Shown here in pieces: positions 1 through 64,000 of a stretch of DNA of 64,000 bases (positions are counted from its first letter, which is position 1; each line of letters starts with the position of its first letter). This stretch comes from Candidatus Bathyarchaeota archaeon (lineage in GTDB: Archaea; Thermoproteota; Bathyarchaeia; Bathyarchaeales; Bathyarchaeaceae). A program made the translations under genes and the position numbers. The stretch is from the NCBI GenBank assembly GCA_004376295.1, contig SOJZ01000004.1:62001-126000 (forward strand), in the 5' to 3' direction. The notes beneath the pieces were generated by a model. The model was given only the letters and a program-made list of their open reading frames with translations. It was not told the DNA's origin and searched no databases.

Positions 1-2
1 GT

Positions 3-224
3 GGACAACTTGTGCCTCGTGACAAGGCTAAGAAACAGTCTCGCCGAATATCATTGGTTGACTCCGCGCTATTTAGAGAGCTTCGACAGAAAGGCACGTA
101 CGTAGCTAGCCGGACCGCGACAAAATTTTACTGCGTTTCATGCGCAGTTCATCGTGGCGTAGTGAAGGTGCGTGCTCGAGGTGAACGAAAAAAACCTTTT
201 AGAAAAAAACGGTTTAGAAACTAA
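3..224 (+). CDS. rps26e: Ribosomal protein S26e, 5' end outside window
   Basis: This is the C-terminal part of S26e, a zinc-binding protein of the small ribosomal subunit found in eukaryotes and TACK archaea. The core YCVSCAVHRGVV, with its Cys-x2-Cys pair, and the basic tail RKKPFRKKRFRN match the family. The frame is open to the window edge and reads GQLVPRDKAKK before the first possible GTG at 12. That aligns with the eukaryotic RCVPKDKAIKK region, so the gene begins upstream and the GTG at 12 is not its start. It ends 12 bp before a convergent CDP-alcohol transferase gene. Confidence 0.9.
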   Translation, partial: GQLVPRDKAKKQSRRISLVDSALFRELRQKGTYVASRTATKFYCVSCAVHRGVVKVRARGERKKPFRKKRFRN

Positions 225-236
225 CCCCCGTAACAA

Positions 237-839
237 CTATTTCTCTTTCTGTTGAGAAGCCTTGTAAAAATGAATTACACGCTGAAGTACGGTCAAGTTT
301 GCAAGAACAGCTAGAACAATTACACCCCAACTTAAAGCTTCTAGCCAAACAATGCTAAGAAAACTCGCTATTACAAGTATGAGTAAGCGTTCTGCACGTT
401 CGGCGACGCCTACAGCTTCCATTTCGACCCCTTTTGCTTCTGCCCTCGCTCGAACATAACTCACCAGCAATGAACCCGTTAGCGCAGTAAGCCCCCAAAA
501 AGGATCACACAACCCACCAAGGATAATGCCACATAAAACAAAGGCGTCAGCATATCTGTCAAGCAGAGAATCAAGGAAACCGCCGAAGGTCGTGGTTTCT
601 CCATAAATTCTTGCGAGCGCACCATCTAACGCGTCACAGAAGCCTGAAATCAACAGAAGAATAGGAGCTACTATCGGAAGGATTTGATGTAACTGCCAGT
701 TCCAGTATGCAAGCGTTGAAGATATTGCGAAGAGTATTCCAACTGCGCTTACATGATTTGGGGTTAAGCCTAGGCTGTGAGCGATTTTTGCTTCTGAGGC
801 TATCCAGAACTGAAATCGTTGCTTGAGTTTTGTCAGCAA
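237..839 (-). CDS. CDP-alcohol phosphatidyltransferase (archaeal phospholipid head-group synthase)
   Basis: Integral membrane enzyme that displaces CMP from a CDP-alcohol to make a phospholipid or its phosphate precursor. The whole signature D-x2-DG-x2-AR-x8-G-x3-D-x3-D is visible at residues 69-94 (CDALDGALARIYG, then GGFLDSLLD), giving the four metal-binding Asp residues. Four to five hydrophobic segments surround it. Length, 200 aa, is typical. In archaea this family includes archaetidylinositol-phosphate synthase, and I favour that role, but the substrate cannot be read from sequence. The start is TTG at 837-839, with GAGG 8 nt upstream; the ATG five bases upstream is out of frame. Confidence 0.85.
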   Translation of the reverse strand: MLTKLKQRFQFWIASEAKIAHSLGLTPNHVSAVGILFAISSTLAYWNWQLHQILPIVAPILLLISGFCDALDGALARIYGETTTFGGFLDSLLDRYADAFVLCGIILGGLCDPFWGLTALTGSLLVSYVRARAEAKGVEMEAVGVAERAERLLILVIASFLSIVWLEALSWGVIVLAVLANLTVLQRVIHFYKASQQKEK

Positions 840-918
840 TTCATTTCCTCACAATCATAAAAGTTTATGGTCGTAATATTTATTTAAGAACGCCTATGCG
901 GTTGTGCTGGAGGACTTG

Positions 919-1248
919 ATGATAAACGTGACTTCGTTGAAGATAGATGATAAAGTGGCGATTGGTTTAGAAGTGGAGCTGCCGGATTCTCCAACCCTTC
1001 TTATGATAATCGGGCAGACAGGATTTGTGATGTGCGGTTTTCTCAACATGGGCACGGCTGAAATACTGGATGTGGCCGCGGCTATGGTGAGTGGTGTAAG
1101 AAACTTTGACGATGTTCTTGGAGCTGAAATTAAGGCGGCAACATCCAAGGTTCAGATCAAGGGAATAAAAGTTGGAATGAAGAGAAAAGAGACCGTCAAA
1201 CTGCTTTTTAGGTCTATATACCATTTAACTCCCACCTTCGTCCCCTGA
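919..1248 (+). CDS. DUF1805 family protein
   Basis: Small protein of about 109 aa matching the DUF1805/YunC family, which has a compact alpha/beta fold and no settled biochemical role. Family-like segments are IIGQTGFVMCGFLN and GIKVGMKRKETVKLL, with an internal VRNFDDVLGAEI helix. I chose ATG 919 because GGAGG lies 5 nt upstream; a GTG at 904 would add five residues and has no ribosome binding site. It stands alone, divergent from the CDP-alcohol transferase, and is followed 160 bp later by proS with its own promoter. No function is proposed. Confidence 0.8.
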   Translation: MINVTSLKIDDKVAIGLEVELPDSPTLLMIIGQTGFVMCGFLNMGTAEILDVAAAMVSGVRNFDDVLGAEIKAATSKVQIKGIKVGMKRKETVKLLFRSIYHLTPTFVP

Positions 1249-1357
1249 GGTAACAACATGCACGAAAGAAACTTTTATATAACTTCCCTGCATCACCTTT
1301 GGATAAGTGATCATAATGGGTGACTTTGTTCCACAACGCTGATTTCTTTAACACCCA

Positions 1358-1366
1358 TTTTATATT
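1358..1366 (+). promoter_or_regulatory. TATA box of proS
   Basis: TTTATATTA lies about 50 bp upstream of the proS start and is followed at 1397-1402 by the ribosome binding site GAGGAG, 8 nt before ATG 1411. Expected transcription start is near 1390. Confidence 0.55.
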
Positions 1367-1410
1367 ACTATTTGATTTTTCCAATAACATGTACCTGAGG
1401 AGAAGTTAAG

Positions 1411-2853
1411 ATGTCAGAGTCGGGAATTACCGTTAAAAAGTCTGAACGATTTTCGGAATGGTATACTCAAGCTGTCTTAAAGTCAGAATTGGCTGATTAT
1501 GCTCCCATCAAAGGGTGCATCATCTTTAGAGAATATTCATATGCCATATGGGAAAATATTCAAGATTATTTCAATAAAAGGATAGAAGAAACTGGGCATA
1601 AAAACGCGTATTTTCCACTTTTTATACCTGAAAGTCTGTTGAAGAAGGAAGCCGAGCATTTTGAGGGCTTTGTCCCAGAGTGTGCATGGGTTACAGTTGG
1701 CGGAGATACCGAATTAGAAGAAAGACTTGCCATAAGACCAACGTCGGAAACAATAATATACATGATGTATAGAAAATGGATAAAAAGCTGGAGAGACCTC
1801 CCCATCAAATTAAATCAATGGTGCAACATTGTAAGATGGGAAACCAAAGCGACTAAGCCATTCTTAAGAACGAGAGAGTTTCTTTGGCAAGAAGGACACA
1901 CGGCACATGCGACAAAAGAAGAAGCAGACAAAGAAGCCATGGACATTTTAAAAATCTATAAGGATTTGGCAGAGAATCATCTGAGCATTCCAGTGTTGAT
2001 TGGAAAGAAAACCAAGAGTGAAAAGTTCGCTGGGGCTCTTTATACAACCGCCTTTGAAGCCATAATGCCCGATGGAAAAGCCCTCCAAATGGGAACATCG
2101 CACAATCTTGGACAAAACTTCTCTAAAGCATTTGAAATCAAATTTATTGGAGAGGATGAAAAGGATCATTACGTTTGGCAAACATCTTGGGGCATAACTA
2201 CACGTTTAATAGGCGCATTGGTGATGGTTCATGGCGACGACAGAGGATTGGTGCTTCCTCCTGAAATAGCTCCATATCAAGTTGTAATCATTCCGATATT
2301 TTACAAGGAAATTGAAAGAAATTTGATCTTAAACAAAGCTAAAGAAGTTCTCAAAAAGTTAAAGGAAAACGGAATATCAACCGTTCTTGATGACAGAGCA
2401 GAATACACGCCTGGATGGAAATTTAACCAATGGGAATTGAAAGGCGTGCCGATAAGAATCGAAATCGGGCCAAGAGACATAAAGAAGAAACAAATAGTCG
2501 CTGCTAGAAGAGACACTTTTGAAAGAATCGCTGTGAAAGAAGAAGAGTTAATCAACACTATGAATGGGGTGCTGAAAGAAATTCAAGACAACCTTTTCAA
2601 TCGGGCGAAGAAATCCCTTGATGAACACATTACCTCGGTAAAGACTTATGATGAATTTAAGAAAGTTCTAAGAAGGAAGGGTGGATTCATCAGAGCTTGC
2701 TGGTGTTCAAATCAAACATGCGAAGAAAAGATAAAGGAAGAAACTGGCGCAACCATTAGATTGATTCCATTTGAAAAGGAAGAAATATTCTCAACTTGTG
2801 TTTACTGTGGCGATGAAACAAAAGAAGTGGTCTACTTCGCTAGAGCGTATTAG
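1411..2853 (+). CDS. proS: Prolyl-tRNA synthetase, archaeal type
   Basis: Class II synthetase charging tRNA-Pro in the cytoplasm; 480 aa is the usual archaeal/eukaryotic-like length. The class II core is clear: RPTSETIIYMMYRKW around residue 110 and motif 2, RWETKATKPFLRTREFLWQ, around 142-160, with the conserved EGHTAH that follows it. The C-terminal zinc-binding domain carries CWCSNQTC and CVYCGDE and ends in Tyr (ARAY), the hallmark of the archaeal form. The bacterial editing domain is absent, as expected. Monocistronic; next downstream is a pseudogene. Confidence 0.97.
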   Translation: MSESGITVKKSERFSEWYTQAVLKSELADYAPIKGCIIFREYSYAIWENIQDYFNKRIEETGHKNAYFPLFIPESLLKKEAEHFEGFVPECAWVTVGGDTELEERLAIRPTSETIIYMMYRKWIKSWRDLPIKLNQWCNIVRWETKATKPFLRTREFLWQEGHTAHATKEEADKEAMDILKIYKDLAENHLSIPVLIGKKTKSEKFAGALYTTAFEAIMPDGKALQMGTSHNLGQNFSKAFEIKFIGEDEKDHYVWQTSWGITTRLIGALVMVHGDDRGLVLPPEIAPYQVVIIPIFYKEIERNLILNKAKEVLKKLKENGISTVLDDRAEYTPGWKFNQWELKGVPIRIEIGPRDIKKKQIVAARRDTFERIAVKEEELINTMNGVLKEIQDNLFNRAKKSLDEHITSVKTYDEFKKVLRRKGGFIRACWCSNQTCEEKIKEETGATIRLIPFEKEEIFSTCVYCGDETKEVVYFARAY

Positions 2854-2917
2854 ACTAGAAGCAAATTAAGTCAATATTCGATTTTGAGTAAAGAAAATGT
2901 ATTAGTTTGGCACTAGC

Positions 2918-3102
2918 TTGACTAAAGATACAATTCGAATGAAAGTTTGGCGCATTATGGAAGAAAAAGGAATTACTAGCTTCCCTCGACCTGCATGCAT
3001 GATGTGCAAGTTGTCGAAATTTTTCCTCAAAATGAATGGGATGTCCCAGTGGATGTTACAGTCTCTCCAACAAGGGTCATTCGAAAATCTAGAAAAACAT
3101 AA
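2918..3102 (+). pseudogene. 5-formyltetrahydrofolate cyclo-ligase family remnant with large internal deletion
   Basis: Two ends of one gene are joined out of frame. The first part, from TTG 2918, reads KDTIRMKVWRIMEEKG then ITSFPRP, the usual N-terminus of archaeal cyclo-ligase-like proteins. From 2998 a different frame reads HDVQVVEIFPQNEWDVPVD and TVSPTRVIRKSRK to TAA 3100-3102, the usual C-terminus. About 60 of roughly 230-250 residues remain, so the ATP- and folate-binding core is lost. The joint is TGCATGCAT at 2992-3000, the same palindrome that borders the island near 49-58 kb. The single open frame running to 3241 is an accident of this fusion. After 3102 a short codon-like stretch from GTG 3108 also stops at a second TGCATGCA, 3163-3170. 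Confidence 0.7.
2992..3000. repeat. TGCATGCAT at the cyclo-ligase deletion joint
   Basis: Exactly between the N- and C-terminal pieces of the pseudogene. A second TGCATGCAT lies at 3163-3171, 163 bp further on. Confidence 0.6.
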
Positions 3103-3227
3103 ATCACGTGATTCTGGAGGTTGGTACTGCGCAACTAGTTGTCAGAAAAGAAATAAATTCTGTGCATGCATACCTTTTTATTCTTTCTCTAAGAAAAACC
3201 TCGAATGCCTAGATGGGTGGCATAACA

Positions 3228-4223
3228 ATGAAATCAAGTAAACTAATCACCAAAACACTTGCAGGCTTCCTGAAATTCAGAGTAGGCAGACCCCGCCCCC
3301 TCTTCGCCACCTATGACGTAACTAGCCGATGTAATATGAAATGTGCCTATTGTGACTGGTGGAAAACGAACACGCCTGAACTGCCGACTAGAGAAGCCTT
3401 GATCGTTATAGATGAAGCTTGCCGACTAGGCATTTCATTCTTTAACTTCTGTGGAGGGGAACCAATGATGCGCAAAGACTTGATAACACTTGCTAAAAGA
3501 GCCTCGTCCTACGGTTGCATCGTGGGAATGAATACTAACGGCACACTCCTAAGAAACAACAAAATCTCTGAGATTGCAGACGTCTTTGACATTGTCGTCG
3601 TATCGCTGGATGGTCCCAGAGAGGTTCATGATAAAGGCAGAGGAGTCCATGGAAGCTTCGACGGCGCTGCGAAGGGTATAAGATTATTGAGGGCTGGTGG
3701 AGTGAGAGTTGGAGTGAGCATAGTCATGTCCCCTTGGAACGTCAAAACACTACCCGCGTTCGTTGAATGGCTTCGCAACCGAGTCGCCTTCGTTACAATT
3801 CAACCTATGCACCCCTATCCACCCCCTCCTCAAAACAGACCTTCTCCTAAAGAAGTCTTGAAAGCCATAGACTTTTTGTTAAGGCTCAAACGAGAAAACC
3901 CTAAATTCCTATCGGTTCCTACCGACTTTGTCAAAGGCTTCAAGCCTTTTTTCGATGGAAAGGCACCAAAGATATGCCACGCTGGAGAACTCTACATAGC
4001 CATCGACCCGATGGGTAGGCTGAAGGCTTGCGCTGCGCGAGCAGATGTAGTGCTTGGTAATATCCTCAAACGTTCAGCTAGTGAGCTGTTAAAGAAAAGA
4101 ACGGAAAATCCAAATTGGTCTAAAGTTTCTCACTGTAAAGGATGCTGGCTCGATTGCACTGTGGGAGTCTCGATGTCAATGATGAAGCCGCTCAAAGAAG
4201 CCATCCATTTAATTGGTCTTTAA
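3228..4223 (+). CDS. Radical SAM protein with SPASM-like C-terminus
   Basis: Iron-sulfur enzyme of the radical SAM superfamily. The cluster motif Cys-x3-Cys-x2-Cys is at CNMKCAYC near residue 35, and the SAM-binding GGEP occurs in FNFCGGEPMM. The C-terminal third has further Cys in KICHAGELYIAIDPMG and HCKGCWLDC, resembling SPASM/Twitch auxiliary-cluster domains. Such proteins modify peptides, cofactors or lipids; the substrate here is not recognisable and no peptide precursor is adjacent. ATG 3228 is preferred to ATG 3213 because GGTGG sits 7 nt before it. A proline-rich loop (HPYPPPPQNRP) is notable. Confidence 0.85.
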   Translation: MKSSKLITKTLAGFLKFRVGRPRPLFATYDVTSRCNMKCAYCDWWKTNTPELPTREALIVIDEACRLGISFFNFCGGEPMMRKDLITLAKRASSYGCIVGMNTNGTLLRNNKISEIADVFDIVVVSLDGPREVHDKGRGVHGSFDGAAKGIRLLRAGGVRVGVSIVMSPWNVKTLPAFVEWLRNRVAFVTIQPMHPYPPPPQNRPSPKEVLKAIDFLLRLKRENPKFLSVPTDFVKGFKPFFDGKAPKICHAGELYIAIDPMGRLKACAARADVVLGNILKRSASELLKKRTENPNWSKVSHCKGCWLDCTVGVSMSMMKPLKEAIHLIGL

Positions 4224-4328
4224 AATCTTCCCAGCTACGGATTCGAATTGAAAAAAGCATGTATGAAAAGCACTTTCTTAATCCAGAACGCAAATGAAAA
4301 AAGGATAGACCATATATAATCCGTTTAC

Positions 4329-4952
4329 ATGGCAGGCGAATTTTGGGACTGGATGTACTCTTTTGCGCTGCAATACGGCTACTTTGGAGTTTTTCTAATA
4401 AGCGCTGTCGGCACAGCGTCTATAGTAGTTCCAATACCCTACACGCTTCTCATTTACACGTTAGGCGCGCTCCTAGATCCTTTCCTTCTCGCGGTTGCGG
4501 GCGGTTTAGGATCAGCCGTTGGCGAGTTTTCAGGCTATTTGTTTGGATATTACGGGCGGAAGGTGATAGGTAAAGAACAACGAAGGAAAATGGAGTTTAT
4601 GGTGAGGGTTTTTGATCGTTATGGGCCGATTGTGATTTTCCTCTTCGCTTTGACCCCACTGCCCGATGACCTTCTCTTCATTCCATTGGGAATGACGCGG
4701 TATAGATTTGTAAAAGCCTTCATTCCATGCATCATTGGGAAGACACTTATGTGTTTCATTTTAGCGTATAGTGGTCGAATGTCCATTGAATTCATTCGTG
4801 CCACCTTCGGTGACGGGGGATGGTTGGCAACTGTAGTCACAGCCATATTGTTGATAGCCATCATAGTAGCAATGCTCAAGATTGACTGGGAAAAGATTTT
4901 CGAAAAATATGTAGACGTAGGAGCGAAAGAAACCGTTGAGGGTAATCGCTGA
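4329..4952 (+). CDS. DedA/VTT-domain membrane protein
   Basis: Polytopic membrane protein of the DedA/VTT (SNARE-associated) family, which includes lipid scramblases and flippases. About five hydrophobic segments are visible, with the re-entrant loop signature around IPYTLLIYTLG, the GEFSGYLFGYYGR segment and the ALTPLPDDLLFIPLGM motif that is typical of the family. Length, 207 aa, is normal. It overlaps the start of the EndoQ gene by 17 nt, so the two are probably translated from one message, although no functional link is known. The substrate is unknown. Confidence 0.85.
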   Translation: MAGEFWDWMYSFALQYGYFGVFLISAVGTASIVVPIPYTLLIYTLGALLDPFLLAVAGGLGSAVGEFSGYLFGYYGRKVIGKEQRRKMEFMVRVFDRYGPIVIFLFALTPLPDDLLFIPLGMTRYRFVKAFIPCIIGKTLMCFILAYSGRMSIEFIRATFGDGGWLATVVTAILLIAIIVAMLKIDWEKIFEKYVDVGAKETVEGNR

Positions 4953-6219
4953 TCTCCACATTCACAGCAAGTATAGCCGCGCCACGAGCAAGAGAATGAA
5001 CATAGATGAGATTGCTCGTTTTGCTCGAATTAAAGGCTTGAATCTCGTGGGCACAGGAGACTTTACGCATCCAAAATGGTGCAAAGAACTGAGTGAAGAA
5101 CTAACCAAAGTTTCGGAGACAAATCTTTACAGATTGGCTAAAGCTCCGGACTCTCCAGTGCATTTCATGATAACAGTTGAAGTGTCTACGATCTTCACAT
5201 TCGAGAGTGCGGTAAAAAAGGTTCACCACGTAATCTTAACGCCTAGCTTGGAAACAGCGGTTCAGATTAGTGAACGACTGGCACGGTATGGCGACCTCAG
5301 CATAGATGGCAGACCCACTTTAGATATGAGTGCACCGCAACTCGTAGAGGAGGCGATGGAAGTTTCGGATAAGAATGTAGTTATACCAGCTCACGTTTGG
5401 ACGCCTTGGTTCAGCCTCTTCGGTGCGTTCAGCGGATTCGATCGGATAGAAGACTGCTATCAAGATATGACGAAACACATCCCCGCCCTAGAAACGGGTC
5501 TTTCCTCAGATCCACCTATGAACTGGCGGCTAAGTGCACTTGACAAGTTCGCTTTGGTTTCAAACAGCGACTGTCACAGCAGTTGGCCATGGAGAATTGG
5601 AAGAGAAGCAAACGTGTTTGAGCTTGAACGGTTGACGTACGACGAAGTGATTGACTCAATTCGCAAGAAGGATACAAGGCGTTTTAAATTTACCATCGAA
5701 ACCGACCCGGCGTATGGTAAGTATCATTGGACAGGTCATCGAAACTGCAATGTTTCTCTCTCTCCTCAGGAGGCTATAAAGTTTGGAAACCGTTGTCCAG
5801 TCTGTCGCAGAAAACTTACGAAAGGCGTGGAGCAACGCGTGGAGGAGCTGGCGGATCGACCTACAGGCTTTGGACCTAAAGAAACCATAGGATATTTGCA
5901 TCTATTACCTCTCTCCGAAATTATTTCAACTGTCTTGGGAACCAGTTACCCTGGAACCCAAAAAGTATGGAGCGTCTACAATGCGCTTATCTCAAGGTTT
6001 GGTGATGAATACACCGTGCTCATAGATGCGCCTATCCAGGAGATGTCTAAAATCATTGATCCAAGGATTTCGGAAGCCATTGTTCGAGTTAGAGAAGGCA
6101 AGATGAAGGTCATACCTGGCTATGATGGTGTGTACGGTCGGCTTATTTTATTTGAAGAGGGAAGAGAAGAAAAGCCGCTGGAAAAGGTTAATCAGCGGAA
6201 CATAACAGACTTCATGTAA
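4936..6219 (+). CDS. PHP-domain endonuclease Q family protein
   Basis: The N-terminus, RVIADLHIHSKYSRATSKR, is the metal-binding PHP opening of endonuclease Q. EndoQ cuts DNA 5' of deaminated bases (uracil, hypoxanthine, xanthine) in archaea and some bacteria. Later PHP ligands are in ALVSNSDCHS, near residue 215. A zinc finger follows: HRNCNVSLS and CPVCRRKLTKG, around residues 270-300, as in characterised EndoQ. The length of 427 aa fits. The start is TTG 4936, inside the end of the DedA gene, with a weak GGAG about 12 nt upstream. The role is DNA repair of deamination damage by family homology. Confidence 0.85.
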   Translation: MRVIADLHIHSKYSRATSKRMNIDEIARFARIKGLNLVGTGDFTHPKWCKELSEELTKVSETNLYRLAKAPDSPVHFMITVEVSTIFTFESAVKKVHHVILTPSLETAVQISERLARYGDLSIDGRPTLDMSAPQLVEEAMEVSDKNVVIPAHVWTPWFSLFGAFSGFDRIEDCYQDMTKHIPALETGLSSDPPMNWRLSALDKFALVSNSDCHSSWPWRIGREANVFELERLTYDEVIDSIRKKDTRRFKFTIETDPAYGKYHWTGHRNCNVSLSPQEAIKFGNRCPVCRRKLTKGVEQRVEELADRPTGFGPKETIGYLHLLPLSEIISTVLGTSYPGTQKVWSVYNALISRFGDEYTVLIDAPIQEMSKIIDPRISEAIVRVREGKMKVIPGYDGVYGRLILFEEGREEKPLEKVNQRNITDFM

Positions 6220-6231
6220 ACACAGCACACA

Positions 6232-6717
6232 CTAGTGTAGATACTTAAGAACGATCTCCCAAACGAAATAACAGGCAAGTACCAAAGTAATCACGGCATT
6301 CGAGAATACTACTACTTCCTCTCTTTTTCTGACATTTACGCCAGCAAACGCGATTAGAAAGATTCCTGCTGCCCAGATTAAGAGACCTATATAGAACTGT
6401 GGTTGAGAAAGAATTAGCCCAGTTGATTCCCGTATCATTGCTGAGCCATAAAAGAAGAACCCTAGTATCGCGGAGAACAATCCTGTGCCTTCAAGCAATA
6501 GAAAAAGCCCAGCATTTATTGAACTGAAATGCCCCGCGATGGCAATGGAAAGAAGAACAACCCCTAACGCAGACAACATCATCGCAGTGACGTTGATTTG
6601 AATAGTTTGCTGGATTACCGCTTTTTCTCCTGTTTCTGCTCCATTCATAAAAAACAAGGAAATCATGACTACTACTGGACCGAGGAACAAAGCACCGTCA
6701 GTTACTTTTAATTGCAT
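6232..6717 (-). CDS. Hypothetical five-TM membrane protein
   Basis: Unrecognised membrane protein with about five hydrophobic segments (ALFLGPVVVMISLFF, MLSALGVVLLSIAIAG, GLFLLLEGTGLFSAIL, FYIGLLIWAAGIFLIA, VITLVLACYFVWEIV). No catalytic motif is visible. I chose the ATG at 6715-6717 (MQLKVTDGALF) because the 28 residues of the longer frame, from 6801, are polar and lack a ribosome binding site; the start is uncertain. It converges on the EndoQ gene with 12 bp between stops and is transcribed away from the ferredoxin gene at 6959. Confidence 0.55.
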   Translation of the reverse strand: MQLKVTDGALFLGPVVVMISLFFMNGAETGEKAVIQQTIQINVTAMMLSALGVVLLSIAIAGHFSSINAGLFLLLEGTGLFSAILGFFFYGSAMIRESTGLILSQPQFYIGLLIWAAGIFLIAFAGVNVRKREEVVVFSNAVITLVLACYFVWEIVLKYLH

Positions 6718-6958
6718 ACTATTCAACCATAAATGGCTCTGTTTTGCTATTGTGTAATTAAATTTATGAATCAAGAATTCACACAGGAAATCAAATTTCA
6801 TACATGCACTCTTGAATTCAAGCTCATACTTCTTAGGATGCCACAGCGCGTTTTGTCTCTTTTAGTAAGAGCTTGATGAAAACTTTTTATGACACTTAGG
6901 CTCACGTTCTTAAAGTCGCATACGATAAAAGACAGAATCAGAGGAGCAACAAAAAGCA

Positions 6959-7882
6959 TTGACTGGAATAAAGAAGACGGCGTCTCACGTTAAGACAACT
7001 ATCTTCAGAATAGACACAGCGAGGAAAATCATCCAATTTTGTTGCTTTCTGCTACTCAACGCGATTGTATTCGGCCTGGGGCCTTGGCCCGTACTCCTTC
7101 CGATAGTCCAAAGTCCAGGAGTCCCTCAAAAAACTGTGAGCGATGCCTTTTCAGCTCTACAAGTGATGCTTTATCAACTCACTTTTCCTTGGCTCCCCAT
7201 AGCCGCATTTCTTTTAACTGCCGTCATTTTGGGTAGAGCCCTCTGCGGTTGGGTGTGCCCTTTTGGGTTCATCCAAGACTTGTTAGGGTATGTTAAGAAG
7301 AGACATACACGAGTTTCCTTAAGAACCCATGGAGGGATGCTTAAAGTTAAATATGGGATTCTAGCGGCTGTCTTGTTTATCAGCGTGACATTATCTATAT
7401 CTCTGGCTTTGGGTGTGGGCAAAAGTTATGAAAGTGCTATAGGCGTGTTCGCTCCGGCTCCGTTTAATGCGTTAGACCCTGCTGACACGCTTTTTGCTAT
7501 TCTGCCCCGAATGGTTTTGATGGTTATCTACGTCCCTGAAGCATTGATTGCCGGAATTCTCTCTGACCCGCTCTTCTGGATTCGACTCACCATAATGATA
7601 GCGACTATAGTTTTGGTTGTCTATGTTCCGAGAAGTTGGTGTCGGTACTTCTGTCCTATTGGAGCATTATTGGCGGTGCTAAATAGATTCACCTTTCTCG
7701 GCTTAAAGAGAGACCCGTTGAGGTGCACAAGAGCTGGCTGTCACACCTGCGTGGATGCATGCCCGATGATGATTCGCATCCTTGAATTGCCTTGGGAGAA
7801 ATTCACTGATTCTGAATGTATATATTGCCTGAAATGCGTTGACGCATGTCCAACAAGAGCCATAAAGCCGAAATTCCCATAG
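6959..7882 (+). CDS. NapH/MauN-type polyferredoxin membrane protein
   Basis: Membrane electron-transfer protein. Four to five TM helices are present (for example VVLPIVQSP, ILAAVLFISVTLSISLALG, IMIATIVLVVYV) with paired Cys-x3-Cys-P motifs facing one side: CGWVCPFGFIQ near residue 96 and CRYFCPIGALL near 230. Two [4Fe-4S] ferredoxin clusters lie at the C-terminus: CTRAGCHTCVDACP and CIYCLKCVDACP. This is the NapH/MauN/CcoG-like arrangement, usually moving electrons between quinone or a cytoplasmic donor and an exported or membrane partner. No partner gene is adjacent, so the pathway is unknown. The start is TTG 6959 with GAGGAG about 12 nt upstream. Confidence 0.85.
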   Translation: MTGIKKTASHVKTTIFRIDTARKIIQFCCFLLLNAIVFGLGPWPVLLPIVQSPGVPQKTVSDAFSALQVMLYQLTFPWLPIAAFLLTAVILGRALCGWVCPFGFIQDLLGYVKKRHTRVSLRTHGGMLKVKYGILAAVLFISVTLSISLALGVGKSYESAIGVFAPAPFNALDPADTLFAILPRMVLMVIYVPEALIAGILSDPLFWIRLTIMIATIVLVVYVPRSWCRYFCPIGALLAVLNRFTFLGLKRDPLRCTRAGCHTCVDACPMMIRILELPWEKFTDSECIYCLKCVDACPTRAIKPKFP

Positions 7883-7956
7883 AAGCGCTAGAGATTACGC
7901 ATAGTGAAGGCTACTTGCACTTCACAGGTGGATGTCTGAAACATTGCGGTCATTAG

Positions 7957-8127
7957 GGTAGTGTTCCGGTAAGCAAGATTTTATTGAACGGAAAGTGTAT
8001 GAATGTTGGGGAATTGTTGGGCGTTTCTCGGCGTCTATCAGATTACTCAATCCTACTGATTTTTCATCTAGCTTTCATCGAGCAAGAACGAGGTAATTAT
8101 TGCCTGCTGATCCGGCACCTCTCCTGA
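7957..8127 (+). pseudogene. Possible ArsR-type winged-helix remnant
   Basis: An open stretch after TAG 7954-7956, without a good start codon, reads SKILLNGKCMNVGELLGVS, then a stretch ending FIEQERGNYCLL before TGA 8125-8127. The order (short helix, NVGEL, GVS, hydrophobic helix, then the wing EQERGNY) recalls an ArsR/MarR recognition helix and wing with a few residues lost. It is too short and startless to be a working gene. The rest of the 7883-8261 gap shows nothing I can name. Confidence 0.25.
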
Positions 8128-8261
8128 AAGACTTTACCTGACGCCTATTCTAAGTTTCAGAACTTTTTTTCATAAAAAATAATGAAGGAATATTAGGAAA
8201 AATGTTCTATGGAGGATTGTTGCATTAGATATTAATAGAGATTCTTTCTAACCTTTGAAGT

Positions 8262-8333
8262 GGTGCGGGCATAGCTCAGCATAGATCACCGTTACTAGGG
8301 ACTTCCTCCCACTCTATTGCCCACACCCGCACC
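8262..8333. ncRNA. tRNA-length hairpin, structured RNA candidate
   Basis: GGTGCGGG (8262-8269) pairs perfectly with CCCGCACC (8326-8333), closing a 72-nt element; CATAG and CTATTG continue the stem with a bulge. The plus strand has ATAGCTCAG, like a tRNA D-arm, but there is no TTCGA T-loop and no readable anticodon arm, so it is not an intact tRNA. It could be a decayed tRNA, a small structured RNA or a terminator for the flanking genes. The strand is not decided. Confidence 0.3.
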
Positions 8334-8344
8334 CAAGAAGCTAA

Positions 8345-8686
8345 CTACACTATTCTCTGGCGGAAAGTTTCTAATACGAGTTGCCACATGTCAAAGTTTC
8401 TTAGAAAGCTGACTCCCTTCTGAGTTAGTTTGTATCTGGCTACTTCCTGACTTCTTAGGGGGTCTGTGGCCTTAACGATATCGCAAAGCATCAAGTGATC
8501 TAAGTATTGATTTGCTTGGCCAAAATTCAGATTTGAAGCTCGCATTATGCTTGTTTTTGTCTTCCCTTTCGGGTCACGGTGAATCGTGTCTAGAATATCC
8601 GCTATTATGGTCGCTCTGTCTCTATACTTGAACTTGGATGGAAAGATTCTTCCAAACCCTATACTAAACAAATTCAGATGCATCAT
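8345..8686 (-). CDS. Winged-helix transcriptional regulator (HTH_45-like)
   Basis: Small DNA-binding protein, 113 aa, of the archaeal winged-helix group in which KYRDRATIIADILDTI is followed by KTSIMRASNLNFGQANQYL and a wing ending in YKLTQKGVSFLRNF. This repeats the layout of the PF14947-type regulators that are abundant in Thaumarchaeota and Bathyarchaeia. No ligand domain is present. The start ATG 8684-8686 is preceded by GGAGGAG, an excellent ribosome binding site. It stands alone; the target is unknown. Confidence 0.8.
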   Translation of the reverse strand: MMHLNLFSIGFGRIFPSKFKYRDRATIIADILDTIHRDPKGKTKTSIMRASNLNFGQANQYLDHLMLCDIVKATDPLRSQEVARYKLTQKGVSFLRNFDMWQLVLETFRQRIV

Positions 8687-8870
8687 CTTTCTCCTCCAAT
8701 ATTATAATATGTGATTCTGCCAAATAAATTTTTCTTGGCACAATGATTGTTGTCATTGAGCAACTTGGAATTTGGCTAAACATTTCTTTTTGATTTTGAG
8801 TGCAATTAGAAGTATGTTTTGAAGTTGCTGAAAGAGAACTAAGATGGACCCTGTTAGGTTTTTACGTGTA

Positions 8871-9008
8871 TGGTGCGGGGGGTGGGATTCGAACCCACGG
8901 AGGCCTGCGCCAGAGGATGTCTTAGGAGACCAGTGTTGTCCGCTTAAGTCCTCCCCCTTTTCCTAGGGGTGTTGACCCGCTATTTAGACCTGGCTCGGGT
9001 ACCCCCGC
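8871..9008 (-). tRNA. tRNA-Leu(UAA) with two introns
   Basis: Reading down from 9008, the acceptor GCGGGGG pairs with CCCCCGC (8875-8881), followed by discriminator A and an encoded CCA (8871-8873). The T-arm is GTGGGTTCGAATCCCAC and there is a long type II variable arm, both as in archaeal tRNA-Leu. The anticodon stem GAGGA/TCCTC encloses CTTAAG plus A, giving anticodon UAA (8944-8946). A 24-nt insert at 8919-8942 lies at the canonical 37/38 position. A second insert of about 26 nt (8961-8986, containing the hairpin GGGT-CAAC-ACCC) interrupts the D-loop after GGTC. Removing both leaves 88 nt with CCA, normal for tRNA-Leu. Confidence 0.9.
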
Positions 9009-9023
9009 GTCTTTCTATTCAAT

Positions 9024-9707
9024 TCACGTTTTTTGACTTAAATATTGCTTGCTATTGTAGTGAATTTGGGAGTTTCTTTGTTTCAGAAGATGTGATAGAA
9101 CTTGGCGTAAGTCGTTGCTCTTGACTACAACATCCGCGTGTTTTTCCACCGTTTTTTCTGTTGGATTGAAGGCTATTCCGAGGCCTACTTTCTTAAATAA
9201 GAGTATTAAGGTTTCATCGTCGCCAACTGCTGCGCATTCAATTATTTTTGTGTTGAATTTTTGCAGAATGTGACGTAATGCTTTGTCTTTGTTGTGGAAT
9301 GAGACGTTGACTTTTACGTTGCCTGTGAGGAGTCCGTTTTGAATGATTAATTCGTTGGCTATGGAATCGTCGACTTTTATTTCTCGTTTGATTCTTTCCA
9401 TTATCAATGATAAGCCTGCGCTTAGCAGAATTGTTTTGAGGTTGTTTTGTTTTAGTGTGGTTATGACGTCTTGTGTTCCGTCGATGTAGGGTATGTGATC
9501 AATTATTCGTTGAATTCTCTTTATGTGTAGGCCTTTCCAGAGTGAGGCGTCTAGTTTGGCCCATTTTTCATATGTGATGGTTCCTTGGTGAAACTGTTTA
9601 GCGTGTTGCTTACCTTTGTGCCATGTGCCTAGTTTTTTATGTAGGAACTGCTAACTGCTATTCACCTTTATTAGGGTGCCGTCGACGTCGAAAACCACTA
9701 ATTTCAG
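9024..9707 (-). pseudogene. HAD-IB phosphatase interrupted by an in-frame TAG
   Basis: A complete SerB-like HAD phosphatase frame runs from CTG 9705-9707 to 9024. Motif I is VVFDVDGTL, motif II is TILLSAG, and motif IV is AAVGDDETLILLF followed by GLGIAFNP. The cap segment reads FLHKKLGTWHKGKQHAKQF. Only one codon stops it: TAG at 9651-9653, where I would expect Trp (TGG) in ...VNSS-x-QFLHKKLG. The expected ATG is also replaced: CTG precedes KLVVFDVDG, a TAA lies four codons further upstream, and no ribosome binding site is seen. Two lesions suggest recent inactivation. The 127-residue frame from ATG 9405-9407 is only the distal half and lacks the catalytic Asp. Confidence 0.75.
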
Positions 9708-10074
9708 AGTTTCTATTTATGGCACGCTCGAATGTTTCTAGTTTTAGCTGGTTCGTTCAAATAGTGTTTTGTGTGTGATTGGGCTATGAAGAAATGAGGT
9801 ATGCTTAGAATGAGATTGACCGGTAGACCCCCTTAGAGTTTAGTTGTGTTAGTTTGGGTTGATGTGTTGTTACGTTATTTGCGTTTGTCTCTCTCTTACT
9901 AGCCCCCTACATTTTTTTTGTAGTTTTTTATTCTCTCTCTTTCTAGACCCCCCTACCTAGGGGGGTCGTCTGTTTTGTACACGCATACATGCGGTGATAA
10001 ATGGTTACAGTCCAGAAGTGAGGCGTTACGGTTATAACACTTAACTGATTAAAAATGTGTTAGTGGGCGGGGCT
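9708..10074. other. Gene-free region with C-run motifs
   Basis: No coding signal is visible. It holds three related short motifs: TAGACCCCCTTAGA (near 9824), CTAGCCCCCTACA (near 9899) and the perfect hairpin at 9946-9967. Pyrimidine-rich tracts (TTTTTTTTG, TTCTCTCTCTTTCT) lie between them. They may be terminators or remnants of a short repeat family. Confidence 0.4.
9946..9967. terminator. 22-nt perfect GC hairpin
   Basis: GACCCCCCTA-CC-TAGGGGGGTC: ten base pairs closed by a two-base turn, flanked upstream by T-rich DNA. It could end transcription coming from either side; there is no U-tract on the plus strand directly after it. Confidence 0.4.
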
Positions 10075-10202
10075 GGGCGGGTAAAGAAAGAGATTAACTT
10101 TCTACCGACGCCTAGCATGGATAGGGCACGAACAACTCAACTGTAGTTGGTGTAAGCCTCCTAAGCTCGGGGTCGCGGGTTCAAATCCCGTCCCGCCCGC
10201 CA
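10075..10202 (+). tRNA. tRNA-Arg(CCU) with two non-canonical introns
   Basis: Acceptor GGGCGGG (10075-10081) pairs with CCCGCCC (10192-10198), followed by G and an encoded CCA. The T-arm is GCGGGTTCAAATCCCGT. The D-arm GCCT-AGCATGGATA-GGGC begins only at 10110, so 10084-10109 (26 nt, hairpin AGAAAG-AGATTAA-CTTTCT) is an intron at 9/10. The anticodon loop CTCCTAA gives CCU (10160-10162). Its 3' stem GCTCG needs 5' CGAGC, present only if 10132-10155 (24 nt, hairpin CAACT...AGTTG) is removed from position 29/30. The mature RNA is then 78 nt. A GC-rich GGGCGGGG just upstream (from 10065) is a decoy start. Confidence 0.85.
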
Positions 10203-10267
10203 TGTTACATACGCATTTAAAAATGCAGAAGATTGTAACGAAATGGAGACGATTGGAGCGCTCTGTG

Positions 10268-11350
10268 ATGGCGTTTAGTGAGGTGGCAAAGGCTCTGAAA
10301 GCGATTCTTGTAGTAGCTCTAGTCGTTGTGGTGTTGTTTCTCGTTTCCTCGTACGTTTTTGCCATGTTTTTAGGGCCAACATTATTTTTCTTTACACCAG
10401 AAGGATCAGCTATCAGCAGGCTTCAAATTCAATACCCTCTTTACGTTCAACTATTCATTTTATTAATTTTCATTCTTCCTATAACGCCTACTTACGGAAC
10501 AGTTTTCTTATTTCTTTGCTGTGTCTTCGTGCTCTGCTTTGTTGCTGGATACAAATTCAGGGAAAGCTTATCCGGGGTTATTAGAAAATGTCCTTTACGC
10601 TCTATAGGTAGTCTCTTCAATAACTGGTTATTCGCCATGCCCGTCGTAACGAGCATGTTACTCATCGCCGTGATAACAATACAAGCATTTCAGGAGGCGC
10701 ATGGACTTCCGACAGGCGAACCTACTTTGCCACCAAACCATTTCGAGGCATTTTTCTTGATAAGTTATGCTCCGTTATTTGAAGAAATCGGTTTTCGAGT
10801 GAGCCCTATCGGGGCGTTTCTAATAGTTTACTTGTTTTGGGTTAGAAGAAATTCGGCGTCGATGTGGTCCTGGGGGCAACGTTTGAAACTTTTCTTTTTG
10901 AGCTTGATATATCCTGATGGCGCGAAAAAGATGGTTGGTGCGAAGACTGTGAGTGACTTTGGTGTCATAGGTGGAATTAGCTTAGGTGAATGGGGTATGG
11001 TTATTTTCACGTCTGTCGCTTTTGGATTAGCTCACTACCTATTTGGTGGTGGCTGGGAGGTTGGAAAGATCGCGACAGCATCCATGGTCGGTTTCGCCAT
11101 GGGCCTTGTATACCTGCTTTATGGCGTTCAAGCTCCAATACTCATCCACTGGTTTTTCAACTATTATGGAAGCGTTATCGAACTCGCCTCAGATTTTTAT
11201 CCAATAGTCGATCCATTTTTTTCCACAACCTTGGGGATTACTACGATTTTAGGTGTTTTTGGGTGGCTGATAGTCACAATTTTTGGATTATACAAACTCT
11301 TCAGGGCAATTGTGAAAAGAATTAGGCCATCTGAGCCACTTGCCATCTAA
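10268..11350 (+). CDS. CPBP family intramembrane metalloprotease
   Basis: Membrane protease of the CAAX/bacteriocin-processing (Abi, CPBP) family. The three motifs are present in order: EEIGFR (two Glu and Arg), FGLAH (Phe-x3-His) and HWFFN (His...Asn) in the last helices, all predicted to sit at the membrane and bind the catalytic metal. Around eight hydrophobic segments are visible. The N-terminus is uncertain: the open frame reaches 10202, inside the tRNA CCA end, so I prefer ATG 10268, with GGAG 9 nt upstream. Substrates in archaea are unknown. It stands alone, convergent with hisS. Confidence 0.85.
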   Translation: MAFSEVAKALKAILVVALVVVVLFLVSSYVFAMFLGPTLFFFTPEGSAISRLQIQYPLYVQLFILLIFILPITPTYGTVFLFLCCVFVLCFVAGYKFRESLSGVIRKCPLRSIGSLFNNWLFAMPVVTSMLLIAVITIQAFQEAHGLPTGEPTLPPNHFEAFFLISYAPLFEEIGFRVSPIGAFLIVYLFWVRRNSASMWSWGQRLKLFFLSLIYPDGAKKMVGAKTVSDFGVIGGISLGEWGMVIFTSVAFGLAHYLFGGGWEVGKIATASMVGFAMGLVYLLYGVQAPILIHWFFNYYGSVIELASDFYPIVDPFFSTTLGITTILGVFGWLIVTIFGLYKLFRAIVKRIRPSEPLAI

Positions 11351-11456
11351 AGCTTCTTTGCTTCCTATTGTTTCTTTATAATATCTTAATCGTGACGCTC
11401 AATATCGCGTTGCAGATCTTATAGTAGATAACAAGAATAGGACCTATTACATCAAC

Positions 11457-12749
11457 TCATGTTTTCAAAATTTCTTGAGAAAGATTCCTTATCTTAACCG
11501 TTTTCTGTTCTCTTTTCTTCATGTCCCGCAAAACCACTTTATCTTCCTTAAGTTCTTCTAAGCCCACGATGACAGCGTGAGTAGCGTTCCTTCTATCTGC
11601 ATCTTGTAAAGCCTTAGAAACCGTGCGCCCCATAACCTCAACCTCGACTGGTATGCCTACCCCTCTCAAGGCTAATGAAAGTTCAAGAACTCTTGCTCTC
11701 AGTTTCTCGTCGATAGGAATAATCACAACTCGTTTTCCTTCTGGAATTTTCGGGGAAAACTCCTGCTTTTTCACGGCAAGTGCAAGACGGTCTATTCCTT
11801 GGGCTACTCCCACAGCTGGAGTTGGTTCACCTCCAAAGAGTTCGATAAGTTTGTCGTAGCGCCCTCCGCCGCTTAATGCTATATTCATCTCTGGAACATA
11901 GGGCTCGAATATCATACCTGTGTAGTATTCAAGACCACGTGCGAACCCCGCCTCGATCAACATCTCAAACTTGGTGCTGCTTTTTCTTGTTAATTCAGTG
12001 ATTTCTCGTAGATTTTCCACAGCAGCAACAGCACTTTCATAGTCTCTAACATTCGTCTCTGTCTTCTTAAGAACTTGAGAGACGTCTTTTCCCCTTATCT
12101 TAAAAACGTTTTTTAAGGTTGTTACGCACCTTTGCGAAACACCTAATTTTCGCGCTGCTGTAAGCGCTTCGTCCCATTGTTTTTTATCCAGCAACTGCAT
12201 AACCATGTTCTGTTGTTCTTTTTTCACATTTTCTTGAGCTAAGATTCCACGAATAATTCCAACGTGCCCAATCTTAAGCCAGTAGTTACGCAAACCCAAT
12301 TTTTCCATCAAATCGTAGGTAAGCATCAGAATCTCCGCGTCTGCCTCCGGTTTAATGGATCCTATAAGCTCATAGTTGGCCTGCCAAAACTCTCGAAAGC
12401 GTCCATACTGCGGTTCATCATAACGATAGAGGCTCCCCACGCAGAAAAGTCTCATAGGCTTAGGCTCATTCCTCATCTTAGTTGCTATCAACCTAGCTAT
12501 AGAAGCGGTGAACTCCGGCCGTAAAGCCACCCTTCGACCACCTAGGTCCTCAAAGGCATACATGCGCTTTCGAATTTCTTCACCTGATTTTGCCGCCAGA
12601 AGATCATACGATTCCACGATTGGAGTGATGACCTCTCTGTAACCGTAGAGTTGAGCAAGATCTCTCGTAACCTGCTCTACATACCTCATTCTTTCCGCTT
12701 CTTTTGGCAGAAAATCCCTCATTCCCCGAACTGTTCTGAACGGTGACAT
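11457..12749 (-). CDS. hisS: Histidyl-tRNA synthetase
   Basis: Class II synthetase of 430 aa, typical length. It begins RTVRGMRDFLP, the usual HisRS opening. Motif 2 appears as FCVGSLYRYDEPQYGRFREF, with the family's LRPEFTASIAR just before. HisRS-specific segments are ARGLEYYTGMIFE (the histidine-A region) and SGGGRYDKLIELFGG. A C-terminal anticodon-binding domain ends the protein. The next gene on the strand, a tRNA-splicing endonuclease subunit, lies 21 bp upstream, so the two are probably co-transcribed, linking tRNA splicing and charging. Confidence 0.97.
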   Translation of the reverse strand: MSPFRTVRGMRDFLPKEAERMRYVEQVTRDLAQLYGYREVITPIVESYDLLAAKSGEEIRKRMYAFEDLGGRRVALRPEFTASIARLIATKMRNEPKPMRLFCVGSLYRYDEPQYGRFREFWQANYELIGSIKPEADAEILMLTYDLMEKLGLRNYWLKIGHVGIIRGILAQENVKKEQQNMVMQLLDKKQWDEALTAARKLGVSQRCVTTLKNVFKIRGKDVSQVLKKTETNVRDYESAVAAVENLREITELTRKSSTKFEMLIEAGFARGLEYYTGMIFEPYVPEMNIALSGGGRYDKLIELFGGEPTPAVGVAQGIDRLALAVKKQEFSPKIPEGKRVVIIPIDEKLRARVLELSLALRGVGIPVEVEVMGRTVSKALQDADRRNATHAVIVGLEELKEDKVVLRDMKKREQKTVKIRNLSQEILKT

Positions 12750-12770
12750 TTTACCACTTCGTTACGTGTT

Positions 12771-13358
12771 TCATTTTAGAGTCAGTTGCGAAAGAGAGTA
12801 ATACACAACTTCTCCTCTTCTGTTTATAACCGCCAACACCAACCTTTTTTTTAGACTTTGAACATACCTCAGAGACCGTGCCAACTCCTCTACGGAAACC
12901 GGCTGCCCCTCCTGAATTCCAAAGATCATGTACTTGGCGGTTTCCTTCCCATATTCCCCTCGTTCGTACACACGGAAGTCTATTCCTAATCCGAAGCCTT
13001 CTCTTGCAACGTATCCTCGGCTCCGTAAGTCTCGGTACACTAAATATCTGACCCAGGCATCTTCATCAATAGATTGAAAACGTTGGAGGAGAGTTTGAAA
13101 ATTCACCTTTCCTCCAGTTTTCTCTTTTTTCACCGTGATAATTCCCTTACCGAGCAGAAACAAAGCCTCATAAAAAGTAAGCATTAACCCTTCGTTTTCA
13201 GACACGCCGTAACCTCGTAAGGAAAGCTCTTCAATGTCTTCTGGTGAAGAAACGAGGACCCCCTTCTCTTTAAGTGAGGCTTCTATCTTTGATTCCGCAT
13301 TGCGATTCGTTTCAGCTGCACGTTTCGATTGCTTCAAAGCTGTGATCCATCCAACCAT
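12771..13358 (-). CDS. endA: tRNA-intron endonuclease family subunit lacking the catalytic His
   Basis: Both domains of the archaeal splicing endonuclease are present: an N-terminal domain to about residue 90 and the nuclease domain from YLVYRDLRSRGYVARE. The known catalytic triad is Tyr-His-Lys. Tyr is kept (Y131 in FRVYERG) and Lys is kept (K171 in SLKKRLVLAV), but the His, normally in KEHS, is replaced: the segment reads KETAKY, giving Thr140. By comparison with the heterotetrameric enzymes of Crenarchaeota, this is probably the structural subunit or a weakened nuclease, needing a second catalytic paralogue elsewhere. All four tRNA genes in this window contain introns. Operon with hisS. 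Confidence 0.85.
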   Translation of the reverse strand: MVGWITALKQSKRAAETNRNAESKIEASLKEKGVLVSSPEDIEELSLRGYGVSENEGLMLTFYEALFLLGKGIITVKKEKTGGKVNFQTLLQRFQSIDEDAWVRYLVYRDLRSRGYVAREGFGLGIDFRVYERGEYGKETAKYMIFGIQEGQPVSVEELARSLRYVQSLKKRLVLAVINRRGEVVYYSLSQLTLK

Positions 13359-13389
13359 GTTTCTAACGCTATCATGCGTCGTTTAAGAT

Positions 13390-14634
13390 TTAAATCCTCT
13401 TAACCATTTCTCCCTGAACATCACTGGCAGATTGGTTCAATTCAACTAATAGCGTGTTCTTTAACCTCTTCGGTTTGGTTTTCACTATCTTGACTTGGGA
13501 GACGTTGTGAAACCAGAGAAACCTCTTTAGTGCAACTGCCAATTCAACGACAAGGGAGTCGTCAAAGCGTTCTTTCTCCAGAAACAAGGAATTAACGATC
13601 ATCGTTTTGCTCGCTCTGTCCAGTTTCGGATCGATTCTTCCAACGAACCTTGTGCCATAAAGGATTGGTAAGACGTAGTAGCCAAATTGCCTCTTCTCTG
13701 GAATCTTGTAAATCTCCCAAACGTAAACGAAGTCAAACACCTCGGAAATCATCCTCCGGTTCCAGAGTAGGTTATCAAGCGGGGCGATAAAATGGATTTT
13801 TTCTTCAAGAAAGGAATCTTCTATGGCTTCGAGAGCGTTCAAATATTCCTCCAAAACATAATAGATGTGTTTAATGCCTTCGATTTTCACTGAACAGATT
13901 TTTCCATCTTTAACCATTTCTTCTACTAGTAGCTTGCGTTGCGGGGCTTTAAGCGAAAGCCAGCCGAACCTCCAATCGCGCACATCAACGAATCCATAAG
14001 CCCTCATATACTTCCTAATCATGAACAGATTGTATTCCTCTCTGTTGGGCACTTCGATGCTTATGTCTTTGGGTAGGATGTGCTCTGCCAAGTCGTAGTA
14101 TCGACGGTTTCCTTCCACATGGTGAATCATCACCTCGCTGCAGTCCCAAAGCAGGTTTAGAACATCTTTGGCTGTTTTGCTCCCAACTTCTCCCTCCCGC
14201 TTAAAATCCTGTGCACACAGTGGGCCATCAGTTTCTATCGTCGATAGAACATGAGAAATCATACCTTTCAGTTCTTCTCGCTTCGCTTTCAGGCGTTCAT
14301 AGAAGGGGGAATGAAACTCCACATAATTCTGCATCCGATAGCGAAAATACCGGAACTCCTCCATGGGGATTATTGATTTCGCATTACACCAGTATTCAAA
14401 CACCGCTCTGTCCTTGTAGAGTAACGCATCCAGATAGGAGAGTTTGTAGTCGCTTACTCTGTTGTGGAGAACGAGATGATGGTTACGGTGGACAACATTA
14501 ACGGGATCGATCTGGATACACTCCAGCCGCTTGATTGCCTCCAATGTCCCAGTTTTTTCCTTTCCTTGATGGAATCCCTGTTTAGTGATGAGAAATCGCC
14601 TGGCAGTTTCCTTTGAAATTGTATGTTGATCCAT
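13390..14634 (-). CDS. YcaQ/AlkX-like winged-helix DNA glycosylase
   Basis: Protein of 414 aa from the HTH_42 (YcaQ-like) superfamily, whose characterised members remove alkylated bases and unhook DNA interstrand crosslinks. The family begins with a winged helix (RRFLITKQGF) followed by the catalytic Gln-x-Asp, here QID at residues 41-43 in LECIQIDPVNVVHRNHHL. The C-terminal half has the family segment FIAPLDNLLWNRRM and GRIDPKLDR. By the published naming, QxD marks the AlkX/YcaQ branch rather than AlkZ (QxQ). Role inferred: repair of alkylation or crosslinks. A start at ATG 14632-14634 looks right but lacks a strong ribosome binding site. Confidence 0.8.
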   Translation of the reverse strand: MDQHTISKETARRFLITKQGFHQGKEKTGTLEAIKRLECIQIDPVNVVHRNHHLVLHNRVSDYKLSYLDALLYKDRAVFEYWCNAKSIIPMEEFRYFRYRMQNYVEFHSPFYERLKAKREELKGMISHVLSTIETDGPLCAQDFKREGEVGSKTAKDVLNLLWDCSEVMIHHVEGNRRYYDLAEHILPKDISIEVPNREEYNLFMIRKYMRAYGFVDVRDWRFGWLSLKAPQRKLLVEEMVKDGKICSVKIEGIKHIYYVLEEYLNALEAIEDSFLEEKIHFIAPLDNLLWNRRMISEVFDFVYVWEIYKIPEKRQFGYYVLPILYGTRFVGRIDPKLDRASKTMIVNSLFLEKERFDDSLVVELAVALKRFLWFHNVSQVKIVKTKPKRLKNTLLVELNQSASDVQGEMVKRI

Positions 14635-14717
14635 TTCGCCTCTTTCCGTTTTCGTCTGTCAATTTCTAGAGTTTAAATACATTATTATCGTGCGAATAAC
14701 ACGTCCCAACTATGCTT

Positions 14718-15743
14718 TTAAACCGTCACAAGCCCTTCAAATTCGGTTGTGGATAAGACACCAGTTTCACATATGATGGCGCTTACGTATTTCATTGGAG
14801 TAATGTCAAACGCTGGATTCAATGCTTTCACTCCAATTGGAGCAATTCTTTGAGAACCAACATACGTTACTTCCTCAGCATTTCTCTCTTCAATAATCAC
14901 ATCTTTTGAAGTATGGACCAAATCAAATGTTGATTTAGGGGCGGCGACATAAAATGGAACATTGTGTTCGTGAGCCAGCACCGCGATGGTGTAGGTGCCG
15001 ATTTTGTTTATCACAGCGTCTCGAACTATCCTGTCAGCCCCCACTACAACCTTGTCTATTAATCGTTTAGACATAGCATATCCCACCATGTTGTCTGTAA
15101 TCAATGTAACTGGAATGCCGTCGCGTTTCAGCTCGTATGCCGTAAGCCTAGCACCTTGCAGTTTAGGCCTCGTTTCGGTGGCAACCACTTTGATTTCCTT
15201 GCCTTGCTCCCACGCAGTTCGTACAATTCCCAGTGCAGTACCATAATCAACAGTAGCTAGACTGCCTGCGTTACAATGAGTTAGAATGACGTCTTTATCG
15301 TCAATCAGCTTGGACCCATGCTCACCAATCTTGCGGTTAACTTCAACATCCTCGTCCGCCATCCTTCGAGCCTCATCAACTACGACTTTAGCCACAGCTT
15401 TCGCATCACCAAAAGTCTCACGCGCTTTTTTCAAGATTCGGTCAACCGCCCAGAAAAGATTCACAGCCGTCGGCCTCGTTTCCTTCAAATCCTTCGCTGA
15501 CTCCTCAATCTGCCTCATCAACTCCTCTCTTTTCTCGACTTTCGAATGATAAGCCGTGAGGGCTAAGCCGTAGGCTGCTGCCACACCGATGAGTGGGGCT
15601 CCCCTCATCCTCATCTCTTTGATGGCGGAAGTCACCTCTTCACATTTCTTCATCTTTAAGAAGAGGGTTTTGTTGGGGAGTCTCGTCTGATCTATAGTTA
15701 TAACTGTGCCGTCTCTCCACTCTATGGTTCTCATAGCTCGCAC
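14718..15743 (-). CDS. mtnA: S-methyl-5-thioribose-1-phosphate isomerase family (eIF-2B-like)
   Basis: Converts methylthioribose-1-phosphate to the ribulose form in methionine salvage; some archaeal relatives act on ribose-1,5-bisphosphate instead. Family segments are RGAPLIGVAAAYGLAL, the catalytic-Cys region ILTHCNAGSLATVDYGTAL, ETRPKLQGARLTAYEL, and GADRIVRDAVINKIGTY with the catalytic Asp. The close GVKALNPAFDITP is typical of true MtnA. I place the start at GTG 15741-15743, with GGAG at 15752-15755, 8 nt upstream; a longer frame reaches 15767. Divergent from the HhH glycosylase gene with about 55 bp between them. No other salvage gene is adjacent. Confidence 0.88.
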   Translation of the reverse strand: MRAMRTIEWRDGTVITIDQTRLPNKTLFLKMKKCEEVTSAIKEMRMRGAPLIGVAAAYGLALTAYHSKVEKREELMRQIEESAKDLKETRPTAVNLFWAVDRILKKARETFGDAKAVAKVVVDEARRMADEDVEVNRKIGEHGSKLIDDKDVILTHCNAGSLATVDYGTALGIVRTAWEQGKEIKVVATETRPKLQGARLTAYELKRDGIPVTLITDNMVGYAMSKRLIDKVVVGADRIVRDAVINKIGTYTIAVLAHEHNVPFYVAAPKSTFDLVHTSKDVIIEERNAEEVTYVGSQRIAPIGVKALNPAFDITPMKYVSAIICETGVLSTTEFEGLVTV

Positions 15744-15799
15744 CGTCAGAACTCCTTTATTCACCACTCACTATTTTTAATATGCTTCGGTGCACCGCA

Positions 15800-16546
15800 A
15801 TGACAAAGCTCGTTGGCTTGAAAAGCGTCACAGAGCCATTGGTTAGGAATTTCGGACAGAAATACTCGGAAGTTTTGGGAATAAGCTTAGGAGGTAGGGA
15901 CGACGGAGAGATTTTCAAGTGGTTTTTAGCTTCAATTCTATTCGGTGCTCCGATTAGAGAGTCCTCAGCCATAAAGACTTACAAATGTTTCAAAAAATAT
16001 GGTGTGCTCACGCCACAGAAAATTACTCAGACAGGATGGCAAGGGTTAGTTGACATACTTGATGAAGGGAGCTACACCAGATATGATTTCAAGACAGCTG
16101 ATAAGCTTCTGGAGGTTATGGGCAACCTAGTCACGCGCTATGGCGGAAGCCTAAACAGCCTTCATCAACTTTCTCTAGATTCCATCGATTTAGAAAAACG
16201 CTTGAAGAATTTGGGAAAGGGCATAGGAGACGTGACTGCAAGCATTTTCCTGCGAGAACTGAGAAACCTATGGAAAAAAGCAAACCCTAGACCCACTCCT
16301 CTGGTTGTCTTGGCGGCAAAAAACTTGGGAATAATAAAAAAAGATATTCTTGAAAAGGCGTTAGAAGTGCTAAAAGAGTTCTGGACAAAAAATAAGGTAG
16401 CAAAGAAAACTTTTGTGAACTTTGAAACCGCTCTGCTTAGACTTGGCAAGGACTTTTGCAGAAAGAAAAAATGTCAAAAATGTGCCCTTCAAGCGTCTTG
16501 TCTAGCTCTTCTTCTTCGGCTTAACCCTTGTCACGACTTGAACTGA
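15800..16546 (+). CDS. HhH-GPD/endonuclease III-like protein with C-terminal Cys cluster
   Basis: Helix-hairpin-helix base-excision glycosylase family by its hairpin LKNLGKGIGDVTASIFL around residue 140 and a C-terminal Cys-x4-Cys-x2-Cys-x5-Cys (CRKKKCQKCALQASC). In endonuclease III the cluster spacing is x6-x2-x5, so this is a shortened variant that probably still binds [4Fe-4S]. The catalytic Lys of EndoIII is not evident in the hairpin, so a monofunctional or atypical activity is possible. ATG 15800 has GGTG 7 nt upstream; ATG 15782 is an alternative. Its 3' end overlaps the convergent gfcR gene by 45 nt. Confidence 0.7.
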   Translation: MTKLVGLKSVTEPLVRNFGQKYSEVLGISLGGRDDGEIFKWFLASILFGAPIRESSAIKTYKCFKKYGVLTPQKITQTGWQGLVDILDEGSYTRYDFKTADKLLEVMGNLVTRYGGSLNSLHQLSLDSIDLEKRLKNLGKGIGDVTASIFLRELRNLWKKANPRPTPLVVLAAKNLGIIKKDILEKALEVLKEFWTKNKVAKKTFVNFETALLRLGKDFCRKKKCQKCALQASCLALLLRLNPCHDLN

Positions 16547-17242
16547 ACATCCTTTGGGTAGTTTTATTCTTTTTTGCCATTCGTCTCCAATGGCGATCAG
16601 GGAGTAAATTCCTGAAACCTCGGCTTTTGCCTTATTAACGAGGTTGACAAGGGCTACTTGGGTTTCCCCGGTTTTTATCATATCGTCCACTACGAGTACG
16701 CTGTCTCTTCTTTTGATGGCGCTTTTCGGCAGATATAACGTCATGGTTACACCGGAGTCCCTGAGCACGTATGTTTCTTCTAAAAATGCTGGGACCCCTA
16801 CCTCTTTATTTCTCTTTGCTATTGCAAGATTGACGCCGAGCGAATTTGCAACCATTGTTGCGAGTGGTATTCCATCTACGGCAGCGGTTAAGACCATTGT
16901 TACGCGTTTTCCAGCGAACGTTGCGAGGGCGTGGTGAGCGGCTTGTTTGAGTATGTTGAAGTCTCCCACGATCCAAGTGTTGTCGAAATATCCGTCTTCA
17001 TTGAATCGAATTATTCTGTGAAGTTCAGTTTCTAAACCTACGAGTTTTGTTAGGATGTTCCAGAGTTGCTTGGCTCTCGCTGCATTTGGTAGAACATGTC
17101 CTTTAGCATATCTGCTTAGAACTGTTACGGGTAGGTCTGTTTTGGCGGATAATTCTCGATAGGTGTACTGTTTCTTTGCCGTTCTGAGTAGTTCGATAGT
17201 CATTAATCGGAGTTTCAGGTCTTCTGCATGTGTGCTACTCAT
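16502..17242 (-). CDS. gfcR: HTH-phosphoribosyltransferase regulator (GfcR-like)
   Basis: Fusion of an N-terminal helix-turn-helix (YRELSAKTDLPVTVLSRYAK, residues about 28-47) with an orotate-phosphoribosyltransferase-like domain. The PRPP-binding loop is VLVVDDMIKTGET, around residue 195. This architecture is that of GfcR, an archaeal regulator known from haloarchaea to control sugar catabolic genes; here the target is unknown. The enzyme activity may be lost or used for sensing. The start ATG 17240-17242 opens MSSTHAEDLKLRLM. Overlaps the convergent glycosylase gene at its 3' end. Confidence 0.8.
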   Translation of the reverse strand: MSSTHAEDLKLRLMTIELLRTAKKQYTYRELSAKTDLPVTVLSRYAKGHVLPNAARAKQLWNILTKLVGLETELHRIIRFNEDGYFDNTWIVGDFNILKQAAHHALATFAGKRVTMVLTAAVDGIPLATMVANSLGVNLAIAKRNKEVGVPAFLEETYVLRDSGVTMTLYLPKSAIKRRDSVLVVDDMIKTGETQVALVNLVNKAKAEVSGIYSLIAIGDEWQKRIKLPKGCSVQVVTRVKPKKKS

Positions 17243-17630
17243 TTTGTATCCCTTTTATACATCGACAAGTTAAACGGTGAAAGTGTGCTTATCTATTTTT
17301 GACTTGATGAGATTTATAGTTTCTGTATGCTTTTGAAAGCCGATTGTGAACTTATTACCTTTTTTGTTCGGAAATAAATTTTTGTGACTCTCTAGAGGGG
17401 TTTTTTTGTGATCGTCGTCTGTTTGTGGTTTGGGCTTTGTTTTGTTTCTTAGCTTAGTGAAGGTTCAGTCTATACTTTGATTACGTGAGTTTGAATTACG
17501 TGAAAACTTATGGACGGATTGGGTGAGTTTTATTTGGAAGGCCTGTTTCTACATGTCTTTTTAAGCATTAGATTGTGCTTGGGTTACGAAAGGTATAAAG
17601 GATTTAATTATCGTTTTAGATTTTGACGAA
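17243..17630. other. Gene-free region between gfcR and tRNA-Arg(UCU)
   Basis: No reading frame or known RNA is visible. There is a T-run after TCTCTAGAGGGG (17391-17408) that could end transcription. AT-rich boxes such as AGGATTTAATTATCG near 17608 may be the tRNA promoter. Confidence 0.35.
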
Positions 17631-17721
17631 GGGCCCGTGGCCTAGTCTGGATAAGGCGTCGGCCTTCTAACACATGGAGGAAAGCCGAAGATCCGGGGTT
17701 CAATTCCCCGCGGGTCCGCCA
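17631..17721 (+). tRNA. tRNA-Arg(UCU) with 13-nt intron
   Basis: Acceptor GGGCCCG pairs with CGGGTCC (17711-17717), then G and an encoded CCA. The D-arm is GCCT-AGTCTGGATA-AGGC and the T-arm CGGGGTTCAATTCCCCG. The anticodon stem is TCGGC/GCCGA. The loop CTTCTA-A carries anticodon UCU at 17666-17668 and is split at 37/38 by a 13-nt intron (17670-17682, ACACATGGAGGAA). The spliced RNA is 78 nt with CCA. Confidence 0.92.
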
Positions 17722-17832
17722 ACGGCTCTCAAGAAATTGATTGTGCGAATATGCAATGTTAGTGGAAACGTGCATTTGTTCAATAGCACAACTGAAGACG
17801 AAGTTGATTGTTAATAAAAAAGGGGAGTTTAG

Positions 17833-19827
17833 TTAGGGCAGTTCTACTTCGTTGATTTCTTGCAGAGTTTCGAGATTGTTCATCTTGATTTTTTTGTCTG
17901 AGATGGTGTAGAGTACGTTGTCTATGTAGAGGGCCCTCTCCACATAGTATGGAGAGTAGTAATAAAGACCCAGTTTGTCTGCGTCGTTTTCCATGTGGGT
18001 AATTCGGCCCCTATATACAATTCCTTCTGCTATAGAGACATTGAACACGTAAGCACCCTGCCACACATACTCGCCATGAACATTGGGGGGAACCCCATTG
18101 GGATATTTCTCCTCGTCTATCTCCGCAACCAAAACGGGTAGTACGAGGAGGTTCTTTGTTTTGTCGAACAGAAACGCTTTGTGATCCCTCAAAACAGGCG
18201 AATCTGTTCCTCTGTCGCCGATTTCGTACTTATCTATCTCCTCTGGATTCTCAACATCGCTAACATCGAAAAGCGATATCTTCACTCCCTGATACCATGA
18301 AAAATCTCCCTGCTCCGCCGCCACGGTTTCCTTGCCTACACCTATGATGTGGTTCTCGTCGTAGGGATGAAGATAGTCTGAGTAGCCTGGTATCTTCAAC
18401 TTGCCGAGAACTCTCGGCTCGTCTGGGGTCTCTAAATCTATTACGAATAAGGGGTCAATTTTTCTGAAGGTTACGAGATAACATCTGTTGCCCATGAACC
18501 TCGCTGAATGAATAGTTTCTCCCGGAGCGAGATCTTCCAGCCTTCCAACAATGCTTAGGCTCATGTTGAGAACATACAAGTTGTTCCGTGATGGCGTTTG
18601 GGAACTCCAGACCTGGCTTGTCGTGGTTGCTATCCTGAAATATTCGCCATACTCATCCATGGAAAACTGGTTGAGCACCCTTCCCGGAACTCCGCCGCTT
18701 GCTTCGTATTCGATTTCCCCATCCTGCATGTGAACTCTGTATACTAGAGTTGCTTCAGTCCAGCTGGTTTCGAAGCTCCCTTGTTCTGGCATCGTTATGT
18801 AAATGTTGTTCAAAGAAACGTACATACAACTGGCGGACCCCAGCAAGAACGTCTTGTGCACCGGGTCCGATTCGTCGAGCTTCAGGTTTATGGAGACTAT
18901 GGTTGTGAATGCGTAAGAGTTGTCGGATACGTTGGAATAGTAGATTTCGCTTGGTTGTATCGTCTTTGTCTTGTTCAGAAATGTGATCATGGGTAGAATC
19001 ACCGTGGAATGACGCCAGTAGGTTGGCTGACTTGTTACGGCGTAGACGTAGTCGCCTATCCTCCTCGAACTAAAATAGGTCCCATTGATTATGACTTCGT
19101 TTGTCAGGAAGGGATTAGCTCTGTCCGATACGTTGTAGACTTTGACAAATGTTTCGCTCCCAGTTGAATATGACCGATAGTAAGGAGGACCCTGCACTTT
19201 CAGTGGTAATAGCGTTGTCTCATTCATTCTAACGGTTACGTTTGCAGCATAATAAACCTCAACTGGCTGGTAGAAGTATGATTCTCCGAAAACCGCCAGC
19301 TTATCTCCGTTTATGAAGATTCCTCGAAGCGTTCCGTTAAGGCTAATCTGGGAAAGAATTTCCGCATCTTCAGCTGGGTATGCTTTTAAGATTGTAAGGT
19401 TGTTCTCCGAAACAACGTATATGTATTTTCCATCGGTTTTCACCAAGTCTGCCTCATCCACTCCCGCTACTTGAACGTTAGTCGCTGAGTATTCCGGACC
19501 ACTCTTAAGTACAATATTACTATCGTAAAATCCATATGCACCCTCTAGCGCGAGAAACGTAGACGATGGAGTTACCCCTGGCGGCAAGGGCATTCTTGGC
19601 AAATCTGACATTTCCACGTAGTAATACGGAGTTTTCTGTTTTGTCATCAGATAGTTCTCCAGTTCCTCCTGTGAAGAGAATGTGCTTAATGCGCTTGCAC
19701 TCACTGGAGGCACCAATGGGCGAATTCCAAAATTTAGGCAAATAGCACCTAGTATGCTGGCCAGTAAAACCGCTAGAGTACCATAGACTGCTGTTTTCTT
19801 TTTGATTTCTCTCAGCATCTTGAACAC
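17833..19827 (-). CDS. Secreted beta-propeller domain protein
   Basis: Large exported protein, 664 aa, with an N-terminal membrane anchor or signal (VYGTLAVLLASILGAICL, residues 14-31). It then has the beta-propeller family (PF09826-like) signature NVQVAGVDEADLVKTDGKYI at about residues 117-136, and repeated blades, for example FVKVYNVSDRANPFL, LFDVSDVENPEEIDKY and FVIDLETPDEPRVLGKL. It has several Asn-x-Ser/Thr sites and probably sits on the cell surface. The ligand is unknown. Directly upstream on the same strand is a membrane-anchored winged-helix protein, a likely regulatory partner. Confidence 0.85.
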   Translation of the reverse strand: MFKMLREIKKKTAVYGTLAVLLASILGAICLNFGIRPLVPPVSASALSTFSSQEELENYLMTKQKTPYYYVEMSDLPRMPLPPGVTPSSTFLALEGAYGFYDSNIVLKSGPEYSATNVQVAGVDEADLVKTDGKYIYVVSENNLTILKAYPAEDAEILSQISLNGTLRGIFINGDKLAVFGESYFYQPVEVYYAANVTVRMNETTLLPLKVQGPPYYRSYSTGSETFVKVYNVSDRANPFLTNEVIINGTYFSSRRIGDYVYAVTSQPTYWRHSTVILPMITFLNKTKTIQPSEIYYSNVSDNSYAFTTIVSINLKLDESDPVHKTFLLGSASCMYVSLNNIYITMPEQGSFETSWTEATLVYRVHMQDGEIEYEASGGVPGRVLNQFSMDEYGEYFRIATTTSQVWSSQTPSRNNLYVLNMSLSIVGRLEDLAPGETIHSARFMGNRCYLVTFRKIDPLFVIDLETPDEPRVLGKLKIPGYSDYLHPYDENHIIGVGKETVAAEQGDFSWYQGVKISLFDVSDVENPEEIDKYEIGDRGTDSPVLRDHKAFLFDKTKNLLVLPVLVAEIDEEKYPNGVPPNVHGEYVWQGAYVFNVSIAEGIVYRGRITHMENDADKLGLYYYSPYYVERALYIDNVLYTISDKKIKMNNLETLQEINEVELP

Positions 19828-19892
19828 CGTCTCATAATAAAGGAGGACAACCCGCTATATTATCCTAATTTCTGGTACATTCCGTCCAGAAA

Positions 19893-20339
19893 TTAGAACG
19901 GCCTTAACCGCCAGACGCGGACGGCTTCATACCAAAATATTGCAGAGACTATTGCCCCGAAAAACGTGATGAAAAGGTTTTCCTGAGAAAGGCTTTGCAT
20001 AAGCACAGTTAGGTAAATTATGTAGAATGTTGTGGAGAAAATTGCGTAAAAGAAATATCTTGGAAACAACAGTCTTCCCAACTTGACGAAGTGCCTAAGT
20101 ACTCCGATTTTAACCTCGCTAATCAATAAATATCTGCCCCCTACGCTTTGCTTCATAACCAAGCCCAAATCACACAAACGGTCGAGATGATGTTGCGCTA
20201 CGCTGGGGCTGCTAAAATGCAAAGCCCTTTGAACCTCCCTTACACTCATTGGGCAGCCTCTTTTCAAAAGAAGCCAGTAGACTTTCCAAGCTTTGCCGCG
20301 AAGCTCGAATTCCAGCTTCCTCTTGTCTTCAGCTGACAA
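19893..20339 (-). CDS. Membrane-anchored winged-helix regulator
   Basis: The N-terminal half is a winged helix (AWKVYWLLLKRGCPMSVREV, then FSSPSVAQHHLDRLCDLGLV, and the wing KQSVGGRYLL). Two TM helices follow: PRYFFYAIFSTTFYIIYLTV and LFITFFGAIVSAIFWYEA. A DNA-binding domain tied to the membrane suggests transcription control from the envelope. The gene precedes the beta-propeller gene by 65 bp on the same strand, so it may sense or control that surface protein. The start is TTG 20337-20339; no strong ribosome binding site is seen, so a leaderless message is possible. Confidence 0.75.
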   Translation of the reverse strand: MSAEDKRKLEFELRGKAWKVYWLLLKRGCPMSVREVQRALHFSSPSVAQHHLDRLCDLGLVMKQSVGGRYLLISEVKIGVLRHFVKLGRLLFPRYFFYAIFSTTFYIIYLTVLMQSLSQENLFITFFGAIVSAIFWYEAVRVWRLRPF

Positions 20340-20534
20340 TAGAAAGGCACACTCACAGATATTCTCTTCAACGTAGCCTTATAAGTCCATTTTTTAGAAC
20401 AAATAAAAGAGGATTTTAACATGTTAAATCAACTGCCTTTGAAGAGAGGGATTTTCGCTTAACATCAAAAGGAAAAGGTAAGAAACAGAATTGTTGGACA
20501 ACTATGCAGTGGCAGAAATAGTGTCGAATCAAAT

Positions 20535-20545
20535 AAATATTTAAA
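20535..20545 (+). promoter_or_regulatory. TATA box for leaderless 144-aa gene
   Basis: AAATATTTAAA lies about 25 bp before GTG 20566, so transcription should begin at or next to the start codon. Confidence 0.5.
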
Positions 20546-20565
20546 GAAATGTAACGTTCATTTCA

Positions 20566-21000
20566 GTGGTGTTAATGAGGCTTTCCTCAGTTTTTATGAT
20601 GTGCAGCGGTTTCGCTAACATCGGGTTGGCAAGCATCTTCTACTACTACGCATTCATTTCATACTTAAGTGAGGTGGGTGCAACAGGGGATCTGGTCATA
20701 ATCGGTCTCATGTTCACTGTCATCGCGGTAAGTTCTTTTAAAATCTTAGGGCGTTTAGGCAAGAAAACACGCACTCTTCTTAGTGTAGCACTAATGATAA
20801 TTGCGTTCATCGAATTTGCTTTTTCATTCCTGTTTCTCTTCTTTGCTTATGGGGGCGGATACGTGTCTCTATTAGAGGTTGGGATACCATTGCTGTTGGC
20901 TTCCATGTTCTCATTTGCAAGCACCATTCAAGAGTACAGAGAAACTAAACACAAAAGAGCAAACTACGTTAAAGTACGACCCAAAACCCAATCGACATGA
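20566..21000 (+). CDS. Hypothetical four-TM membrane protein
   Basis: Unrecognised 144-aa protein with four hydrophobic helices (FANIGLASIFYYYAFISYL, LVIIGLMFTVIAVSSF, LLSVALMIIAFIEFAFSF, GIPLLLASMFSFAST) and a basic cytoplasmic tail rich in Lys and Arg. A TATA box 25 bp upstream and no ribosome binding site indicate a leaderless message starting at GTG 20566 or GTG 20569; ATG 20575 is also possible. It is divergent from the membrane-anchored regulator at 20339 and convergent with leuS. No function can be proposed. Confidence 0.6.
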   Translation: MVLMRLSSVFMMCSGFANIGLASIFYYYAFISYLSEVGATGDLVIIGLMFTVIAVSSFKILGRLGKKTRTLLSVALMIIAFIEFAFSFLFLFFAYGGGYVSLLEVGIPLLLASMFSFASTIQEYRETKHKRANYVKVRPKTQST

Positions 21001-21066
21001 ACGTTTGAGATTCTCTTTTTCGTGTTAACACTAAAGGCAATTCACACTAATGTAACAGAAAAGAAA

Positions 21067-24009
21067 CTATTGGATGTAAATAGCTGGACGGTATGGTTTA
21101 GCTGACTCCGCTCTTTTCTTCGGGTCATAACGTTGTGCGTCTTCTTCAGGATACGTGAGAATTTTTGCGTTGAGTTCACGTTCGAAAAAAGCTTCAGCCT
21201 CTTTCAATGTTTGGTTTTCATCAATAACCCCAACCTTTAATTGTCTATTTTTCTTGTCATCTGGCATTCGGTTGATTTCATCGACGACTTGATGAACGAA
21301 CTTTGCAACTTTATCTGCCATTCTTTTCATATAAGGGTCTTTCATCAACTCCCTCATAACCTCGCTTTGAACAACTCGGGTGGAAACCGACTTTTCCATT
21401 AGCTTCAGATAGATCTTCCATTTCCAAGGCGCTGCTGAATAGTAGTAGATTCTTTTTGGCTTGATTTTGGTTGCGCGCAGAATGTTGAAGGTATCATCTA
21501 ACACGTTTTTGATTAAACCTTCTGTTTCTTCTGCTCGAACATCAACCTTTTTTTCGTCGTAGGTGGGCCACTCAGCCAATGAAATGAAACCTTCTCTGCC
21601 CAACTTACTCCAAAGTTCCTCACAGATGTAGGGTGCAAATGGGGCGAGCAGGCGTATCCAAGTTTCCATAGCTTCTCTCAGAATCCTTGTGTTAGAGCGT
21701 TCTTTTCTTCGTTTATACCAGCGAAAATCGTTCCAAACTTCGAAGAACACGTTTTCTATGGCCGTTCTAGTCTTCATTATCTCCATGCTTTCTGTTACCT
21801 TTTTGTTTCGGTGCTCCAATCTACTAATCAGCCATTTCTCCAAATGACCCACTTTCTCATATTCCCTCTTCGCCTCAATCAAGCTGTTAGCCAAGTTGTA
21901 GAAGCTTTCAAGCTTGCTCTTGGCATCACGGACGTTTTCGCTTCTCCAATCCGGGTCGTCCATGTCTTCCGCGCCCAACAGCAACGCGCAACGAGTGGCA
22001 TCTGCTCCATACTGGTTTAGGGCACTTCTCAACGTTACGAAGTTGCCTTTCGACTTCGACATTTTCTTTCCTTCAATCATCAGCATCCCGTTTACACCTA
22101 TCGCCTTAGGCCAGTGTTCTGGCGGAAACAGTGCTACGTGGTGGAAGAGGAAGAAAGTTAGATGATTTGGAACTAGCTCTTTCGCGGAGTCCCTGAAGTC
22201 TACGGGGTACCAATATACAAATTCTGTTCGCATCGACTCCAAGACAGCACGGATTATATGTGATTTTTCAGCTACTTTTTCTACGTTGCCTTTGCCGAGA
22301 AAGACATAATCAAATACTTGAGCTATCAGCTGCTCTGGCTTTATGTTGAAATGTTTGATGTGCTTGTTTATTGTGTAGAAAGCCATGTAAATCGTTGAGT
22401 CGCTCAACGTTTCCACGATCCAGCCTGGACTCCACGGCAGCGTCGTTCCTAAACCGGTTTTTCTGGCGCAAGGCCACTCTTTTAACCAGTCAATGACGTT
22501 AATGAACCACTGTACGGCGGATTCGGGGTAAACAGACGCTCTGTTCAGTGCCTCCTTGGCTTTTTCTTTCCAAGCCTGATCTGAGTATCTCAGAAACCAT
22601 TGACCCTCGAGCACCTTAACTATACAAGGCGTTAAACAGCGGCAGATGACTCGTTGAGGCAGATCGTACATGGAATCGGCGATGCCCTTCTGCTTAAAGT
22701 CTTGGATCAAACGATCTTTCACTTCATAAACGGTCTTTCCGGCGTACTCTCCACAAAGGTCCTTCAGAATGCCGCTGTGAAACTCTTTTTTGTACAGTAA
22801 TTTCGTTGCTTCCTCAGCTTTTGGGTCGTATTGATTTTTCACTCCCATTTGTTCCACTAATTCGATGGCTGGGTGTTCTCCGGATCCTTCCACCTGAATC
22901 ATGGAGATGGGCTGTATGTTCTTCACTGAAGCGGGTTCGATGTTGAACTCTTTGAGCGACTCAGGTTTCGTCTGCAGGTCTCTCAATGCTAGCCAATCGT
23001 AGGGAGCATGTGAAGGGACGCTGTACACGATTCCAGTTGCGTGTGAGGAATCTACGAACCAGCCCGGCAGTATCAGCAATTTTTTGTTGTTGATGGGATT
23101 TACAAAATGTTTTCCGATAATTTCTCTGCCTTTGAAATGGCTTATGACTTCGATTTTTCGTCTTTGTTCTTTTAATTTTTTGGCGGCTTCCTCGCTGATA
23201 ATCCACTGTTCATTATTGACTTGGGCTTTAACGTAGGCAGCGTCTGGATTTATCCACATGTTAGTTACGCCGTAAATTGTTTCAGGTCTGAACGTAGCCG
23301 CAGGCAGGTATGCGTCCTCAATTTTGAATTTCATTAACGTGTACTCTTCAGGTCGGACGCCTTCGCCCTCGTGTCGGTCGTGGTCTCCGGTGGGGCTTTC
23401 ACAGTGCGGACACCATACCACGGGATGTGTTCCTTTGACGACGTAGCCTTTTTCCCGCAGTCGCTCGTACTGCCACTCAATAAATTTGTTGAATGTAGAG
23501 CTGGTAGTGTGAAAATCTCTTCTCCAATCAACTGAAAACCCTATGTGCTTTACTGTTTCCCTGTTCTCTCTCGTGTAGTAGGTGGCCATATACGCTGGGT
23601 TAACAAACTTTTTCAAGTCTTGTTCTGAAACGCTGTCGATCTCTTTTAAGGCTCGAATGAAATCTTTGTCCCCCGCTTTCACTCGTTCACTTGCTCCAGC
23701 TATAGTTTGGCCTGTCCAGTGCCAAGCCCACGGAAACAGGACGTTGTAACCTTGCATTCGTTTAAACCGTGCATAAGCGTCGACGCGTGTAGCTGTGAAG
23801 CCGTGTCCCACATGGAGTGGGCCATTCGCGTAGGAGTATGGAAAAGTTACAAAACATTTTTTTCTTGTAGAATCTGGATTTGCCTCAAAGACCTTTGCTT
23901 TTTCCCACTCTCTGCGCCACTTGTCTTCGATCTGTTTTAAAATTTCCATGAAACTTTCTGAACTACTCTGAGGATTATTAAAGGTTCGGTCAGTCTCCGA
24001 GGAGAACAT
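21067..24009 (-). CDS. leuS: Leucyl-tRNA synthetase, archaeal type
   Basis: Class I synthetase of 980 aa, typical for the archaeal/eukaryotic form. The HIGH motif is present as PLHVGHGFTATR near residue 68, with FPWAWHWTGQ after it. The KMSKS motif is in GKKMSKSKGNFVTLR near residue 650. A CP1 editing domain lies between, and the C-terminal extension typical of archaeal LeuRS ends the protein. The start ATG 24007-24009 has GAGGG about 5 nt upstream; the internal ATG 23947-23949 (MEILKQIEDKW) is an alternative. It follows alaS by 46 bp on the same strand, so the two form an operon. Confidence 0.97.
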   Translation of the reverse strand: MFSSETDRTFNNPQSSSESFMEILKQIEDKWRREWEKAKVFEANPDSTRKKCFVTFPYSYANGPLHVGHGFTATRVDAYARFKRMQGYNVLFPWAWHWTGQTIAGASERVKAGDKDFIRALKEIDSVSEQDLKKFVNPAYMATYYTRENRETVKHIGFSVDWRRDFHTTSSTFNKFIEWQYERLREKGYVVKGTHPVVWCPHCESPTGDHDRHEGEGVRPEEYTLMKFKIEDAYLPAATFRPETIYGVTNMWINPDAAYVKAQVNNEQWIISEEAAKKLKEQRRKIEVISHFKGREIIGKHFVNPINNKKLLILPGWFVDSSHATGIVYSVPSHAPYDWLALRDLQTKPESLKEFNIEPASVKNIQPISMIQVEGSGEHPAIELVEQMGVKNQYDPKAEEATKLLYKKEFHSGILKDLCGEYAGKTVYEVKDRLIQDFKQKGIADSMYDLPQRVICRCLTPCIVKVLEGQWFLRYSDQAWKEKAKEALNRASVYPESAVQWFINVIDWLKEWPCARKTGLGTTLPWSPGWIVETLSDSTIYMAFYTINKHIKHFNIKPEQLIAQVFDYVFLGKGNVEKVAEKSHIIRAVLESMRTEFVYWYPVDFRDSAKELVPNHLTFFLFHHVALFPPEHWPKAIGVNGMLMIEGKKMSKSKGNFVTLRSALNQYGADATRCALLLGAEDMDDPDWRSENVRDAKSKLESFYNLANSLIEAKREYEKVGHLEKWLISRLEHRNKKVTESMEIMKTRTAIENVFFEVWNDFRWYKRRKERSNTRILREAMETWIRLLAPFAPYICEELWSKLGREGFISLAEWPTYDEKKVDVRAEETEGLIKNVLDDTFNILRATKIKPKRIYYYSAAPWKWKIYLKLMEKSVSTRVVQSEVMRELMKDPYMKRMADKVAKFVHQVVDEINRMPDDKKNRQLKVGVIDENQTLKEAEAFFERELNAKILTYPEEDAQRYDPKKRAESAKPYRPAIYIQ

Positions 24010-24055
24010 TATCCCTCAAGTTCAGCACCAACGAACCCTAATGAACACGCTTACT

Positions 24056-26857
24056 TTAATCTGTTTTCCTTAGTTGCGCCAGTTGTTTTCTTACAACTTT
24101 CTCAGCCTTTTGCTGCACCTTTGAAATATTCTTGATCAAGGTCCCTCCTCCCTGAGCAAAGTCAGGCCTTCCGCTGCCACCGCCACCCAGCAACGACGCA
24201 ATCTCTTTCGCTATCTCACCAGCGTCTATGCCCCTTTCTACTGCATCTTTCCCAGCCATCACCACAATCCTCGCGTTCTTGTCGTCCGTCCCATAAAATA
24301 TTGAGATTGCGTTCGGCTGTGCTTTTACTAGTTCACTGGCTGTTTGAATCATGCGGTTGACATCTAACGGCTCGAACTTCTGTGTTACAAAATTCACTCC
24401 TTCAATTGGCTTTGCCTTTCTGACTTCGTGCTCCTTCAACTTCAAACTTTCTCGAACAGCAATTTCTTTGATGAGTTGCTTTTCCCTACGTCGAACTTCT
24501 TTCCACTCTCTAACGAGGCGTTCTGCGGTTTTTACAAGCTTTTCATGTGGTGCATTCAAGACCTCAGAAAGTTTCCAAAGCAATTTGTCGCTTTCCTGCA
24601 CTGATGTTAGAGCGGGCAGCCCTGCGCTGAACACGATGCGTTCGACGCCGTCTTGGATTCTTTCTGTGTGAATGATTTTTATGAATCCAATTTCTTCCGT
24701 GTTTTTCACGTGGATTCCTGCGCAGGCTTCAACATCCCAGTCTCCAGTTTTCACAACACGAACCTCTTTTCCCGGAACCACTCCACCTTGATAGAGTTGG
24801 AAGCCGTAGAGTTTCTCCGCTTCTCCCCTAGGCATCCACGACGTTTCAACTGGAATCTTCTGCATCACAGCCTCGTTTGCGAGTGCTTCGATTTTTTGGG
24901 TTTCCTCCAGCGTTAAACGTCGAAAATGGGAGATGTCTAGTCTTGAGCGGTCTAGACCCTTTTGGGCTCCACATTGCCAGACGTGTTGTCCAAGGACCCG
25001 TCTCGCTGCGCCGTTAACGATGTGGGTTGCGGTGTGTTGTTTCATCAGAATGCTTCTTCGCTTCCAATCGACAGTTCCCTTCACTATGTCGCCTTCTTTT
25101 GGAACTGGACCTTTAAGAACATGAACGATGATGTTTCCTAATTTTTGAACATCCACAACTTCCGACGTGTTTTCCGTAAATTCTAAGTGTCCATGATCCG
25201 CGGGTTGTCCTCCTCCTTCAGGATAAAATGCCGTCTTTTCCAATACCACGTACTTGTTGTTTACAACTCGAAGAACATGTGTATCAAACTCGCGGAGGTA
25301 TGAGTCTTTATAATAGAGCATTTGCGTCTCTGGAAGATCGGAAACCTTGGCTTCTAACCCTTCAATTTTCTCCATTTCTCGCTGAGGAGGAGCCTGAACG
25401 TGCCTCTCAGCAACCATCCTGTAGAAATTCTCAGGGACTTTCACTTGAATCCCTAAGTTTTCAGCAGTTTCTCGAACAACTTCAGGCGGAAGCCCATGTG
25501 AGTCATAAAGCTCTAATAGCGTTTCAGTTGGAATCTGAGAGACGGCTTTCATTTTCAATTCTTGAGTTATTCGCTTAACGAGCGACTCTCCTCTTTTGAG
25601 AGTTTGCTTAAATTTGTCTTGCTCCACCAAGAGGATTTCTAAGATTTCATCACGCATTTCCTTCAAGTGAGGAAAATCTCTTGACCAAGATTTTATTTGC
25701 ATGTCGATGATGTCTGACAGTTTTTCCTCGATTGCGAGTGTCTTGGCCAGTCTGTAGGTTCGGCGAATTATCAGCCTAGTTAAGTATCCTTCCCGTACGT
25801 TGGAGGGTACGATGCCTTCGGCGAGCATGAACACTAGACATTTGGCATGATCCACAATGGCGAAGGCGCTTTCGATTGGAAGCATTATTTCATTAAGCGC
25901 ATCTAAGCCTATTCCTACTTGTTCAGCAACCCTTTTCCGAATTCCTCTTCGGTCAATTGTTTTCTCTACGCTCATCACACCAGATACTTCAGCCACTCTT
26001 GCTAGTAATTCGTTATCAACCTTGCTTATGCCCGCCATCTTCAGAACTTTGTCTAAGACTGGTCCATAAACCGCGTGGAAGCAGCTTACAGACCCTTGCG
26101 ACAGCCATGTGTATCGTTCAATCCCATATCCGGTGTCGACGGTTCGTATGGGCAACTCGACGAATTCGCCGTTGACTACCTTGAACTTCATGAATACCAA
26201 CGTGGCAAGCTCTAATCCTCGAACAATGCTCTCGAGATCAGGGCCAGCATTTCCTCCACCCGACCATACGTCCTCTTTGTAAATGACCTCCTCAGACTTT
26301 ACTCCCAAGTCCTTAGTAACAAATTCGTGATGGTATCGCACGGTTTGGTCTTTCCAGTAAACCTCCTTATCTGGATAGTTAAACGCGTGGTGACCGCCCA
26401 TCTCGAAGATGGTTAGGTGTCGACCGAAGGTGGGTCCAACGTTATCCACGTCGATAAATCGGATGCAGGGCTGGCTGATGACGAGGGGATTGGCCGGGGG
26501 GGATATGATTCCGTTCGTAACGTATGGTTGAAAGTCGATGATGCTGGCGTGAGTGAAATAGAGGTCGTCTCTCCACCTAGCTACAACAGGATACGGCTTG
26601 ATTCTCTCATGGCCTCGCTTCTCAAAGAAGGAAAGAAAAGCTTCACGCATCTCTTGAAGACTGTAACGCTTGCGAGTGGGTGGGTTGTTAATGAAAGTTA
26701 AAGGTGCACAACCTTCAGGAGTGGATTCTCCACAGGTTTTCTGATCGGGATTCTGCGTCCAAAAATATTCTTTACAAGTCGGACACAATTTCCGAACGTA
26801 CTCGTATTCATCAAAGAAGGGAACGTGATATTCGCTTTCAGGAAAACGTTTCATCAT
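24056..26857 (-). CDS. alaS: Alanyl-tRNA synthetase, archaeal type
   Basis: Class II synthetase, 933 aa. It has the archaeal N-terminal zinc-like segment (LCPTCKEYFW) before the catalytic core (RKRYSLQEMREAFLSFFEKRGH). The editing domain shows KQHTATHIVNGAARRVLG and the Cys/His set in DVEACAGIHVKNTEEIG. The C-terminal Ala-x domain ends in GGGGSGRPDFAQGGG, the conserved glycine-rich signature. First gene of a two-gene unit with leuS. All key residues I can identify are present. Confidence 0.97.
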   Translation of the reverse strand: MMKRFPESEYHVPFFDEYEYVRKLCPTCKEYFWTQNPDQKTCGESTPEGCAPLTFINNPPTRKRYSLQEMREAFLSFFEKRGHERIKPYPVVARWRDDLYFTHASIIDFQPYVTNGIISPPANPLVISQPCIRFIDVDNVGPTFGRHLTIFEMGGHHAFNYPDKEVYWKDQTVRYHHEFVTKDLGVKSEEVIYKEDVWSGGGNAGPDLESIVRGLELATLVFMKFKVVNGEFVELPIRTVDTGYGIERYTWLSQGSVSCFHAVYGPVLDKVLKMAGISKVDNELLARVAEVSGVMSVEKTIDRRGIRKRVAEQVGIGLDALNEIMLPIESAFAIVDHAKCLVFMLAEGIVPSNVREGYLTRLIIRRTYRLAKTLAIEEKLSDIIDMQIKSWSRDFPHLKEMRDEILEILLVEQDKFKQTLKRGESLVKRITQELKMKAVSQIPTETLLELYDSHGLPPEVVRETAENLGIQVKVPENFYRMVAERHVQAPPQREMEKIEGLEAKVSDLPETQMLYYKDSYLREFDTHVLRVVNNKYVVLEKTAFYPEGGGQPADHGHLEFTENTSEVVDVQKLGNIIVHVLKGPVPKEGDIVKGTVDWKRRSILMKQHTATHIVNGAARRVLGQHVWQCGAQKGLDRSRLDISHFRRLTLEETQKIEALANEAVMQKIPVETSWMPRGEAEKLYGFQLYQGGVVPGKEVRVVKTGDWDVEACAGIHVKNTEEIGFIKIIHTERIQDGVERIVFSAGLPALTSVQESDKLLWKLSEVLNAPHEKLVKTAERLVREWKEVRRREKQLIKEIAVRESLKLKEHEVRKAKPIEGVNFVTQKFEPLDVNRMIQTASELVKAQPNAISIFYGTDDKNARIVVMAGKDAVERGIDAGEIAKEIASLLGGGGSGRPDFAQGGGTLIKNISKVQQKAEKVVRKQLAQLRKTD

Positions 26858-27084
26858 CCATCACTCATCAAGTAAGAACCCCGTAGATTTAAAAGTTAGA
26901 GCTTAAGGAAGCATTTAACCGTTACATTTCTCACCAAAACTGTTCTGAAATAGGTCAAGGACCTCAGGAATCTAAGGCACACCCTTTGACATCTGATTCT
27001 CAGTTTTGATTATGTTTTTCAAAAGCTTCTGAGTTTACCATAACTTGTAGAAAGTTGGTACAGTTTCCTTAATCAGGAATTGCC

Positions 27085-27393
27085 TTATCCAAATAGGGCT
27101 CCGAGGCCTTCGAGTGCTTCTTCTTCCTTCTCTTTTTCTTCTTTCTTCTCCTCTTTTTTCTTTTCCGCTGGTTTAGCCTCTGGAGCTGCTGCAACAACCG
27201 GTACAGGTGCCATCAGCGCTGATGGAGATTTAATTGCTTCCTCAATGTCAACCTCAGCTAAGGAAGCCACGAGAGCCTTAACTCTGACAGGATCTGCATT
27301 GATTTCCGCTGCTTTGAGCACTTCGGTTATGCTCTTCTCGTTGATAGGTTTTCCAGCTTTATGCAGAAGCATTGCGGCGTACACGTACTCCAT
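27085..27393 (-). CDS. rpl12: Ribosomal stalk protein P1 (L12)
   Basis: Acidic stalk protein recruiting GTPase elongation factors. It has an N-terminal helical dimerisation domain ([20 protein letters not shown]), an Ala-rich hinge, a Lys/Glu-rich tail and the conserved end [11 protein letters not shown]. 102 aa is usual for archaeal P1. Last gene of the rpl1-rpl10-rpl12 unit; 42 bp separate it from rpl10. Confidence 0.95.
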
Positions 27394-27435
27394 GATTCAT
27401 TCACTATCCTCTTCTCTCTTTTCACAATCCCCTTT

Positions 27436-28338
27436 TTAACCTTTCTGAACAGAACTTGTTGACGTAGCCTTTTCGCTGGCTACAGCTAACCTCGTTTTTA
27501 AACTTAGCATTTCCACGTGAGCTTTCCTTACGAGATCAGCTATTGTGTCTGGAGTGGGTAAGTTTGCGTTTAGAGCTAGTCCGTACGCTTCGTGATGCGC
27601 CATTTGAAGAAGCTGGGTAATGTTTTCTGCAAGTGGATATACAGCATTCAGTGATAAACTGAACGCGTATGCGTGGGCTTCCTTGAGGCTTCGTTGAAAC
27701 TCTTCTAAATCTATTCGTAGCTGTTCTTCATTTATGATTAGTCCGTCGTCGTATACCACTTTCATGGTAAGTCCAATCTCTACTGGTTTTATGCCAAGCT
27801 TTGAAAGTATGTTTGCAAGATTCATTGGTATAACGCCCCCCTTTTTCACCACCATAGTATCATGAGTTACCCATACGCTTCCGCCCTCGATTCTTGTGGG
27901 TAGGCCTACGGCGCTTAGTTGACTGATTATGGGGCCTGGAGGTAGTCCGGTGTTTCCAGCTGAAACGGTCACGTCGTATGCCGCTACATCGCCAGCCTTC
28001 GCAGTGGCCTTCATTCTACTCTTTTCGAGAAGCAATACGAGTTTGAATGGGTTGAGGCTAGTGAAGAGGAAGATGTTAGCTCCGCTCAAGTGTTCTTCAA
28101 GTTTTTCAAGCCCGGGCTTGTCTTTGCACTCCGCAATTGCCCTTTTTACTATACTGTTCTTGATCACATGAAAGTGGGCGCTGTTCTTCAGTTTTCTCCT
28201 CAATCCTTGAAGTTGGGCAGCTCTAACCTTTTGTAGGCTGGCGACTCCGAGAGCCTTATACTGCTTTATGAGGGCTTTTGTTTCTTTGACTTCCTCGGCT
28301 TTCGCTAGTATCGTTTGACGCAACATGTTCTTTCTCAC
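27436..28338 (-). CDS. rpl10: Ribosomal stalk protein P0 (L10)
   Basis: Base of the ribosomal stalk. The rRNA-binding N-terminal domain (LQKVRAAQLQGLRRKLKNS, HFHVIKNSIVKRA) and the inserted domain with NTGLPPGPIISQL are normal. Helices that bind P1 dimers follow (AYGLALNANLPTPDTIADLV). At 300 aa it is short: it ends KATSTSSVQKG and lacks the acidic hinge and GLGALFG-like peptide that many archaeal P0 proteins share with P1. It starts 2 bp after rpl1 stops. The start may be ATG 28336-28338 or the ATG four codons later. Confidence 0.93.
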   Translation of the reverse strand: MRKNMLRQTILAKAEEVKETKALIKQYKALGVASLQKVRAAQLQGLRRKLKNSAHFHVIKNSIVKRAIAECKDKPGLEKLEEHLSGANIFLFTSLNPFKLVLLLEKSRMKATAKAGDVAAYDVTVSAGNTGLPPGPIISQLSAVGLPTRIEGGSVWVTHDTMVVKKGGVIPMNLANILSKLGIKPVEIGLTMKVVYDDGLIINEEQLRIDLEEFQRSLKEAHAYAFSLSLNAVYPLAENITQLLQMAHHEAYGLALNANLPTPDTIADLVRKAHVEMLSLKTRLAVASEKATSTSSVQKG

Positions 28339-28340
28339 AT

Positions 28341-28991
28341 CTACATTTTCATTTTGATCGGTGGACCCATGCTTGTTTTCAAATGGATTGACCTGATGTT
28401 TTTTATTCCTCTTCTAAGTTTTCCTTCAACCCTTCTTATTACTGCCTGAGAGTTTTCAGCGATTTTGTTATCTTCCATGTTTTCGGTTCCCACACGACAT
28501 TGAAGAACTGGTTGCTCTCGAACCCTTATAAACACCATTTTCCGATGTTTCTTTATGTGATCCACTATATTTGCTGTTGGAGGCACGGGTGTCGGCATCT
28601 TTCCCTTTGGTCCCAGAGTGGCGCCAAGAATCTTTCCTACGAGTGGCATTAACGGGGCTTCTGCAATGAAGAAGTCGTAGGCTTTTGCCAACTCCTTTTG
28701 TTTCTTCTTATCGCCAGCTAGAGCTTGAAGTTCAGTTTTTTTAATAACAAGGTCTGCGTTTGCCTTTTTGGCTTTCAAGGCCATTTCTCCGGAGGCGATC
28801 ACGCATACTCTGTTTTCTTTTCCTGTAGAATTCGGGAGTTCAATAAGTTCTTGTATTTTGCCCTCAGGCTTTTTCGGGTCTACATCGCGGAGGCTTATGA
28901 TAAGTTCGATGGACTGTACAAAACTTCTTTTTTTAGACTTTTCCTTAACTTCCTTAATTGTCTGAAGAAGATTTTTCTCGTCTAATGGCAT
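28341..28991 (-). CDS. rpl1: Ribosomal protein L1
   Basis: Large-subunit L1 stalk protein, 216 aa. The family signature region is FIAEAPLMPLVGKILGATLG then PKGKMPTPVPP, followed by VFIRVREQPVLQCRVGTENM. In several archaea L1 also represses its own operon by binding the message near the start. ATG 28989-28991 has GAGG 8 nt upstream and a TATA box at 29028-29036, so this gene opens its own transcription unit rather than continuing from rpl11. Confidence 0.95.
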   Translation of the reverse strand: MPLDEKNLLQTIKEVKEKSKKRSFVQSIELIISLRDVDPKKPEGKIQELIELPNSTGKENRVCVIASGEMALKAKKANADLVIKKTELQALAGDKKKQKELAKAYDFFIAEAPLMPLVGKILGATLGPKGKMPTPVPPTANIVDHIKKHRKMVFIRVREQPVLQCRVGTENMEDNKIAENSQAVIRRVEGKLRRGIKNIRSIHLKTSMGPPIKMKM

Positions 28992-29027
28992 TCTTGAGGC
29001 CTCGTGCCAGAGACGTATCGAAGCCAG

Positions 29028-29036
29028 TTATAAAAA
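29028..29036 (-). promoter_or_regulatory. TATA box of rpl1-rpl10-rpl12
   Basis: TTTTTATAA on the minus strand, about 37 bp before the rpl1 ATG, predicting transcription from near 29003 and a short leader. Confidence 0.5.
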
Positions 29037-29100
29037 GATTCTTGCGAAAAGAGTTTAGGACTGTGGAAGTTTTCGGTTTTGTACTATGTTGGGGGATTAG

Positions 29101-29211
29101 AGTAATATCCTAACTATCTTTAGTCAAATTGGAATATTCACCGAAGCCGAAAAGATCAAAGAAGCCACAGCCGCTATAAGAAAAAAGCAACAAAAACCAA
29201 AACAGAGCTAA
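29101..29211 (+). pseudogene. Possible C-terminal gene remnant between rpl11 and rpl1
   Basis: In the 300-bp gap a plus-strand frame reads SNILTIFSQIGIFTEAEKI, then KEATAAIRKKQQKPKQS, to TAA 29209-29211, preceded by TAG and with no start codon. The helix-like, basic C-terminal composition looks coding, but I cannot name a family. It may be chance. Apart from the rpl1 promoter the gap shows nothing else. Confidence 0.2.
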
Positions 29212-29291
29212 AAACAAACCCTACACACAAAAAAACACGGAGTCCCACTTTACACAGAACAGAAAATTAATTTTTCACAATTTAGCAAACA

Positions 29292-29783
29292 TCACTGCTC
29301 CTTCTCAAACAACGCGTCATACTTCCCCTCGTCAATTTCCTTTTGAATCTCACGCGGGTCCTTGTCTTCCACAGTTACACCCATGCTCACACAACTACCT
29401 AAAACCTCTTTAACCGCAGCTCTCAGGTCTCTCGCCAAAAGTTCAGAACGTTTAATCTTCGCTACGCGGACAACCTGCGCCATAGAAAAGTTTCCCACTT
29501 TTTCCGTTTTCGGAGCTCCAGAACCCTTCGTAACACCCAACTCGCTAACGATCAACGCGGAAGTAGTCGGCGTTCCCACACTTACCTCAAACTCCTTTGT
29601 CTCCGCGTCCACTGTTATTTTCACAGGCACTTTCATGCCAGCATAATTTTTTGTGACCTCGTTGATTTTGTTCACGATAGCAAGGACATTGACTCCAAGT
29701 GGTCCTAAAGCTGGCCCCAATGGAGGTCCAGCGGTTGCTTGGCCACCACTCACCAAGGCTTTAACAACCTTTTTCTCGCTCAT
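29292..29783 (-). CDS. rpl11: Ribosomal protein L11
   Basis: Stalk-base protein binding the GTPase-associated rRNA. Signature segments are KALVSGGQATAGPPLGPALG, PLGVNVLAIVNKINE and the C-terminal AKIKRSELLARDLRAAVKEV with GSCVSMGVTVE. 163 aa is normal. Its ATG immediately follows the spt5 stop, so spt5 and rpl11 are co-transcribed with secE, as in most archaea. Confidence 0.96.
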   Translation of the reverse strand: MSEKKVVKALVSGGQATAGPPLGPALGPLGVNVLAIVNKINEVTKNYAGMKVPVKITVDAETKEFEVSVGTPTTSALIVSELGVTKGSGAPKTEKVGNFSMAQVVRVAKIKRSELLARDLRAAVKEVLGSCVSMGVTVEDKDPREIQKEIDEGKYDALFEKEQ

Positions 29784-30263
29784 TTATTGTCCCTCTTTTG
29801 CCTTCATAGGTTTTACGTAGTCGGCGTGAACTGTGATGGGTAAGGTGAACGTTGCCTCCAGCAACTCAAGGGTCACATCTTCCTTTGTTCGGTCAACCCT
29901 TGTAATCTTTGCTCTCATTCCTTTAAATGGACCTGCCATGATCTCCACAACATCTCCCGTGTCCAATTCCTCGATAACCGGCTTTACAATGATATACCTC
30001 TCAACCTCTGAGAAACCCACGGTTCCTGGGACTCTGGATCTCACATGTTTAATTCCCGCTATCACTTTATCAACGAAATGAGGACCATCTGCTTCAACGA
30101 ACACATAGCCCTTCAATATTTCTGGCACAAGAACAGCTTTTATCGGAAGTTCACCCGTCTTAACCCTAGTTGCAATGAGCTTCGCTACGTTTTTTTCTTG
30201 CCCAGCCGTGGTTCGCACAGCAAAAATCATTGAAGAAAACTTCTCTTTTTCCATATTCAACAT
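29784..30263 (-). CDS. spt5: Transcription elongation factor Spt5 (NusG homologue)
   Basis: Processivity factor that bridges the RNA polymerase clamp. The NGN domain opens IFAVRTTAGQEKNVAKLIA and includes ILKGYVFVEADGP. The KOW domain reads GDVVEIMAGPFKGMRAKITR. 159 aa matches archaeal Spt5. It is flanked by secE upstream and rpl11 downstream, the conserved archaeal and bacterial order. Start at the ATG of MLNMEKEK or the internal ATG three codons later. Confidence 0.95.
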   Translation of the reverse strand: MLNMEKEKFSSMIFAVRTTAGQEKNVAKLIATRVKTGELPIKAVLVPEILKGYVFVEADGPHFVDKVIAGIKHVRSRVPGTVGFSEVERYIIVKPVIEELDTGDVVEIMAGPFKGMRAKITRVDRTKEDVTLELLEATFTLPITVHADYVKPMKAKEGQ

Positions 30264-30281
30264 TCCATTTAGTTTCTACTG

Positions 30282-30449
30282 TTACTCCCCTAACATGGTG
30301 GCTATGAGGTGAATCAGAAAACCGATAGCGCCAATGGCAACTGTGCCGAGGAAACAAACCTTTATAGAAAGCCATAGCTCGCTCCTTCCAGGCTTTGTAG
30401 CAAGCTTCAACATTCTCGCACACGATTGGAAGAATGATCTTAATCCCAT
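30282..30449 (-). CDS. secE: Preprotein translocase subunit SecE (Sec61 gamma)
   Basis: Short gene of 55 codons. It reads MGLRSFFQSCARMLKLATKP then GRSELWLSIKVCFLG, followed by one C-terminal membrane helix (TVAIGAIGFLIHLIATML) and TAA at 30282-30284. An amphipathic helix, a KPGRSELW hinge and a single TM is the SecE/Sec61-gamma plan: it clamps SecY in the translocon. It lies directly upstream of spt5, 18 bp away, the standard position. An in-frame ATG at 30459-30461 would add four residues. Confidence 0.92.
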   Translation of the reverse strand: MGLRSFFQSCARMLKLATKPGRSELWLSIKVCFLGTVAIGAIGFLIHLIATMLGE

Positions 30450-30536
30450 GGTTACTCGCATCTTTCAAACGGCAATACTAATATAAAAGAGTATTTTCTC
30501 CGACGTGCGCTTACAAACATCAGTCATGTATTCCAA

Positions 30537-31352
30537 TCAGATTTTTTCGACGGGCATACCAATCTCGTTCAGAGCTAGGATCAACCTACCTTTATCAGCT
30601 CCCCTAATTCCTTTCCACTCAAGCATAGCTAACTCTACCTTTTCCACCGTTCTTTCAACACACCACTTTATCATCTCAGCATCCACTTGCGGAATGGCAT
30701 ATTTTGGGATCATATGTCCGAAGGCTATTTTAGTGGTGAGCGCAACTCGCGTGAACTTCTTGTTGTAATGTGGGCCTCCGATACCCAAAGCAGTTGGATA
30801 TTTTGACCGCTTAGAAACTGCGACCATTGCGACGTGAGCAACGGCCTCTGCAGCCCTCACATCCTTCCATTGCTTCAACGAGCTTCCCAACTCCACGAAC
30901 ATAGTTGGCACATCTAAGGACGGCCCATGATGCGTACATTCATAGGAAACCTCATAGTTCAGTTTCACTTCTTCTTTCCTCTTAGCCATTTCAAGGAGAG
31001 CCTCTTTCATCGCGCTTGCCGGAGACACCGAGACTTTTCTTGAGATTCCACCGAGCTCTGCTTTGCTGAGGTTGCCAGGAGTGTGAACCGAAAGAGTGGG
31101 GATTCCACTTGCGCTCGCGTGTCGAGATAAAAAGACTAGTAATTCGGGAGTGAAAAAGTCGGTGATAAACTGAGTGTGAACAATCTCTTCATCGATGAAA
31201 ACCAGCTTGACTTCACGATCTTGAACTCTTCTAAGGTACACTGGGTGTTTACGAAACAATTCTGACTGCTTTTCAAATTCATAATGATCTAAGAGTTGTT
31301 GAGCGATGTTCATGCCAGCAATGTCTTTCGTGGAAGTCACCATCAAAATCAT
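30537..31352 (-). CDS. dtdA: D-aminoacyl-tRNA deacylase (archaeal/GEK1 type)
   Basis: Removes D-amino acids mis-charged on tRNA. It contains the archaeal DtdA segments YECTHHGPSLDVPTMFVELG, ALGIGGPHYNKKFTRVAL and GHMIPKYAIPQVDAEMI, with the conserved His residues of a zinc-dependent hydrolase. Length, about 271 aa, is normal. I place the start at ATG 31350-31352, with GAAGG 8 nt upstream; the open frame continues seven codons further. It precedes secE but 87 bp separate them, so a joint message is uncertain. Confidence 0.93.
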   Translation of the reverse strand: MILMVTSTKDIAGMNIAQQLLDHYEFEKQSELFRKHPVYLRRVQDREVKLVFIDEEIVHTQFITDFFTPELLVFLSRHASASGIPTLSVHTPGNLSKAELGGISRKVSVSPASAMKEALLEMAKRKEEVKLNYEVSYECTHHGPSLDVPTMFVELGSSLKQWKDVRAAEAVAHVAMVAVSKRSKYPTALGIGGPHYNKKFTRVALTTKIAFGHMIPKYAIPQVDAEMIKWCVERTVEKVELAMLEWKGIRGADKGRLILALNEIGMPVEKI

Positions 31353-31590
31353 GATTATGCCTTCTAATAACATGCTAAGAAGCAGATTAGAAAATAAGGT
31401 TTCACTTCCACCATACCTATTCTGCAGGGTGCGAATAAAACACTAAGAAGCTTAAGGACAGAACGTCAGGCAAGATAAATCAGAGGTTTGAGGCAAGTAT
31501 CGGGCGATAAGCATTTGGGTTTCAAAAGAAGCGCACCTAGCTAGATCAAGAAGTCAATAGACACAATACCTGTGTAGAAAGAGCACTTAA

Positions 31591-31600
31591 CTTTATATTA
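31591..31600 (+). promoter_or_regulatory. TATA box of carbamoyltransferase gene
   Basis: CTTTATATTA, about 45-50 bp before ATG 31644, with GGTGA at 31631-31635 as ribosome binding site. Confidence 0.5.
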
Positions 31601-31643
31601 TTGATCTGACTGTTCAAAGCGAAGAAGAAAGGTGAGAACAAAA

Positions 31644-32558
31644 ATGCATTTACTAACCCTTAAAGACTGGACTACAGAACAGATCAAAGACGTGATCGAC
31701 AAGTCTTTAGAAATCAAGAGGAACCCAGTCAAGTACAGAACTATGCTAAAGGACAGATCGTTAGCGATGATATTTCAGAAAACCTCGACCAGAACAAGGG
31801 TGTCTTTTGAAGTAGCAATGACCCAGCTGGGAGGTCACGCCGTCTTTTTGGATTGGAGGGCAACAAACTTCGCCTTAGCAGACATCAGAGACGAAACCCG
31901 ATACCTCTCAAGAAACGTTAACTGCATCATGGCACGTCTGTTGCATCATGCTGACTTGAAAGTAATGGCTGAGGCATCCAAGGTTCCAGTTATCAATGGA
32001 TGTTGCGAAAAGCATCATCCCTGCCAAGCTATTTCAGATTTGATGACCATAAAAGAAAAGAAGGGTACCCTAGAAGGACTGAAGCTTGTTTACATAGGAG
32101 TTTACAACAACGTGTGCAATTCTCTGATAGAAGGCTGCACTAGAATGGGAGTGGAGATTACCACGGTGACGCCGATAGTGAACAAACAGTCTGTTGACAA
32201 GGAACTTATTCAAAAGGCTGAGGGGACGGGTTTGTATAAGACGACATTAGATGTTAAAAAAGCGGTGCAAGACAGCGACATCGTTTACACCGACACTTGG
32301 GTGGACATGGAGTTTTTCCTCGACCCAAAGTTTAAAGAGAAAAAGGAGAAACGGATTAGATTGATGAAGCCGTATCAAGTAAACAGAAAACTGCTGAAGG
32401 ACGGCGACGCCCTAATTATGCATGACATGCCGATTCACAGAGGCTACGAGATAAGCGCCGACGTAATCGAAAGCCCAAACTCGATAATCTATGAACAAAG
32501 CGAAAACAGACTATATTCCGCAAAGGGAATTCTGCTAAAACTATTGGGCAAAACATAA
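31644..32558 (+). CDS. Ornithine carbamoyltransferase family protein with altered ornithine loop
   Basis: Transcarbamylase fold. The carbamoyl-phosphate site is intact: FQKTSTRTRVSFE with STRTR at residues 48-52, and HHPCQAISDLMTI at 124-136. The second-substrate loop, HCLP in ornithine and related transcarbamylases, reads HDMPIHRGYEIS near residue 260, so the Cys that contacts ornithine is Asp. The end, YEQSENRLYSAKGILLKLL, is still OTC-like. It may be a diverged ArgF or an enzyme for another amine. No arginine gene is adjacent. ATG 31644 is chosen over GTG 31632, which is the ribosome binding site itself. Confidence 0.8.
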   Translation: MHLLTLKDWTTEQIKDVIDKSLEIKRNPVKYRTMLKDRSLAMIFQKTSTRTRVSFEVAMTQLGGHAVFLDWRATNFALADIRDETRYLSRNVNCIMARLLHHADLKVMAEASKVPVINGCCEKHHPCQAISDLMTIKEKKGTLEGLKLVYIGVYNNVCNSLIEGCTRMGVEITTVTPIVNKQSVDKELIQKAEGTGLYKTTLDVKKAVQDSDIVYTDTWVDMEFFLDPKFKEKKEKRIRLMKPYQVNRKLLKDGDALIMHDMPIHRGYEISADVIESPNSIIYEQSENRLYSAKGILLKLLGKT

Positions 32559-32634
32559 AATTAAGTGGATATCCCCCCCTACTCATTTTTTCTGTTTCAT
32601 AGTTTGCGCGCACATTCAAACAAGAGAACGGCTT

Positions 32635-33024
32635 TTATTCGCAACTATGAATGGCAGCTAACTCTTTGTACGCTTCCAAAAAACCTTTGGCAAATGCGTC
32701 AGCTAGTTTCTCAGTACCTTTGTGCTTTCTACCTTTGGTCCGTAAGTGATGATAAAACTCGTGAAGTACAACATATGGGCTGTAAAAAGCATCATAGTTT
32801 GAGAAATATATTATCTTCTTTCCAGCGACATAACAGCCCCGATTCTTCACATGACCTTTCGGCATACCGATCTTTACTTTGGGGACTTCAACGTTGTAGT
32901 ACTCACTAAGTCGCTCCAATGCTTCCTCAGGTTTTTTGGACAAGATCAGATAGACTATCCTAGCTTTAAACGGAAAATCTGCTTTCAACATGCAACATCC
33001 ACTGCATAAATCTAACGTGCGCAC
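32635..33024 (-). CDS. Small putative zinc metalloprotease (HEFYH)
   Basis: 129-aa protein with the metalloprotease-like helix VVLHEFYHHLRTKG, fitting HExxH, and a later KLADAFAKGFLEAY helix that could supply a third ligand. The N-terminus has paired Cys (LCSGCCMLKAD) suggesting metal binding. Size and motif recall minimal ImmA/SprT-like proteases, but I cannot assign a family. It starts GTG 33022-33024, only 14 bp after the ftsY stop on the same strand, so it is probably the last gene of the ftsY unit. Confidence 0.6.
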   Translation of the reverse strand: MRTLDLCSGCCMLKADFPFKARIVYLILSKKPEEALERLSEYYNVEVPKVKIGMPKGHVKNRGCYVAGKKIIYFSNYDAFYSPYVVLHEFYHHLRTKGRKHKGTEKLADAFAKGFLEAYKELAAIHSCE

Positions 33025-33038
33025 GGGCAGAGAGTTTT

Positions 33039-33944
33039 CTACTTCAAAATCATTTGTGTAAATTGTTCAGGGCTAAACTCTTGTAGGTCCTCATATTCTT
33101 GACCAATCCCAATGAACAAGATGGGTTTACCGGTTACATATGTGACGCTGAGAGCTGAGCCTCCTTTCACATCGGCATCCACCTTAGTCAATATGGTTCC
33201 ATCTATGCCCACGCTCTTGTGGAACTCCTCAGCTTGCATGACAGCGTCGTTTCCGGTGAGGGCGTCCACCGTGAGAACGGTGAAATCTGGAGTAATAATT
33301 CTCTTAATCTTCGCCAGCTCGTTCATGAGGTTTCTGTTTGTTTGGATACGCCCCGCGGTGTCAATGAGCACAGCGTTTATCCCATGCGCCTTTGCATGAC
33401 TAATAGCGTCGTAGGCTACAGCAGCTGGGTCTGCCCCATATTTGTGTTTAATCATGCGGACGCCCAATCGTTTGGCATGTTCCTCCAACTGTTCGATAGA
33501 TCCGGCACGGTAAGTGTCGCTACAGGCAAGGACAACCGAATAACCCTTTTTCATCAGCAGTTTCGCCACCTTCGCTATGCTCGTGGTTTTGCCAGTTCCG
33601 TTGATCCCGACGAAAACGACCACGTATGGCTCATTTGTTTTCCGCTTTTCTCCCACATTTTCAAAAAGGTTGATTTTTTCTTTGGTAGCCATGATTTCGA
33701 GCAAAATTTCTTGCAGTTTTCTTTCCACGATCTTTTTACGGTCTTCCAGCCGCTTCACTTGGATTCCGTTTAGCCGTTTTTCCATCTCTTCGCAGATGTG
33801 ATCGGCAACGGACATAGCTACGTCGTTTTCGATTAGGCTTAATTTAAAGTCCTCTAGAATTGGATGGAGTTGATCGGCTTTTAGTTCTGTTGTTGCTACT
33901 TTGTTGACGAGGTTGCTAACTCGTGTTCTTAGTTTTTCGAACAC
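33039..33944 (-). CDS. ftsY: Signal recognition particle receptor FtsY
   Basis: SRP-family GTPase docking ribosome-nascent chains at the membrane. The N domain covers about residues 1-100. G1 is GINGTGKTTSIAKVA, G3 is DTAGRIQTNRNLMNEL, G4 is TKVDADVKGGSALS, and the closing GIGQEYEDLQEFSPEQF is diagnostic of FtsY. It lacks a long acidic A domain, as usual in archaea. Its start overlaps the end of the prefoldin alpha gene by 29 nt, implying translational coupling. Confidence 0.96.
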   Translation of the reverse strand: MFEKLRTRVSNLVNKVATTELKADQLHPILEDFKLSLIENDVAMSVADHICEEMEKRLNGIQVKRLEDRKKIVERKLQEILLEIMATKEKINLFENVGEKRKTNEPYVVVFVGINGTGKTTSIAKVAKLLMKKGYSVVLACSDTYRAGSIEQLEEHAKRLGVRMIKHKYGADPAAVAYDAISHAKAHGINAVLIDTAGRIQTNRNLMNELAKIKRIITPDFTVLTVDALTGNDAVMQAEEFHKSVGIDGTILTKVDADVKGGSALSVTYVTGKPILFIGIGQEYEDLQEFSPEQFTQMILK

Positions 33945-34380
33945 CCTTTCTCCTCTCCTTTTCGCTGAGTTTCGCTGTGAGTTCTTGAAGCTGGGATCGG
34001 TTGTTTTGAATCCTTTCTATGACTTGAGTTATTTGTTGTTGAAGGCTTGTTCTCGTTTTTTCTAGGTCGACTATGCGGTTGCCCATGCTTTCTTTAGCCA
34101 CTTTTATCGTTCTTTCGACAGCTATGTTTGCTCCTATCCCTACGATCATTTTGTCCGCGCTTTCCAGTTTTGCCTTTATGTATGAACCGCCGCCGATTGG
34201 GACGAAAAGCGACGCGTCTTTCTTCTCCTTCCCCACCCCTTCCAAGGTCATGTTTGCAACTCTAAGCTCGGTTAAGGCAGCGTTTACAAGGTTTATCCTA
34301 GATTGTAAAGCTTCAGCTGTTCCTTCTAAAATTCGAAGTTCAACCGCTAGTCTGCGGAAGGTTTCCTCTTCACTTGCCAC
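33916..34380 (-). CDS. pfdA: Prefoldin alpha subunit
   Basis: Chaperone subunit of the hexameric prefoldin, with two long coiled-coil arms (residues about 5-50 and 95-145) and a central beta hairpin region, VPIGGGSYIKAKLESADKMI. 154 aa fits. It sits between rpl18a (overlapping it by 11 nt) and ftsY, the usual archaeal neighbourhood. Confidence 0.93.
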   Translation of the reverse strand: MASEEETFRRLAVELRILEGTAEALQSRINLVNAALTELRVANMTLEGVGKEKKDASLFVPIGGGSYIKAKLESADKMIVGIGANIAVERTIKVAKESMGNRIVDLEKTRTSLQQQITQVIERIQNNRSQLQELTAKLSEKERRKGVRKTKNTS

Positions 34381-34618
34381 CTTCTTCTCCCAACGTTAAC
34401 TTCTTTATGACAGAATTTTCAATATCTTCTGGACTTATTTCTTCAACCTTTACGATTTTGATCTGGAAGCGTTTAGCTCGATGTTTGCTCCCAATCTCCT
34501 TGTAGACTGTTTCAACAGCATCTTCGGGTTTTAGAGCTCTAATTTCCTTTCTAAAGTTCGTGTGGAGGTTCGGCTTCTTAATCTCTCCCGTCACCCGGAA
34601 AACTTTGACTTCACTCAT
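34370..34618 (-). CDS. rpl18a: Ribosomal protein L18a (LX)
   Basis: 82-aa protein with the LX/L18Ae fold: KVFRVTGEIKKP, FRKEIRALKPEDAVETVY and SKHRAKRFQIKIVKVEEI. Large-subunit protein of archaea and eukaryotes. It starts one base after the eif6 stop and overlaps pfdA at its end. Confidence 0.94.
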   Translation of the reverse strand: MSEVKVFRVTGEIKKPNLHTNFRKEIRALKPEDAVETVYKEIGSKHRAKRFQIKIVKVEEISPEDIENSVIKKLTLGEEGGK

Positions 34619-34619
34619 T

Positions 34620-35291
34620 TTATTTCACCACATCCAATGCTTGCCCTATCATAAATAATTCGGGTCCAGTTGTCACTGATCCAGCTACTGCGCTGTATTT
34701 GTTTCCTAAAAGTCCGGTGGAGACGTACGGTATTCCACAGTTTATGGTTCCCACATCCACGTGAACCTTTAACACGTCCAACAAAACTTTCTGTTCCTCC
34801 TCTTTCAGCAGTGGATGGGCTAACACGCCTTTGTTCGTAGCGGTGGCGAGGGATCCAACGTATGGTAGCCCTGCTATTTCTCCGGGAACTGCTTCAACAT
34901 CTAGAGTATCCTCTATTTTTGTTATGTCTTTCCTTTTCAATTGAGGGTCAACGATCGCTCCATGGTCGTTCGTCAGAACGAGGTTCCCATAAGCCGTCTT
35001 TTTTGTCTGCATAACTGCAGCATTGATGTCTAAAACTGATTTTACAGCTTGAACCTCCTCCTCGTTGGTAGCGTGTGGAAGAACTATGCCATTGGAGTTT
35101 GCGCAGGCTAAGGCTCCCATAACCACTGAACCACCAATAGTTGAACGGATAACCTTCACTTTCAACCATTCTTCCAGTCTCTTCGCCTTAGCACCCGTGA
35201 CTTGCGGAGGAACAATCGCCATTTTATCAGTGGTCAGACAATAAACGCCTATACTTGCGTTGCCAAAGATGTCGAAGAGGAATATCGCCAA
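34620..35291 (-). CDS. eif6: Translation initiation factor aIF6
   Basis: Anti-association factor that keeps the 50S subunit from joining the 30S. The five-fold pentein repeats are visible, for example FGNASIGVYCLTTDKMAIVP, SNGIVLPHATNEEEV, NDHGAIVDPQLKRKDI and TNKGVLAHPLLKEEE. 223 aa is normal. The start TTG 35289-35291 overlaps the region just after the rpl31e stop, with GGAG upstream, so it is in the same message. Confidence 0.95.
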   Translation of the reverse strand: MAIFLFDIFGNASIGVYCLTTDKMAIVPPQVTGAKAKRLEEWLKVKVIRSTIGGSVVMGALACANSNGIVLPHATNEEEVQAVKSVLDINAAVMQTKKTAYGNLVLTNDHGAIVDPQLKRKDITKIEDTLDVEAVPGEIAGLPYVGSLATATNKGVLAHPLLKEEEQKVLLDVLKVHVDVGTINCGIPYVSTGLLGNKYSAVAGSVTTGPELFMIGQALDVVK

Positions 35292-35294
35292 GCA

Positions 35295-35783
35295 TTAGTC
35301 TCCTTCTGCCAAGTAGATGGTTATTGTTCCCTCTTTATCCTTGGCTGCCCGAACGCGGATTTTTCGTGGCGGTTTCTGGATTCCTCTGCTCCAGATTTTT
35401 TCGTTCACTTCGTTGCTGATGACCACCCTTTCACCTTCTTCTCCTTCTTCTAAAGCTTCTTCTTTGACCTTCATGTGCCTCTGAATAAAACTCTTAACAA
35501 GACGGATGGCTCGTGGAGCCCGTTTTTGACGTGGAGAAATCCATGCTCTGCTTAGTGGTATCGTGTAGACTTTTTCTTCAACAATATCTTCTTCTACTAT
35601 TTCCTCTTTCCTCGCCCCTTCAACTTCTACCTCTTCCTCAGCTTCAGCTTCCTCAACAATTTCTTCAACAACTTCCTCTTCTTCCACGACTTCTTCAGTT
35701 TCCACAGCTTCTTCTACGATTTCAGCCTCTTCTTCTGTGATCGCTTCTTCCTCTTCTTCCGTTTCTTCAGCGGTCTCTTTCAT
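35295..35783 (-). CDS. rpl31e: Ribosomal protein L31e with long acidic N-terminal extension
   Basis: The C-terminal 92 residues are ordinary L31e: KVYTIPLSRAWISPRQKRAP, AIRLVKSFIQRHMKV and NEKIWSRGIQKPPRKIRVRA. Before them lie about 69 residues made almost only of Glu, Val, Ala, Thr and Ile (for example EEAVETEEVVEEEEVVEEI), absent from usual 85-95 aa L31e proteins. I place the start at ATG 35781-35783, 11 nt after the rpl39e stop; the frame is open further, but that region encodes L39e in another frame. The extension may be a disordered tail near the exit tunnel. Confidence 0.9.
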   Translation of the reverse strand: MKETAEETEEEEEAITEEEAEIVEEAVETEEVVEEEEVVEEIVEEAEAEEEVEVEGARKEEIVEEDIVEEKVYTIPLSRAWISPRQKRAPRAIRLVKSFIQRHMKVKEEALEEGEEGERVVISNEVNEKIWSRGIQKPPRKIRVRAAKDKEGTITIYLAEGD

Positions 35784-35794
35784 CCACGTTCCCT

Positions 35795-35950
35795 TCAAGC
35801 CTTTATTTTCCTCTGTCGCCAACGCCTCCTTTTCGGGTTGGTTCTCACACGCCCACTCGTTCTCTGAATAACCCAAGTAGGAACCGGTTTCTTCTGTTTT
35901 CCCGCCTTTCCCAATCTACGTTTTTTCGCTGTCGGTTTATTTCTCGCCAT
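35795..35950 (-). CDS. rpl39e: Ribosomal protein L39e
   Basis: 51-aa gene reading [20 protein letters not shown], then [18 protein letters not shown] and [13 protein letters not shown], then TGA 35795-35797. The Trp-Val-Ile and RRRWRRxK features are diagnostic of L39e, which lines the peptide exit tunnel. It lies directly upstream of rpl31e, the conserved archaeal pair, and 2 bp after the PDCD5 gene. Confidence 0.95.
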
Positions 35951-35952
35951 TA

Positions 35953-36282
35953 TTAGACTCTCCTGATTTTGATCTCTCTACGATGAGACTGCAACCTCAT
36001 TAGAATTTCTTTCAATTGTTTATCGGTTATTGGGATGCTGGTCTTGCCCTGTTGTGCGAGCTGGATGAGTTGGAGTTCAAGTTGCTCGGCAAATTCTGGC
36101 TTCACCATTTTTAGGTTGGTGAGGCGCCGTCTGGCGTCGGTTGTGAGTACTTGGCGAAGTACGGCTTGTTTCTGCATTTCAAATTGCTGTTTTGCCTGAA
36201 TCTGATGTTGCTCTTGCGCTATTCGTTGTCGCAGTTCAAGGAGCTTTCTCCTTCGCAGTTCGTCTAGTTCCTCCTCGCTCAT
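35953..36282 (-). CDS. PDCD5-family DNA-binding protein
   Basis: 109-aa helical protein of the archaeal PDCD5 family: basic, Gln-rich N-terminal helix ([20 protein letters not shown]) then the three-helix core with [20 protein letters not shown] and a [16 protein letters not shown] end. Nucleic-acid binding is likely; the cellular role in archaea is unsettled. ATG 36280-36282 has GGTG 6 nt upstream. It sits between rps19e and rpl39e in the ribosomal operon. Confidence 0.9.
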
Positions 36283-36291
36283 CTTGCACAC

Positions 36292-36747
36292 CTAATATTT
36301 CTTCAGCTCTGGAAGCTTTTTCTCCAAGTCTTTCTTGATCTCGGTGGACAATCTGTCTAGCAGTCGCCTTCCTTCTCCAGTGACTACTCTCCCTCTGTTT
36401 CTTAAGGGTTCCACAAGCCCGGCGGCTTCAAGTTGCTGTATGGCTTTTCTAATAATCGAACCACCGCTTCTCCTAGCGTGTTCGGGTTTTACTCCTCGAT
36501 CAATTCTTCCGCCATATTCCGATCTGAGATGCTCTATCCCAATTGGTCCCTTTAAGTAAATCTTACGTAGAAGCGAGGCACATCTTGTAAACCACCACTC
36601 CGGGTTCTGCGGAGGTCTTGAAACATGAGAGCCTGTCTTCACGAAAGGGGCCCATGTGGGCGGAACCACTCCATCCACATTATCTTTTAGGTGTTTGGTT
36701 AACTTTTCAATTAGAATAGATGCTGGTATGTCATGGGGCGTTGGCAA
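36292..36747 (-). CDS. rps19e: Ribosomal protein S19e
   Basis: Small-subunit protein of archaea and eukaryotes, 151 aa. Signature parts are PPTWAPFVKTGSHVSRPPQN, WWFTRCASLLRKIYLKGPIG and SIIRKAIQQLEAAGLVE, a winged-helix fold. TTG start at 36745-36747 with GAGGAGAAG just upstream. Tight spacing to the PDCD5 gene supports one operon. Confidence 0.95.
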   Translation of the reverse strand: MPTPHDIPASILIEKLTKHLKDNVDGVVPPTWAPFVKTGSHVSRPPQNPEWWFTRCASLLRKIYLKGPIGIEHLRSEYGGRIDRGVKPEHARRSGGSIIRKAIQQLEAAGLVEPLRNRGRVVTGEGRRLLDRLSTEIKKDLEKKLPELKKY

Positions 36748-36794
36748 GACTTCTTCTCCTCGACTAATTTTCCTTCACTACTTGAGGAAGCCTC

Positions 36795-37088
36795 TTATAA
36801 AGACTTTTCACCTTTTCTTTTTCTCGATTTGTAGAGTATGAACGTGTGACCACGAACATCGATTAGAGTAGACTCCGTCTGTTGCGCAATTTTCGAAGCG
36901 ACATTCTTAGCGTCTTCATCTTTTAACGCGGTCTTTAACATCTTCACCTTCACCATTTTCTTTTTCTCCAGCTGCCTACAGATTTCATCCAGTATCTGCG
37001 GTGTTACTCCGTCCTTTCCAACCCACACGTTTGGCCTCTCAACGTTCAGTTTACGCTTTATTCTCCGCTTCATCTTGGATGTTATCAT
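36795..37088 (-). CDS. YhbY/CRM-domain RNA-binding protein
   Basis: 97-aa single CRM domain, with VWVGKDGVTPQILDEICRQL in place of the usual hGKxG loop and IDVRGHTFILYKSRKRKG at the end. Such proteins bind rRNA precursors during subunit assembly. ATG 37086-37088 overlaps the stop of the RNase P gene as ATGA, indicating coupled translation. Placed between rnp4 and rps19e, consistent with ribosome and tRNA maturation. Confidence 0.9.
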   Translation of the reverse strand: MITSKMKRRIKRKLNVERPNVWVGKDGVTPQILDEICRQLEKKKMVKVKMLKTALKDEDAKNVASKIAQQTESTLIDVRGHTFILYKSRKRKGEKSL

Positions 37089-37396
37089 TTATTTCTCCTA
37101 CTTTTCAGTGGTATACGCGAGCATTTGCCACAGTTGAAGCATGTTACAACCATGTGTGATTCCCTTCTCTGTTGTATCCGTACACGACAATTTACACCCG
37201 GCAAGATAAAGCTTTTACAATGCCTACAGATCAGTTGCCTATACTCTTTCGGCAGTCGCAGTTTCGTAGCCATCGCAATTTTTCTCGCAACCTTCACATA
37301 CCTCTGCGCTAACTGAGGGTCTTCGTGAATAGTCTCTTTAGCAAGGCGAAAGAGAATATGAATACGTTGCAAGGCTATCCGTCTCGTGGTGTTCAT
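37085..37396 (-). CDS. rnp4: RNase P protein component 4 (Rpr2/Rpp21)
   Basis: Zinc-ribbon protein subunit of archaeal RNase P, which trims tRNA 5' ends. The helical N-terminus (ALQRIHILFRLAKETIHEDP) is followed by the four zinc Cys: ICRHCKSFILPGVNCRVR and VTCFNCGK. I begin at ATG 37394-37396 (MNTTRRIALQRI); an upstream GTG adds about six residues, and the longer frame to 37543 runs under the divergent nep1 start and is unlikely. Confidence 0.9.
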   Translation of the reverse strand: MNTTRRIALQRIHILFRLAKETIHEDPQLAQRYVKVARKIAMATKLRLPKEYRQLICRHCKSFILPGVNCRVRIQQRRESHMVVTCFNCGKCSRIPLKSRRNK

Positions 37397-37469
37397 TTCA
37401 GTTAATACATTCACACGCTTTCCATAAGTTTTTATCGACACAGACTTCTCCCTAGAGTGAGAGGTTAAG

Positions 37470-38165
37470 TTGCTAATTCTTATATTAGCTGAATCGGCGC
37501 TAGAAACAATTCCCAAAAACTTGTGGAAACATCCCGCCGTCAAACAGTACTCGAAAAGATGTGGGAAGCCTCCACAATTCCTTCTTCTTGACCGTTCCTA
37601 TCACCACACTGCGATGAAAAGACTTGAGGAAAACGAGAAGAGAGGGCGGCCAGACATCGTTCATTTTTCCTTGCTTGAAGCCCTAGGCTCACCCCTTAAC
37701 AAGGAACAACTTCTCCAAACCTATGTGCACACCTTTAACGATTACGTGATCACGGTGAATCCTGAAGCTCGGTTGCCGAGAAACTATAACCGATTTGTTG
37801 GACTTGTGGAACAACTGTTCGAGTTAGGCAGAATTCCATCAACTGGACCAAGCTTGCTCATGTTGGAACGTGAAACGCTGCCACAACTACTTCATAAAGT
37901 CAACCCCTCATATGTTGTAGCCTTTAGCAGTAGAGGATCACCCAAGATGCTGGAAAATGCTATGGCAAAAGTCTCAGACAAACAAAGGCTAGCCGTCCTC
38001 ATCGGTGGCTTTCCCCACGGCCACTTCACGGAAACAACCATCAAATTAGCGAACGAGGTAGTCCGCATAGACCCCGAGATGCTGGAAGCGTGGGCTGTCA
38101 CTGCGAGAATAATCTATGAATACGAACGTTGCATTTACTTGCCAAAGAAAAGACTTGAACGTTAG
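37470..38165 (+). CDS. nep1: 16S rRNA pseudouridine N1-methyltransferase Nep1 (Emg1)
   Basis: SPOUT-fold enzyme that methylates a pseudouridine in helix 35 of 16S rRNA and aids small-subunit assembly. Family segments are LLDRSYHHTAMKRL, GRPDIVHFSLLEALGSPLN, IPSTGPSLLMLERETLPQLL and the knot region VLIGGFPHGHFTETT. 231 aa is normal. The start TTG 37470 has GAGGT 4-5 nt upstream. Divergent from rnp4, about 73 bp apart, so a shared regulatory region is likely. Confidence 0.93.
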   Translation: MLILILAESALETIPKNLWKHPAVKQYSKRCGKPPQFLLLDRSYHHTAMKRLEENEKRGRPDIVHFSLLEALGSPLNKEQLLQTYVHTFNDYVITVNPEARLPRNYNRFVGLVEQLFELGRIPSTGPSLLMLERETLPQLLHKVNPSYVVAFSSRGSPKMLENAMAKVSDKQRLAVLIGGFPHGHFTETTIKLANEVVRIDPEMLEAWAVTARIIYEYERCIYLPKKRLER

Positions 38166-38202
38166 CTCCACACATATCTACTAGCTTCGCAGAGTTTCGT
38201 CT

Positions 38203-38459
38203 TTACGGAACATCAATGTTGACAGATGCATCCTCTATTCTGTAGCTGAGGTTAATCACGTCCCAAGGCTGTTTGTAGCATACACAAAAACTCCGTTCTA
38301 GCTTCCATCATTTGATTGCCGCTTATGAGATTCTTCCTCTGTTAATTCGAAACCTATTTTGATGAGGATCCTGCACGGCTCATCAGGCCTTATAAATTGA
38401 GTGCTTGTGTTTGTGGAAATCTCTGCAAGTTTTACATTTGCCAGTTCAATTTTAGGGGC
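38203..38459 (-). pseudogene. Possible decayed gene in the 38.2-38.6 kb gap
   Basis: Two minus-strand coding-like frames abut. One, 38298-38459, has no start codon and reads IELANVKLAEISTNTSTQFI then RPDEPCRILIKIGFELTEEE to TAG. The other, 38203-38301, is shifted by one and reads FCVCYKQPWDVINLSYRI then EDASVNIDVP to TAA. Alternating hydrophobic strands suggest a beta-rich domain broken by a frameshift; I recognise no family. The rest of the gap up to 38625 shows only AT-rich promoter-like DNA. Confidence 0.25.
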
Positions 38460-38625
38460 TTATCTCTTTATAGAGTCCTACCTTATTTCTATTTTTTTGA
38501 TAAGTCCGTTTCAAGCTTGTTTTTAAGAAAAAGGTTTAAGAAGGGCTTAGCTTACGTCATTTAATGTGGATTAAAGTCTGGAATAGGCTGGATAGGGTTG
38601 AATAAGGTGGGAAAAGGCTTTGCCG

Positions 38626-38898
38626 ATGTTGCGTGACGAGAAGTTTCTCGCTAGGCTGCAGAGGGGAAACCGCATTCAGGTCCCTGTTCTAATCATGTGG
38701 AAGCATAAGCTGAACGCTCGCGAGGTTTTGAGGGTCCGCGTTTGGAGCAACGAAGCCCACAATAGTCAATCTTTTTACGTTCGACTTAGCAAGGATGGTC
38801 GATTCAGAGTTCCCAAAATCGTAGTTGAAGAGCTTGAATTGGAGCCTGGGACCGTGTTAGGGTGCACCTTATACTCGGAGACCGCTGAAGGGGAGTGA
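38626..38898 (+). CDS. Small AbrB-like swapped-hairpin protein
   Basis: 90-aa protein with two short beta-rich halves: QRGNRIQVPVLIMWKHKL-N and YVRLSKDGRFRVPKIVVEEL, the latter resembling the AbrB/MazE/SpoVT pattern (x-G-R-hydrophobic-x-hydrophobic-P). It may be a DNA-binding regulator or an antitoxin-like protein without its toxin. ATG 38626 has AAAGG about 9 nt upstream; TTG 38620 is too close to it. A TATA-like TTTTTAAGAAAAAGG lies about 100 bp upstream. Confidence 0.5.
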   Translation: MLRDEKFLARLQRGNRIQVPVLIMWKHKLNAREVLRVRVWSNEAHNSQSFYVRLSKDGRFRVPKIVVEELELEPGTVLGCTLYSETAEGE

Positions 38899-38941
38899 TG
38901 GTCAGCTATCCTTGCCACTCAGATGAGAAGGTTAGGGCTAT

Positions 38942-39220
38942 TTAACAGTTAAATGGGAGGGTTGAAATCCTTTCTACGCGCGTATGGGTCATGTCAATGG
39001 ATTTGTTCAACAATGGATTTTTCGCTTTTTTTAGCAAAGGAGCTATCTCCGTTACCTGGGTGACGATCTGATTATTTGTGGCTGCCAACCATATAGCCGA
39101 ATGGACTTGAACATAAGCAGGACATGTGAAAAGTTCCTTAAACAAGAATCCAACGCCTAACAGCTTCTGATTACACAACAGATTGTGTATCGACGTACGA
39201 AAGTATGCCCCTGCTTGCAA
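38942..39220 (-). CDS. Unrecognised ORF next to tRNA-Gly
   Basis: A 92-residue frame with mixed composition (FLFKELFTCPAYVQVHSAIW, then LAATNNQIVTQVTEIAPLLK). No family is recognised, no ribosome binding site is seen, and the first third looks non-coding. It may be a decayed gene or chance; kept because the region is otherwise empty. Confidence 0.2.
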   Translation of the reverse strand: MQAGAYFRTSIHNLLCNQKLLGVGFLFKELFTCPAYVQVHSAIWLAATNNQIVTQVTEIAPLLKKAKNPLLNKSIDMTHTRVERISTLPFNC

Positions 39221-39223
39221 GAA

Positions 39224-39315
39224 TGGTGCGGCCGCCGGGAATTGAACCCGGGATTGCAGGCTTGGAAGGCTTACACTGCGTTGACTGTGTCCTAACCAGA
39301 CTAGACCACGGCCGC
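39224..39315 (-). tRNA. tRNA-Gly(UCC) with intron at 29/30
   Basis: Reading down from 39315, acceptor GCGGCCG pairs with CGGCCGC, then A and an encoded CCA (39224-39226). The D-arm is GTCT-AGTCTGGTTA-GGAC and the T-arm CCCGGGTTCAATTCCCGG. The anticodon loop CTTCCAA gives UCC. Its 3' stem GCCTG needs CAGGC, obtained only by removing 14 nt (39271-39284, TCAACGCAGTGTAA on the RNA strand) from between positions 29 and 30. The spliced RNA is 78 nt with CCA. The intron ends GTGTAA, as does the 29/30 intron of tRNA-Arg(CCU). Confidence 0.88.
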
Positions 39316-39554
39316 TAGACCATGCTACAACTCAACAAGAATGAACAGCCGTAAATATTTATTGCTAATCAACGTGTTTCTCTGAATCAAGAAACATATA
39401 AGAATGATTTTGATGAAGGAAAATTGGTCATCGTGCTATTACCAATAACTAAAACGCTGTTTTTTCTTAAAAGAGATTGTTATACTCAAAGGAATGTTGT
39501 TTTTCGCCGCGATAGTTTTTTATAAGTTCTGAGTATTCTAGGAATGGGATCCTC

Positions 39555-40910
39555 ATGATTATTAAGAACAGAGAAGAACTGCTTTCTCATGGATACAGGA
39601 AAGGAAGGGAAGTTGCACTAGAGATTGTTGAAGATGCCATTAAGGCTGTAGACGCCTATGACGCTACGAAAAAAAAGGTTCATGTTGAGAGTTGTAGATT
39701 AATTGTTGGAGACTTGAACTATGACTTGTCGAAGGTGGGAAATATATATGTGATTGGTGGAGGGAAGGCCACGTTTTCTATAGCTCAGGCGTTAGATGAG
39801 ATTTTAGGATGGCGAATTAAGCGTGGAGTTATAAATGTGAAGAGGAGTGAAAAACGCCGGTTAAAACATGTAAAGGTTATAGAAGCAGGGCACCCCATAC
39901 CCGACGAAATGGGATTAGAAGGAGCGAAAGAAATGATCCATATAGCTAAGGAGGCTGAAGAGGGTGATCTTGTATTTTGTGCTATAACGGGTGGGGCTTC
40001 AGCTTTAATGCCATTTCCAACTGGAAATATAAACCTAGAAGACAAAAAGAGAGTGACGGATATTCTTTTAAAATGTGGTGCTACAATAGATGAAATAAAT
40101 GCAGTCAGAAAGCATATGTCAGCAATAAAAGGTGGAAGGCTTGCAAAGCACATTCACCCAGCTGAAATAATTAATTTAATAGTTATAGACGAAATAGCGG
40201 GGCGCCCTTGGGGTCCAACCATTCCGGATACAACTACCTTTAAGGATGCCGTAAACATTCTCAAGAAGTACAATTTATTGGAAAAAGTTCCCAATCCAGT
40301 AAGGGAGCATCTCAACAGAGGACTGGTTGATCCGAGATTAGAAACGCCAAAGCCTAAAGACTTCGAAGGTTTGCAGGTTCACAACATAGTATTAGCTGAT
40401 AACGGGATAATATGCGAAGCGGCTAAGAAAAGAGCGGAAGAATTGGGATTTAACTCGCTAATTTTGTCTACTGTGCTAGAAGGAGAGAGCAAGGAAGTAG
40501 GAATCGTTTTAGCAAGTATTGCAAAGGAAATAGAGGAAAAAGGCAGGTTTATCAAGCCCCCTTGCGTTTTAATATTGGGCGGAGAAACCACTGTTACGAT
40601 CACGGGACAATGTGGTAAGGGTGGACCAAGTCAAGAACTTGTCCTAGGGGCTTCCCTGAAGATTGCTGGAAGTAAGAATATGGTTATTATCTCGATAGAT
40701 ACTGATGGCACTGATGGCCCCACAGAAATAGCTGGGGGCATAGTAGACGGTTATACACTGAAAAGAGCTAAGGAGAAGGATGTAGATGTCTTCAAAAACC
40801 TAATGAGGCATAACTCCTCCGAAGTGTTAATGAAACTTCAAGATGCTATTACTACAAGACCAACGAGGACGAACGTGATGGATTTAAACATTGTAGTCAT
40901 TACAAGCTAG
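39555..40910 (+). CDS. Glycerate 2-kinase (MOFRL/DUF4147 family)
   Basis: Phosphorylates D-glycerate to 2-phosphoglycerate with ATP. Family parts: VGNIYVIGGGKATFSIAQAL (glycine-rich loop), LVFCAITGGASALMPFP, INAVRKHMSAIKGGRLAKHI, and the C-terminal MOFRL-type GGETTVTITGQCGKGGPSQE with STDTDGTDGP-like IDTDGTDGPTEIAGG. 451 aa is normal. The next gene is an enolase-family protein that would use its product, and a 2-hydroxyacid dehydrogenase lies just beyond, giving a glycerate-processing cluster. It is the first gene on the plus strand after tRNA-Gly. Confidence 0.92.
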   Translation: MIIKNREELLSHGYRKGREVALEIVEDAIKAVDAYDATKKKVHVESCRLIVGDLNYDLSKVGNIYVIGGGKATFSIAQALDEILGWRIKRGVINVKRSEKRRLKHVKVIEAGHPIPDEMGLEGAKEMIHIAKEAEEGDLVFCAITGGASALMPFPTGNINLEDKKRVTDILLKCGATIDEINAVRKHMSAIKGGRLAKHIHPAEIINLIVIDEIAGRPWGPTIPDTTTFKDAVNILKKYNLLEKVPNPVREHLNRGLVDPRLETPKPKDFEGLQVHNIVLADNGIICEAAKKRAEELGFNSLILSTVLEGESKEVGIVLASIAKEIEEKGRFIKPPCVLILGGETTVTITGQCGKGGPSQELVLGASLKIAGSKNMVIISIDTDGTDGPTEIAGGIVDGYTLKRAKEKDVDVFKNLMRHNSSEVLMKLQDAITTRPTRTNVMDLNIVVITS

Positions 40911-40998
40911 TTTTGGTTATTCTACTTTTGAGCTACGAAAGGCTCATATACGCTATTAATGTTAAAATATTGAAACCTAAAAATCATGGGATGTTAAA

Positions 40999-42279
40999 AT
41001 GGAGCGTTTCGAGATTAAGGAGATTAAGGCAAGAGAGATATTTGATTGCAGAGGTAATCCAACCGTTGAGGTTGATGTAATAACAAGGGAAGGCATTTTA
41101 GGGAGGGCAGATGTTCCGAGTGGGCGGTCCACGGGGAAACATGAGGCTTTTGAACTTAGGGATGGAGGAGACAGGTATCAAGGAAAAGGTGTTCTTAAAG
41201 CAGTTAGAAACGTGAACGAAATCATAACACCTGCATTAAGAGGAAGAAATGTAACAAAACAAAGAAAAATTGATGAATTAATGATCGAGCTTGACGGAAC
41301 AGAAAACAAGTCGAAACTAGGAGCCAATGCGATTGTTGGCATATCTCTTGCCGTAGCAAAAGCCGCTGCTAACGCTTTGAGAATCCCTCTTTACAGATAC
41401 ATCGGGGGATCAAACGCCTACATATTGCCTGTTCCGCTCCTAAATTACATAAATGGAGGTAAACTGGCTGCAACAGAACTTGACTTTCAAGAACACATCA
41501 TAATGCCTGTGGGCGCTAAGACTTTCTCAGAAGCAATGAAGATGGGCGCAGAGGTTTACTATGAACTCGGAAAAATATTAGCTGAGAAATGGAACAGACA
41601 TTCATTAAACGTAGCAGACGAAGGCGGATATACCCCTCTAGGGATGAAGGATCCAAGAGAGGCTTTTGACGCGGAATTAAAAGCTATCGAGGAACTTGGA
41701 TATGACAACAAATTTGTGCTCGGACTAGATGTTGCCGCCAGCCACCTCTACAATGAAAGGACGAAAAAATACACTTTTATGGGGAAAGAGATCACTCGGG
41801 AGGAATTTATGGACTTTTACGAAGACCTGGTTTCAGCGTATCCTGTTCAATCAATTGAAGATCCCCTGGAAGAAGAGGATTTCGAGGGTTTTGCAGAGTT
41901 AACGAGGACTCTAAACATTCAGATAGTTGGAGACGACCTCTTTGTTACAAATGTTAAGCGATTACGAAAAGGGATTGAAATGGGAGCTGCAAATGCTCTC
42001 CTTCTAAAGGTTAATCAGATAGGGACCCTCAGCGAAGCTCTAGACGCAGCTCAACTAGCCTTTAGAAACGGCTATGGTGTACAAGTCTCTGAAAGATCCG
42101 GGCAAACTGAAGATACATGGCTAGCCGACTTAACTGTCGGGTTAAATGCTGGTCAAATAAAGACGGGTGCACCTTGCAGAAGCGAAAGAACTGCTCAATA
42201 CAACCAACTGCTCAGAATAGAAGAAGAACTCGGCAATAGAGCAATATACGCTGGAAGAAACTATAGGCAACCATTCTAA
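40999..42279 (+). CDS. Enolase-family protein with altered catalytic histidines
   Basis: Whole enolase fold, 426 aa. Metal ligands remain (D244 in GLDVAAS, E287 in SIEDPLEEED, the D312/D313 pair in GDDLFVTN), as do the general base Lys (K337 in LLKVNQIG), K388 in GQIKTGAP and E165/E208 (FQEHIIMP, ADEGGYTP). Two normally invariant His are lost: GGKHAGN-type loop 2 reads GGKLAATE (L156), and SHRSGETEDT reads SERSGQTEDT (E365). Both normally contact the 2-phosphoglycerate phosphate region. It may be a true enolase with shifted contacts or a paralogue with another substrate. GGGATG serves as ribosome binding site. Confidence 0.85.
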   Translation: MERFEIKEIKAREIFDCRGNPTVEVDVITREGILGRADVPSGRSTGKHEAFELRDGGDRYQGKGVLKAVRNVNEIITPALRGRNVTKQRKIDELMIELDGTENKSKLGANAIVGISLAVAKAAANALRIPLYRYIGGSNAYILPVPLLNYINGGKLAATELDFQEHIIMPVGAKTFSEAMKMGAEVYYELGKILAEKWNRHSLNVADEGGYTPLGMKDPREAFDAELKAIEELGYDNKFVLGLDVAASHLYNERTKKYTFMGKEITREEFMDFYEDLVSAYPVQSIEDPLEEEDFEGFAELTRTLNIQIVGDDLFVTNVKRLRKGIEMGAANALLLKVNQIGTLSEALDAAQLAFRNGYGVQVSERSGQTEDTWLADLTVGLNAGQIKTGAPCRSERTAQYNQLLRIEEELGNRAIYAGRNYRQPF

Positions 42280-42331
42280 TTTCTCCTTTCTTTTTCAAGT
42301 TTGGATCTGAGTATAACAATTGACATAACTG

Positions 42332-43351
42332 CTAACTTAGATAACCTCTTTCCGCAAGTTGCTTTCTATTTACAAAATTATCAGGAATTTGGTTCTTCAG
42401 GATTCTCTTGGCTTCTTTGCTGACCATTAGAGAAGTTGCCTCAAGCGCTTCTTTGGAGTTGCCTGCACAGTGAGGAGTAACAATTACATTGTCAAATTTT
42501 AGAAGAGGGTTCCTTACATCGATTGGCTCTTTAGTGAAAACGTCTAATCCCGCTCCCGCAATCTTCTCATCTCTCAACGCTTTGGTTAAGGCTTCCTCGT
42601 CAACAACTGGGCCTCTTGATGCATTAACCAAGTACGCTGTGGGTTTCATTAGGTTTAATTCCCTAGTGTTGATTATACTTTTTGTTTCTTTGGTTAAGAC
42701 CACATGCAACGTGACAAAGTCGGACTCCCTGAGGAGCTTTTCAAAATCAACTAACTCTGCTCCCCTCTCCTTTGCTACTTCAGCACTTAGGTACGGATCA
42801 TAGGCAAAAATGTGCATGTTGAAACCATGAGCTATTCTGGCAACACGGGATCCTATGGCACCTAATCCAACGATGCCAAGGATTTTCTCGTACAAGTCTT
42901 GGGCTGCGAGTTGGCTAGGCAACCCCGCCTCCTCCCGAGTTGTCCATTCACCAGCCCTAACAAAGTTGCATGTTCGAAGCAGTTTCCTTGATAAACAAAG
43001 CATAAGCGCAAAGACATGTTCCGCAACGGACTCCGCGTTTGACCCACGGGTATTAGCTACATAAATTCCTCTTTCAGAGGCAGCATTGATATCAATGTGA
43101 TCGTATCCCACTCCCCAAACCACGATGCCTTTAAGGTTTGGTAACGCATCCATTACTCGACAAGTTATTTTGAAATATTCAGATATAATCAACTCGGCAC
43201 TAGTGCTACGGACCTTTTTGACTAACTCATCCTCGTTTTTACAGTCAGCCCATATCACTTTCCCAAAATTTTCAAGAGCTTCAATCGCTTCTTTGCTCAT
43301 GTAAAAACGATCGGCACATATTATCCTAGGCGATTTTTCTCTTTTGCGCAA
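42332..43351 (-). CDS. D-isomer-specific 2-hydroxyacid dehydrogenase
   Basis: NAD(P)-dependent oxidoreductase reducing a 2-keto acid (phosphoglycerate dehydrogenase/glyoxylate-hydroxypyruvate reductase group). The Rossmann motif is GIVGLGAIGSRVARIA near residue 150. The catalytic Arg (NASRGPVVDEEAL), Glu (GLDVFTKEPI) and His (VIVTPHCAGNS) are all present. There is no ACT domain, so SerA is less likely than a catabolic hydroxypyruvate or glyoxylate reductase; that would feed D-glycerate to the nearby kinase. Divergent from the M24 peptidase gene. Confidence 0.88.
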   Translation of the reverse strand: MRKREKSPRIICADRFYMSKEAIEALENFGKVIWADCKNEDELVKKVRSTSAELIISEYFKITCRVMDALPNLKGIVVWGVGYDHIDINAASERGIYVANTRGSNAESVAEHVFALMLCLSRKLLRTCNFVRAGEWTTREEAGLPSQLAAQDLYEKILGIVGLGAIGSRVARIAHGFNMHIFAYDPYLSAEVAKERGAELVDFEKLLRESDFVTLHVVLTKETKSIINTRELNLMKPTAYLVNASRGPVVDEEALTKALRDEKIAGAGLDVFTKEPIDVRNPLLKFDNVIVTPHCAGNSKEALEATSLMVSKEAKRILKNQIPDNFVNRKQLAERGYLS

Positions 43352-43512
43352 ACTAGTTCCCTCTTCAAAAAAGTCTGGTTTAAATAGCTTTAAAAGTTAT
43401 GGACATATACATGGATGATACGAGGTTATGTGAAAGGAAAGACACAAATAACCCTGAACAGTTTGCAATGTAGATCGTAGCGCAATAACTTGTCATAAGA
43501 GGGGGATCAGAT

Positions 43513-44610
43513 TTGAAAAGAGAAAGAGTCTTCATGCAAGAGAAGGGTTTGGATGCGCTCGTCGCCATTTCGCCAGAAAACGTTGCTTATAGCATCGGAT
43601 GTGTTATTCCATCACAGTTCTTTGCTAGACGAAGACATGCAATTTCGATAATTCCTCTAGAAGGGTCTCCAGTGCTGATAGTGGCGGATATGGAGGAAGG
43701 ACACGCCAAAAGCTACTCTCTGATCCAAGATATTAGGTCGTACCGAGAGTTCCTGCAAGATCCGATAGACTTGTTAGCCGACGTGCTAAATGAGAAGAAG
43801 CTTGACCATGGACGAATGGGCATGGAACTCACTTACATCCCCACACGCGACTTTGAAATACTTCACAAAAGGTTACCTAAAGTTGAGTTCGTTGAATGCG
43901 AAGAGATTTTTGGGGAATTGTACGCTATCAAAAATGAAAAACAGATAGACATCTTAAGGAGAGTAGCAAGGGCTGCCGAGAAGGCAATAAAGGAAGGCTT
44001 TGAAACGATAAGACCCGGTATGAACGAGTACGAGTTGGCCAGGACAATGATAAATAGATTCTACAGTGAGGGGGGAGACAACATCCGTCTATTGACCGTG
44101 GGATCTGGGGAACGAAGTAGCTATCCAAATGTCGGCCCAAGCGATCGAGTTATCAAGAAAGGAGACTTGATAAGGGTTGATTTCCTAGGTTTGTCAGAAT
44201 ATTTTATGTCGGACGTTTGCCGAACGGCGGTTGTTGGTGAACCCACCAAAAAGCAAAAACAAATATGGCATAAGCTGGTTGAAACTAAGGATAAAGTTCT
44301 TGAGACAGTGAAGCCTGGAGTAAAAGCTTGTCAGATATATGATGCCTACTTAAAAGTTTGGACAAGCTTCGGCTTAAATCCCTTACGATTCATAGGCCAT
44401 GGGCTCGGGCTTTCAACTCACGAGAGACCTTTGCTTAGCGACTTCGACAAGCTGGTTCTTCAAGAAGGAATGGTCTTCTGCATCGAACCACTACTGCTCA
44501 CTCCTAGTGTTGAAGGATATCACCTTGAGGATGAAATTCTCATCACAAAGGATGGCTACAAGATCTTAACTAATCTTATGGACACCTCAGAACTTTACGA
44601 AATCAGGTAA
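43513..44610 (+). CDS. M24 family metallopeptidase (Xaa-Pro dipeptidase/creatinase-like)
   Basis: Pita-bread metallopeptidase of 365 aa: an N-terminal creatinase domain to about residue 130, then the metal site with all five ligands, VDFLG (Asp), SDVCRTAV (Asp), GHGLGLSTHE (His), CIEPLLL (Glu) and HLEDEILIT (Glu). Substrates could be X-Pro dipeptides or small amides. TTG 43513 has a strong AGGGGG 7 nt upstream. The proline racemase in the same block makes a prolidase role attractive, but that is inference. Confidence 0.88.
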   Translation: MKRERVFMQEKGLDALVAISPENVAYSIGCVIPSQFFARRRHAISIIPLEGSPVLIVADMEEGHAKSYSLIQDIRSYREFLQDPIDLLADVLNEKKLDHGRMGMELTYIPTRDFEILHKRLPKVEFVECEEIFGELYAIKNEKQIDILRRVARAAEKAIKEGFETIRPGMNEYELARTMINRFYSEGGDNIRLLTVGSGERSSYPNVGPSDRVIKKGDLIRVDFLGLSEYFMSDVCRTAVVGEPTKKQKQIWHKLVETKDKVLETVKPGVKACQIYDAYLKVWTSFGLNPLRFIGHGLGLSTHERPLLSDFDKLVLQEGMVFCIEPLLLTPSVEGYHLEDEILITKDGYKILTNLMDTSELYEIR

Positions 44611-44677
44611 AGATTGGACAGCCACTGTACGCGCTCGCTATGTAAATTTAAAATAGAAGTTTGACGAGTTAACCAAT

Positions 44678-45676
44678 ATGAAGCGTATTGGATTTGGTCT
44701 CACCGGTGAGAGCACACGTCTCTTATCGATTAGAGATTTGATTCCGTATGTCCAAAAGGCGGAAAAATGCGGGTTCGAATCAGTTTGGATGGCTGAAGAC
44801 TATTTCTATAGAAACGCGATCCTTTCACTTGCTACGTTTGCGTTAGCAACAGACAAGATAAAACTGGCAACTGGAATTATCAACCCGTATACTAGAGACC
44901 CGGTCCTCATTGCCATGACCTTTGCAAATTTAGATGAGATCTCACAGAAAAGAGCAATTATAGGCTTAGGATCGAGTCTAAGGTTAAGGATTTACGAGCA
45001 TCATTATAGAAAAGTAAGCAATCTCACTGCAATGAAGGAATGTATCGAAATCATTAGCGAGTTGCTTAGGGGTAAGAAGGTTACGTACGCGGGCAGTGTT
45101 TTTAAAATTGAGAACATTCGATTGGGAGTCAAGCCCCCGAGGGCGAATATACCAGTCTATATTGGAGCGATGGGCCCTAAGATGTTACAGTTGGCTGGAG
45201 AAATAGCCGACGGGGTTCTTCTGACTGCTGGTACCACGCGAGAATATGTAAGATTTGCAGTTGAAAACATAAAAAACGGTGCCAAACGTACAGGTAGAAA
45301 ACCAGAGGACGTAGATGTTGCCTCCTTCGTAATATTTTCAGTGTCAGAAGATCCCAGGGTTGCAGAGGAGAATATCAAACGTGAGATAGCTTTTCTGGTT
45401 ACGCTTCCAGCGATGGATCACGTACTTAGAGCGAGCTATCTTTTAGACACAGAAAACGTTAGAACCATAAGAAGACTTGGACAAAAAGGCGAAATGGGCA
45501 AGGCTGCTGAACATGTCAGTGAAGACTTAACGAACTCACTTGCTGTTTGCGGAAGACCTCAAGAATGTCTAGAAAAGCTAGAGGAACTCAGATCTTCAGG
45601 GCTAAAATTGCCTATCATCGTGCCGATCGGCAAAAAGGATAATTTAAAAATGGCCTTAGATCTCTTTGCCAAGTGA
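44678..45676 (+). CDS. Luciferase-like (LLM) flavin/F420-dependent oxidoreductase
   Basis: TIM-barrel oxidoreductase of 332 aa. Typical parts: IPYVQKAEKCGFESVWMAED, KIKLATGIINPYTRDPVLIA, IGLGSS and PVYIGAMGPKMLQLAGEIAD. The non-prolyl cis-peptide region fits F420-dependent reductases of the Mer group as well as FMN enzymes. It probably follows the M24 gene in one unit (67 bp gap). The substrate is unknown; being inside a catabolic block suggests a degradative oxidoreductase rather than methanopterin reductase. Confidence 0.85.
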   Translation: MKRIGFGLTGESTRLLSIRDLIPYVQKAEKCGFESVWMAEDYFYRNAILSLATFALATDKIKLATGIINPYTRDPVLIAMTFANLDEISQKRAIIGLGSSLRLRIYEHHYRKVSNLTAMKECIEIISELLRGKKVTYAGSVFKIENIRLGVKPPRANIPVYIGAMGPKMLQLAGEIADGVLLTAGTTREYVRFAVENIKNGAKRTGRKPEDVDVASFVIFSVSEDPRVAEENIKREIAFLVTLPAMDHVLRASYLLDTENVRTIRRLGQKGEMGKAAEHVSEDLTNSLAVCGRPQECLEKLEELRSSGLKLPIIVPIGKKDNLKMALDLFAK

Positions 45677-45731
45677 GAAAAATGAAACTAAGGCATCTCT
45701 TTTATCGATTCTAATCATAGATATTCTGAAA

Positions 45732-47216
45732 CTATGTGTTCTCACCATATAAGAATAGGCTCTGTATGGATTTTCTTTTGAGCCTCTCAAGTCGCTTTTT
45801 ATGGTAATGTGGCAATACTGGCTTGGGATAACTTAATTTGCTATGCGAGAGATTAATGCTATGGAAAACCTCCGCCATTTTAAGCGCCGCAGACAGAGGA
45901 TTTAAGATCGGGACCTTAACAATCTTTCGAATTGATTGATCTATCTTGAACGTGGTGGCTTCATCTATTATAATCGCTTTACCGCCTTCCTCGACAGCCT
46001 TCTCGATCTCATGAAGCAACTTAACAGGGTCTAGCTTTGACCATTTTCTCTTTGGTCGTTTGCCCATAAATCTGGTTGATAGAAATCTTTTCTCAAGTCC
46101 TATTTTTCTTACGTTTTTCTCTATTAACGGTTGCACTTGTCCATCGGGAAGGATAATTGAAAATCTCGTTCCTAGCATACACGCTAACAGCATCGATGAT
46201 TCGCCTAATCCTATAACAGGAATTTCACATATTTCCCTCGCTGATTCCAGTCCAGGGTCTACAGAAGAAGAGATTACTACTGCGTTGTAGCGCTCCCTCT
46301 CAGCACTCAATGCCTCTCGGATAATGAATGGGACAACTTTAACGACCTCTGGAGTAGATCTAATCGATTCCGGGCCTTTTTCAAATTGAACTATATCTAT
46401 TTCAGTTCCATCATTCACGAATCTCCTAAGCTTTTCGAGTAGATTTGGTTCAAGGTCAGCAGATGTTGGGATTAGCAATTTAATCCGCATCTTAGTCGGA
46501 TTCTCTTCTTGGCACTGATCGTTAACTGGAGATTTATTGGTACTTAGCTTCAAATCTATGAGGGCTTCAGCCACCTTTAAGGTGATTACGGCATCTATAA
46601 TTGGGACTTTCAGCTCATCGCTTAAACTTCTTGCAGGCGGAAAGCCTGTACACGCCAATATTAGAACGTGTGCTCCGTCAGCCAAAGCCTTTCTACATTC
46701 CGCCATTAAAGCTGTTCTCATCGTTTCTATGTGTCTAATGTCTTCAGAGAAGACGAAGAATTTCTCGAAGCCGATACCTCTAGTTGAGATGTAGTTCCTA
46801 TCCAGCCTTAAGGTCCTCAACCTTGGAAGTATGTAAAATTCTCCTGGAGGGTACATGTCTCCTACCGAAATCATCGAGAACCTTCTGCCCACCATATTCG
46901 CTACTATTGCTGATGCTTCAAGTGGACCTACTATAGGAATGTTTACAAGCTCTCGAGCAACGTCAACGCCCACATCGAGGTAGCAATATGAAATTACTGC
47001 ATCATAGCCATTTTTTTCAGCTTTGATGGCTAGATCTAGAAATTCAGGTGTTGCTATATCAGCTTCTGAACGTGAGTTAACTGCAATGTTCCCTTGTAAA
47101 CCAGTTACATCGATTTCAGTACCATCCCAAGCATAGCTTCCCAAAAGCTTCTTGATGTTTGTGGCTTCTTCACGCGTTACAAATAAAGGAACTATTACTA
47201 AGATTCTTCTCTTCAA
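45732..47216 (-). CDS. Tandem Asp/Glu/hydantoin racemase-like protein, second domain degenerate
   Basis: Two racemase-like domains in one chain. Domain 1 (about residues 1-225) keeps both catalytic Cys: AVISYCYLDVGVDVAREL and LILACTGFPPARSL. Domain 2 (about 245-450) keeps the fold, for example SVDPGLESAREICEIPVIGL, but the Cys positions read Ser (VVISSSVDPG) and Glu-Ala (IIIDEATTFK), so it should be inactive, perhaps structural or ligand-sensing. The start is TTG 47214-47216 with GGGAG 4 nt upstream; the TATA box at 47249-47259 lies inside the longer open frame, excluding it. Convergent with the LLM gene. Confidence 0.8.
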   Translation of the reverse strand: MKRRILVIVPLFVTREEATNIKKLLGSYAWDGTEIDVTGLQGNIAVNSRSEADIATPEFLDLAIKAEKNGYDAVISYCYLDVGVDVARELVNIPIVGPLEASAIVANMVGRRFSMISVGDMYPPGEFYILPRLRTLRLDRNYISTRGIGFEKFFVFSEDIRHIETMRTALMAECRKALADGAHVLILACTGFPPARSLSDELKVPIIDAVITLKVAEALIDLKLSTNKSPVNDQCQEENPTKMRIKLLIPTSADLEPNLLEKLRRFVNDGTEIDIVQFEKGPESIRSTPEVVKVVPFIIREALSAERERYNAVVISSSVDPGLESAREICEIPVIGLGESSMLLACMLGTRFSIILPDGQVQPLIEKNVRKIGLEKRFLSTRFMGKRPKRKWSKLDPVKLLHEIEKAVEEGGKAIIIDEATTFKIDQSIRKIVKVPILNPLSAALKMAEVFHSINLSHSKLSYPKPVLPHYHKKRLERLKRKSIQSLFLYGENT

Positions 47217-47248
47217 TTCACTCCCTCGCAATCCCTTTAGAGATGAAA

Positions 47249-47259
47249 GATTTAAATAT
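47249..47259 (-). promoter_or_regulatory. TATA box of the tandem racemase gene
   Basis: ATATTTAAATC on the minus strand, about 25-30 bp before the expected transcription start and 35-40 bp before TTG 47216. It decides the start choice. Confidence 0.55.
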
Positions 47260-47442
47260 GGCGTCTCTCGCGCTACACCGCAGGGTTCTGAAGCATAATG
47301 TAAGTATGCTGCCCCGAAAGTTGAGCAGAATACCACGGTCAACCTTGCCAGCCTTAACTCCATTAAGAAGAGTTAGAGAGAACACCCCACAACACAAGCC
47401 TGAAAACCATTTCCTGTACGTCTATCATTAAGATGTCTTTTC

Positions 47443-48465
47443 TTAAAGGAGGAATCCATACTTCAATGGATCATCTCGATCCAAAACAAATTGGTGAATT
47501 CCGGTAACATAGGCGGTTCCAGTCACTTCGGGGACTACTGCCCGATAATCTCCAACGTGGACTTCCTCCACCAACTTTCCTCTAAATAACGTTCCAATAA
47601 TGCTTTCATGGATAAACTCCCGATTTAGTTTGAGCTCTCCATCAGAGAATAGTTGGGCCATCCTAGCACAGGTACCAGTACCGCATGGAGATCGATCAAT
47701 AGCCATTTTGGATCGTCCGGATTCATGGCAACATACAACAGCATTTCTGTAGTTAGCTGAAGGATTTACTGGGTCATCAGTGATCATGACTTGACCCACT
47801 GTTTCAACATGGGGGTGATCCGGATGTTTTATCTCAACTTGCTCATTAATTGCATTCAAGACTCTTTCTCCTATATCCAGTATCCGATTTGAGTAGTCAG
47901 GAATTACTTTTATTCCAAAGTCCTTCGCACTCACTATTGCAGTGAAAACTCCCCCGAACGAAATGTCTACGAGAATCTTGCCGAGTCTACGTACCTCTAT
48001 GGGAACATTGGACTTGTAGAGAAATGATGGAGTGCCTCTGAAGGTGACGCTTTGGACGCGTTCATTTTCAAAGTTGGCCATAGTTGTTATCAGCCCTGCA
48101 CACGTATCCCACTTTATGATAGTTGTAGGTTCAGTAGCCTTGATAATTCCTGTCTCTATCACCACCGTTGTTGCCCCAATCAGAGCATGGCCACACATAT
48201 CCAAGTAACCGGGTGCTCCCATGAAAAGTATTCCCAAATCGGCGTCATTCGTCGTGGGAGCAGTTAAGATGCAGCCGAACATTGCACGGTATCCTCGGGG
48301 CTCGTACATTAACGCGGTTCTTAAGTGGTCTAATTCCTTCTTGCAGTATTCCATCTTTTTAACAATCGTTTCTCCCAGTATATGTGGAATACCACCGGTT
48401 ATCACACGGACGTTTTCACCCGCTGTATGAGCATCTACAGTTGTTACTAAACGCACAATTTTCAT
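47443..48465 (-). CDS. Proline racemase/4-hydroxyproline epimerase family
   Basis: PLP-independent amino-acid racemase, 340 aa. The first catalytic Cys is in LDMCGHALIGATT and the second in DRSPCGTGTCARMA; both are Cys, so a two-base epimerase is expected rather than the Thr-type trans-3-hydroxyproline dehydratase. The opening TTVDAHTAGENVRVITGGIP is diagnostic. It has GGAG just upstream of ATG 48463-48465 and a TATA-like ATATATTAG about 35 bp upstream. Substrate: proline or 4-hydroxyproline, taken up perhaps by the Liv-type transporter beyond the island. Confidence 0.9.
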   Translation of the reverse strand: MKIVRLVTTVDAHTAGENVRVITGGIPHILGETIVKKMEYCKKELDHLRTALMYEPRGYRAMFGCILTAPTTNDADLGILFMGAPGYLDMCGHALIGATTVVIETGIIKATEPTTIIKWDTCAGLITTMANFENERVQSVTFRGTPSFLYKSNVPIEVRRLGKILVDISFGGVFTAIVSAKDFGIKVIPDYSNRILDIGERVLNAINEQVEIKHPDHPHVETVGQVMITDDPVNPSANYRNAVVCCHESGRSKMAIDRSPCGTGTCARMAQLFSDGELKLNREFIHESIIGTLFRGKLVEEVHVGDYRAVVPEVTGTAYVTGIHQFVLDRDDPLKYGFLL

Positions 48466-48694
48466 ATGATCTCCACAAAAATTGAAAGCCTACATGTGCT
48501 AATATATGTGTTTGTCTTTTAACTGTACTACGCCATTTCTAGAGATTCTCATTCAGATGCCTGCTGAATATTTGAGGTAATTTTGGAAGACTATGGTGTA
48601 ACCAGCGCAATTCAAAATGTTGAATGCTTGTTGCGTGGAATGCAGACCGGGAGGGGAAAAACCAGACCCCAAACTCTAACGGCTGGGCATACGG

Positions 48695-48963
48695 CTACGT
48701 AACATTTCCGGCAAGCCAACAAGCTCTATTGCTTGATCTAACCTTTCTCTGGGCGCCAATAACTAATATGCCGTTCACACGTTCGGTTTCAAGTTTCTCA
48801 CCCAAATGCATGTGAACACTGGTTGAGTACTGCTTAAAACCGAAATCCTGTAGAATTTCAACAGCTTTTTTGTTCATTGCAAGAGCGCCTATATGGAGCT
48901 TCACATTTTTTCCTTTTGCCTCCCGGCATTTTATTAAGAGTTTCCTTGCGACTTAGATTCTCA
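48695..48963 (-). pseudogene. GNAT acetyltransferase, C-terminal fragment cut at island edge
   Basis: The minus strand reads LLIKCREAKGKNVKLHIGAL, AMNKKAVEILQDFGFKQYS and EKLETERVNGILVIG, the second half of a GNAT N-acetyltransferase (motif B onward). Upstream, ENLSRKE in a shifted frame continues toward motif A. Coding similarity ends at GCATGCATGCAT (48964-48975). The N-terminal half is missing and frameshifts are present; the C-terminus after VIGAQRK also looks decayed. Probably a host gene disrupted when the island arrived. Confidence 0.6.
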
Positions 48964-48975
48964 GCATGCATGCAT
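48964..48975. repeat. GCATGCATGCAT, left island border
   Basis: Palindromic repeat that ends the GNAT fragment. About 60 bp further in, CGTAAATATCC (49029-49039) occurs; the same order recurs at the right border. Confidence 0.7.
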
Positions 48976-49054
48976 CGAGCGTTTAACATAGATCGTTTAC
49001 GTTTTAACATTCAAAAGCGTAAAGAATGCGTAAATATCCAAAAATCGGGGGACG

Positions 49055-49146
49055 AATGGTATAACTAATGGTATAACTAATGGTATAACTAATGGTATAA
49101 CTAATGGTATAACTCATCGCTTTTTTACGTTCTGAATGGTATAACT
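49055..49146 (+). repeat. 12-bp iteron array
   Basis: Five perfect head-to-tail copies of AATGGTATAACT (49055-49114), then after 20 bp a sixth (49135-49146). Identical 12-bp units without spacers resemble iterons, which bind a replication or partition protein, or operator arrays. The isolated core GTATAAC recurs in the island at 49226, 56655, 56713 and, inverted, 58083. Confidence 0.85.
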
Positions 49147-49149
49147 TTT

Positions 49150-49315
49150 CGATATTGTCGAAATGCGAGTTCTCCCCGTTTTGAGGTTCTTTTCATGTTT
49201 CAGAAGGGAAAAAACCGATACGCGCTGTATAACGCATGTTAATCGACGGAAATTTTCGCGATTTCAACATTAAAAACATGAAAACTCGAAACGACAATAT
49301 CGCTTTTTCATGTTT
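49150..49315. repeat. Inverted repeat pair beside the iterons
   Basis: CGATATTGTCG (49150-49160) returns as CGACAATATCG (49292-49302), and TTTTCATGTTT (49190-49200 and 49305-49315) is inverse to AAACATGAAAA (49274-49284). The region is unusually CpG-rich compared with its surroundings. Together with the iterons it looks like a replication origin or control region. Confidence 0.6.
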
Positions 49316-49519
49316 CCAAAAATTAGACGACGTTTCGCTTTTCACGTCGCGTCGGATTTAGCGGAAGAATGGTCGGAATTTCTGAACGGGGCCGACGGAG
49401 AATCGCTCAACGAGAAATTTAACAACTTCATAAGACAACAAGTCCACAAACCGAATAAAGAAGAATGGTTGAAATCGATTCGCGAGTCCGAAGCATGCAT
49501 GCGTTTTGTTCTCTATTGA
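49310..49519 (+). CDS. Small ORF after iterons, possibly truncated
   Basis: 69 codons, RRRFAFHVASDLAEEWSEFL then NGADGESLNEKFNNFIRQQV, with two amphipathic helices and strong CpG use unlike neighbouring genes. I recognise no family; size and position directly after iterons suggest a plasmid-type DNA-binding or copy-control protein. The palindrome GCATGCATGC (49493-49502) falls in its last codons (EACMRF), after which only five residues remain, so the true C-terminus may have been replaced. No ribosome binding site is clear. Confidence 0.4.
   Translation: MFPKIRRRFAFHVASDLAEEWSEFLNGADGESLNEKFNNFIRQQVHKPNKEEWLKSIRESEACMRFVLY
49493..49502. repeat. GCATGCATGC inside the end of the iteron-side ORF
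   Basis: Separates the CpG-rich iteron segment from the CpG-poor restriction-modification segment. Confidence 0.7.
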
Positions 49520-49690
49520 TAGTCTTTCTTTCCAGAGTATTCCTTCCACATTGAAAGACTACGTCACTTTCTGGCTTTACCTTTCTGAGTTCAATGGTTT
49601 CTGTTTGTTGATAATCCATTCAATCACTTCTTTCTTAACTATGAACAGATGCAAGAACTTTAAAATAAGCATTGATTCCTAAGATGTCTT

Positions 49691-52540
49691 GTGGGCTTAT
49701 CACTTATGAGAAATCGGAAGAGTTCAGTACCCGAAAGGGAAATTCATGTAAGATTATGGGAGATATTCAAGAATGTGATTTTTAGGGAGAAACTTGAGTT
49801 TGAAGGCACTCAGTTCGTAGACATCAAATTCGAACCTACAATTAATGGAAGACCAGACTTAGTTATTGAAGCTGTTGAAAAGACAAGAGCAAGAAAACTT
49901 CCTTTGTTAATTATTGAAACTAAGAGAAAGGTGCCTTATAGAGATCCGAGATTCGACCCATACAGCATTCAAGTCATAAAGCAAGCAGCAGGCTATGCAA
50001 ATCAAATGGGTGCCCCCTACTTCGCAACCTGCAACGGAGAAATAATGGTAGTCTTTGAGACATTCACTCCTGGCGTTCCTCTAATCCAAAGGAGGCTAAA
50101 ACAGTACAAAGTGTTCTATGAAGAGGAATTTGCAAGAATAGTTCTGAAAGAGTTAGTTAGGTTCAAGCTTGGTGTAGGCAAATGGCTACCACTTGATGAT
50201 ATTTTTGTTGAAAGACTGAGGTCATTTCACAGGTTCATAACACCTTTCATGTATGAAGCTCTAACCGAGAAATTAAAAGAGGACAAGAAGTTCAAAAAAG
50301 AATACAACAATTGGCTCAAGTCTCAGATGTTCGAATACTCTGACAAAACTAATGAAACGATTGCTGAACAGATGTCTTACCTTTTGATGAATAAGATTGC
50401 TTTCTACAAAACTTTGGAGAGCCAGATAGTTGATGTAGACTTGGACAAACTGGAGAAGATTGAAACCAAGAATGGTGTGGAATTTTCACAAAGACTTCAA
50501 GACAAGTTTCAAGAGTTGACCAAGAAAGCTGATTATGAGGGGATTTTTCAAACTACAATTCTTGATTCTGTTCCTGTTCCAGACAAACTCACGTATCACC
50601 TTAATGAGTTTATAGAGGAGCTTGGGGCCTACAATTTAGGCAGAATTAAAGCTGATGTTATAGGCAGAGTGTATGAAGACCTCATTCCACCAGATGAGAG
50701 ACACAGACTTGGACAGTATTATACTCCACCTCCTATTGTTGATTTAATTGTTGAATTATGCGTAAAGTCTCCAGATGACAAAGTCTTAGACCCAGGTTGT
50801 GGAAGTGGAAGCTTTCTGGTAAAGACTTACCACAAGCTGAGAGATTTGAAGAAGAAAAAGAATCCATTTGCAAAGGATGAGGACTTACATCAAGAATTAC
50901 TTAATCAAGTCTATGGTATAGACATTAACCCTTTTCCTACACAACTGTCTTCAATGAATCTGGCAGTTAGGAATCTCAAAGTTAGAAGTGAGCACATTAA
51001 CTTGTTTCCAATGGACTTCTTTAAAGTCAAACCAGGAATGGCATTAGTTCCGAAGGAGTTTGATGTTGTCATTACTAACCCTCCTTACACCAGACAAGAA
51101 GAAATGGAATACAAAGACCAAATCAGAGAAGCTGCTTTAACATATTCAGATGGTTCAAAAATAGAGATGGGTGCAAGAGCTGGAATCTATGCTTATTTTT
51201 TCACCCACAGTGCTAAGTTTCTGAAGAATGGAGGCAGAATGGGTTATGTCACATCCACCTCTTGGCTTGAAGCTAACTTTGGGAAAGATTTACAGAAATT
51301 CTTTCTGAATCATTTTAAAATACTAGCGATAATAGGATATGAGAAAAGAGTTTTCGAAAAAGCAGCAGTGAATACCTGCGTTGTCATTCTAGAAAAAGCG
51401 GACGGCAAGGAACTTATTAAGGAGAGAGACATCAATCTGACGAAATTTGTAAAATTAAAACGAAAGATAAAAATCGAAGATGTATTAGGTGCCATAAAAC
51501 CCACTGGAAAGGACTATGAGACAAAGGATATAAAAATCCTAGTCAAGAAACAAGGAAATCTTCACCGAGATACAAAGTGGAGTAAATATCTAAACGCTCC
51601 CACGATTTACTTCAAGCTTTTAAGAAATCCGAAAATGATAAAACTGAAAGAAATCGCAGATATTCGAAGGGGTGTCACGACAGGAGCAAATCCATTTTTC
51701 ATATTGGATAAGCAAAAAGCTGATCATTGGGGAATTGAAAAGAAGTATTTAAAACCATGCATTAAATCAACACAAGAAGCAAAGTGTTTAGTTTTTGAGG
51801 AAAAAGATGTTAAATACTATCTTTTAGTAGTGCACGCTGATACGGAAGAGCTCAGAAGAAGAGGACACTCTAATGTTTTATCGTATATAGAGGATGGAGA
51901 AAGAAAGGATTATAATAAAAGGAGAACAACTGAAAGCAGAAAAATATGGTATGATTTAGGCGAATTGAGACCTGCTCCTCTGTTATCAACTTTGAACATT
52001 TGGCAAAGACACCTAATCATACGGAATAAAGTTGAGGTTTTAGCGACTCATAATCTATATGAAATCCGACCTAAAAATACTGACGTCCTACTAGGTGTAC
52101 TTAATTCTTCTTTAACTGAATTATTCATGGAAATACATGGTAGAGTAGTTCTTGGAGAAGGGGCACTTGCTATAATGGTTTATGAAATGAAAAATCTTCC
52201 TATTCTTGATCCTCGAAAAATAACGAAACCTAATCAAAAAAAGATAAACGTTATCCTTTCAAAATTAGCAGACGCACAACGTAAAAATGAAAAAGATGCT
52301 GAAAAGAAAATTAGAAGAGCTCTTGATAAAATTATATTTGATACTCTAGGTTTAAACCGCAATGAGCAAAAAGAGATTTATGAAGGATTAAAATCTTTAA
52401 AACAGATGAGGCTTAAGAGAAAAGAAGTTGATGTTCTTGTTGAGACTGCTGAGAAATGGAAACCTAGAAAAAAAGCTAAGAGAAGAAAGATAGTTGAAGA
52501 AGTACCTTCTAAAAGACTTGATACTTGGATGAAAGATTAG
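49691..52540 (+). CDS. One-polypeptide (type IIG-like) restriction-modification enzyme
   Basis: 949 aa fusing nuclease, methyltransferase and target recognition. N-terminus: PD-(D/E)xK nuclease with GRPDLVIE (residues 53-60) and LLIIETKRK (E76, K78). Middle: N6-adenine methyltransferase with motif X LGQYYTPPPIVDLIV (about 339), SAM motif I VLDPGCGSGSFLVK (about 363) and catalytic NPPY (about 462). C-terminus: a TaqI-like recognition domain (LKEIADIRRGVTTGANPFFI, LNSSLTELFMEIHGR). It should methylate and cut the same site; the site is unknown. A TATA box (CTTTAAAATA, 49659-49668) predicts leaderless GTG 49691; ATG 49706 is the alternative. Confidence 0.9.
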   Translation: MGLSLMRNRKSSVPEREIHVRLWEIFKNVIFREKLEFEGTQFVDIKFEPTINGRPDLVIEAVEKTRARKLPLLIIETKRKVPYRDPRFDPYSIQVIKQAAGYANQMGAPYFATCNGEIMVVFETFTPGVPLIQRRLKQYKVFYEEEFARIVLKELVRFKLGVGKWLPLDDIFVERLRSFHRFITPFMYEALTEKLKEDKKFKKEYNNWLKSQMFEYSDKTNETIAEQMSYLLMNKIAFYKTLESQIVDVDLDKLEKIETKNGVEFSQRLQDKFQELTKKADYEGIFQTTILDSVPVPDKLTYHLNEFIEELGAYNLGRIKADVIGRVYEDLIPPDERHRLGQYYTPPPIVDLIVELCVKSPDDKVLDPGCGSGSFLVKTYHKLRDLKKKKNPFAKDEDLHQELLNQVYGIDINPFPTQLSSMNLAVRNLKVRSEHINLFPMDFFKVKPGMALVPKEFDVVITNPPYTRQEEMEYKDQIREAALTYSDGSKIEMGARAGIYAYFFTHSAKFLKNGGRMGYVTSTSWLEANFGKDLQKFFLNHFKILAIIGYEKRVFEKAAVNTCVVILEKADGKELIKERDINLTKFVKLKRKIKIEDVLGAIKPTGKDYETKDIKILVKKQGNLHRDTKWSKYLNAPTIYFKLLRNPKMIKLKEIADIRRGVTTGANPFFILDKQKADHWGIEKKYLKPCIKSTQEAKCLVFEEKDVKYYLLVVHADTEELRRRGHSNVLSYIEDGERKDYNKRRTTESRKIWYDLGELRPAPLLSTLNIWQRHLIIRNKVEVLATHNLYEIRPKNTDVLLGVLNSSLTELFMEIHGRVVLGEGALAIMVYEMKNLPILDPRKITKPNQKKINVILSKLADAQRKNEKDAEKKIRRALDKIIFDTLGLNRNEQKEIYEGLKSLKQMRLKRKEVDVLVETAEKWKPRKKAKRRKIVEEVPSKRLDTWMKD

Positions 52541-52566
52541 CATAGGTTTTAAATTGTGAATGGTAG

Positions 52567-52577
52567 GCATGCATGCA
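52567..52577. repeat. GCATGCATGCA after the restriction-modification gene
   Basis: Lies 27 bp after the stop. Immediately after it a frame reads CKCKKCGKIIAEPKELIRMG without a start, a zinc-knuckle header that seems cut here. Confidence 0.7.
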
Positions 52578-52641
52578 AATGTAAGAAATGTGGTAAGATA
52601 ATAGCAGAACCAAAAGAATTGATTAGAATGGGGGAATTAGT

Positions 52642-52899
52642 ATGGGAAAGATCATGGAGAACTGTTGGTTCTTCTATGATGACCAAACCGTATGGGCAGT
52701 TTGTGTGGATTGTATGGAAAAAGGATTAGAACGTGAGGATTATTGGACAAAGGTTGTACAGACCGATAGATTTCCTTCATTTGACGCTTTTCGAAGAGAA
52801 ATAAACTCAGCACCAATCAAGATTTTATGCAACGCCAAGAAACATGAGTTAACAATAAGCAGATTTTGGTTTAGCAGGAAGAAAATGAAGAAACCATAA
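52642..52899 (+). CDS. Small Cys-containing protein of unknown function
   Basis: 85 aa with ENCWFFYDDQTVWAVCVDCM, a possible metal site made of spaced Cys, then DRFPSFDAFRREINS and a basic end (SRKKMKKP). No family is recognised. A separate frame just upstream (52571-52640) encodes CKKCGKIIAEP, so the original gene may have been longer and frameshifted. ATG 52642 lies after GGGGGAATTAGT. In the restriction-modification segment; a regulator or accessory protein is possible. Confidence 0.45.
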   Translation: MGKIMENCWFFYDDQTVWAVCVDCMEKGLEREDYWTKVVQTDRFPSFDAFRREINSAPIKILCNAKKHELTISRFWFSRKKMKKP

Positions 52900-52922
52900 A
52901 ATGCAAGAAATGCGGAAAAGTT

Positions 52923-53471
52923 ATGGTAGAACCAAACATGCCAAAAGAGAGGGAAATAATGGAAACGTCAGATGATGAATTAAAAAAGAAGCTGGATAAA
53001 ATTAGAAAGAAACTACTGGAAAGTCAAAAGCTGGATGCTGAGACTTCTAGGAGATATAGCGTTGCCAATGAGAAAATGGCTGGTTATCTCATTGAACTTA
53101 TTGAATCTCAAAGAGACAAACTAAAGGACAAAAAGAGGGTAGGTAAGTTGTTAGGTATCCTTCTGCGAATTAATGATTTGAGAGTGCAAGTAATGACAGA
53201 GTATCTTTCTTTTCGTGTAGAACCACTCAGAAAAATCCGTCCACTCAAAGCACTTCCAGTGCTTCAAGCCACAAGCAAAATGGTTGAGGTTTATAATCAA
53301 ATTAGAACTGACTTAGCCAGTTTTTTCTATAATGAAGACTCAAAAACCATAAATCTTCCTTTTGTTCCAAGTACCAAACCTATTGGCCCAGAAAGCAAGT
53401 TGATGCAACTGAACGTTTGTCTAGGACAATTGCAGGGGCTTGTTTTAGGTAGACTCTACGAATCTCTGTAA
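52923..53471 (+). CDS. Hypothetical helical protein
   Basis: 182 aa, mostly charged helices; the first 75 residues look coiled-coil (DDELKKKLDKIRKKLLESQ, YLIELIESQRDKLKDKKRVG), then a globular end with LNVCLGQLQGLVLGRLYESL. No family is recognised. The frame just upstream reads TIKCKKCGKVMVEPN, repeating the zinc-knuckle header seen at 52571, so the start could be earlier or at the later ATG of METSDDE. Same strand as the restriction-modification gene; possible accessory protein. Confidence 0.5.
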   Translation: MVEPNMPKEREIMETSDDELKKKLDKIRKKLLESQKLDAETSRRYSVANEKMAGYLIELIESQRDKLKDKKRVGKLLGILLRINDLRVQVMTEYLSFRVEPLRKIRPLKALPVLQATSKMVEVYNQIRTDLASFFYNEDSKTINLPFVPSTKPIGPESKLMQLNVCLGQLQGLVLGRLYESL

Positions 53472-53490
53472 AAGAACAAAAAGAACCTAT

Positions 53491-53498
53491 ATGCATGC
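53491..53498. repeat. ATGCATGC after the 182-aa gene
   Basis: Occurs 20 bp beyond the stop codon, in TATATGCATGCCTTA, at the border to the membrane-protein segment. Confidence 0.5.
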
Positions 53499-53574
53499 CT
53501 TATCAAAGTTCTGCACAGAAGATGCATTGTTTAAATCTTTCAAATAACGTTTGATATCTTTAGAGGTATCTTGA

Positions 53575-54369
53575 TTGCCAAAGAAGAAATCAACAATGGA
53601 TAGGTCTATCGAGGTATTGAACAAACTAAAGGAGATAGAAAAAAGATTAGAAACATTAGAAGATAGAATCAAAAGCATTGAAGTAGAATCACGCTTAGGT
53701 CTTGAGGATCAGCTCTTTTTTGGATTAGTGTTTTCATTACTCATACTGGTTATCACCTTTCCTTCTATCAATGATATGGCTAGTTTCTTTGAAGATATAC
53801 CTCTTATTTCTTCCAATGCTTTCTCATATGCATATTCAATAAAGCTTACCCTAATAGTGCTCCTCTTCCCTGCTAGCGTATTCAAATATTATGGAGCAAT
53901 TAGGAAATCACAGTTTGCCCAATATCATTCTATACGTATCCTATTATTAGCTAGCTTTTTCTTTGTATTCATGATCATTTTTATTTTTCTAGGGCAGTTT
54001 CTTAGCCAAATCGTTGGGGAGAACGTGTTACCAATTCTCTTTTTTGCTCTTATTCTACTAGGATTAGGGTTAGGCGTGATTGAAAAAAGGGTTTTATACT
54101 TCTATCACTCTATCGGGCAACTTACACTTGATAAGTATATTAGGGTAAATGCTTGCCTTTTTGTTCTTTCGATGGGTACGAGTTTCTTTATCTTTTCGTT
54201 TACACTGATAACCTTGGCAGAATTCTTTGCACTACAATTTTCCTTTATTATATTCATCATTTCTCTGATAGTGTCTTTCACGTTACCATTTTACCTTATC
54301 GTATTGAGATATGCGGTAAAAATTGATCTCATGTATGAAAGAATATGTAAGAGATGGAGGAAGTCCTGA
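53575..54369 (+). CDS. Coiled-coil membrane protein of unknown function
   Basis: 264 aa. The N-terminus is a short coiled coil (IEVLNKLKEIEKRLETLEDR), followed by about six TM helices (FGLVFSLLILVITF, KLTLIVLLFPASVFKY, ILLLASFFFVFMIIFIFLG, LPILFFALILLGLGLG, ACLFVLSMGTSFFIFSFTLI, FSFIIFIISLIVSFTLPFYL). No catalytic motif is seen. TTG 53575 has GAGGT 8 nt upstream and a TATA-like TTTAAAT about 45 bp upstream. It faces the nuclease-like gene on the opposite strand. Some defence systems include such membrane effectors, but nothing here proves it. Confidence 0.55.
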   Translation: MPKKKSTMDRSIEVLNKLKEIEKRLETLEDRIKSIEVESRLGLEDQLFFGLVFSLLILVITFPSINDMASFFEDIPLISSNAFSYAYSIKLTLIVLLFPASVFKYYGAIRKSQFAQYHSIRILLLASFFFVFMIIFIFLGQFLSQIVGENVLPILFFALILLGLGLGVIEKRVLYFYHSIGQLTLDKYIRVNACLFVLSMGTSFFIFSFTLITLAEFFALQFSFIIFIISLIVSFTLPFYLIVLRYAVKIDLMYERICKRWRKS

Positions 54370-54434
54370 CTAACTGTATGCAGGCAGAAAACATTGTTAG
54401 AGTAGCTACGGTGACCTCAGTCTAATTGGCAAAT

Positions 54435-55685
54435 CTATTCAAACTCACTAAGCATCAATTCACCATTTTTAGTCAAGATTTTCTTTACAATGCCTTTCGA
54501 GTCTTTCTTTCCAGAAATAACATCTTTCCACAGTTCAAACAAAGTTTTGGATGTTAGGCAACAAACACCCAAGCGTCTGAAGTAATCCTTGACCTTTGGA
54601 GAGAAATCCATTTTTCCTTCTCTTTCTTGAGGTGGAAAATCCATATATGTATTGGCAATGAGAACAATTTTCTCTTCTTTGCGATGAACTAGATCAAACC
54701 TTCCCGTCTGGTTAACTTTTTCTGAACTCACTCCCACACAACCTTTAATTCCTGTAACTTCAATGGCAACTTTTTTGCTAATCAAATCAGCTGGAAAACC
54801 CTTTTCAGTTTTCTTAGTCTTGATTCCTATGTCAGACAATGCTTTTTGAACTATATTTTCTAAATCATCTCCTGTTGATGTCAACAGATCTCTATATGAA
54901 TCCCATTGAAACATTTGTATCTGAAGTTCGGAAATCTCTTTTTGAATCGTTGTGAAAATTTGTATCTGTTTCTGTGTTTTTTGTTGTATTTCTTTTTGGA
55001 CTTCTTTTACTCTTGGAACTTCAACGTCTTTTCTCCAAGGTGGAACATATTTCTCTTCTTTACCCCAAATCATATCTATTATTATCTCCATTGCCTGATG
55101 AATATCGCATTCGGTTGGAGGCGGAAGAAAATGAATATACCCCTTTACATAAGGTTCCCCTGTAGAATATTGCTTTCCCATGAACGTCCCTGCGATAATC
55201 TTTTTTGATTTGTTCGTGGCAATTGGAACTAACTGGTATAAGAATACATTTCCCAGTCTTTCCCACACATCACGTCCAAGTTCCAACTCAAACTCATATT
55301 TCCAATTTCTGACATACTCAAAGTATTTCAAGGATCTCTGGTTAACTACGAAAATTGACGTCCCTCTTTTTGGATTGAGTGCCAGTTTGACACTCAACCA
55401 ATCATAGTTGGAAGATTTTGTCCATTTGGTAAGAGGTACTGTTAATAACTCATTTATTATACAAAATACTTCTCTACCCGTTTTGAACAGGGTATTAATC
55501 TCGTCTTTCATTTTCGCAAGTTTATTAGTCTTGCACAACTGATTCAGAGTGTCTATAGATAGAGACTGTAAATTTATGATAACGCTATCGTATTCTTCGA
55601 TATTTGGAAATGGTTGCAACCAATCAATACAATTGACTCTATTGTGATCCTTTGAACCTATTACTAAGATTCTCGGTTTTGCCAT
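54435..55685 (-). CDS. Protein with C-terminal PD-(D/E)xK nuclease-like domain
   Basis: 416 aa. Residues 1-200 look like a sensing or NTP-like alpha/beta domain (RILVIGSKDHNRVNCIDWLQ, then TSIFVVNQRSLKYFEYV), not assigned. A coiled segment follows (VKEVQKEIQQKTQKQIQIF). The C-terminal third, from DDLENIVQKALSDIGIK, has GFPADLISKKVAIEVTG, the D...E-x-x pattern of restriction-like nucleases, though the third acidic/Lys residue is unusual (E-V-T). A defence role is likely given its neighbours. ATG 55683-55685 has GGTGA 5 nt upstream. Confidence 0.6.
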   Translation of the reverse strand: MAKPRILVIGSKDHNRVNCIDWLQPFPNIEEYDSVIINLQSLSIDTLNQLCKTNKLAKMKDEINTLFKTGREVFCIINELLTVPLTKWTKSSNYDWLSVKLALNPKRGTSIFVVNQRSLKYFEYVRNWKYEFELELGRDVWERLGNVFLYQLVPIATNKSKKIIAGTFMGKQYSTGEPYVKGYIHFLPPPTECDIHQAMEIIIDMIWGKEEKYVPPWRKDVEVPRVKEVQKEIQQKTQKQIQIFTTIQKEISELQIQMFQWDSYRDLLTSTGDDLENIVQKALSDIGIKTKKTEKGFPADLISKKVAIEVTGIKGCVGVSSEKVNQTGRFDLVHRKEEKIVLIANTYMDFPPQEREGKMDFSPKVKDYFRRLGVCCLTSKTLFELWKDVISGKKDSKGIVKKILTKNGELMLSEFE

Positions 55686-55809
55686 TGTAGTCACCAATAA
55701 GTTGAGCCACCCTGAAATAAAGATTATTTGGGTATAGAAGTTTCTTTCTTAAATCTTTAGTACAAGTTGAAACGATATGATAGAAGGCAAATGAAAAGAG
55801 GTGTTGAAT

Positions 55810-56355
55810 GTGGAAATGAAACTAGCCTTGGTAATAGGGATTGTGATAGGCTTAATTGGTGGTGTAACAGTCGGATACCTTGTTGCACCTAAAGGCGTAG
55901 GCACGGATACGTCAGCCTTGGAGCAACAGATCAGTCAATTAGAAGGACAGGTTAGTACTCTTGAAAGCCAAGTACAAGAGAAAGATAACCAAATCTCCAA
56001 TCTAACATCACAGATAACGGAGTTAGAGCAGTTAGTACCTCCTCTTACAAAAGGAGAATGGAACACCATAATAACATTCACAGGTTCAGCGTATAAAACT
56101 ACAGAACTATTCCATATTCCGAGTGAAACTTGGCGTATCAATTGGACTTACACAGGAGGGAGTTTAGCTATATTCGGTTTCTTTGTTTATCCAGAAGGCG
56201 AAACAGTACTCCCTGTAGAGACCCTTTCAGCGACGGGGTCAAGCAAATCGGATGCAACTTACATTTATGAGGGACAAGACAACTTCTACGTCAAACTTCT
56301 TGCTGCAAACATCGACCCATGGACGCTAACAGTACAAGCCTTCATTCCTTCGTAA
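55810..56355 (+). CDS. Membrane-anchored coiled-coil surface protein
   Basis: About 181 aa. An N-terminal TM anchor (LALVIGIVIGLIGGVTVGYL) is followed by a parallel coiled coil (residues about 38-75: LEQQISQLEGQVSTLESQV, NQISNLTSQITELEQLV) and then a beta-rich globular domain (WNTIITFTGSAYKTTELF, then FFVYPEGETVLPVETL). It probably stands off the cell surface on the coil. GTG 55810 has GAGGT 7 nt upstream; GTG 55801 and ATG 55816 are alternatives. No partner is known. Confidence 0.6.
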   Translation: MEMKLALVIGIVIGLIGGVTVGYLVAPKGVGTDTSALEQQISQLEGQVSTLESQVQEKDNQISNLTSQITELEQLVPPLTKGEWNTIITFTGSAYKTTELFHIPSETWRINWTYTGGSLAIFGFFVYPEGETVLPVETLSATGSSKSDATYIYEGQDNFYVKLLAANIDPWTLTVQAFIPS

Positions 56356-56859
56356 AAAGAATACTGGAACAAATATCAAACAAGATAAAGCAAACACCAA
56401 GTACTCAACTATTCCTTCTTTTCTGACTATGCTAGCTTATAGAATGGAAGTCTCCTTTTCTCAATTTACGAAAATGTAGTTAAGGTATTCACTTTATAGT
56501 TTCTTTCTTGCTTGTGGAAGAGAGTAGGTAAACTATCAAATGTATTCTACAAGGAAAAAGAGGTCTTTAAGGAAACTAAAGCCGTTAGAAAATACGTAGA
56601 TACTATGTTGATCTTGTCTCTCTGCATAATGTCTGAATTTTACTATTAGTTGTGTATAACAAATACCTAAGTAGGCTATATCAATGTTGAAATAATGTTA
56701 GATATTTGTGTATAACCACATAATTGACTTGAACTTACACAACCTAACTCTAATATAGAAACAACACAAGCGAAATGTAACAGCAAAGGTGAAGAGTATT
56801 AGAAAACTATATGTTGAGCTAGAATTAGTGATATTCTTGACAATCCATATACAAGCAAA
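56356..56859. other. Mostly non-coding stretch with island-type repeats
   Basis: About 500 bp. It holds one possible 45-codon ORF (56512-56649) and two copies of GTGTATAAC (near 56653 and 56711) around AATGTTGAAA (56683-56692). This motif set also occurs at both island ends, so it may be an operator or a degraded end repeat. Confidence 0.45.
56512..56649 (+). CDS. Possible 45-aa small protein
   Basis: TTG start, reading WKRVGKLSNVFYKEKEVFKE then TKAVRKYVDTMLILSLCIM to TAG. Basic first half, hydrophobic helix second half. A TATA-like CTTTATAG lies about 20 bp upstream. It may equally be a remnant. Confidence 0.25.
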   Translation: MWKRVGKLSNVFYKEKEVFKETKAVRKYVDTMLILSLCIMSEFYY

Positions 56860-57528
56860 TTATCTGAACCCTAGCTCCTTTAGAGTAGGCTGTCTTTTAA
56901 CTATATTAAAACCGAGAATGAACGCCCATCCACCCTCAGTCAAATGTTGACCCAGAATTTTTCCAACATCTGAATCGCATGTGAATTGAATTTTTCCCTC
57001 TGCGACCAATTCATCTGTCTCTCCACCCATCCAATAGGCTTTTCCACTGGCAGGAATGAGAACCAACCGTCTCGTAGCAGGCTTATAACGACTTCCTTTA
57101 GTTAGAAAATATGCGTGAGGAGTTCGTGAGCGTCTATCCTTCAAATTAAGTCCTATTTCTTCCAACATATCAATAGGATTTTGCCTTTTAAACTCTATCC
57201 ATTGTTTTTCTTCTCCTCTTAGAGGCTCTGGAAGATCAACATGTTTCTCCCAAACTGGAATCAGCACTTTTCCTAGTGTTTTGGCTATATTAATCTCCCT
57301 ACGAACCCATTTAGACGTTTGTGCATTGGTTGTATAAAGCACCAAAACACAGTCAGAACTGTCAATGTCTTTTTGGATTTTCTTCCACAATTCGTCACCC
57401 GCTTGTTTAGCATGTTCTGATACAAGAACCTCAATTCCCATAAGGGTTAGAAGATTGTAGATCCTCTCCATGAACCATTCGTCTTTTTCAGGATAACTCA
57501 TAAAGACTCGAAATGGGTGCAGATACAA
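56860..57528 (-). CDS. TIR-domain protein, putative defence NADase
   Basis: About 222 aa. Residues 1-125 form a TIR domain: FRVFMSYPEKDEWFMERIY (first strand and loop), LVSEHAKQAGDELWKKI, CVLVLYTTNAQTSKWVRREI. The Glu in WVRREINIA is at the position of the NAD-cleaving Glu of TIR enzymes. The C-terminal 90 residues (RRLVLIPASGKAYWMGGETD, then DVGKILGQHLTEGGWAFIL) are unassigned and may sense a signal. Microbial TIR proteins often act in abortive phage defence. TTG 57526-57528 has GGTGA 5 nt upstream; the frame is open to 57546. Confidence 0.8.
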   Translation of the reverse strand: MYLHPFRVFMSYPEKDEWFMERIYNLLTLMGIEVLVSEHAKQAGDELWKKIQKDIDSSDCVLVLYTTNAQTSKWVRREINIAKTLGKVLIPVWEKHVDLPEPLRGEEKQWIEFKRQNPIDMLEEIGLNLKDRRSRTPHAYFLTKGSRYKPATRRLVLIPASGKAYWMGGETDELVAEGKIQFTCDSDVGKILGQHLTEGGWAFILGFNIVKRQPTLKELGFR

Positions 57529-57584
57529 TTCGGTCACCAATATCAATTAGTTGAATGAAAACATTAATTTTTCCTATCGGTTAT

Positions 57585-57593
57585 TGCATGCAT
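57585..57593. repeat. TGCATGCAT between TIR and integrase pieces
   Basis: Palindrome core in the gap between the TIR gene start and the integrase fragment end. Confidence 0.6.
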
Positions 57594-57615
57594 AAGTGTT
57601 GATAAAAAAGAGAGG

Positions 57616-58074
57616 TTATGGAGATACTGTATGTTCTAGTTCTCTTAGTGCATTGAATACCCTTTGTCTTAGTTCTTTGATAGCAGGACTCCAATAGTGT
57701 CTAACAAAGATAGACTTGGTAATTCTTCCTTGTAGCAAATCTACTTCTTCTCTGATTAATCCATGTCTAACCATGAAGGTAGCATAGAAATCTCTTAGTC
57801 CACTGATCTTCACACCTAATCCTTTCCTAGAAAGTCTCTTTCTAATCATCTCGTAGGTTAGGGAATCAGATTGTGCTATTTGCATTATCATGTCTTCAGG
57901 TATCATTGAAATGAAGACGTTCTTAGTATTCCTAAAGAACAATTTTGGATATTTGAAATGTTCTAACGTCTTTAGTTCCTTGTTATAATATTCATTCATC
58001 TTTCCGTTGTCATGTAACTCTATCATCAGATTGAAAGCGTTTATTGCTTCTGTCTTTCTTAGGCATGCATGCTG
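57616..58074 (-). pseudogene. Archaeal tyrosine integrase, C-terminal fragment
   Basis: The catalytic domain of an archaeal (SSV/pNOB8-like) tyrosine recombinase: LRKTEAINAFNLMIELHD, FKYPKLFFRNTKNVFISMI, VKISGLRDFYATFMVRHG, then VDLLQGRITKSIFVRHYWSP with the R-G, H and nucleophile Tyr. The frame starts right at the palindrome: CATGCATGCCTAAGA reads HACLRKTEAI where families have TGLR, so the break lies just before the first catalytic Arg. The N-terminal half is absent. The ATG at 58024-58026 could still start a 136-residue product lacking that Arg. It marks the island as an integrative element. Confidence 0.8.
58063..58072. repeat. GCATGCATGC at the integrase break
   Basis: Begins the right-end element: GCATGCATGC, about 45 bp, then CGTAAATATCC (58118-58128), matching the left border order at 48964-49039. 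Confidence 0.75.
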
Positions 58075-58128
58075 TTAAGATTTGTTATACGTTTCCTTTA
58101 CGCTGATGTTGAAACAACGTAAATATCC

Positions 58129-58671
58129 CTAATGCATGCATGCGATGCTGGCAGCGGCTTTCGTTCGATCAATTAACTCCTCGGCAGCTTGCTTGGCCTT
58201 TCTTTCGTCTATGGGGAAACTTATGACAGAACATGTATGTATAGGCCCTCGCTGTAGGCTAACGGCTCTTTCTGCTTCTTCCAGACTGACTGGTAACAAC
58301 CCAGCTCCCCTACAGGCAGCCTTTACTGTATCGATAAAGGGTTCCTCTGTGACAAGGACAGGCAAAGCTTTAAGACCTATATTTAATGCTCTAGCCAAGA
58401 CTGCAGCACCAGGAGGGCCGTCATTTTCACATATTCTAGGAGACACCCATGGTCGAAGTGGATAACCTGTCGCTATTATTACCCCGTTGCCTGGTTTTAC
58501 CATCTTTGCCAATTTTTCAGCGGCATGAAGTGTGAGCGATCTGCCGAGCTTACTTCGAGCGGCTTCATATAGTTTATCAATGCTATGAGGCGGACGAAGG
58601 TGAAAGTCGATTGTGATGATTTGGTCGATTGCATTTCCTAGGCGTTCTCTAAGAGTTTTCTCCTCCTTCAA
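58129..58671 (-). pseudogene. DUF4392 (D-glutamate cyclase-like) protein, C-terminus lost at island edge
   Basis: 180 residues corresponding to the N-terminal part of the DUF4392 domain: KPGNGVIIATGYPLRPWVSP, ENDGPPGAAVLARALNIGLK, ALPVLVTEEPFIDTVKAA. Members convert D-glutamate to 5-oxo-D-proline or are uncharacterised, and are usually near 300 aa. Here the chain stops after TKAAASIACMH, the last four codons made by ATGCATGCATGC plus TAG. The missing end should include the GRN-type active-site region, so the product is likely inactive. It is the last gene after the Liv operon. TTG start, possibly further downstream. Confidence 0.7.
58132..58143. repeat. ATGCATGCATGC, right island border
   Basis: Overlaps the last codons (ACMH and stop) of the truncated DUF4392 gene. 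Confidence 0.75.
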
Positions 58672-58782
58672 AGAGGCGTGCCCCCATGTGGTTGGTGATG
58701 CTGAAGTAAAAGATTTTCACGCACGTAGAGGTTTAAGATTGAAGTTGCTGAAAATTTTAGCTGGTTGTTCGGCATAGTGAAG

Positions 58783-59559
58783 CTATATCCGTAAGAGTTG
58801 GCCGTAACCCTCAATGCCGTCGTCAATTCCAACTTTCCTCAGCGCGTACCATATCGATGCTGAATTGGATGTCACCACAGGTTTGCCTATGTCTTTTTCG
58901 AGAAGCTCTGCGATTTCAAGCGCTCGAAAGGCTGTGCAGCTTATGAACATGCCATCCGCTTCCGAGGTATCTACAGTTCTTGCAAACTTGTAAACTTCAA
59001 GAGGTCGAACAGATTGATATCTCTGAGGATTTGTCAATTGCATACCTAGAATGTTAAGTACCTTGAAGCCCACGTTTTCAAGGTATTTTCTTCCGTTCAT
59101 ATTTATTGCATCTATGTAAGGTGTTACTACCGCGACTCTCTTGATTCCAAGCTTTTTCAATGCCTCTACTACAGCAGTGGTAGTCGTTATTGCAGGAGTT
59201 TTAGCTGCGTCCTCAATCCTCCTCGTTATTTCCTCGTTCCAACTCTTGTTGCCTTTAAGGAAACTACCACTCGTACAGCCAAATACAATGAGATCAACTT
59301 TTGCACTGCCGACATCTTTGGCTGCTTTCTCGATGTGCGATGTCATCCTTAATAGAGCCTCAGGAGTCGCTTCTCTAAAGGTCATCCTTGCCGTATGGAT
59401 ACTCACTCCAGGGGGAACAGTTTTGTTGAAGGCAGGTTCGCATACCAAATCTGTGGAAACCACTAGGAGGCCTATTTTCACTCTCCAGCCGTAAAACCCA
59501 TTTCCTTCTATCTTTATTCCTCCAGTAACTCTTTGGGCATGCATACTAAATCCATTCAT
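58783..59559 (-). CDS. Maleate isomerase/AMDase-like Asp/Glu racemase superfamily enzyme
   Basis: 258 aa. The opening FYGWRVKIGLLVVSTDLV with EPAFNK is the maleate cis-trans isomerase/arylmalonate decarboxylase start. Both catalytic Cys are present: VFGCTSGSFLKG and FISCTAFRALE. Its start overlaps the livF stop by 14 nt, so it is translated with the transporter and probably acts on the imported compound. The 22 residues before YGWR are longer than usual; ATG 59542-59544 is an alternative. Substrate unknown. Confidence 0.85.
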   Translation of the reverse strand: MNGFSMHAQRVTGGIKIEGNGFYGWRVKIGLLVVSTDLVCEPAFNKTVPPGVSIHTARMTFREATPEALLRMTSHIEKAAKDVGSAKVDLIVFGCTSGSFLKGNKSWNEEITRRIEDAAKTPAITTTTAVVEALKKLGIKRVAVVTPYIDAINMNGRKYLENVGFKVLNILGMQLTNPQRYQSVRPLEVYKFARTVDTSEADGMFISCTAFRALEIAELLEKDIGKPVVTSNSASIWYALRKVGIDDGIEGYGQLLRI

Positions 59560-60259
59560 GGATTAAACTCTGTAACTCACTTTCGAACTGCTCCTTCGGC
59601 CCTTGCTTCAATATCCGACCAGAACGGAGCATGTAGATGTAATCTGAGAACTTTACGGCTTGTCTGACATTTTGATCTATGAACAACACAGTTAGCTTTT
59701 CCTCTTTGAATTTGTTCATCGCTTCATATACTTCCATAGCGACTTTTGGAGCGAGACCAGCTGTGGGTTCATCAATCAAAATAAGTTCAGATTTCTGGAT
59801 GAACGCTCTACTAAGCTCTAACATCCTTTGTTGCCCCCCGCTTAGAGAGGAGGCCTTATCATTCAGTTTGGTTTTCAGCAGGGGGAACTTCTCATAAACT
59901 TTCTGAATGGATTTCTTAACGATTTCCTGATTTTTTCTCAAGGGCCATGTATATACTCTTAAATTTTCCTTTACTGTTAACTCCAAGAAAACGTTTCTTT
60001 CTTGTGCAATGTAAGTTATCCCCAAGGTGCCAGCCAAAATGTGCGGTTTTGTTCCCGTTATATCTTCTTCCTTGTAATAGATTTTCCCCTTTCTAGGCTT
60101 TATGAAACCACAAATTGTTTTTATGAGGGTGGATTTGCCTGATCCATTTGGTCCTATAATGCCCGTTATCTTTTCTCCCTCTACATGCAGAGAAATACCA
60201 TGCAAAATGTCAACCTCTGGGAAATATCCTGAAACTACATCTTTCAGTACGAGAGACAT
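59546..60259 (-). CDS. livF: Branched-chain amino-acid-type ABC transporter ATPase LivF
   Basis: 237-aa ATPase: Walker A GPNGSGKSTLIK, signature SLSGGQQRMLEL, Walker B LILIDEPTAGL, switch His replaced in the usual LivF manner (FIDQN). Pairs with LivG to energise uptake through LivHM. The gap to livG is 3 bp. Confidence 0.93.
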   Translation of the reverse strand: MSLVLKDVVSGYFPEVDILHGISLHVEGEKITGIIGPNGSGKSTLIKTICGFIKPRKGKIYYKEEDITGTKPHILAGTLGITYIAQERNVFLELTVKENLRVYTWPLRKNQEIVKKSIQKVYEKFPLLKTKLNDKASSLSGGQQRMLELSRAFIQKSELILIDEPTAGLAPKVAMEVYEAMNKFKEEKLTVLFIDQNVRQAVKFSDYIYMLRSGRILKQGPKEQFESELQSLIHEWI

Positions 60260-60262
60260 GAC

Positions 60263-60967
60263 TCATACACCTAGATAGGCTTCGCACACCTTCTGGTCTA
60301 CTCGGATGTCTTCGGGCGTTCCCTCCGCGATTACCTCTCCAGCGCACAGTACAGAGACTTTGTCACAGGTTTCCGAGATTGAAGGTATGTCATGACTTAT
60401 TATGACGAAAGTTTTTCCTTCCTCAGACAGTTCACGAACAGCTTTAATGATTTTTGCTTTGAAAGCAGGATGTATACCGTGGAATGGTTCGTCTAACATT
60501 ATAAGATCCGGGTCAAAAGTAAGTACCCTTGCCATCTCCAATAACTTTTTTTGTCCACCGGATAAATTCCCTGCAAATTCATCTCTTAAACGATAAAGAT
60601 CGAAGAGTTTTAACAGATCCACAGCCTTGCTTTTCAGCTCCTCTATTTTTTCAAAATGAGTTATACCCGCTGCAATCATGTTATCCATCACGGTCATCTG
60701 ACGAAAAGGTCTTGAAACTTGAAACGTTCTGCCAATACCTTTTTTAGCGATTTCGTGGGGTTTTAAACCATCTATACGCTCGTTTTTAAAATATATCTCT
60801 CCCTCATCCGGGATGTAAAATCCGTTGATCACATTTAGCAGTGTTGTCTTTCCTGCTCCGTTAGGACCTATCAGTCCCCGTATCGTTTTCTCCTTCACAT
60901 TGAGAGTGCATTTGTTAACTGCTACTACTCCAAAGAATTTTTTGGTCATGTTGTGAATTTCTAACAA
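60263..60967 (-). CDS. livG: ABC transporter ATPase LivG
   Basis: 234-aa ATPase: Walker A GPNGAGKTTLLN, signature NLSGGQKKLLEM, Walker B LIMLDEPFHGI and the LivG-typical GIGRTFQVSRPF. It ends SEAYLG-like (CEAYLGV), typical of LivG. 11 bp after livM. Confidence 0.93.
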   Translation of the reverse strand: MLEIHNMTKKFFGVVAVNKCTLNVKEKTIRGLIGPNGAGKTTLLNVINGFYIPDEGEIYFKNERIDGLKPHEIAKKGIGRTFQVSRPFRQMTVMDNMIAAGITHFEKIEELKSKAVDLLKLFDLYRLRDEFAGNLSGGQKKLLEMARVLTFDPDLIMLDEPFHGIHPAFKAKIIKAVRELSEEGKTFVIISHDIPSISETCDKVSVLCAGEVIAEGTPEDIRVDQKVCEAYLGV

Positions 60968-60978
60968 TTGCAGCGTCT

Positions 60979-61962
60979 TTATCCTCCAAGGTATTTTTCA
61001 AAAAGCTTCTTTAGCCATGGATATACTCCTCTAGGCATTAGAACAATAAATAACATTAGGATTACACCGTTTATAACAAGATTTAATCCTCGGAAGTGTT
61101 GTTCTATCCACAACTTCATAATCTCCGTTAAGGGCACGACAACTAGAACTCCTATCACTGGACCAAAAATCGTTCCCACTCCTCCAACGACCGTACCAAG
61201 GATCATTTGAATATTCAGTGGCCATCCAAAGGCTTGAACCGGGTCTATGAACTTTAAAAAGTTAACAAAAATACCCCCCGATAATCCTGTTACAAAAGAA
61301 CTGATACCCATACCGAATAATCTAGTCCTAAAAGGGTCTATTCCAAGAGAATTTGCTGCATCTTCATCTGAGCCTATAGCTCTAAGGCAGTATCCCAACT
61401 TCGATTCACTAAGCCTCAGTTGTAACACAAGAACTGAAATAAGGAAAGCTAAGGCAATGTAGTAATAAAACACCGGGTCATAGAAATACATCAAGTAGGC
61501 ATTTTCTTCGGCAAAAGGAATTATCACTCCATAGGCTCCGCCAGTTACTTGCCAAAACGTATTAAATATTATTATTAGTATTTGCGGAAGCGCAAAAGTC
61601 GCTAATGCGAAATATATTCCTCTGGTTCTTATCGTGACAAACGTTATTAGAAGCCCAAGAACACAGGCTATAGATGCTCCTATGAAAATTCCGATCCAAG
61701 GCGTTATCTGGAAAGGTACCAAAAGCCACAACGTAATGTATGCAGATATACCGAAAAAGACTGTATGCCCAAAGGATAAAAGACCTGTATATCCATAGCA
61801 GATATTCCACCCTATAGAACTGATAGCCAAAAGCCAACAGATTACAAGTATATGAATTATATACTTACTCGAAAAAAGTGGAAACACAGAAGATAACAAT
61901 ACAAGCAATATGATCGTTATTAACTTGCTTCTGCTGGTGATGGCCCACTTTGTTTTGGTCAT
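60979..61962 (-). CDS. livM: ABC transporter permease LivM
   Basis: 327-aa permease with about eight to ten TM helices and family segments GYTGLLSFGHTVFFGISAY and ALRAIGSDEDAANSLGID, then GGVGTIFGPVIGVLVVV. Six bp after livH. Confidence 0.92.
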   Translation of the reverse strand: MTKTKWAITSRSKLITIILLVLLSSVFPLFSSKYIIHILVICWLLAISSIGWNICYGYTGLLSFGHTVFFGISAYITLWLLVPFQITPWIGIFIGASIACVLGLLITFVTIRTRGIYFALATFALPQILIIIFNTFWQVTGGAYGVIIPFAEENAYLMYFYDPVFYYYIALAFLISVLVLQLRLSESKLGYCLRAIGSDEDAANSLGIDPFRTRLFGMGISSFVTGLSGGIFVNFLKFIDPVQAFGWPLNIQMILGTVVGGVGTIFGPVIGVLVVVPLTEIMKLWIEQHFRGLNLVINGVILMLFIVLMPRGVYPWLKKLFEKYLGG

Positions 61963-61968
61963 TCTGAA

Positions 61969-62826
61969 CTACTTCCCAAATAGCCCTTTAGGTCTGAAGA
62001 CCAATACAATTACGAATATGACTAACACAATTACGTCTTTGAAAGCCACAGGTAGGTATAATCCACTGATAGTCTGAGAAACGCCAATTATACTTGCTCC
62101 TAGTAGGCAACCCTTGATCGTTCCGGGGCCTCCCAGCACTATGGCAACCCACATATACATTGTATAAGCTAAGCCCACTGTGGGGCTTACTGTATAGTAA
62201 AAGCTTAACAAGACACCACCAAGACCTATCAATACCATCCCAAGACTAAATGCTAGCAAGTAAACCCTGTGGGGATCAATTCCGATCAGCGAGATGAGCT
62301 TTCGGTTACTTATTGCCGCGCGTATCACCATCCCCAAATCGGTTTTGAATAGAAATATGAAGGTAAAAACTGTGACAACTACTGCTAGAATAGACGCAAT
62401 TACCAGCGCCTTGTTTAACAGTATTGGCCCTAACCTAATCGCTTCTGCACCATAGGGAATATTCATACGCCTTGGAATGGAAGTCCATAATACTAGAGCA
62501 GCACTTTGCAAAGCGATAGATAGGCTAGCCGTATAAAGGATATGAAAACTGTGAGGTTTGCCTATCATAATCTTGAATACTCCATGATAGCATGGTATAC
62601 TGACGATTAGAAATATTAGTGGCACAACAAAGAGCAGTATAAACTCGTTTATGCCAAAAAGAGTGTATAAAAAAAATGTAGTGTACATGGCAAGCATCAG
62701 GAACTCTCCAATTGCCATGTGAACAAGATCCAAGACTCCATAGATTATATCTAGACCTATAGCAAGGACAGCATAGATGCCTCCTAGCAGGAGGCCAGTT
62801 GCCATACTCTGAACCAAAGCGGACAT
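61969..62826 (-). CDS. livH: ABC transporter permease LivH
   Basis: 285-aa permease. Family segments GLLLGGIYAVLAIGLDIIYG, VLDLVHMAIGEFLMLAMY and VLGGPGTIKGCLLGASIIG, with about eight TM helices. 99 bp separate it from livK. Confidence 0.93.
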   Translation of the reverse strand: MSALVQSMATGLLLGGIYAVLAIGLDIIYGVLDLVHMAIGEFLMLAMYTTFFLYTLFGINEFILLFVVPLIFLIVSIPCYHGVFKIMIGKPHSFHILYTASLSIALQSAALVLWTSIPRRMNIPYGAEAIRLGPILLNKALVIASILAVVVTVFTFIFLFKTDLGMVIRAAISNRKLISLIGIDPHRVYLLAFSLGMVLIGLGGVLLSFYYTVSPTVGLAYTMYMWVAIVLGGPGTIKGCLLGASIIGVSQTISGLYLPVAFKDVIVLVIFVIVLVFRPKGLFGK

Positions 62827-62925
62827 TTTTCACATCCCCAAGACTAACGTACAGCTATTTATTTAGTTTCTGATGTTGCCTGCGCTGTAGCTAAATGTTC
62901 GTGGGAATATTGTGCTTTAGCTAAT

Positions 62926-64000
62926 TTATGGTGTTGGCCATATTGCTTCATCTGTGGCCAAATGCTCAGGGAACACTGTTTTTAGTTCTGTCCCTTGCCA
63001 TTGTACTAATACGCAGCTAAATTCCCCTAGGTTTATGTCGCCACTAGGTTTGAATGATACGGGACCCCACAACACTGTCGCATTACCTGTCGTAATATCT
63101 ATTTCGGATAGAGCATCTCTAACCGCACCCGAACTAGTAGAAGCCGCTTGTTCCAATGCTTCCTTCAGAATATATGTCGCTCCGTATGCCAACGCAGCAT
63201 CCTTAGGCAAGAAATCCTCTCCATAGCGCTCAGTATATCTCTCCTCCAATGACTCTGAACCTTTGACAGGATTCCAATCAGAAATCCCAAGCTTTCCATC
63301 AGCTAAGTCTCCCAGCACATCAATGAAGTCTGGGTGCATTAAGCCGCCACCATAGTAACATTGGGGTATCGTCTCATCGAGACCAGTTTCTGAGAATTTT
63401 CTGATAATCATGTATGCGTCTTCCATCTGAATAGCGTAACAGAAGAATATGTCTGGTTGAGCATTTTCGACCTTTAGTAGTAATGAGGTTGCATCTCCAA
63501 GCGGCGAAGTCCACGTTTCATCAAGTACGACGTCTTTCCCTAAATCTAGTGCTACAGCTTTAAGCGCATTCACCAAATCGGCATTGAGCGGGTTATCATC
63601 GTAGGCAAAGGCAATTTTCTGAATAGTTCTACCAGTGGCATTTTCCCCTAATGCAATCAATGCACTGACCCCTGAACTCTGCAGATCACTAGCTTTTGGG
63701 GCAACACGGAAAATATATTCGTAGCCGCTTTCAGTTATACCATCTGCCCATGACGTACACAGCATGGGGATTTTTTCACTTTCAGCTATGGGAGCTGAAG
63801 CTAGAATGTATCCACTAGGCCAAGGCTGAAATATTGCGGGCATATCGGGGTTCAATGTAATCATTCTTCGAAGAGTTATTGTAGCTTCAGCTGCGCTTGC
63901 ACCAGAATCATACGCTATTAAAGAAATGTTTATTCCTCCTAGGGATTGAATTCCTCCGGCAGCGTTTATTTCCTCAACGGCAAGACCCATGCCTTTTACA
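62926..64000 (-). CDS. livK: ABC transporter substrate-binding protein LivK, 5' end outside window
   Basis: Type I periplasmic-binding-fold protein: GLAVEEINAAGGI, SGASAAEATITLRRMI and the C-terminal GSESLEERYTERYGE with AYGATYILKEALEQA. The frame is open through 64000 (VKGMGLAV), so signal peptide and first strand lie beyond. It binds a branched-chain amino acid or an amide/small organic acid; given the racemase-like genes in the operon, a D-amino acid or cyclic amide is plausible but not shown. Confidence 0.92.
   Translation of the reverse strand, partial: VKGMGLAVEEINAAGGIQSLGGINISLIAYDSGASAAEATITLRRMITLNPDMPAIFQPWPSGYILASAPIAESEKIPMLCTSWADGITESGYEYIFRVAPKASDLQSSGVSALIALGENATGRTIQKIAFAYDDNPLNADLVNALKAVALDLGKDVVLDETWTSPLGDATSLLLKVENAQPDIFFCYAIQMEDAYMIIRKFSETGLDETIPQCYYGGGLMHPDFIDVLGDLADGKLGISDWNPVKGSESLEERYTERYGEDFLPKDAALAYGATYILKEALEQAASTSSGAVRDALSEIDITTGNATVLWGPVSFKPSGDINLGEFSCVLVQWQGTELKTVFPEHLATDEAIWPTP

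Follow-up and report, generated by a model that had tools for sequence, protein, structure and literature searches.

TGCA-repeat runs at a pseudogene joint and at other rearrangement joints in Bathyarchaeia

Introduction

Within the window, that is, the whole stretch of 64,000 nucleotides analysed from a Bathyarchaeia contig, the two ends of a 5-formyl-THF cyclo-ligase (5-FCL) gene meet at a short TGCA palindrome. The question raised by this locus is whether the palindrome already stood where the gene broke or was put there when the ends were joined, and whether similar joints exist elsewhere in the lineage. The preliminary description of this DNA had placed the palindrome at the pseudogene joint (2992-3000) and in a second copy nearby (3163-3171); TGCATGCA is indeed present at both places (2992-2999 and 3163-3170). 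It had also regarded the palindrome as a breakpoint motif lying outside the island of the window and tied to internal gene loss; the comparison of orthologues agrees with this view and extends it genome-wide.

Genomes and comparisons

The source genome (G000) is a Bathyarchaeia MAG of 1.89 Mb with 99.8% completeness. Its comparison with the close relative G003 covered about 0.9 Mb of the 1.9 Mb of G000 and 1.5 Mb of the 1.8 Mb of G003, and the identity between the two is 94-98% around the 5-FCL site. Two intact 5-FCL genes, L024 and L028, of the family members G009 and G005 were the references for the identities. An outgroup is lacking for some events, and so their polarity (deletion or insertion) was judged from gene integrity.

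Results

The 5-FCL remnant and its joint

The segment 2918-3102 comprises the first 25 and the last 34 residues of a 5-FCL protein, which lie in different frames and meet at a TGCA run; the left piece (2918-2992) translates as LTKDTIRMKVWRIMEEKGITSFPRP and the piece from 2998 as HDVQVVEIFPQNEWDVPVDVTVSPTRVIRKSRKT. Homology to the 5-FCL family (PF01812) holds for both remnants, which match the N- and C-termini of intact genes (identities in Table 1), in agreement with the pseudogene first described, with its two gene ends joined out of frame at the palindrome. The sole Pfam match of the C-terminal piece was PF01812, below threshold (E=0.066, 33 aa), and no PF01812 match was found anywhere in G000. 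The internal loss is large, as had been claimed, and when measured against intact homologues it comes to roughly 70% of the gene (about 141-147 codons). The motif was also correctly placed at the joint, although the TGCA-phase run goes one base past the palindrome originally quoted (2992-3001).

Alignment with intact homologues had been proposed as a check on whether the motif was added at the joint, and it was carried out. TGCATGCA is found in none of the 11 intact 5-FCL genes with both ends locatable. In the nearest intact relatives the V-H-D codons at the right edge of the joint read GTG-CAT-GA, and therefore up to 6 bases to the right and 2 to the left of the joint may be native, with as few as 2 bases new. 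Native bases at the right edge would fit in-register priming. Taken alone, the 5-FCL joint would be no proof of addition, and an added run would be secure here only when the clean cases found elsewhere are considered with it.

The remnant and its joint are identical in G003, inside a stretch of 98% identity, which indicates that the joint is not an assembly error and that the deletion predates the split of G000 and G003. The 5-FCL gene is absent at the corresponding place in G001 and G002. The copy at 3163 has the counterpart TGCATACA in G003 and TGCACGCAT in G001. Because the run at this boundary is decayed in G001 (TGCACGCATACC) and the left-hand DNA is different there, it looks like a second joint.

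Table 1. Coordinates of genes, remnants, TGCA runs and module copies (window positions unless a genome and contig are given)
Feature	Position	Strand	Remarks
DUF1805 gene	904..1248	+	Intact in window and in outgroup G002; TGCATGCATGCA instead in G003 (C25:25862-25873)
5-FCL N-terminal remnant	2918..2992	+	25 codons, TTG start; 68-69% identity to L024/L028 N-termini
(TGCA)n run, 10 nt, at 5-FCL deletion joint	2992..3001	.	Same in G003; TGCATGCA absent from intact homologues
5-FCL C-terminal remnant, other frame	2998..3102	+	34 codons plus stop (3100-3102); 73-76% identity to L024/L028 C-termini
(TGCA)n run, 9 nt	3163..3171	.	Apparent joint between 5-FCL remnant block and upstream region of radical-SAM gene
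(TGCA)n run, 12 nt	48964..48975	.	Left edge of defence-like island; homology to G003 C36 begins; partner swap
(TGCA)n run, GCATGCATGC phase	49493..49502	.	Missed by TGCATGCA search
(TGCA)n run, 11 nt	52567..52577	.	Directly after N6-methyltransferase gene; homology to G003 C16/C45 begins
(TGCA)n run, 9 nt	57585..57593	.	Homology to G003 C3 begins
(TGCA)n run, GCATGCATGC phase	58063..58072	.	Adjoins archaeal phage integrase fragment
(TGCA)n run, 12 nt	58132..58143	.	End of partial glutamate-cyclase-like gene (58129-58671, profile positions 2-139 of 291)
75-bp module loci	G000 C10:49835-49908, C16:13045, C19:1721, C5:41507; G003 C31:116903, C35:1574

Abundance, form and distribution of the runs

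TGCATGCA occurs 6 times in the window against 0.96 expected from dinucleotide shuffling (none of 100 shuffles reached 6), and 427 times in the whole G000 genome compared with 6 for the reversed motif. The octamer captures only part of the real feature, which is the maximal TGCA-cyclic run of 8-14 nt in any phase. Runs of 9-14 nt are far above an order-3 simulation, with a sharp length limit near 14; they start and end in random phase, and no flanking consensus was found around them. In the first 609 kb of G000, 92 of 98 runs lie outside the genes predicted by a simple purpose-built ORF scorer, even though 80% of the sequence is coding. When period-4 runs of at least 10 nt were counted, the ATGC class alone was strongly enriched (134 against 5.7 simulated in G000, and 184 against 6.3 in G003), with the other tetranucleotide classes near expectation. 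A slight surplus of ACGC-class runs in G003 (10 against 2.3) perhaps consists of decayed TGCATGCACGC forms of the main run.

This restriction to one tetranucleotide class argues against microsatellite slippage, which in any case cannot join unrelated DNA. Chance or an assembly artefact might be suggested because the genomes are metagenome assemblies. However, the same joints appear in two separate assemblies with 2-6% sequence difference around the 5-FCL site, and runs are present in single-contig relatives too, so that we give this whole group of explanations a next to negligible likelihood. A viral source with long TGCA repeats was considered and rejected: two IMG/VR contigs carry (TGCA)6, and the one examined in detail is apparently a fragment of an unrelated phage that ends in a simple repeat.

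Among relatives, TGCATGCA is counted 332 times in G003, 224 in G012, 117 in G001 and 22 in G002, while the longer TGCATGCATGCA is counted 79 times in G000, 49 in G012, 42 in G003 and 35 in G197. Genomes with the latter belong mainly to two families of the same order, and it is missing from 208 of the 257 genomes of the class. G000 and G003 are the most run-rich genomes of their genus. Run content is patchy and varies within genera, and therefore the responsible gene should be findable by comparative genomics.

Runs at rearrangement joints

Synteny between G000 and G003 breaks at 40 of the 57 alignable run sites, compared with 21/72, 23/67 and 15/70 at random noncoding sites. This control contradicts the reading of the runs as an ordinary selected motif unrelated to rearrangement, such as a regulatory, DNA-uptake or methylation-linked iterated palindrome. 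A strongly over-represented and mostly intergenic palindrome is what that reading would predict, but the runs occur in any phase, reach 14 nt and are tied to deletions and swaps, and we consider it very improbable. A promoter or terminator element was also discarded, as a flanking consensus is absent and the association is with breaks instead.

The individual events are more direct. In the cleanest one (case B), 705 bp of G000 (C12) is represented by exactly TGCATGCA in G003 (C30), and a TGCA run is present at neither ancestral end of the 705-bp stretch. A gene that is intact at G000 C1:19350-20500 has suffered two deletions in G003 (C19), with TGCATGCA at each joint. The third clean case is the DUF1805 gene, replaced by a run in G003 (Table 1). 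In all of these (C30/C12, C19 and DUF1805) the gene is still whole in the other species, and the motif is missing there from the point of breakage. In G001 the DUF1805 gene is truncated, and its joint is decayed and TGCA-rich; DUF1805 has been lost or truncated separately in two congeners (G003 and G001), with a TGCA-like joint both times. When large indels were collected without regard to the motif, a run of at least 8 nt stood at the joint in 7 of 49, and a pure insertion of a run into otherwise continuous DNA was seen at none of 390 run sites. We consider it almost certain that, in this lineage, (TGCA)n runs are markers of rearrangement joints.

Native bases adjoining the runs were also examined at ends where the other species has no run. 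Of 39 such ends, 20 have native bases in register with the run, where permutation gives 10.4 (p=0.0007), and at 7 ends two or more native bases are in register, against 2.5 (p=0.002). The excess suggests that addition was templated, with the broken end as primer. It counts against such tailing that a larger excess has been reported with telomerase (about 75% of loci; PMC2246262).

Moved segments and the island

Runs are also places where DNA changes neighbours. By flank side, 48 have the same partner in the other species, 41 continue there without a run, and 47 keep the run and change partner; some of these last sides belong to copies of a single module that are related to one another, and a few are borderline by eye, so that the 47 are not all independent. 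A 769-bp segment with a HAD-type hydrolase-like frame (labelled by inspection, not by family search) exists in two copies of 99% identity in unrelated contexts, with TGCATGCATGCA on both sides, and in a third copy of 97% identity whose edges have no runs. A 75-bp module with the internal inverted repeat TTTTAGTGGTT...AACCACTAAAA lies between runs or near-runs at no fewer than six loci in G000 and G003 (Table 1). Two related AsnC-like regulator frames, named by inspection, were found at G000 C10:29649-30323 and C23:19347-20000 in a segment that begins at a TGCA run, and further partial copies exist at C4 and C5.

One might conclude that a dedicated system of recombination or cassette exchange uses the runs as its sites: an enzyme would cut and exchange at them, so that segments move from one run to another, somewhat as in integron cassettes or a shufflon. 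The 47 partner changes agree with this, as do the hydrolase-like gene, the 75-bp module and the AsnC-like gene, each of which is bounded by runs on both sides. Such a system would not explain clean deletion joints that have no run at either ancestral end, nor run ends of variable phase without a flank consensus. Moreover, no serine recombinase was found in G000, G003 and G012, in a search confined to the serine class. We regard the cassette reading as rather unlikely.

Another explanation, which we consider quite improbable, would derive the runs from a transposon or MITE with (TGCA)3 terminal repeats, either as its ends or as footprints left by its excision. It could account for the 75-bp module, which has internal inverted repeats and is run-flanked at several loci, but repeat families end at a run in just 25 of 328 run flanks, phase-random ends misfit a fixed terminal repeat, no target duplication is visible by eye at the two young 769-bp copies, and pure insertions are absent as noted above. 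A MITE was set aside as a source, since there is one small module only.

In the window, the island at 48964-58143 contains an Eco57I/MmeI-like N6-methyltransferase (949 aa), a TIR-domain protein, an archaeal phage-integrase fragment and a partial glutamate-cyclase-like gene, and TGCA runs are dense in it. It looks like a patchwork defence island.

Enzyme candidates

Searches for known end-processing enzymes gave negative results: the reverse transcriptase RVT_1 (PF00078) was not found in G000, G003 and G012, Ku was found in neither G000 nor G003, and Prim-Pol, Pol Y and PolX (PolX thumb) were not found in G000. Together with the serine resolvase, they were all rejected as shared determinants because they are undetected in G000. 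Translesion polymerase Y (PF00817) is undetected in both G000 and G003 and present in the congeners G001 and G002. The Ku-bearing relatives G013, G015, G021 and G022 have no TGCATGCATGCA, which may hint at alternative joining routes, although this is a correlation only and involves few lineages.

Discussion

Proposed mechanism

We propose that an end-joining activity would add TGCA repeats to broken 3' ends. The addition would start in register wherever the repeat matches the final one or two bases of the end, and would thus be templated, whether by RNA, DNA or protein; the tailed ends would then anneal and be ligated. TGCA is self-complementary, so any two tailed ends can pair, which would make the joining promiscuous and account for runs that have no flanking consensus. 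Existing runs may later serve as microhomology or fragile sites, with the segments between them lost, copied or swapped. The 5-FCL pseudogene would be one such internal deletion, formed before G000 and G003 diverged.

The evidence for the joint pattern is strong, whereas we infer the end-joining enzyme from it. We lean slightly towards runs being added during joining over runs arising by recombination between older sites. New joints exist, but old runs are frequent places of swaps too, and this keeps the preference from being stronger. Partner swaps are as common as new joints, which tailing itself does not predict and which weighs against pure tailing, and both tailing and swapping at old runs may operate. 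The fullest form of the proposal is a dedicated break-joining system of Bathyarchaeia, with a fixed self-complementary tetranucleotide tail and telomerase-like in-register priming but without a recognised reverse transcriptase or Ku, which would make all broken ends compatible and drive gene loss, cassette movement and island assembly. We put this forward tentatively, as a possibility that falls somewhat short of an even chance.

TGCA runs provide a genome-readable scar for mapping rearrangements, and joining through them would show concretely how pseudogenes could form and islands be assembled in a major uncultured lineage.

Comparison with known systems

Integron gene cassettes are similar in that complete genes with short bounds resembling recombination sites are exchanged. 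Unlike integrons, the runs have neither a flank consensus nor a structured site of the attC kind, an array at a single integrase locus was not seen, and TGCA joints form without a prior site. The filler DNA known from end joining is copied from nearby sequence or is random. The archaeal joints are like filler DNA and templated insertions (Ku-dependent NHEJ, polymerase theta) in having extra bases at deletion joints and short microhomology, but they always carry the same tetranucleotide, and Ku was not found in G000/G003. To our knowledge, fixed-sequence filler at break joints is otherwise known just from eukaryotic telomerase; its occurrence in archaea where the expected enzymes were not found points to a novel DNA-end polymerase or joining pathway. 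No earlier report of TGCATGCA in archaea was found in a search of open-access literature.

HIP1 of cyanobacteria is also a palindromic octamer that is over-represented genome-wide and patchy among relatives, and a connection between it and site-specific recombination has been proposed (PMC4390886). HIP1 is a fixed octamer tied to methyltransferases, whereas TGCA runs are phase-random, lie mostly outside genes and occur at rearrangement joints.

The interstitial telomeric repeats of mammals come closest. They lie at double-strand breaks with end bases in register at about 75% against 25% (PMC2246262), and insertions with accompanying deletions are their commonest class (PMC2246262, PMC7215372). 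The archaeal unit is TGCA (4 nt, self-complementary) instead of TTAGGG, and here RVT_1 was not found, pure insertions are absent and the runs double as swap points. Since the runs are telomeric-repeat-like but the reverse transcriptase that defines that family was searched for and not detected, we assign them to no known family. Nevertheless, both are fixed-unit short repeats at joints, often flanking a deletion, absent from orthologous loci and with the native ends in register.
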